Source: a virus
Virus record (IMG/VR): IMGVR_UViG_3300012936_006838
Location: 1-23,167 of that record
Direction: 5' to 3' (one strand)
DNA length: 23,167 nt
The translations under genes and the position numbers were made by a program. Below are positions 1-23,167 of this stretch, piece by piece. Below the pieces are notes generated by a model, which did not search any database, had not been told where the DNA came from, and worked only from the letters and a program-made list of their open reading frames with translations. Every line of letters starts with the position of its first letter. The first letter of the stretch is position 1.

Positions 1-233
1 CATGGTCTAAATACATGCAAAAATACGAAGTTGTGGACCACAAACTATTCACTGGCACACATGAATACATGGATAAAAGCAAACAAATAAAAATTTGGCA
101 TTATTGTCAAGGTTTTGGTTGCATAAATAGTGATGAAATTAATGAAATCATAACTCTTTTTGCAAATGAATGTTTCAATGAAGAAACTAAAAAATTTTTT
201 AGAGAAATTTGTGGCTTAAAAAACTTTGTTTAA
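1..233 (+). CDS. unknown protein, 5' end outside window (partial)
   Basis: The reading frame is open to the left edge (codons for W-S-K-Y precede the first Met at base 15), so this is probably the C-terminal part of a gene that starts upstream; alternatively it starts at base 15 and encodes 72 residues. No family is recognised. The visible part is mixed and soluble-looking, with an aromatic, Cys-containing segment (WHYCQGFGC) followed by an acidic helix-like tail. It ends five bases before the GDP-fucose synthase start, so it is probably co-transcribed with the nucleotide-sugar genes. A role in sugar or surface-glycan metabolism is possible from position only. Confidence 0.5.
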   Translation, partial: WSKYMQKYEVVDHKLFTGTHEYMDKSKQIKIWHYCQGFGCINSDEINEIITLFANECFNEETKKFFREICGLKNFV

Positions 234-237
234 TTAA

Positions 238-1152
238 ATGAATACTACATTAGTGACAGGCGGCTCAAGCATGGTGGGCAAGCATTTAAAAAAATATTTA
301 CCAAACGCTATTTACCTTAGCAGTCAAGATTGTGATTTAAAAAATCCAAAATTGGTTGAAAAGCTTTTTAATGATACAAAACCTAAAAACATAATACATT
401 TAGCAGCGAAGGTCGGAGGGATAATGGACAATATTAATAACCCTGCAATATTTTTTGATGATAACGTTTTGATGAATACAAATGTTGTAAAATATGCATA
501 CAAAAGCGGTTGTAAAAATTTAATTTCCATATTAAGTACTTGCATATATCCAGACCACTCTGATTCATATCCACTAGAAGAAGAGGACTTACACAAAGGG
601 CCACCAACAAAAACAAATTTTGCTTATGGCTATGCTAAAAGATCGATGTCTGTTCAAATAGATGCATATAACAAACAATATAATACTAACTATAGCTGTA
701 TTATTCCTTGTAATTTATATTCAGAGTACGATCATTTCGAAGGAGATAAAGCACACTTTGTTTCAAGCTTAATAAACAAAATACATCGTGCAAAAATAAA
801 TGGAGAAAAAAGCATTACTCTTTTTGGAAGCGGATCTGTTTACAGACAATTTATGTATGCTGATGACTTAGCTAAGGCTATTTCTTTAGTTGCTTTTGAA
901 ATATCACCATTTACTTACAATGTATGCAGCCCTGAAAACAAAACAATAAAAGAGATAGCTGAGATAGCTATAAAATGTTTAGATGCCGACGGGCTAGAAA
1001 TTGACTGGGATACAGATAAACCTGATGGCCAAATACGTAAAGATGCTTCTTCTCAAAAATTTATAGAAAATTACCCAAATTTCAAATTTACAAGTTTAGA
1101 AAAAGGAATTAGAAAAACTTACAAAAAAAAGTATACTAATGTAAAAGATTAA
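238..1152 (+). CDS. fcl: GDP-L-fucose synthase
   Basis: This is an extended short-chain dehydrogenase (304 residues, usual size for the family) expected to epimerise and reduce GDP-4-keto-6-deoxy-D-mannose to GDP-L-fucose with NADPH. Visible features are the N-terminal Rossmann motif VTGGSSMVG (residues 6-14), the STCIYP segment with Ser100 and Cys102 matching the catalytic Ser/Cys of the family, Tyr130-x3-Lys134 (YGYAK), and His173 in the position of the family's catalytic acid. The downstream neighbour, two bases away, is the enzyme that makes its substrate. There is no clear Shine-Dalgarno sequence before the ATG. Assignment to fucose rather than a close relative rests on the family signature and on the pairing. 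Inferred purpose: sugar for glycans on virions or on the host surface. Confidence 0.93.
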   Translation: MNTTLVTGGSSMVGKHLKKYLPNAIYLSSQDCDLKNPKLVEKLFNDTKPKNIIHLAAKVGGIMDNINNPAIFFDDNVLMNTNVVKYAYKSGCKNLISILSTCIYPDHSDSYPLEEEDLHKGPPTKTNFAYGYAKRSMSVQIDAYNKQYNTNYSCIIPCNLYSEYDHFEGDKAHFVSSLINKIHRAKINGEKSITLFGSGSVYRQFMYADDLAKAISLVAFEISPFTYNVCSPENKTIKEIAEIAIKCLDADGLEIDWDTDKPDGQIRKDASSQKFIENYPNFKFTSLEKGIRKTYKKKYTNVKD

Positions 1153-1154
1153 TT

Positions 1155-2231
1155 ATGAAAACAATAATTATTACAGGAGTAACAGGTCAAGATGGGAGCC
1201 TTATGGCAGATTATCTTCTTGAAAACACTGAATATACTATTATTGGGACAGTAAGAAGGCTTAGCGTAAAAAATCATATAAATATTGAGCATTTAAAAAA
1301 TAACCCAAGATTTATTTTAGTTGATTTAGATGTAACAGATGCTCAAAACATAGATAAAGTAATAGCTAAATATAAGCCATATTATTTTATAAACTTTGCA
1401 GCAAATTCTTTCGTTGGAAGCAGTTGGGATATGCCGTTTAACCATATGCAAACAAATTGTTTAGCGGTTTTGCATCAGTTAGAAGCGATAAAAAGATATT
1501 GTCCAACATGCAGATATTACAATGCTGGTAGCTCAGAAGAGTTTGGAGACATAATAATTGAACCTCAAACAGAAGAACACCCACTTAGACCCAGAAGCCC
1601 TTATGGAGCTTCGAAATGTTCAGCTAGACATATAGTCAAAGTTTATAGAGAATCTTATAATCTATATGCTGTTCAAGGTTGGCTATTTAATCATGAAGGT
1701 GTTCGAAGAGGAGAGGAATTTGTTACTAGAAAAATAACAAAAAATGTTGCCAGGATAGCTCGCGACTATACCAATAAAAAAACATTTGAACCGTTAAAAC
1801 TTGGCAATATAGAATCAAAAAGAGATTGGAGTGATGCAGAAGATTTTATGGATGGTGTTTGGAGAATGTTAAATCAAGAAAAGTACTGGATTAATGTTTG
1901 GAGAAAAACACCCGATGATTATATTCTTTCCTCAAATGAAATGCATAGTATAAGAGAGTTTGTAGAAGAAGCTTTCAACTGCGCTGGATTTCATAGATCT
2001 ATGTGCAGATGGGAAGGAGTTAACGAAGATGCTAAATACTATCACGGAGATGACCTTTTAGTAGAAGTTGATCCTAGATTTTATAGACCAGCAGAAGTGG
2101 GATCTCTTTGGGGAGATTCAAGCAGAGCGACAGATGAGTTGGGTTGGAAACCTAAGTTTTCATTCCCAGCTTTAGTAAAGAAAATGGTCGATATTGATTT
2201 AAAAATGCTCCAAGGTTACATTTGCCCTTAA
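1155..2231 (+). CDS. gmd: GDP-mannose 4,6-dehydratase
   Basis: This 358-residue extended SDR enzyme is expected to convert GDP-D-mannose to GDP-4-keto-6-deoxy-D-mannose, the first step towards GDP-L-fucose. The NADP-binding motif TGVTGQDGS lies at residues 7-15. The catalytic segment AGSSEEFG (124-131) has Ser126 and Glu128 in place of the usual Thr/Glu pair, and Tyr150-x3-Lys154 (YGASK) is intact. The segments KRDWSDAEDF and a C-terminal ELGWKP are characteristic of the family. It follows the fucose synthase by two bases, so the two steps are encoded as a unit. Related 6-deoxyhexoses such as GDP-rhamnose are excluded only because the fucose synthase is adjacent. Confidence 0.94.
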   Translation: MKTIIITGVTGQDGSLMADYLLENTEYTIIGTVRRLSVKNHINIEHLKNNPRFILVDLDVTDAQNIDKVIAKYKPYYFINFAANSFVGSSWDMPFNHMQTNCLAVLHQLEAIKRYCPTCRYYNAGSSEEFGDIIIEPQTEEHPLRPRSPYGASKCSARHIVKVYRESYNLYAVQGWLFNHEGVRRGEEFVTRKITKNVARIARDYTNKKTFEPLKLGNIESKRDWSDAEDFMDGVWRMLNQEKYWINVWRKTPDDYILSSNEMHSIREFVEEAFNCAGFHRSMCRWEGVNEDAKYYHGDDLLVEVDPRFYRPAEVGSLWGDSSRATDELGWKPKFSFPALVKKMVDIDLKMLQGYICP

Positions 2232-2557
2232 AAAAAATAGAGATAATAGAAAAGTTAATAGAAGTTCCTGAAAAGAGTCCACCAGCTTTCTTCAAGAAAC
2301 AAATGAAACTATTGAACACTTTGTGTGAAAGGTATTCAATAGAATTTATGTCTATAGTATCATTTAATAAAAAATTTGATTCTCTAGAAGTTTTAGTAAG
2401 CCCTGTCTTGAAATCGACTCTTGATAAAAAGTTCAAAGCTTTTAATTTTAAAGTTGACCTTTCTAAATATCCGCAGTATAATATTGGGCGCAAGTCGGGC
2501 AAAGATGCAAATATAATTAAACGTAAGAAAACCATAAAAGATTTTTTAGATGAGTGA
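2222..2557 (+). CDS. small conserved-type phage protein upstream of the recombinase (unknown function)
   Basis: This is a basic protein of about 111 residues with no recognised domain. The best start is TTG at 2222, overlapping the end of gmd by ten bases, with AGG six bases upstream at 2213-2215. The first in-frame ATG (2303) would remove a third of the protein. The central part (KKQMKLLNTL, then a hydrophobic strand and LVSPVLKST) resembles small proteins that often precede recombinase genes in marine phages, but that is recalled similarity and no function is known. Its end overlaps the recombinase start by eight bases, implying translational coupling. Confidence 0.6.
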   Translation: MPLKKIEIIEKLIEVPEKSPPAFFKKQMKLLNTLCERYSIEFMSIVSFNKKFDSLEVLVSPVLKSTLDKKFKAFNFKVDLSKYPQYNIGRKSGKDANIIKRKKTIKDFLDE

Positions 2558-3671
2558 AAGACCACCAGAAGACATATTAAACAACTTTTTGAAAGCAAAT
2601 AAAGACGATCATTATAACTTTGAAGAGGAAGAAAACTATAAAGTTTCTAGCGGATCTTTGCAGTTTGATTTACAACTAGAGGGAGGTTTTGGTCCTGGAT
2701 TACATAGATTTACAGGTATGAATGAAGGAGGTAAAACCTCTGAAGCATTACAGGTAATGAAAAACTTTTTAGAGACAATACCTAATTCAAGAGGTTTTTA
2801 CATCAAAGCTGAAGGAAGACTTTCTCCAGAAATGAAAAAAAGATCAGGAGTAGATTTTGTGCATACCCACGATGAATGGGAGGATGGCAAATGCTTTGTT
2901 TTGGAAAGCAATATCTATGAATCAGTGGTGGAGATAATGACCCAGCTAGTTGACAACAATGAGAAGAAAACAAAGTTTTGTTTTATCTTGGATTCTGTTG
3001 ATGGGTTGATACTTAAAAATGATATGGCCAAGGGGTATGAAGATTCTACAAAGGTTGCAGGGGGAGCAAATGTGGCTTCTACCTTTATGAAAAAAATCTC
3101 TATAAAACTAGCAAAAAGAGGTCATATGGCTATATTCATATCTCAAGTAAGAGCCGATATAAAATTAGACCCATACACAAAAGCTCCAGTGAGACAGACT
3201 ACAGCTACAGGAGGGAATGCATTGCTTCATTTCGCAAACTGGATTATTGAATATGAGCCAAGATTTACAGGAGATCAAATCTTACAAGACCCAAGCAATA
3301 AGAAAGCTGACCCCAAAACAAACCCTATAATTGGAGTTTATGCTAAAGCTACTGTAAAAAAATCTCCAAACGAAAAAACTAACATAACGCTTAGTTATCC
3401 AATCAGATATGGCCGTACAGGAGGGACTTCTATTTGGATAGAAAAAGAAATAGTTGATTTATTAGAAGCTTACTCATTTATAAAAAAGAGTGGTGCTTGG
3501 ATTAGTATAACTGATGACTTTAAAGAGCTTCTTGCAGAGACATCATTTGAATTTCCTGAAAAGATTCAAGGTATGAACAATCTTTTTAAGCATATTGAAA
3601 GTGACCCAGAGCTAACAAATTATCTTTTCGAATATTTCAAAAAAGATATTGCAGAATTGGCTTTAGAATAA
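2550..3671 (+). CDS. uvsX: UvsX/RecA-like recombinase
   Basis: This 373-residue RecA-fold ATPase is expected to form filaments on ssDNA and catalyse strand exchange in recombination-dependent replication and repair. The Walker A motif GMNEGGKT is at residues 56-63, the candidate catalytic Glu is in KAEGR (Glu88), Walker B is FILDSVD (145-151), and the TGGNALLHFAN segment matches the conserved glycine-rich/L2 region. A basic segment with QVRADIK precedes it. The C-terminus is longer than in minimal RecA and partly acidic. It sits between a small coupled gene and an endonuclease, and upstream of helicase and primase, as in recombination modules of lytic phages. UvsX-like is preferred to host-like RecA because of the phage context and the divergent sequence. 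Confidence 0.88.
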   Translation: MSERPPEDILNNFLKANKDDHYNFEEEENYKVSSGSLQFDLQLEGGFGPGLHRFTGMNEGGKTSEALQVMKNFLETIPNSRGFYIKAEGRLSPEMKKRSGVDFVHTHDEWEDGKCFVLESNIYESVVEIMTQLVDNNEKKTKFCFILDSVDGLILKNDMAKGYEDSTKVAGGANVASTFMKKISIKLAKRGHMAIFISQVRADIKLDPYTKAPVRQTTATGGNALLHFANWIIEYEPRFTGDQILQDPSNKKADPKTNPIIGVYAKATVKKSPNEKTNITLSYPIRYGRTGGTSIWIEKEIVDLLEAYSFIKKSGAWISITDDFKELLAETSFEFPEKIQGMNNLFKHIESDPELTNYLFEYFKKDIAELALE

Positions 3672-3675
3672 GTTT

Positions 3676-4083
3676 ATGAAGTTTGTTGATTTATACGGCA
3701 AAACAAGAAACTTAAAGAATCCAAAAAAATATTTAATAGATTGGAACAAAGCAAGCAGAAGTAAGTTCCAAACCCAAGTAAAAAAATTTCTGTGGGACTA
3801 TTGGCAACATGATGTTGTCTTCGAAGAGTTTAGAGTCGTAGGAACTAGGCTGTCTTTAGATTTCTACAATGCTAATAAAAAAATTGCCATAGAAGTGCAA
3901 GGGGCGCAACATACTAAATATGTTAAATTTTTTCACAAAAACATGTTTAAATATTCAGATCAGTTAAAACGGGATGAAAAAAAATTGCAATTCTGCGAGC
4001 TTAATAAAATAAAACTTGCAGAAGTTTACCCACAAGATAAAATAACAGCGTCACTGTTTGACGACCAAGATATATATTTATGA
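3676..4083 (+). CDS. PD-(D/E)XK endonuclease, Vsr/DUF559-like
   Basis: This is a 135-residue basic protein. Its core reads RLSLDFYN followed by IAIEVQG, that is, an Asp then Glu-x-Gln, the spacing of a PD-(D/E)XK nuclease active site. A later basic helix (QLKRDEKKLQFC) and a final strand (IKLAEVYP) fit Vsr/DUF559-type folds. Substrate is not shown. Position between the recombinase and the helicase suggests a branched-DNA or recombination endonuclease, possibly a functional substitute for a Holliday-junction resolvase, but homing or restriction-like activity cannot be excluded. It starts four bases after the recombinase stop without a Shine-Dalgarno sequence, and overlaps the next gene by ATGA. 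Confidence 0.75.
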   Translation: MKFVDLYGKTRNLKNPKKYLIDWNKASRSKFQTQVKKFLWDYWQHDVVFEEFRVVGTRLSLDFYNANKKIAIEVQGAQHTKYVKFFHKNMFKYSDQLKRDEKKLQFCELNKIKLAEVYPQDKITASLFDDQDIYL

Positions 4084-4331
4084 ATCAAGAAGATGCCGAC
4101 CAAGAATTTTCGATACCATCTGAGATGGTTGATAAGCTTTATGAATTATCTGGAGGCGCAGATAAATATAAAGGCATAATAATGGCCGTGTCATCTGAAA
4201 ATGGTAGACCTTTAATTTATCAAAGATTCGATTGTGGAATGACTGAATTAGGGTTATGTAAGGCATTGGAGGACTTCCTATCAAGAGATGGTTCCGAAAT
4301 AAGAAAAGAAGATGACTCAGAAGAAGAATGA
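4080..4331 (+). CDS. small acidic phage protein, unknown function
   Basis: This is an 83-residue protein with a strongly acidic C-terminal tail (KEDDSEEE). The central portion has two short strands (GIIMAVSSENGRP and LIYQRFDCGM) and an amphipathic helix ending ALEDFLSR. It resembles small proteins that recur in phage replication modules, but the function is unknown. It is joined by ATGA overlaps both to the endonuclease upstream and to the helicase downstream, so its product is likely made in proportion to them. A helicase-accessory role is a guess from position only. Confidence 0.65.
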   Translation: MNQEDADQEFSIPSEMVDKLYELSGGADKYKGIIMAVSSENGRPLIYQRFDCGMTELGLCKALEDFLSRDGSEIRKEDDSEEE

Positions 4332-5857
4332 TTTATTCTTACGAATTAGAAAAACAATTACTAGCTGGACTACTAAAAGACCCAGAGTCTTTAGTAGAAA
4401 TCTCTAGCTTTATAAATATTTCTGATTTTTATTCTGAATCTACATCTTTAAATTCTACAATATTTAGAATAATTGAACAAGCCATAAGCGCAAATGATGA
4501 AATAGACGAAGTAATCATTGCGCAAAGAGTAAACGAATTAGGTTTGTCTTTTGAGGACAACTTAAACCCAGCAGATTACATAAAATCTCTAGCCTTGAGA
4601 AAAGTCCCAAGCGGCAATATACTCAAGACAGCTAAAGAATTAAAAAAATACTCCATTAGAAGAGAGATACTTGATTCGGCTCAGAATATCTCTAAAAGAA
4701 TGAAGTCTATTTCTGCGGAATCTTCATATCAAGATATAATACAAGCTGCTGATTCTATATATAATTCCAGAATTAATCTTTACGAGTTAGGTAGCGACGT
4801 TCCTCAAAATATTTATGAGGAAATGGAGCAAATGATAGAGGACAGGGGAGACAACCCTCTTACAGAGTTTGGCATGATGGGTCCACACCCAAAGCTAAAT
4901 GATATGTATGGCTCCCTACTAAGACCTGGAAATATAACAGTTATAGTTGCAAGATCAGGCGTTGGTAAAACTCAGTTCTGCATGGATTATTCAACCAAAG
5001 TGAGCATGAATTACAATGTGCCTGTTTTACATTTCGATAATGGAGAAATGAGCAAAGAGGAACTTGTAATGAGACAATGCGCCGCTTTAAGCGGTGTGCC
5101 AATGCACCTACTAGAAAGTGGCAAATGGAGAAATGCTGGTAAAAAAGTTGTAGACAAAGTAAGAGCTGTTTGGCCGAAAATAAAAGAGTTACAATTTTAC
5201 TATTATAATGTAGGAGGAATGGATGTAGACTCAATGATTAGCACATTGAAAAGGTTCTATTATGCAAAAGTCGGCAGAGGAAACAAAATGGTCTTTTCTT
5301 TTGATTACATTAAGACAACTTCGGAAAGGATGAACAATAAGTCTGAATGGCAAGTTGTTGGAGAGATGGTGGATAAGTTTAAAAAATGTGTGCAGAAAGA
5401 AATATTGCATGATGGTGAGCCTATAGTTCCGATGATAACCTCTGTTCAATCAAATAGATACGGTATCACTAATAACAGGAACGCAGAAAACATAGTAGAT
5501 GATGAGTCAATAGTTTCTCTATCAGACAGAATAACCCAATTTTGTTCACACATGTTTATATTAAGAAGCAAAACTGGAGATGAGATAGAGTTAGAAGGTG
5601 AAAGGTTTGGCACACATAAGTTAATTAATGTTAAATCTAGACATCTTGGCAGCGATATAGCTGGCGCTGTTGAGCCAGTAAGAATCAATGACACCTTAAG
5701 AAAAAATTCAATAAATTTAGATTTTAATAATTTTAATATTACAGAAAGAGGAGATTTAAGAGATGTAGCTAATATGCTTGATGGTAATCATGAATTAGAT
5801 ACAGAGGGTAGTAACGAAGAAATAATTCCTAACTTCAGTGAACTCGGAGGATTTTAA
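4328..5857 (+). CDS. dnaB: DnaB-type replicative DNA helicase
   Basis: This is a 509-residue RecA-fold hexameric helicase expected to unwind the replication fork 5'-3'. An N-terminal all-helical DnaB-N-like region (about 1-110) precedes a linker and the ATPase domain. Walker A is ARSGVGKT (208-215), the H1a-like segment LHFDNGEMS carries Glu240 as the likely catalytic Glu, and Walker B is VFSFDY (322-327). SVQSNRYG resembles the H3 region. The C-terminal 60 residues or so are Asn/acid-rich and probably flexible. It overlaps the preceding gene by ATGA and the primase by 20 bases, so helicase and primase are translationally coupled. A DnaB N-domain and length near bacterial DnaB argue against a T4 gp41-type enzyme. 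Confidence 0.88.
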   Translation: MIYSYELEKQLLAGLLKDPESLVEISSFINISDFYSESTSLNSTIFRIIEQAISANDEIDEVIIAQRVNELGLSFEDNLNPADYIKSLALRKVPSGNILKTAKELKKYSIRREILDSAQNISKRMKSISAESSYQDIIQAADSIYNSRINLYELGSDVPQNIYEEMEQMIEDRGDNPLTEFGMMGPHPKLNDMYGSLLRPGNITVIVARSGVGKTQFCMDYSTKVSMNYNVPVLHFDNGEMSKEELVMRQCAALSGVPMHLLESGKWRNAGKKVVDKVRAVWPKIKELQFYYYNVGGMDVDSMISTLKRFYYAKVGRGNKMVFSFDYIKTTSERMNNKSEWQVVGEMVDKFKKCVQKEILHDGEPIVPMITSVQSNRYGITNNRNAENIVDDESIVSLSDRITQFCSHMFILRSKTGDEIELEGERFGTHKLINVKSRHLGSDIAGAVEPVRINDTLRKNSINLDFNNFNITERGDLRDVANMLDGNHELDTEGSNEEIIPNFSELGGF

Positions 5858-6881
5858 AACAATATTAGAATCCATGGGTTATAGTCTGATAGACTGTAGA
5901 GATCATTGGAGAAGTCAAGCTTTATATAGAGATGGAGATAATAAAACTGCACTTAAAATATATAAAGATACTGGGGTTTGGATGGATTTTGTTACAAACA
6001 AAGGTTGCAAGCCATTTAACGCATTAGTAAAAGAAACACTTAAATCCGATGACCCAAATTTAAGTAAAATACTAAAGAAAATAAAAAATTCTGATTCTCC
6101 AACTGTATATGAGAAAAAAGATACAATAGAAATGGAAAAAATTTACCCAAATGAATCATTAGATAAGCTTTTCCCAAATTATAGCTTTTATAATAAAAAG
6201 CTAATTTCTGAAGAAACTCAAAAAAAGTTTCAAGTGGGATTGGCTGGCGTTGGGAAGATGTACAGAAGAATGGTTTTCCCCATAATGAATGAACATCAAC
6301 AAATTATTGGGTTCTCTGGTCGAAAAGTTGACGAAGATAATAATTTTCCAAAATGGAAGCACATCGGCAGAAGAAACAATTGGGTTTACCCAGCTTACAA
6401 CAAAGCAACAGGTGTAAGAGAAGAAATACAAAACAAAAAAGAAGTTATCTTAGTAGAAAGTATAGGTGATGCATTGGCCCTTTATGAACAAAATATTAAG
6501 AACGTGTTGGTCATTTTTGGTCTTCACGTTAACGGTAATATTATTAATTTTCTTAACACTAGCCAAATTAACAATATCTATATTTGTACTAACAATGATG
6601 CTAATAGCTCAGAAAATAGAGGATTTGTCGCAGCGATAAAAAACTATTTAAAATTGTCTTGTTATTTTGATTTAGATATTATTAGTATAAAATTCCCACC
6701 AAAACCATATAATGATTTTGGTGACGCTCATTTAGCAAACTGCAATTTACAAGATTGGGAAAGTCAATCTATAGATCAAGGAAAACAAATATCTTATATT
6801 TGCAATTTTGTTGAAAACAACTCCTCTAGCTTCACTAAAAAAGAAATAAAAACTTCGTTAGTGATTAGCAATGAGCAGTGA
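5838..6881 (+). CDS. TOPRIM DNA primase, zinc-ligand-poor N-terminus
   Basis: This 347-residue protein is expected to synthesise RNA primers. The N-terminal region (about 20-65; DHWRSQALYRDGD, then TGVWMDF and KPFNALVKETL) has the layout of a CHC2 primase domain but without the Cys/His zinc ligands. The TOPRIM core follows, with VILVESIGDALAL (Glu207, Gly-Asp) and ICTNNDANS (Asn-Asp254). The segment MVFPIMNEHQQIIGFSGR resembles the catalytic-core entry strands of primases. The start is GTG at 5838, inside the helicase gene; a GGAGG at 5846-5850 is not placed for any ATG, and the first ATG (5874) would cut the conserved ILESMGY segment. Its end overlaps the nuclease gene by 11 bases. A DnaG-like assignment is secure at the TOPRIM level; primer-synthesis activity is inferred. 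Confidence 0.8.
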   Translation: MNSEDFKTILESMGYSLIDCRDHWRSQALYRDGDNKTALKIYKDTGVWMDFVTNKGCKPFNALVKETLKSDDPNLSKILKKIKNSDSPTVYEKKDTIEMEKIYPNESLDKLFPNYSFYNKKLISEETQKKFQVGLAGVGKMYRRMVFPIMNEHQQIIGFSGRKVDEDNNFPKWKHIGRRNNWVYPAYNKATGVREEIQNKKEVILVESIGDALALYEQNIKNVLVIFGLHVNGNIINFLNTSQINNIYICTNNDANSSENRGFVAAIKNYLKLSCYFDLDIISIKFPPKPYNDFGDAHLANCNLQDWESQSIDQGKQISYICNFVENNSSSFTKKEIKTSLVISNEQ

Positions 6882-7899
6882 TCCACAGACACCATTATCA
6901 GCCAGCAGAATAAAAACTGCTCAATCTTGCTCTTGGTTGTATTGGTCTAAGTATAAAAAACATTTGCCTGATAAAAGCAACGATGGCGCAAAGAGAGGCT
7001 CTATATGCCACTTGGTTTTTGAAGTTTTAGGAGAAAAGCGCAGGAAAAAATATTTTGATGAAATAATAAAAACACAAGATGTTTTTTGCGTTCCCTCAAT
7101 AAAAAGATTAATCCTTAAACATGCTGTTAATTACGAAGTTGACGATGAAGAAAACCTAGAAATGATCAAAGACATGATCTTTAATGGTTTGAGTTACGAT
7201 TTTTTTGGAGGAGATAAAGCTAAGCCCACTGAAGAGTATTCTGAAAAAGACTTTGATATAATTAAAAATGATGGTTCTATAAAATATAAAATTAGAGGCT
7301 TTATAGACAAACTTTTCTTATACAAAAAAAGTAAATATGCTTTAATAAGAGATTTTAAAACAAGTAAATCTGTTTTTAAAGGTAAAGATGCGACCGATAA
7401 CTTACAAGATTTAATGTATAGTTTAGCGGTAAAAAATTTGTTTCCAGAATATTCAACTAGAGTAAGTGAATTTCTTTTTTTAAAGTTCGAGTTAGAAGAA
7501 AATTCTTCTAATTCTGGGATTATGAGAATGAAACCCCTGGATGAAGATGAATTACTTTGTTTTGAAATGCAGTTATCTGAGATACAAAAATATCTAGATA
7601 ATTTTAGCGAAAAACATGCCCGTGCAAACATGGCTGCTTACAAAGATTTCCCAACTGACGGATCATTTAGTGGTAGGCTTTTATGTGGATTTGCTAAAGA
7701 AAAAGGAGAACTAAAACTAGACGGAAATCCAAAATGGCATTGCCCAATGAAGTTTGATTTTTTTTATTACCACATCTTTGATGCAGATAAAAATATCATA
7801 GGTTCGTACTTTGAAGAAGAATTTGAAGAATCCCTAGTTCCAAAGGGATGTACGTATGAAATCAAATATTATGAAGGTTGTCCAGCACATAATTCTTGA
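6871..7899 (+). CDS. RecB/Cas4-like PD-(D/E)XK nuclease
   Basis: This 342-residue protein has the RecB-family nuclease order: an entry helix with RGSICHLVFE (His47), then IRGFIDK (Asp146), IRDFKTSK (Asp161 and Lys163), and QDLMYSLAV (Gln179-x3-Tyr183). It is expected to be a DNA exo- or endonuclease processing ends for recombination. Cys20 near the N-terminus, two Cys (LCGF and WHCP) about 20 residues apart near the C-terminus, and late GC pairs hint at a possible Fe-S cluster as in Cas4/AddB, although the spacing is not the classic one. It closes the operon that contains helicase and primase; the next gene starts after a 30-base gap with a predicted promoter. Cas4 proper is unlikely because no CRISPR or cas genes are present. 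Confidence 0.82.
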   Translation: MSSDPQTPLSASRIKTAQSCSWLYWSKYKKHLPDKSNDGAKRGSICHLVFEVLGEKRRKKYFDEIIKTQDVFCVPSIKRLILKHAVNYEVDDEENLEMIKDMIFNGLSYDFFGGDKAKPTEEYSEKDFDIIKNDGSIKYKIRGFIDKLFLYKKSKYALIRDFKTSKSVFKGKDATDNLQDLMYSLAVKNLFPEYSTRVSEFLFLKFELEENSSNSGIMRMKPLDEDELLCFEMQLSEIQKYLDNFSEKHARANMAAYKDFPTDGSFSGRLLCGFAKEKGELKLDGNPKWHCPMKFDFFYYHIFDADKNIIGSYFEEEFEESLVPKGCTYEIKYYEGCPAHNS

Positions 7900-7923
7900 C
7901 TTTTATAAGACATTATGTAAATT
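7896..7923 (+). promoter_or_regulatory. predicted promoter for the polymerase operon
   Basis: TTGACT (7896-7901) is followed after 16 bases by TAAATT (7918-7923), the latter part of TGTAAATT. The box ends six bases before the ATG at 7930, so transcription would begin at or next to the start codon. No Shine-Dalgarno sequence precedes the ATG. This is the best -35/-10 pair among the predicted start sites in the window. Confidence 0.5.
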
Positions 7924-7931
7924 ATTTACAT
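7915..7931. repeat. 17-base perfect palindrome at the polymerase operon start
   Basis: ATGTAAAT-T-ATTTACAT is a perfect inverted repeat with 8-base arms around one central base. It covers the predicted -10 box and the first two bases of the ATG at 7930. The position suits an operator, but AT-rich DNA produces such repeats by chance more often than GC-balanced DNA. Confidence 0.5.
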
Positions 7932-8649
7932 GTTACCAGTTTATAAGTCCACATATTCAATTGGCAAGAGTATTCTAAGTATAGATAAAATAATAGAGTT
8001 ATCAAAGTTAGATTCAGCTAAAAATTTAATTCTAGTCGAAGATTCACTTACTGGTTTTGTAAAAGCTCACAACTCTTGCAAAGATGAAGGACTACAATTG
8101 ATTTTTGGATTAAGGATAAATTGCTGTAACGATATAAGTGATGAAGACTCCTTGCAAGATTCCGATCACAAGATTATTATTTTTGCCAAGAATGATGAAG
8201 GCTGTAAACTTTTAAATAAAATTTCATCTTTTTCAAGTCTAGAGGGCAAAGGGTTTATTGATTTTAATTATTTAAATAAAGTCTGGGATGCTTCAAAATT
8301 AGATTTAGTCATCCCTTTCTATGATTCCTTTATACATCAAAATCAATTGTACTTAAAAAACTGCATTCCAAACTTTAAGGACATAAAACCTATTTTTTGG
8401 ATAGAAAAAAATAATCTACCATTTGACCCCTTAATAAGAAAGGCTACATTAGAATACTTGAAGGGTAAATACGAATCAACTTTAGTAAAAAGCATCTTCT
8501 ACGAAAATAAAGAAGATATTGAAGCGCTACAAACATATAAAATAATTTGTGGTAGAAAGTTTGGTAGAGCTGCCACTTTGAGTATGCCAAACCTAGATCA
8601 CTTTGGAAGTGATGAGTTTTGTTTTGAATCTTACCAAAAAAATAAATGA
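7930..8649 (+). CDS. dnaE (N-terminal part): DNA polymerase III alpha, PHP-like domain (split subunit)
   Basis: This 239-residue protein corresponds to the N-terminal PHP region of bacterial DNA polymerase III alpha, encoded as a separate gene. Recognisable elements are IFGLRI in the place of the 'IIGCEVY' strand of DnaE, and FAKNDEGCKLLNKISS, which matches the 'AKNxEGYxNLxKLxS' helix. The HxH metal ligands expected near the N-terminus are absent (the segment reads STYSIGKS), so PHP metal binding is probably lost and the role is likely structural. It overlaps the proofreading exonuclease by ATGA, which in turn overlaps the polymerase core. Identification depends on this context plus the two motifs; alone it would be called unknown. 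Confidence 0.78.
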   Translation: MLPVYKSTYSIGKSILSIDKIIELSKLDSAKNLILVEDSLTGFVKAHNSCKDEGLQLIFGLRINCCNDISDEDSLQDSDHKIIIFAKNDEGCKLLNKISSFSSLEGKGFIDFNYLNKVWDASKLDLVIPFYDSFIHQNQLYLKNCIPNFKDIKPIFWIEKNNLPFDPLIRKATLEYLKGKYESTLVKSIFYENKEDIEALQTYKIICGRKFGRAATLSMPNLDHFGSDEFCFESYQKNK

Positions 8650-9278
8650 CAGAGAGCCTCTTGAGATTTAATAAAAATCAACGTTATGTTGTATTTGATA
8701 CAGAAACTGAAGGTCTAAACCTCGTTAAGTCTAGACCTTGGCAGGTCGCTTGGTTAGTTGCAGAGGGTGATAAAATAATTTGTAAAGAAGACAGGTTTAT
8801 ACACTGGCCAAACTTGAATGTGTCAGATGGCGCAGCTAAAATAACAGGATTTTCTAAAAAAGAATATGAGAAAAAAAGTGAGTCACCAAATAAAGTCTGG
8901 GAAGATTTTTCTTCTGTTTTATTTGATGATAGAAACCTAATAGTAGGCCAAAATCTTTTAGGCTTTGATGTGTATATGGTTGATGTTTGGCGCAAATTAA
9001 TGGGTAGGAAGCTAGAGCAAGATTACGTTTCTAGAATTATAGATACGAAAGCTCTAGCTACTGCAATTGCAAAAAACATTCCTTTTACTGGTGGTGATTT
9101 TATAAATTGGCAGTATAGGTTACTTAACTATAGAGAAAGAGGCTTAAAGACATCTCAAGGTTTTTTACTAAAGCAATATAATATAGACCATGACCCAAAA
9201 AGGCTTCACGATGCTCTGTATGATATAGAAATGAATTTTAAAGTATTTAAAAAACAATTATTTGATTTAGAGCTATGA
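8646..9278 (+). CDS. dnaQ-like: DEDDh 3'-5' proofreading exonuclease (DnaQ-like)
   Basis: This is a 210-residue DnaQ-superfamily nuclease. All five catalytic residues are visible: Asp18 and Glu20 in FDTET (Exo I), Asp108 in GQNLLGFDV (Exo II), and His188 with Asp193 in LHDALYD (Exo III, DEDDh type). It is expected to remove misincorporated 3' nucleotides for the phage polymerase. The gene lies between the PHP-like and polymerase-core genes and overlaps both by ATGA, giving the same order (PHP, exonuclease, polymerase) in which PolC carries its exonuclease inside the PHP domain. An RNase T-like role is less likely given the placement. Confidence 0.9.
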   Translation: MTESLLRFNKNQRYVVFDTETEGLNLVKSRPWQVAWLVAEGDKIICKEDRFIHWPNLNVSDGAAKITGFSKKEYEKKSESPNKVWEDFSSVLFDDRNLIVGQNLLGFDVYMVDVWRKLMGRKLEQDYVSRIIDTKALATAIAKNIPFTGGDFINWQYRLLNYRERGLKTSQGFLLKQYNIDHDPKRLHDALYDIEMNFKVFKKQLFDLEL

Positions 9279-11830
9279 ATTTTGATACTTACACCGCTTA
9301 CGAAACGCCTTTTCCAGTCGGCGTAAAATTACCAGAAATTATAATAGAAAAAAAGTATTATGATGAAGTGCTTTGCGACCCAAAAGAAGATAATTTTCAG
9401 TTTTTAAGAAAGCTTTGTTTTAAAAAAGTTAAAGAGAGGGGTATAGACCAAAAAGATAATGCGACTATTTATTATGATAGGTTAAAAGAAGAGCTTGATA
9501 TTTTTAATGATTTGGGTTTTGTCGATTATGTTTTACTAAACTGGGATATAATAAATTTTTGTATAGAAAATGATATTCCTGTTGGGGCTGGCAGAGGAAG
9601 TGCCGCGGGGTCATTAGTTTTGTATGTTATCGGAGTAACTAATATCGATCCTATAGAATATGATTTATTTTTTGAAAGATTTGTTTCGAAAAGCAGAGCT
9701 AGGAAAATAGAACACAATGGAGAAATTTTTCTCGACGGCAGCTTACTAGCTGATGTTGATAATGATATTTCTTATGATAGACGATCTGAGGTTATAGAAT
9801 ACATAGAAAAAAAATACGTAGGTAAAACTTCAAAAATTTTAACTCTAAACACCCTTAGCGGTAAGCTCTGCATGAAAGAATGTGGTAAAATTGTACAAGA
9901 GCTTTCTGAAATGGATGTTAACCAGATTAGCGACACAATACCTAAGCACTTTGGCAAAGTAGCAAGTCTTGATGTAGCTTATGAAGAAAGCGAATCTTTT
10001 AAAAATTACGCTAATAAATATTCTAAAGTATTCGAGATAGCTAAAAAAATTGAAGGCTTAAATAAAAATACAGGTGTTCACCCATCTGGTATTTCAATAT
10101 CATTTTATGAATTAGATGAAGTGATGCCGCTACAATTTACTAATGACGGCTCCTTGGTATCTGGTTACGACATGAATGATGTGGCAAGTTTAAGTGTTAA
10201 ATTTGACATACTTGGCCTCAGAACTTTGTCAGTTGTTAATGATGTATGTAAACAGTTAAATATAAATGTTGATGAAATAGATCCTCACCACAAAAGTATT
10301 TATGCGGCTTTAGCTTGTCTTGAGTCTCCCCAAGGGCTATTCCAAATCGAAGCTGAAACTAACTTTAAAGTCTGTCATCTCATAAAACCTGAAAACCTTG
10401 AACAGCTTTCCGCTGTTGTCGCCATAGCAAGACCTGGAGCTTTAGACTTTAAGGATCATTATGCCGCTTACGTAAGAACAGGAGATTTTCAATCTGTTCA
10501 CAAATTTTTTGATGACATCTTAAGCTATACAGGTGGCATACCTCTCTATCAAGAACAGCTTATGAAAATGGCAGTTAAGGTGGGATTTAGCTTAGATGAA
10601 GCTGAGCAATTAAGAAGAATAGTTGGCAAGAAAAAAGTTGACCAAATGCCAGCTTGGAAGGCTAAAATTCAAGATAAAGTAAAAAATAACAACCTTGATC
10701 CAGCAGTAGGGGATGTTCTATGGAAAGTAGCTGAAGATTCAGCTAACTATTCATTTAATAAATCGCACTCTATAAGCTATGCATATTTAGCTGCTATAAC
10801 AATCTATCTAAAATTTAATTATCCTGAACAATTTTTCTTAAGTTTGCTAAAATATGCTAAGTACGAACCTAATTCGCATGAAGAAATAGCAAAAATAAGT
10901 CAAGAGTTGCCTCACTTTGACATTAAGTTACTGCCACCTGATTTGAACAAGTCTGATATTGATTTTAAAGTAGAGGGTAAAAATATTAGGTATGGGTTAA
11001 ACTCCATCAAAGGTGTTTCAGATAAAGTTTTACTATCTTTACTTGATTTTAGAGAAGACTCTTTCAAAAATAAATATGAAGTTTTTATGTCAGCTAAACA
11101 AGCTGGATTAAACATAGGCATTTTGTCTGCATTAATACAAGCTGGCTTACTAGACTCTTTTGTCTCCAAAAATAGATGCAGGTTAGTATTAGAAGCTCAA
11201 ACCTTCAATATTTTAACCGATAGGGAAAAGAGAAACTTCATAGCGTTGGGGGAGGCTTATGACTATGACATTTTAAACTCTATATTTGATGTTGTAAAAA
11301 AAGATCAAGTTGGAGATGACAATAGGAAAATAATGACTCAAAAAAGATTTGGCACATTTCAGAAAAAATACGAGCCTTATAGGAAAATATTCGATATGAA
11401 TAATCGCCACATTAAATATGCAAATTGGTTTTTTGAAGAAAAACTTTTAGGCTACAGCTATTCACATACAATAAGGGATGTACATGCTCATGAGCAGGAT
11501 TTTCAATCAGCTTTATCTATAAAAAGATCTGAGGAAAGGAGAAGCGTAAGGTTTGTAGGTTTTGTTACTGACGTTTTAAAAAGAACAAGTAAAAATGGTA
11601 ATAAATATGCTAGATTTCAAATTCAAGACGAAAGCGGTGTTGTTAACGCTTTATTTTTAGATTCAAATTCCAGCAGCAAGTTTACTGATTTTTTAAATTC
11701 TGGTAAAAAACTACCCAAAAAAGGCGATATTACTATAATTGAAGGCGTAACTGGCGATGATGTAGTTTTTGTAAATAAAATTAATCCAATAAGTGATAAA
11801 ATCTATATGAAGCTATCTGAAGTTAAATAG
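9275..11830 (+). CDS. dnaE: DNA polymerase III alpha, catalytic core
   Basis: This 851-residue C-family polymerase is the replicative enzyme. The palm begins with PVGAGRGSAAGSLVLY (102-117), the nucleotide-binding signature of DnaE. The catalytic aspartates are Asp160 and Asp162 in LADVDND (equivalent to PDFDVD) and Asp311 in KFDILGLRT. GLNKNTGVHPSG (261-272) matches the fingers signature. A helix-hairpin-helix region follows around 560-640 (YGLNSIKGVSDKV) and an OB domain around 755-840 (RSVRFVGFVTDVLKRTSKNG). The chain stops after the OB fold, so the tau-binding C-terminal domain of host DnaE is missing, and no clear beta-clamp motif was found. An extra segment of about 16 residues precedes the first catalytic Asp. 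With the PHP gene it totals about 1,090 residues, close to intact DnaE. Confidence 0.95.
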   Translation: MNFDTYTAYETPFPVGVKLPEIIIEKKYYDEVLCDPKEDNFQFLRKLCFKKVKERGIDQKDNATIYYDRLKEELDIFNDLGFVDYVLLNWDIINFCIENDIPVGAGRGSAAGSLVLYVIGVTNIDPIEYDLFFERFVSKSRARKIEHNGEIFLDGSLLADVDNDISYDRRSEVIEYIEKKYVGKTSKILTLNTLSGKLCMKECGKIVQELSEMDVNQISDTIPKHFGKVASLDVAYEESESFKNYANKYSKVFEIAKKIEGLNKNTGVHPSGISISFYELDEVMPLQFTNDGSLVSGYDMNDVASLSVKFDILGLRTLSVVNDVCKQLNINVDEIDPHHKSIYAALACLESPQGLFQIEAETNFKVCHLIKPENLEQLSAVVAIARPGALDFKDHYAAYVRTGDFQSVHKFFDDILSYTGGIPLYQEQLMKMAVKVGFSLDEAEQLRRIVGKKKVDQMPAWKAKIQDKVKNNNLDPAVGDVLWKVAEDSANYSFNKSHSISYAYLAAITIYLKFNYPEQFFLSLLKYAKYEPNSHEEIAKISQELPHFDIKLLPPDLNKSDIDFKVEGKNIRYGLNSIKGVSDKVLLSLLDFREDSFKNKYEVFMSAKQAGLNIGILSALIQAGLLDSFVSKNRCRLVLEAQTFNILTDREKRNFIALGEAYDYDILNSIFDVVKKDQVGDDNRKIMTQKRFGTFQKKYEPYRKIFDMNNRHIKYANWFFEEKLLGYSYSHTIRDVHAHEQDFQSALSIKRSEERRSVRFVGFVTDVLKRTSKNGNKYARFQIQDESGVVNALFLDSNSSSKFTDFLNSGKKLPKKGDITIIEGVTGDDVVFVNKINPISDKIYMKLSEVK

Positions 11831-11838
11831 TGTAAATA
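11831..11838 (+). promoter_or_regulatory. predicted -10/late-type box for the Clp gene
   Basis: TGTAAATA lies six bases before the ATG at 11845 and three before the ATG at 11842. It differs by one base from the T4 late consensus TATAAATA. It belongs to a direct repeat, TAAATAGT at 11824-11831 and again at 11833-11840. No Shine-Dalgarno sequence is present and no good -35 is seen. Confidence 0.4.
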
Positions 11839-11841
11839 GTA

Positions 11842-14271
11842 ATGATGGGTTTAACAGATTACAATTTAACTCCAAAAGCAAAAAAAGGTATCAAAGATGC
11901 TCAAAAGTTTGCCGAAGCTAACAATCACCCCATAATAAATAATTCTCATTTAATCTATGGGTGTTTAGCAAATATTTCAGACAGCTTTTCTTTAAAGTTA
12001 AAAACTCAAAATATAAAATTAGAACTAAAACAATTTATAAAATCTTTTAAGAGTTTTTCGTCGCAAAATAAAAATTTATTTGTAAGAACTAAAGGCAGCA
12101 GCATCTGGCATGATGAGGTAAATGAAGCAATCTTTTTTGCAAAAGAGTTTTCCGATAACTTTGATAGCTATTTCATAGGTCCAGAACATATACTTTATGT
12201 TATTTTGGATATGGGAGGTGATTTTATAGAGTTCCTCCAATTAAACGGCTTGAATGTTTTTAAAGTAAAAGACATGATTGAAACTCATGTATTAGAGAGT
12301 AGTATTCCTCAGACTAGCGACCCAGCTAAAAACATTTTTCAAATAGAAACAAAAAAAAGCATTGATAACGAAATTAAAAGCAAATCTTTAGATCATTTAA
12401 CTAAATATTGCAAAAACCTTAATCACGAATTTTTATCAAATCCATCTCATAAAATATCTGGCCGCGAGTTTGAAACAGCCCAACTTATAGAAATATTATC
12501 AAAGAAAAATAAAAGTAATGCTATCCTTATAGGAGATGCTGGAGTTGGTAAAACTGCGGTAGTGGAGGGTTTAGCTCAAAAAATAGCTCAACAAGATGTG
12601 CCTCACCACATGTCTTTGATGCAAATTTGCTCTGTTGACTTAAGTGCGATGGTGGCTGGTACAAAGTATAGAGGAGAGTTTGAAAAAAGATTCAAGGCTT
12701 TAATAAAAGAAGCAGAAAAAGAACCTTACATAGTTTTATTTTTTGATGAGATACACACCTTGATTGGCGCTGGAAATTCTGAAGGTGCAGTTGATGCTTC
12801 TAATATGCTTAAACCAGCATTGGCTAGAGGTAAGATAAAATGTATTGGAGCCACAACATCAGAGGAATACAAAAAATTCTTTGAAAAAGATTCTGCGATG
12901 AAAAGAAGGTTTGATAAAATTGACATTAAAGAACCTTCATTAGAAGAAACTAAAAAAATAGTTTTAAATACTCTTTCTTACTACGAAGACTTTCATAGAG
13001 TGAAATTCAAAGAGTCAGATATTGATTTGATATTGCAATTTTGCGAAACTTATTTAAGTAATAAAAATTTTCCTGACAAGGCTTTTGACATCATAGATCA
13101 AATAGGAGCAAAAACTAAAATAAAATACAAAAATACTTCTGGGAAAATGGATACATTAAGAACCAAGTTTTCTAAAATGATGGTTCAAGCTGATAATGAA
13201 GATTTTGATGAAGAAGAATTTACTAATACTTTAAAAGACTATATACAAAGCTTATCAAATCAAAATGGTGGCAAAAGCAAGAAAGAAAAAATAAGACAGA
13301 AAGATATTATACAAGTAATAACAGAGAAAACAGGCTTATCTAAAGGTACTGTCTCAAAATCACATTCTTCTTTTAATTCGTTTGAAAAGAAAATGAATAG
13401 TGAAATTTTTGGTCAAAGTAAAGCTATAAATAAAATCTATGATTTTTTATCTTGTGCGAAAGTAGGACTAACTGATGAAAGACAACCGTTAGCTAACTTT
13501 TTATTTATTGGAGCTACAAGCGTAGGTAAAACCTTTACTGCCAAGAAAATAGCTAAAAACTTTTTAGGCAACGAAAGACACTTCATACAGATAAACATGG
13601 GGGAATATCAAGACAAAACAGGCATAGCTAAACTTATAGGCGCTAATGCAGGTTATGTTGGATATGAAGAGGGAGGTTTGTTAACAGAATTTGTAAGAAA
13701 CCAACCAAATTCAATTGTATTATTTGATGAAATTGAAAAGTGTGATCAAAAGATTCTTGATCTTCTTCTACATATTTTAGATGAAGGCTATTGCACAGAC
13801 AATCTAAATAGGAAAATAGATTTTTCTAACTGTGTTATAATAATGACATCTAATATCGGTGCCACACAAAGCAAAAAAAGAAGTGTCGGTTTTTTAGATC
13901 AACAGGAAAAACCTGAATCAATTTACAACAAAGAATTAAAAAAACACTTGCGCCCTGAGCTTCTAGCTAGAATAGAAGAGATTGTGCATTTTAAAGATTT
14001 AGACAAAAAAGATCTTTTAAATATAATAAATCAAGAATTAAAAATAATAAAAAATAGATTATTAAACAAAGGTTTTGACATTGACTTTAGTAGAAAAACT
14101 GGACCTTTTATTTTAGAAAAAGCAATTAGTGAAAACCTCCACGCTAGAGATATAAAAAATCTTGTTAAAGAAATAATTCATGTGCCTTTATCAAAATTTC
14201 TAATTTTAAATAAAACTGCCAACTGCATAAAAGTAAAGCCTGTAAAAAAAGAAATAGTTTTTAACCCTTAA
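11842..14271 (+). CDS. clpC-like: ClpA/ClpC-type AAA+ protein unfoldase
   Basis: This 809-residue Hsp100 protein has a ClpN-like N-domain (about 1-150; the LTPKAKKGIKDAQKFAE segment) and two AAA+ modules. D1 has Walker A GDAGVGKT (231-238), Walker B VLFFDEIH (298-305), pore loop KYRGEF and Arg finger MKRRFD. D2 has Walker A GATSVGKT (547-554), pore GYVG (594-597), Walker B IVLFDE (615-620) and a sensor-2-like HARD. The coiled-coil M-domain of ClpB is absent. After TSNIGA comes SVGFLDQ (671-677), aligned with the IGL/LGF ClpP-docking loop of ClpA/ClpC and missing from ClpB, so docking to a host ClpP is predicted. Two adjacent ATGs (11842, 11845) are possible starts. The stop overlaps the next gene (TAATG), linking it to the kinase-like protein. 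Confidence 0.9.
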   Translation: MMGLTDYNLTPKAKKGIKDAQKFAEANNHPIINNSHLIYGCLANISDSFSLKLKTQNIKLELKQFIKSFKSFSSQNKNLFVRTKGSSIWHDEVNEAIFFAKEFSDNFDSYFIGPEHILYVILDMGGDFIEFLQLNGLNVFKVKDMIETHVLESSIPQTSDPAKNIFQIETKKSIDNEIKSKSLDHLTKYCKNLNHEFLSNPSHKISGREFETAQLIEILSKKNKSNAILIGDAGVGKTAVVEGLAQKIAQQDVPHHMSLMQICSVDLSAMVAGTKYRGEFEKRFKALIKEAEKEPYIVLFFDEIHTLIGAGNSEGAVDASNMLKPALARGKIKCIGATTSEEYKKFFEKDSAMKRRFDKIDIKEPSLEETKKIVLNTLSYYEDFHRVKFKESDIDLILQFCETYLSNKNFPDKAFDIIDQIGAKTKIKYKNTSGKMDTLRTKFSKMMVQADNEDFDEEEFTNTLKDYIQSLSNQNGGKSKKEKIRQKDIIQVITEKTGLSKGTVSKSHSSFNSFEKKMNSEIFGQSKAINKIYDFLSCAKVGLTDERQPLANFLFIGATSVGKTFTAKKIAKNFLGNERHFIQINMGEYQDKTGIAKLIGANAGYVGYEEGGLLTEFVRNQPNSIVLFDEIEKCDQKILDLLLHILDEGYCTDNLNRKIDFSNCVIIMTSNIGATQSKKRSVGFLDQQEKPESIYNKELKKHLRPELLARIEEIVHFKDLDKKDLLNIINQELKIIKNRLLNKGFDIDFSRKTGPFILEKAISENLHARDIKNLVKEIIHVPLSKFLILNKTANCIKVKPVKKEIVFNP

Positions 14272-15335
14272 TGAAATTATCATCTCTTTTTAAACATAAG
14301 GCTTACGCATTCAACCAGCCTAGCGACACTGAGCAAGATTGTAGATTCGCCCAGCAGCTAATTAAAAAAGTAAAACCTAAATTCAAAGCTGACAAAATTA
14401 CACTGTCATCAGTTTGTGATGATTACGATGTTTTCCATATAGTTGACGAATCCTCTGAGTTTTTTAAACTAAAAATATCTTTAAGTGACGCGAAAGGCGT
14501 GTTTAAAAAAGAAGTTACTTCTTTAAGAAGTCTAGGGAAACATCATGTTCCAAAGTACGTTTGTCACGGTGAGGCAAAAATTGGTGATGAAGTACAGTAT
14601 TTACTAACAAAAGCTGTGCAATCGGAAAGTATCAGGAATACAGGGCGTTCTATTCTCGCTGAGAACATGAAGCAATTTTTTGCTAATTATTTTGAGTTTG
14701 CAGGAACACGAGCTGTTAGGAATTCGTATAAAACAAATTTAAAAGATTTTTACGACAATTTAGAGCCTGAAAAACAACTTCCAGAAGAATCTATTACAGC
14801 TATAAAAAGTTACACAGACTATGCTAAGTGCAAAAAATTCTTTATTGTTTTAAAGGATGAAATAAACAAAAGTAAAAATGAACTACAGCATCTTTTCAAG
14901 CAAAAGTGTCATGGTAACTTAACTTTAGATTGTATATTCTATAACAATCACTTTTTCTACTTAGATAACTTAGATCAAACTTGCATGGGGCATCCATATA
15001 TAGATATATGCGATTTGATTCTAGATAGTGGCTTTTCTAAACAAAATCACATCCCAATATTTGATGAATTTTGTTCAATAGGCTCAATAAATAATGATAG
15101 AGATCTTTTTTATAGGTTTTTTGAACTACAACTTAGAAAAAAACTAGGAACTTTACTGTTAGCATACATAAAAGAAGTTTATCTGTATGATTCTTACAGA
15201 TATAATAAAATAATAGAAATAGCAGATACATTTTCGCATTTATATGAGAGATTTTGCAGCATACCTATTTTCAGTCAAAATAAAAATTTCATAATGAAAA
15301 CGATTTGTGAGCCTATTTTTGGTGTAAAAGCTTAA
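14271..15335 (+). CDS. aminoglycoside-phosphotransferase/kinase-fold protein, catalytic loop degenerate
   Basis: This is a 354-residue protein with the architecture of the APH/choline-kinase superfamily. An N-lobe strand carries FKLK, a helix with KEVTSLRSLG supplies the partner Glu, YLLTKAV looks like the hinge, and the C-lobe has CHGNLTLDCIFYNN followed by YLDNLDQ and GHPYIDICDLI. The usual catalytic loop HGDLxxxN reads HGNLTLDC, so both the catalytic Asp (now Asn) and the metal-binding Asn (now Cys) are changed, while the later Asp is kept. It may be a pseudokinase or use altered chemistry. Its start overlaps the stop of the Clp-like gene, so a link to the unfoldase, for example as a substrate adaptor or modifier, is an inference from coupling. 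Antibiotic resistance is unlikely. Confidence 0.65.
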   Translation: MKLSSLFKHKAYAFNQPSDTEQDCRFAQQLIKKVKPKFKADKITLSSVCDDYDVFHIVDESSEFFKLKISLSDAKGVFKKEVTSLRSLGKHHVPKYVCHGEAKIGDEVQYLLTKAVQSESIRNTGRSILAENMKQFFANYFEFAGTRAVRNSYKTNLKDFYDNLEPEKQLPEESITAIKSYTDYAKCKKFFIVLKDEINKSKNELQHLFKQKCHGNLTLDCIFYNNHFFYLDNLDQTCMGHPYIDICDLILDSGFSKQNHIPIFDEFCSIGSINNDRDLFYRFFELQLRKKLGTLLLAYIKEVYLYDSYRYNKIIEIADTFSHLYERFCSIPIFSQNKNFIMKTICEPIFGVKA

Positions 15336-15341
15336 AAATTG

Positions 15342-15349
15342 TGTAATAA
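15342..15349 (+). promoter_or_regulatory. predicted -10 box before gene at 15356
   Basis: TGTAATAA ends six bases before the ATG at 15356, in the 20-base gap after the kinase-like gene. The nine bases TTGTATATG that end at the start codon nearly repeat those before the next predicted start (TTGTACATG at 16366-16374). No Shine-Dalgarno sequence is present. Confidence 0.4.
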
Positions 15350-15355
15350 TTGTAT

Positions 15356-16192
15356 ATGCCATTGCCCTCTCCAAACGATAAAGAAAAACGCTCTGATTTT
15401 ATAAGTAGATGCGTTACTAATTTATCTACAAAAGGCGAATTTGAGGGTAATAAGCAAAGAGTTGCTGTTTGCATATCACAATTTGAAAAAGCTTCTAAAA
15501 AAGCGTCTGTCGCAGTTGGCAATGAGTTTTTAGATGGCAGAGGTCCATGGGACGATCAAGATTTATTTTATTTATATAACACACCAAAAACTAAAATGAG
15601 CGAAGCTAGCTATACCGATAAGAAAAAGTCTATGTCTATGAAAATGGACGATAAGAAGAAGTCTATGTCTATGAAAATGGACGAAAAAGAAGCCAAAGTA
15701 TTCAAGTCATACATGAGCCATTGCGTCAGAAACGATGCAGATATGACAGATACCAAGGACATGAATATGGATAATACCATGAAAGCATGTGCTGTTCAGT
15801 ATGATAAAGATAGATCCATGTTGATGGAAAATTCAAATGGTGAACTTACTGAAAAACAAAAGAAACTCCCTCCTGCTCTACAAAAAGCCATCTTAGATAA
15901 GATGAAAAAAGAAGGCAAGGCGCATCATTACGGAGATAAAGAAAAAAGCAAAGCCAGATACGGAGAAGCTTATCCTGAATTAGATAAAAAAATGAAGGCT
16001 GCCGATGATCCAATGGCCCACGCTTATCCTACAAAAGAGCAAGCTATGAAAGATGCTAAAAAGATGGGTCTTTCAGGAGTCCACATGCACAAAGACAAAG
16101 ATGGTAAAACGATTTATATGCCTGGAGGAAGCCATGAGGAATTTATGAAAAGACATAAAGAAATCATGGAAGAAAAAAAAAAGGCAAAATAG
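15356..16192 (+). CDS. Lys/Met-rich phage protein with duplicated Cys module
   Basis: This 278-residue, highly charged protein starts with MPLPSPNDKEKRSDFISRC, a small domain often found in phage structural or head-associated proteins. The Cys module (FISRCVTN ... VAVCISQFEK, residues about 15-46) is repeated in diverged form near residues 118-155 (YMSHCVRN ... KACAVQYDKD). Between them is a tandem 11-residue repeat containing KSMSMKMD. The C-terminal part (LPPALQKAIL, then MGLSGVHMHKDKDGKTIYMPG) is another recurring phage module. ATG 15356 is chosen over a TTG two codons earlier because homologous-looking proteins begin MPLP. The gene ends in an A-rich tract with a slippery heptamer, and a -1 shift would extend it to about 321 residues. 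Function is unknown; a virion or scaffold-associated role is inferred. Confidence 0.8.
   Translation: MPLPSPNDKEKRSDFISRCVTNLSTKGEFEGNKQRVAVCISQFEKASKKASVAVGNEFLDGRGPWDDQDLFYLYNTPKTKMSEASYTDKKKSMSMKMDDKKKSMSMKMDEKEAKVFKSYMSHCVRNDADMTDTKDMNMDNTMKACAVQYDKDRSMLMENSNGELTEKQKKLPPALQKAILDKMKKEGKAHHYGDKEKSKARYGEAYPELDKKMKAADDPMAHAYPTKEQAMKDAKKMGLSGVHMHKDKDGKTIYMPGGSHEEFMKRHKEIMEEKKKAK
15625..15689 (+). repeat. tandem 33-base coding repeat, two copies
   Basis: Two adjacent, nearly identical 33-base units encode K-K-K-S-M-S-M-K-M-D plus one acidic residue each. They differ by only a few bases, which suggests recent slippage or unequal recombination. The units stay in frame and lie in a low-complexity linker between the two Cys modules. 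Confidence 0.75.
16177..16183 (+). other. predicted -1 frameshift slippery site A-AAA-AAG
   Basis: In the frame of the preceding gene the codons are AAA AAA AAG inside a run of ten A (16173-16182), giving the heptamer A AAA AAG used by E. coli dnaX. The zero-frame stop TAG is at 16190-16192, three codons later. The -1 frame is open from here to 16320 and encodes a conserved phage domain without its own start. No strong dnaX-like upstream Shine-Dalgarno or close hairpin was found, so slippage of RNA polymerase on the A run is an alternative. Confidence 0.65.
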
Positions 16193-16320
16193 AGAGTAGT
16201 CTTTGGGAAAATATCAGAAAAAAAAGAGAACGCATTAAGAGCGGTTCAGGCGAAAAAATGCGTAAAAAAGGAGACAAAGGCGCTCCTACATCTGATCAAA
16301 TTAAAAAAGCTCAAAAATAA
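16183..16320 (+). CDS. C-terminal domain read in the -1 frame (45 residues)
   Basis: The frame begins GKIESSLWENIRKKRERI and continues with SGSGEKMRKKGDKGAPTSD, ending at TAA 16318-16320. This Trp-plus-basic pattern (LWxNIxxKRxRIxxGSGEKMRKxGxKGAPT) is a recurring short domain in many phage genomes, usually as a separate small gene with its own ATG. Here the frame has a stop at 16156-16158 and no ATG, GTG or TTG before the internal Met at 16258, which would remove the conserved half. Expression as an extension of the upstream protein is therefore the simplest reading. If the A run were one base longer in reality, the two would be a single uninterrupted gene. Function is unknown. Confidence 0.7.
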   Translation, partial: GKIESSLWENIRKKRERIKSGSGEKMRKKGDKGAPTSDQIKKAQK

Positions 16321-16345
16321 TTTTCTACACGATTTCTGTAGAAAA
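16321..16345 (+). terminator. 9-bp stem-loop after the frameshifted gene, possible terminator
   Basis: TTTTCTACA, a 7-base loop and TGTAGAAAA form a perfect 9-bp stem that begins right after the stop codon at 16320. The stem is AT-rich and the following bases (AACTGTTTATTT) are only a weak U-tract, so termination strength is doubtful. Confidence 0.4.
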
Positions 16346-16358
16346 AACTGTTTATTTA

Positions 16359-16364
16359 TATAGT
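16359..16364 (+). promoter_or_regulatory. predicted -10 box before gene at 16372
   Basis: TATAGT, one base from TATAAT, ends seven bases before the ATG at 16372. No Shine-Dalgarno sequence is present and no -35 match was recognised. The ATG also lies within a short inverted repeat, TGTAC at 16367-16371 and GTACA at 16378-16382. Confidence 0.35.
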
Positions 16365-16371
16365 ATTGTAC

Positions 16372-16860
16372 ATGATCGTACAGTACTATAAACCTAATTC
16401 TAAAAACACGGGTTGTGCATTTAGTTTTGACATTGGGTCAAATCAGAAAAATAATGAGCCTTGCATTTACATAAGAGCCATAAAACAATTTTCTTGGAAT
16501 AACGAAAGAAGAACAGGTTCTTTTTCAGAAAATTCTAAAAATCCTGACAAATCTATTTCTTTAAAAATTAATGAAATCGAAGCTGGCGGATTTATAAATG
16601 CCATAGAAAACTATTGTGATTTTTCTGCTTTTCATTCATTTCAAGATAATAAAACATCTATATCTTTTAAACCTTATACCAAAAAAGATGGCACAAAAGC
16701 ATTTTCTTTTGGCATAACAAGAAACTCCGCTAATAAGTTTGGCATAGGAGTTGAGATGAGTGAAGCTTATGGCTTACTTGAGTTTTTAAAAGTATTCTTA
16801 CAAGAACTTTACCTTTATAGATTACAAAAAACAAAAGAGTATAAAGCCTCACAACAATGA
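16372..16860 (+). CDS. conserved-type phage protein, possible ssDNA-binding (Whirly/PurA-like) protein
   Basis: This is a protein of about 162 residues. The ATG at 16372 is preferred to an in-frame TTG at 16366 because the promoter-like box leaves no room upstream and the protein then begins MIVQYYKPNSKNTGCAFSFD. The chain alternates strands (YIRAIKQFSW, ISLKINEIEAGGFINAIEN, TSISFKPYT, KAFSFGITRN) and ends in a helix (LLEFLKVFLQEL), a layout like that of Whirly/PurA-type nucleic-acid-binding folds. Similar short proteins recur in marine phage genomes. With no classical SSB visible in this replication region, ssDNA binding is a plausible but unproven role. It overlaps the following glycosyltransferase by ATGA. 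Confidence 0.55.
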   Translation: MIVQYYKPNSKNTGCAFSFDIGSNQKNNEPCIYIRAIKQFSWNNERRTGSFSENSKNPDKSISLKINEIEAGGFINAIENYCDFSAFHSFQDNKTSISFKPYTKKDGTKAFSFGITRNSANKFGIGVEMSEAYGLLEFLKVFLQELYLYRLQKTKEYKASQQ

Positions 16861-18746
16861 AAAAAAAGACTGTATTAATACATTCTAATTTTTGCAGAGC
16901 TTTTACAGGTTTTGGTAAAAACAAAAAAAATATTCTTAGGTACCTTTACAATACAGGGAAATATGAGCTTGTAGAATTAGCTAATGGAATACAGTGGCAA
17001 GCTCCAGAGACAACAACAGTTCCTTGGACATGTAGAGGAGCATTACCACCTCCAAACGAAATGCAAGCTTTAAATGCGGAGCAGCAAAGGATGGAAGGTT
17101 ATGGCAATAAATTAGTAGATAAAGCGATATCTGAATTTAAGCCTGATATTTATATAGGAATAGAGGACATATGGGCTTTTGGTGGCTATTCTAATAAACC
17201 TTGGTGGAATAAAATTAACACTATGATATGGACAACTTTAGATAGTTTGCCAATTTTGCCTCAAGCCGTTGATTTTGCTCCTAAAATAAAAAACTATTAC
17301 GTTTGGTCTTCATTTGCTGAAAAAGCATTAAATGAAATGGGTTACGGCCAAGTTAAAACACTTAGAGGTTCTTTAGATACTAAAAATTTTTATAGGTTAG
17401 ATGATCAAAATAGGAAAAATTTAAGAGCTGTTCATGGGATAGGGGATGAATTTATTATTGGGTTTGTGTTTAGGAATCAACTCAGAAAAAGCGTACCAAA
17501 CCTTTTAGATGGTTTTAAACTTTTTAAACAAAAAAACCCAAAAAGCAAACTTCTTTTACATACTCATTGGTCTGAAGGTTGGGATATAACGAGAATGCTT
17601 GACGAAAAAGGTATTGAGCAATCAGACGTTTTAACAACTTATGTTTGCTCAAAATGTAATTCTTATAGTGTTTGCAGTTTTAAAGGCCAAGAACAAAATT
17701 GCGGTTATTGCGGAGGTAATAAAACGATAAATACAACTAATACTGGAAGAGGAGTTACAGAAGAACAATTAAATGAAGTTTACAATTTAATGGATGTCTA
17801 TTGCCACCCTTTTACAAGTGGAGGGCAAGAAATACCAATTCAAGAAGCAAAACTTACAGAACTAGTAACGCTCGTAACGAATTACTCTTGCGGTGAAGAT
17901 AGCTGCTCAGAAGAAAGCGCGGGCATACCTTTAACTTGGAGCGAATATAGAGAGCCTGGAACCCAGTTTATCAAAGCATCTACTTGTCCTAATAGTATAT
18001 TCAAAGAATTACAAAATATTTATTCGATGCCAAAGGAGCAAAGAAAAAAATTAGGACAAAAAGCAAGGCAATGGGTTATAGATAATTTCTCTATTCAAGC
18101 TATAGGCTCTAAGTTAGAGAAAATAATAGATGAAATGCCAGAAATAGATTATGATTTTGATTTAAAAAAATCTCCCTTTAACGCGAACTACAATCCAAAA
18201 GAAAATTACGAGACAAAAGAAGAATTTTTAAAAGATATCTATAAAAACATACTTAACGATGATGTTGATGAAAATTCCTCTGGCTTAAAATATTGGTTGA
18301 CTGAACTTAGTAAAGGCACTTCACCAGCAAATGTAGTAAATCATTTTAAACAAATAGCGACGCAACAAACTCAAAATTTAAATACTACTGATCTTTCTGA
18401 TCTGTTAGACAAGAATGACAAAGGTAAACGTATAGCTGTTGTGATACCTGAAAGTGGCACCGATGTACTTTTAATAAACGCCCTGCTAGCAAATTTAAAC
18501 AAATTATATAAACGTTATAATATTTACATATTTACAAAGCCTGAAAATTTTCAATATATAGATGATAATCCACACGTACACAAATTATTACCTTATTCTC
18601 CTGTAATTGAGAACACCTTTGTGATGGAAGGTATTGGCCCAGAAGAAGGTTTGTTTGAAATAGCATTCTATCCACATAATACAACACAAAAAAACCCTTG
18701 CTATACTCATAACGGCAAGGACAAGTTGCAATTTTCATTAAATTAA
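16857..18746 (+). CDS. large GT-B glycosyltransferase with zinc ribbon, DUF4214 and partial second GT domain
   Basis: This 629-residue multi-domain protein begins with a GT-B fold (about 1-425). A Rossmann-like start, IGFVFRNQLRKSVPNLLDGFKLF at the second half and GGQEIPIQEAKL, with Glu in the nucleotide-sugar site, indicate a group 1 family. Inserted in the second half is a zinc ribbon, CSKC (264-267) and CGYC (282-285). A DUF4214-like domain follows at about 455-500 (EEFLKDIYKNIL ... GLKYWLTELSKGTSP). Residues 522-629 look like the first Rossmann half of a second GT-B, GT9-like domain. The chain then stops, and the next gene, one base later, continues as the second half. Sugar donor and acceptor are unknown; GDP-fucose from genes at the window start is a candidate donor. 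Confidence 0.78.
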   Translation: MKKKTVLIHSNFCRAFTGFGKNKKNILRYLYNTGKYELVELANGIQWQAPETTTVPWTCRGALPPPNEMQALNAEQQRMEGYGNKLVDKAISEFKPDIYIGIEDIWAFGGYSNKPWWNKINTMIWTTLDSLPILPQAVDFAPKIKNYYVWSSFAEKALNEMGYGQVKTLRGSLDTKNFYRLDDQNRKNLRAVHGIGDEFIIGFVFRNQLRKSVPNLLDGFKLFKQKNPKSKLLLHTHWSEGWDITRMLDEKGIEQSDVLTTYVCSKCNSYSVCSFKGQEQNCGYCGGNKTINTTNTGRGVTEEQLNEVYNLMDVYCHPFTSGGQEIPIQEAKLTELVTLVTNYSCGEDSCSEESAGIPLTWSEYREPGTQFIKASTCPNSIFKELQNIYSMPKEQRKKLGQKARQWVIDNFSIQAIGSKLEKIIDEMPEIDYDFDLKKSPFNANYNPKENYETKEEFLKDIYKNILNDDVDENSSGLKYWLTELSKGTSPANVVNHFKQIATQQTQNLNTTDLSDLLDKNDKGKRIAVVIPESGTDVLLINALLANLNKLYKRYNIYIFTKPENFQYIDDNPHVHKLLPYSPVIENTFVMEGIGPEEGLFEIAFYPHNTTQKNPCYTHNGKDKLQFSLN

Positions 18747-18747
18747 A

Positions 18748-19896
18748 ATGCCGCACTTATTAAGAGAATACGCAAAAAATTTAGGCGTTAAAATATCTAA
18801 ACCAATAGTAAAAGAGCATTTTTTCCCTGTTAATTTTGACAAGTATATAACTCTTTCCGTAGATCAAAACAGCAGCTCAAGAAACTATAAACATTATCCA
18901 ATAGTTTTTTTTATATTGAAGCCATTTTTAGATAAACACGGCATAAAGGTAATTCAGCTAGGGGGAGGCACAAAAATAGACGGTGTAGACGCTGCATTAA
19001 ACATTCCTTTCAAGCAACAGGCTTACGTTATTTCTAAATCTTTATTAAACTTAGGTTGCGATGGTGAGACAGCTCATGTTTCTAGTCTGAAAAAAAGACC
19101 TACAGTCACTTTATTTGGTAATACTTTTGCGGCAATTAATAAACCATTATTTTGCTCCTCTTCTTTAACGGTTAATTTAGAGCCTACATGGAACAAAAAA
19201 CCTTCTTTCTCTAACGTAGCTGACGATATAAATAATATTCTGCCTGAAACAATTGCCCAATCTATTATTGACTTACTTAAAATAGAAAAGTGCAAAATAA
19301 ATTTTAAAACAGTTCGAGCTGGATCTGCATATGAAAACAAGGTAATAGAGGTTGTCCCAACAAAATTCCATAGACTTGCATTACAGCCAAATCAAGAACT
19401 TTTTTTAAGAGCTGACTACGGAGTAGAGAAACAGGCTTTTACTAAATATTGTGAAACATATAAAGTATCAATTTTTTCAAAAGGTTTAATTAAACCAGAT
19501 TTTATAAAAGTATTAGCCCCTAATATAAATAATATTTTTTTAAGAGTAAAAAAAGAAGACGATATCATTCCAGATTCATATTTTAAAATAATAAAAAATA
19601 TGAACATTAACCTTGTTTTACTGGCAGAAAGGAAAAAAGATATAAATTACTTGCGCAACATTTACTTTGATGCTTTACTCAAGGAGTATAGACCTGAAGT
19701 TGAAAAAGATTTCAAGATAAAAGATAACTATAAATTATTGACAGCCAAAAGATTAATTTGCGATGGTAAAGAATACTTAAGTGAAGCTCATTGGGAAAAA
19801 AATCTTGACAATAGTAATAAAATGTTGGATGGTGAGAAATCTCTTTCAGAAATAGAATTATTTTATATTTATGAGCAAAGCCAAAAAAACAACTAA
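18748..19896 (+). CDS. GT9/heptosyltransferase-like C-terminal half plus unknown domain
   Basis: This is a 382-residue protein. The first 175 residues or so (MPHLLREYAKNLGV, then KYITLSVDQNSSSRN, VIQLGGGTKIDG, LNLGCDGETAHVSSL and TVTLFGNT) match the order of the nucleotide-sugar-binding half of GT-B heptosyltransferase-like enzymes. Its missing first half appears at the end of the preceding gene. The remaining 200 residues resemble no family I recognise; they include repeated strand-like segments and a charged C-terminus. The gene starts one base after the upstream TAA, in another frame and without a Shine-Dalgarno sequence, so termination-reinitiation is likely. A split of one ancestral gene is the preferred explanation; two products assembling into one enzyme is inferred. 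Confidence 0.65.
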   Translation: MPHLLREYAKNLGVKISKPIVKEHFFPVNFDKYITLSVDQNSSSRNYKHYPIVFFILKPFLDKHGIKVIQLGGGTKIDGVDAALNIPFKQQAYVISKSLLNLGCDGETAHVSSLKKRPTVTLFGNTFAAINKPLFCSSSLTVNLEPTWNKKPSFSNVADDINNILPETIAQSIIDLLKIEKCKINFKTVRAGSAYENKVIEVVPTKFHRLALQPNQELFLRADYGVEKQAFTKYCETYKVSIFSKGLIKPDFIKVLAPNINNIFLRVKKEDDIIPDSYFKIIKNMNINLVLLAERKKDINYLRNIYFDALLKEYRPEVEKDFKIKDNYKLLTAKRLICDGKEYLSEAHWEKNLDNSNKMLDGEKSLSEIELFYIYEQSQKNN

Positions 19897-20650
19897 CAAG
19901 AAACTTTATGGGCCAAACATCTACAAGCGGAATGATGATGGTTTATTACAGAACGTAGACTATAAATTTAATGAAGACGGCTCTGTAAATTGGCGAGCCA
20001 TGGTTAAACCCGAATTTCTTTATCCAAACAAGGACTGGTTTACAAAAAGAGGTCAAGAAGTGCCTAATTCTGTAGAGGGGCTACAAGATAATCAATTACT
20101 AATTATGCTTGGAGGAATTAAGGAGCTAGCTAAGTTAAGAGGCTATACTTCAGTTAATTTTGATGTTGAAAATATTTCTGATAACTATGTTACAGCGAAA
20201 TGCACTATATCTTGGTGCAACAATTATGAAACAATAGATGCCACAACATATACCGATGTAGCAAACGCAAGTGCATCTAATACAGACACTTTCTGTTTGA
20301 AATTTTTAGAAACTATTGCTTGTAATCGTGCTTTTGTAAGATGCGTAAGAAATTATTTAAATGTACATATAGTAGGGGCTGACGAGATAGATAAATCTAG
20401 AGGAGCAGATAACTCTACAACTGTTGAAGCAGCGGATAATTTTTCACCAGTGATAACACCTTCTGCTCTTTTAGAAAAGATTCTTAGAGATAAACACAGT
20501 GTAAACTCTTTCGAATCATTTAAAGAGATTTTAAGAGAGCTTTGGAAATCAGAAAAATACAGAAATGAAGAAGCTAAAGAATGGAAATCATTCGAAGACA
20601 TTTCTGCAAAAGAAGCCAAAAAACTTATAATAACTTTAAAATCTAAATGA
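19871..20650 (+). CDS. possible single-strand annealing / ssDNA-binding protein (Rad52- or ERF-like)
   Basis: This is a 259-residue protein that starts inside the end of the previous gene (26-base overlap). The segment FLETIACNRAFVRCVRNYLNV (about 144-164) resembles the conserved 'E-T-x-A-x-x-R-A-x-x-x-A/C-x-R' helix of phage annealases of the Rad52/Sak and ERF type. An N-terminal Lys-rich tail, a strand-rich middle and a charged helical C-terminal third (SFEDISAKEAKKL) also fit a DNA-binding recombination mediator. Related proteins with the same DFKFNEDGSVNWRAMVK-like region recur in marine phages, annotated without proven function. The role is inferred from one helix motif plus the presence of a recombinase and nucleases in the genome. 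Confidence 0.5.
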   Translation: MSKAKKTTNKKLYGPNIYKRNDDGLLQNVDYKFNEDGSVNWRAMVKPEFLYPNKDWFTKRGQEVPNSVEGLQDNQLLIMLGGIKELAKLRGYTSVNFDVENISDNYVTAKCTISWCNNYETIDATTYTDVANASASNTDTFCLKFLETIACNRAFVRCVRNYLNVHIVGADEIDKSRGADNSTTVEAADNFSPVITPSALLEKILRDKHSVNSFESFKEILRELWKSEKYRNEEAKEWKSFEDISAKEAKKLIITLKSK

Positions 20651-21105
20651 TAAAAAGGATAACGAATCCTTTAGAATTTAAGGATGCTGTTAATGATATT
20701 TTTGAATTATTTGATCTTGAAAACAGCGAAATGGGTCATGCACTTTTAAAACATGACAAAGACCATATTATTAATGCTTATGCAGATAAATCTTTATTAG
20801 CTTGGGACTTTTTTGTTTGGGTTAATGTATCTGAAGAAGGTAAATACGATGGCATAATAGCATTTGCTAATCACAAGAATGAAAAATTTGGCGAAGAAAT
20901 ATTTACAGAATATATTTGGCTATCTAAGAATAGTATGTCAGGCTTTAAATTATTAAGCACTGCAATAAAATTTGCTAGAAAAAAAGAATTTAAGTATATA
21001 ATAATGAGTACAGCAGTTAAACACCCAAAGTCAGAGAAGATCAGTAGATTTTATAAAAGAATGGGGTTTCTAAAAGATTCAATTACTTATATAGCAAAAT
21101 TATGA
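20647..21105 (+). CDS. GNAT-family acetyltransferase
   Basis: This 152-residue protein has the GNAT order: N-terminal helices, a central sheet (WDFFVWVNVSEEGKYDGIIAFANH), an acetyl-CoA-binding stretch where LSKNSMSGFKLLSTAIKFARKKEFK leads into the pantetheine helix, and the C-terminal ISRFYKRMGFLKDSITYIAKL, typical of the 'FYxxxGF' motif. Phages carry such enzymes in several settings, so the substrate (host protein, RNA polymerase, small molecule) is unknown. It is coupled by ATGA to the upstream annealase candidate and its stop overlaps the start of the next small gene (ATGA). Confidence 0.78.
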   Translation: MIKRITNPLEFKDAVNDIFELFDLENSEMGHALLKHDKDHIINAYADKSLLAWDFFVWVNVSEEGKYDGIIAFANHKNEKFGEEIFTEYIWLSKNSMSGFKLLSTAIKFARKKEFKYIIMSTAVKHPKSEKISRFYKRMGFLKDSITYIAKL

Positions 21106-21272
21106 ACGGAAGAGTTGCAAAGAAATTAAGAAAAATTTGCCCACCCTTAGATCCACTTAGTAAAAAATTTTACAAAAGACTGAAATCACAATATAAATTA
21201 TTACCATATGGAAAAAGAAATAAATTCCTCGAACTTCTTAAAGAAAAAACGGAAATCAGATTGGACCGATAA
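21102..21272 (+). CDS. small basic phage protein (56 residues), unknown function
   Basis: ATG at 21102 overlaps the stop of the acetyltransferase gene, and the frame runs to TAA 21270-21272. The product is very basic, with a KKLRKICPPLDPLSKK start and a helical YKRLKSQYKLLPYGKRNKFLE segment. The pattern K/R-L-R-x ... Y-x-x-L-K-x-x-Y-x-x-L-P-x-x-x-R-x-x-F recurs in small phage proteins of unknown function. It overlaps the next gene by 65 bases in another frame, which is unusual, but both frames have recognisable protein character. Confidence 0.6.
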   Translation: MNGRVAKKLRKICPPLDPLSKKFYKRLKSQYKLLPYGKRNKFLELLKEKTEIRLDR

Positions 21273-21468
21273 ACATATCGGAGCTTTCTGGATTAGGGAA
21301 AGTAGCGGAAATCAGTACTTGATAGGAAGCGTAGAAATTGACGGCAAAAAATATCCGATTAGTATTTATGCTAATAAATTTCATGAGGAAAATACAAAAA
21401 GACCTCATTACGTAGCGTTCTCAAACTTTACTAAAGCGGAAGTAGAGAAGTTTAAATCTAATAGTTAA
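21208..21468 (+). CDS. DUF736-like small phage protein
   Basis: This 86-residue protein has a Lys-rich N-terminal tail followed by a compact strand-rich core, IGAFWIRESSGNQYLIGSVEIDGKKYPISIYANK (given here as IGAFWIRES / YLIGSVEIDG / PISIYANK), then a HYVAFS strand. The pattern 'GAFW-x-R-x-x-x-G-x-x-Y-x-x-G-x-x-E-I-x-G' is common in short phage proteins and resembles DUF736; function is unknown. It begins within the 56-residue gene, so its start is not fully certain, but no later start keeps the core. Its stop overlaps the stop of the converging minus-strand glycosyltransferase by three bases (21465-21468). Confidence 0.65.
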   Translation: MEKEINSSNFLKKKRKSDWTDKHIGAFWIRESSGNQYLIGSVEIDGKKYPISIYANKFHEENTKRPHYVAFSNFTKAEVEKFKSNS

Positions 21469-22148
21469 ACGAAGAAAGATTTGTAATGTCCTACTCTTAA
21501 ATTAGCTAGGACTTTAGGTTTTATACCTGTCTCTTTGTAACAGTTTTGGCAAAAGCTCACATCTTCAAAACTTAGATCGTTTAGCTCAAACTTTGATCCA
21601 TCACCTTTGTCACAATCAGTAATATGAGCATGATTCAAAGGAAAGTATGGATACTTCATTTTCTCAAAGATTGATCTATGGACTTTGGTAAACCCAAAGC
21701 CGCACCAATCTACATCAACTAATTTATTAGGATTTATTGATGCCTCTTGTGACAACCATTTTGCAGAGGCAAAAGGCATATGATGTTTCCTCCTAAAGAA
21801 ATCTTCGTCCCAGTTACCTACCATTGCTTGATCGCCAAAGTTAGAGCAATACCATCCTGTAACAAACTTATGTTCATCAGGTACATTTATTAAGGCTTCT
21901 ATTTGCTCTATAGAAAACTGTATATCTGAATCAATCCAGAACAACCACTCTGCATCTGGTGGTCTCGTATCGACAAAACCTTTTCCTCCTGTTGCAAGAT
22001 AATTGCGGGCGAAGTTTAGAAATAATCTATGGCAAGTAAGTATAGCTGAGTTGTTTTTATCGCACCAAGATTGTAATTTTAAATACTGAGGTACAATATT
22101 ACCAGTCATCCCATTGGCTATCGGGGTTAAAAAAATGTAATCAAGCAT
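21465..22148 (-). CDS. GT-A family glycosyltransferase
   Basis: This is a 227-residue protein on the minus strand. An N-terminal strand (LDYIFLTPIANG), SAILTCHRLFLNFARNYLA, and the DxD-bearing segment AEWLFWIDSDIQF (about 86-98, with Asp-Ser-Asp) are the layout of GT-A glycosyltransferases seen in phages and in Anp1-like proteins. VTGWYCSNFG, VDWCGFGFTKVHRSIFEKM and the final LRVGHYKS segment also match this group. A metal-dependent sugar transfer is expected; donor and acceptor are unknown. It is preceded by a predicted promoter box on its own strand and has LamG genes upstream. Virion or surface glycosylation is inferred. Confidence 0.82.
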   Translation of the reverse strand: MLDYIFLTPIANGMTGNIVPQYLKLQSWCDKNNSAILTCHRLFLNFARNYLATGGKGFVDTRPPDAEWLFWIDSDIQFSIEQIEALINVPDEHKFVTGWYCSNFGDQAMVGNWDEDFFRRKHHMPFASAKWLSQEASINPNKLVDVDWCGFGFTKVHRSIFEKMKYPYFPLNHAHITDCDKGDGSKFELNDLSFEDVSFCQNCYKETGIKPKVLANLRVGHYKSFFV

Positions 22149-22165
22149 ACTGTATTATAAACAGT
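22149..22165. repeat. inverted repeat flanking a -10 box
   Basis: ACTGT, seven bases (ATTATAA) and ACAGT form a 5-bp-arm inverted repeat between the LamG stop and the glycosyltransferase start. The short arms and AT-rich centre mean chance is a real alternative. Confidence 0.3.
22154..22159 (-). promoter_or_regulatory. predicted -10 box for the minus-strand glycosyltransferase
   Basis: On the minus strand TATAAT is followed by ACAGT and then the ATG at 22148, a spacing of five bases. No Shine-Dalgarno sequence is seen. The box is centred in the inverted repeat ACTGT-N7-ACAGT (22149-22165), which could be an operator. The -35 region is not recognisable. Confidence 0.45.
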
Positions 22166-22176
22166 AATACCCAAAT

Positions 22177-22836
22177 TTAAACACCAAACCTACCTCTTAA
22201 AGCGTTAAAGTTTTGCTTTATTTCAGCTAAAGTTAAAGTTTTATTGTAAGCTCGACCTACGGCTATTTTACCATTAAAGAAATAACTTTCACCATGGCTG
22301 TTCCCTAAATTAAAACTGGCGTCAGTGTTTGTCCAATCTAACTGGGTATTTGATGTCGTTTGTAAAACAGCATTTACATAAACTTTTGCTACGCTACTAG
22401 GCTCCCAAGTAGCTACCACATGTTGCCATACTCCAGCAACAGGACTTCCAGAAGATGTTGCTATTGCATTTTGGTCCAATCTAAAACTATATCCAGCACT
22501 GGTTACAGCCAATCGATAATTTCCAAAAGTTTTACCAATGATATGGTGAAATCCTGAATAAGAGTCTGCATTAACCCAAGCTTCTAGAGAAAATGGATCA
22601 CTGTGAATGAATCGCAAATCAGATGTGTTTCCGCATGCTACATAATCATTAGTGCCATCAAAATCTAAAGCTCCAGCATTAGACGGGCTGAAAGTCGCTC
22701 CATGTAATGTGCCGTTATTACCGTTGGCTCTATCAGTAAAAGTAGTGCCATCCATAGGATAAGATTTTGGGTCTCCTGCATCCAAGCAAAGCACTAATCC
22801 ATCTTCTACTATATTTGGGCTGCTACTAGCGCTCAT
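22177..22836 (-). CDS. LamG/concanavalin-A-like virion protein
   Basis: This 219-residue protein opens with NIVEDGLVLCLDAGDPKSY, the common phage LamG entry, then ALDFDGTNDYVAC, FSLEAWVNAD, WQHVVATWEPSS and KVYVNAVL, the diagnostic jelly-roll strands of the laminin-G/concanavalin fold. It ends EIKQNFNALRGRFGV, the same tail type as its neighbour. Phage LamG proteins usually sit on tails or capsids and bind carbohydrate. The start ATG at 22836 overlaps the stop of the upstream gene (ATGA), with GGGAGG (encoded by its neighbour's end) a few bases before, one of the few good ribosome-binding contexts in the window. A structural adhesin or decoration role is inferred. Confidence 0.82.
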   Translation of the reverse strand: MSASSSPNIVEDGLVLCLDAGDPKSYPMDGTTFTDRANGNNGTLHGATFSPSNAGALDFDGTNDYVACGNTSDLRFIHSDPFSLEAWVNADSYSGFHHIIGKTFGNYRLAVTSAGYSFRLDQNAIATSSGSPVAGVWQHVVATWEPSSVAKVYVNAVLQTTSNTQLDWTNTDASFNLGNSHGESYFFNGKIAVGRAYNKTLTLAEIKQNFNALRGRFGV

Positions 22837-23167
22837 ATTCCATACCTCCCTCTGACTGCCTTAAAATTTTGGCTAACCTCGCTAGCATTTAATTCTTTTG
22901 TGTACATTCTTATTGCATAAATTTTTCCTTGAAATTTTTGTCCAAGAGAGGTTCCTCTTACCCCTATATATGAAGAGCTTGATCCAGCAGCAAATGTATG
23001 ATTATTTTCAACTGCTAATGGTATCTCTACACCATTAGTATACATCTTTTCGTTTCGACTACCATCTCTAGTATATACAAATTGAGTTACAGCGTTTTGC
23101 ACATAAGCATTTGCGTTTGATGCGGCAGAAAAACAATTCCCTTGTCTATGCATTAAAAATCTAAAAC
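22833..23167 (-). CDS. LamG-like virion protein, 5' end outside window (partial)
   Basis: The minus-strand frame is open through the right edge (F-R-F-L precede the first Met at 23153), so the true start is probably outside. The visible 106-111 residues hold the second half of a LamG domain: FVYTRDGS, KMYTNGVEI, YIGVRGTSLGQKFQGKIYAIRMYTKEL, ending EVSQNFKAVRGRYGI. The same final motif closes the next gene, so the two are likely paralogous virion proteins. They overlap by ATGA, so they are co-translated. The ligand and the number of domains upstream are not visible. Confidence 0.75.
   Translation of the reverse strand, partial: FRFLMHRQGNCFSAASNANAYVQNAVTQFVYTRDGSRNEKMYTNGVEIPLAVENNHTFAAGSSSSYIGVRGTSLGQKFQGKIYAIRMYTKELNASEVSQNFKAVRGRYGI

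Follow-up and report, generated by a model that had tools for sequence, protein, structure and literature searches.

Probable recoding at a ten-A run adds a conserved module to a protein of uncultured phages

How can a conserved protein module be expressed when it lies out of frame behind another gene and has no start codon of its own? This question is raised by a gene in a linear virus contig of 23,167 bases, analysed over its whole length (hereafter the window), that stems from uncultured phages of probably marine origin. The gene stops shortly after a run of ten A, and the module stands just beyond, in the -1 frame. The initial annotation had proposed that recoding at this run, either a programmed -1 frameshift on the heptamer A_AAA_AAG or slippage on the run itself, appends the module to the gene product. 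The features concerned are the following:

15356 to 16192, + strand: zero-frame gene, 278 aa from its ATG (translation; full-length relatives exist)
16159 to 16320, + strand: -1 frame, open from stop to stop, without ATG, GTG or TTG (translation)
16173 to 16182, + strand: run of ten A (A10), the putative slippage run and sole homopolymer of at least nine in the window (sequence)
16177 to 16183, + strand: A_AAA_AAG heptamer, in phase for -1 ribosomal slipping (sequence)
16190 to 16192, + strand: TAG stop of the zero frame (sequence, translation)
16195 to 16317, + strand: 41-residue phage module (PHROG 16028), read only after a shift (profile match)
16231 to 16262, + strand: inverted repeat CGCATT/AATGCG, about 48 nt past the heptamer (sequence)

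Sequence and translations bear out the layout given by the initial annotation. The heptamer lies within the ten-A run, the zero frame (3' end GAA AAA AAA AAG GCA AAA TAG) stops three codons beyond the run, and the -1 frame, devoid of start codons, remains open until the TAA at 16318-16320 and encodes ...KKKGKIESSLWENIRKKRERIKSGSGEKMRKKGDKGAPTSDQIKKAQK. The shifted product has 276+45 = 321 aa, versus 278 aa for the unshifted one, and the inverted repeat is where it had been placed. The 278-aa protein is a lysine-rich mosaic, made of an N-terminal MPLP...RC...QR.AVC module and of a C-terminal module just before the junction that resembles DUF3721, below the Pfam cut-off. The product of the -1 frame matched PHROG 16028 with E=1.1e-15 over profile positions 5-44 of 50, which is far from chance. 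This module had been described as a well-known short phage domain; widespread and conserved it is, but it has no known function, and its matches in cultured phages are mostly small genes annotated as hypothetical.

Long A runs were scarce on the coding strand of the window. When codons were shuffled within amino acids, 5.2 runs of at least nine A were expected, versus one seen, and 2.0 runs of at least ten A were expected from the same shuffle of the window. This depletion suggests that such runs are costly in this phage. The single run of the window coincides exactly with the frame switch, and in the syntenic relatives examined, runs of at least ten A or ten T were found solely at the junction.

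Relatives were gathered by scans of 2.9 million viral contigs, which returned many homologues; those in frame begin with MPLP or MPIP, as does the protein of the window. Among unique rows containing both the pre-junction and the C-terminal modules, 50 had them in one frame and seven did not (the window, L004, L204/L028, L044, L082, L002 and L003). L029 with L203/L282, one locus split over two contigs, gave an additional out-of-frame case. Altogether, the window and seven other viral loci were out of frame at the same junction, with A10 in seven of them and A9 in L082. In the window, L004, L204/L028, L029/L203/L282 and L044, A10 is followed by G and the module is in the -1 frame; the same frame is found after the A9 then G of L082. 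In L002 and L003, A10 is followed by C and the module is in the +1 frame, so that the shift is -1 in six loci (L082 included) and +1 in two. The surrounding DNA of the out-of-frame copies differs by up to about 24%, and they come from separate assemblies.

Inspection of the run lengths revealed that the 50 unique in-frame relatives have three to six A at the junction, once eight, and never more than A8. A run of at least nine A with a broken frame was thus found in 7/7 unique rows versus 0/50 (1/C(57,7)=3.8e-9, a value that ignores shared descent), and a pattern scan of viral contigs that allowed other run lengths found no in-frame copy with a long run. Runs of at least nine A and frame breaks were tied one to one, and shifts of both directions were represented. 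The initial annotation had named signs for or against its reading, namely the same heptamer or a start codon for the module in relatives, and eleven A in accurate reads. No start codon was found for the module in the related out-of-frame contigs, and no in-frame A11 in the related contigs; the heptamer was kept in the -1 loci but not in L002/L003, where C follows A10. A census of all 179 unique module instances agreed, with 169 having an in-frame start, one lying at a contig edge and nine having no start: the eight out-of-frame loci and L270, whose module is truncated. The L270 copy (3150-3230) has lost the N-terminal half of the module; what is left lies in the +1 frame behind an A8 run and is perhaps decaying.

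The gene order around the slippage gene is a Clp-like ATPase, the gene at 14271-15335, the slippage gene, the gene at 16366-16860 and a glycosyltransferase. The main out-of-frame clade has this order, as do L207, L209 and L240, in which the module is in frame or absent at the C-terminus. Since this order is shared, these relatives represent one locus in four states: module in frame, in -1, in +1, or no C-terminal module. The -1 locus L004 grouped with the +1 loci L002/L003 with a support of 100/99, and being their nearest relative it places the flip of direction inside the clade. The stretch from the run to the CTT of the module is 18 bases in L004 and 17 in L002, and loss of one base with A10 kept would be the simplest path to the flip. 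Only one flip was observed, so that the mixture of directions is weak in number. The A9 site of L082, which lies among in-frame relatives, arose independently.

Substitutions in the module were counted. Within the main out-of-frame clade, loci differed from one another at 2-10 silent and 1-6 amino-acid-changing sites (L002 and L003 being equal), with pN/pS values of about 0.05-0.18, and of about 0.08-0.15 against L082. Variable columns at the three codon positions numbered 7/3/28 in the shifted frame of the module, and 17/10/36 in frame 0 upstream of the run. The module is therefore under strong purifying selection in the shifted frame, and the codon-position patterns on either side place the change of the selected frame at the A run. 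As judged from these alignments, the module is evidently translated, and no conserved codon could start it alone. In L028/L204 and L002 a stop stands in the shifted frame immediately upstream, so the shift must occur within a short stretch around the run. The L002 and L003 modules are identical over all 123 bases, their branch has about 3-4 silent changes and no amino-acid change (read by eye from the alignment), and, with only two +1 contigs, selection after the flip rests on few changes.

Taken from the sequences, these observations make recoding of some kind at the junction, not error, very probable. The proposal that the conserved phage module is joined to the gene product by recoding at the A run is upheld by the recurrence of the site in relatives, with neither a start codon nor A11. 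As to the two mechanisms that had been offered, slippage on the A run is the better fit; the A_AAA_AAG heptamer fares worse, given the opposite shift of L002/L003 and a hairpin without covariation.

We moderately favour slippage of RNA polymerase on A10. The run would be a programmed slippage site, on which the polymerase, of the host or of the phage, would stutter and yield transcripts with varying run length. Ten-A transcripts would encode the 278-residue protein, whereas eleven-A (or eight-A) transcripts would bring the module into frame and give a protein of about 321 residues that ends in the PHROG 16028 module. In L002/L003 the stretch after the run is one base shorter, and transcripts with nine or twelve A would restore the frame of the module. 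With transcripts of mixed length, the phage would make a short and a module-bearing form of one protein. We infer, rather than observe, that the polymerase and not the ribosome slips, and the same goes for the ratio of the two products.

Two features expected of programmed transcriptional realignment (PTR) were found at the site: the frame changes at a run of about nine A or more (A10 in seven loci and A9 in L082), and the direction is not conserved among orthologs (-1 and +1). Purifying selection on the second-frame product, also found, is expected of conserved recoding of either kind. In published practice, mixed direction among orthologs is taken as transcriptional realignment and a single direction as ribosomal (Antonov et al. 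2013, PMC3711429); by this rule, the mixed direction among close orthologs favours transcriptional slippage. The run length of 9-10 also fits slippage by RNA polymerase and known bacterial cases: in many genomes, selection against long runs is evident at nine A or T (PMC1088944), the E. coli enzyme was inactive with fewer than eight A (PMC6260861), and the A11 of Citrobacter tssM slips at about 25% (PMC4256274). Two points temper this reading. Intact genes of these phages contain A9 runs as well, which means that the presence of a run is in itself no sign of its use; and since phages obtain equivalent products by ribosomal shifts of +1, -1 and -2 too (PMC5009743), mixed direction is not proof.

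Slippage of the ribosome on a homogeneous mRNA, either -1 at A_AAA_AAG or by looser sliding on the poly-A lysine codons, is unlikely, yet it keeps some arguments. The -1 contigs, with L082 among them, have the heptamer in phase and would thus permit -1 slipping by ribosomes; and should L002/L003 have stopped expressing the module only recently, this mechanism alone would explain the remaining loci. Moreover, repeated AAA codons let E. coli ribosomes slide in either direction (PMC4363877), which, together with the mixed-direction Ig-like extensions of phages (PMC5009743), keeps the ribosome in consideration. In L002/L003, however, translation after a -1 slip would end a few codons on, short of the module, so that no in-phase slippery heptamer is conserved across the orthologs; besides, the heptamer needs fewer A than the runs of 9-10 observed. 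An AAGGAG upstream of the run, considered as a Shine-Dalgarno-like stimulator, is present in L044 and L029 only and is thus not conserved. No conserved downstream structure was found among the relatives: fold z-scores ranged from -2.6 to +0.35, with a covariation term of about zero. Since L002/L003 need a +1 shift and no RNA structure covaries, the canonical -1 heptamer is not the best mechanism. The CGCATT/AATGCG hairpin, considered as a stimulator, was rejected (weak energies in most relatives, covariation term +0.09), and the one Rfam match near the site, far below the curated score, was taken as chance.

It is very improbable that the module is a separate small gene, started by translational coupling at a non-standard ATA that overlaps the TAG. 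The module does stand alone as a gene in pelagiphages and cyanophages, but these copies have normal start codons. An ATA is found at the junction in the window, L002, L003, L004 and L029, but L028/L204 and L044 have GTA at this position, and L082 has neither ATA nor NTG there. No near-cognate codon is conserved, and no conserved NTG start for the second frame was found in the orthologs; the idea was rejected because the codon is not conserved. Still less credible is phase variation, in which run length would change during DNA replication and turn the module on or off in single phages. Poly-A can be unstable in replication, and some bacteria use it for phase variation (PMC3711429), but drift of the run length predicts about one third of copies in frame, and the scan found out-of-frame A10 only. 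Least credible of all is that the run was miscalled, or that a real mutation broke the frame and the module is decaying: long A runs are generally error-prone and mutation-prone, but the break recurs in eight loci from separate assemblies and lineages, with exactly A10 throughout the main clade, the same contigs have A9 runs inside intact genes that were read without error, L029 and L282 overlap across the run by exactly 77 bases, as expected of k-mer short-read assembly, and the module is under purifying selection. L029 and L282 come from one sample and both break at the junction, with that exact overlap, suggesting that several coexisting phages share the slippery site.

What the module does can be approached through its gene company. 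In pelagiphage HTVC168P and the uncultured Mediterranean phage MedDCM-OCT-S46-C10 it is a gene of its own, about 50 codons long, with the scaffolding gene on one side and the capsid gene on the other:

L285 1486-1635: stand-alone module gene, HTVC168P
L284 1492-1638: stand-alone module gene, MedDCM-OCT-S46-C10

These positions hint at a head-assembly role for PHROG 16028; in Roseobacter phage CRP-4, the module does not adjoin annotated head genes. The DUF3721-like part weakly resembles a stretch of the HGTV-1 prohead protease, and also a HATV-3 protein encoded two genes before the major capsid gene. From such company we infer that the protein or its module probably acts in head assembly. In six relatives without a C-terminal copy (L240, L243, L254, L262, L268 and L277) the module lies directly before the DUF3721-like module, which indicates that it moves within the gene. 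Structure prediction of the in-frame relative L014, made with 21 sequences, gave a mean pLDDT of 64, with about 45-53 for the module.

No match to cultured phages was found by DNA search, no close cultured phage was found for the slippage gene or its downstream neighbour, and a search of bacterial and archaeal genomes found no relatives. The polymerase of the window had distant matches only, below 30% identity among the matches listed. DNA polymerase III alpha seems to be split over adjacent, slightly overlapping genes (window 7930-11830):

7930-8649: PHP-domain protein
8646-9278: exonuclease-like protein (judged by eye)
9275-11830: DnaE-like polymerase

The genes just after the slippage gene in L268, L262 and L277 may encode DUF1549/DUF1501 proteins. 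Such proteins are typical of Planctomycetes and Verrucomicrobia, and these neighbours are a possible hint to the hosts of the phage group. A tail assembly chaperone of the G/GT type was considered as an identity for the slippage gene and rejected: there was no profile match beyond a chance-level chaperone hit (E=0.09), and the neighbours are the Clp-like ATPase, the gene at 14271-15335 and the glycosyltransferase, with no tape-measure gene nearby.

Taken as a whole, we advance only tentatively, at somewhat below even confidence, a view in three parts: that a conserved ten-A run serves tailed phages as a heritable site where slippage of RNA polymerase, in whichever direction, equips a fraction of the copies of one protein with a mobile head-assembly module; that in one lineage the required direction was reversed by a change of a single base, the module being retained; and that a second slippery site arose separately. 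The same syntenic gene with the module in frame, in -1, in +1 or absent constitutes a natural experiment, and these four states at one locus make it possible to ask whether the mixture of short and long products matters, or only access to the module. For annotation of AT-rich phages, a rule follows: where at least nine A closely precede a stop, there may be a conserved extension that is overlooked by gene callers.

Conserved transcriptional slippage has hardly been described in tailed phages, our literature search having returned one proposal, in a Campylobacter phage. For the methyltransferase of phage CP220, a frame break in a poly-A tract was likewise attributed to transcriptional slippage (PMC2853527); that case concerns a single gene and is a suggestion only, and the passage concerned gives no comparative conservation. 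Lambda G/GT is similar in being a phage gene with a C-terminally extended second product, but no homology to it was found for the present gene, beside which no tape-measure gene occurs and where a poly-A site takes the place of the G/GT arrangement. Citrobacter rodentium tssM (A11), Thermus dnaX (A9) and the IS630-family transposases share with it at least nine A shortly before a stop and two products, and in the transposases direction is not conserved among orthologs either, both being found. Those are bacterial genes or insertion sequences, whereas here the gene belongs to a tailed phage, and slippage was demonstrated by experiment for tssM and dnaX, here by comparison only. The locus adds one more case to a familiar theme, in which recoding attaches a mobile module to a phage protein; its counterparts are the Ig-like domains appended by frameshift to capsid or tail proteins of phage T3, Lactobacillus phage A2 and Listeria phages (PMC5009743). 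The present locus differs in its short basic PHROG 16028 module, in a ten-A run without stimulating structure and in a mechanism that is probably transcriptional. In both cases a small mobile domain is placed at the C-terminus of some copies only of a phage protein, and, depending on the phage, -1, +1 or plain in-frame fusion leads to one outcome (PMC5009743).
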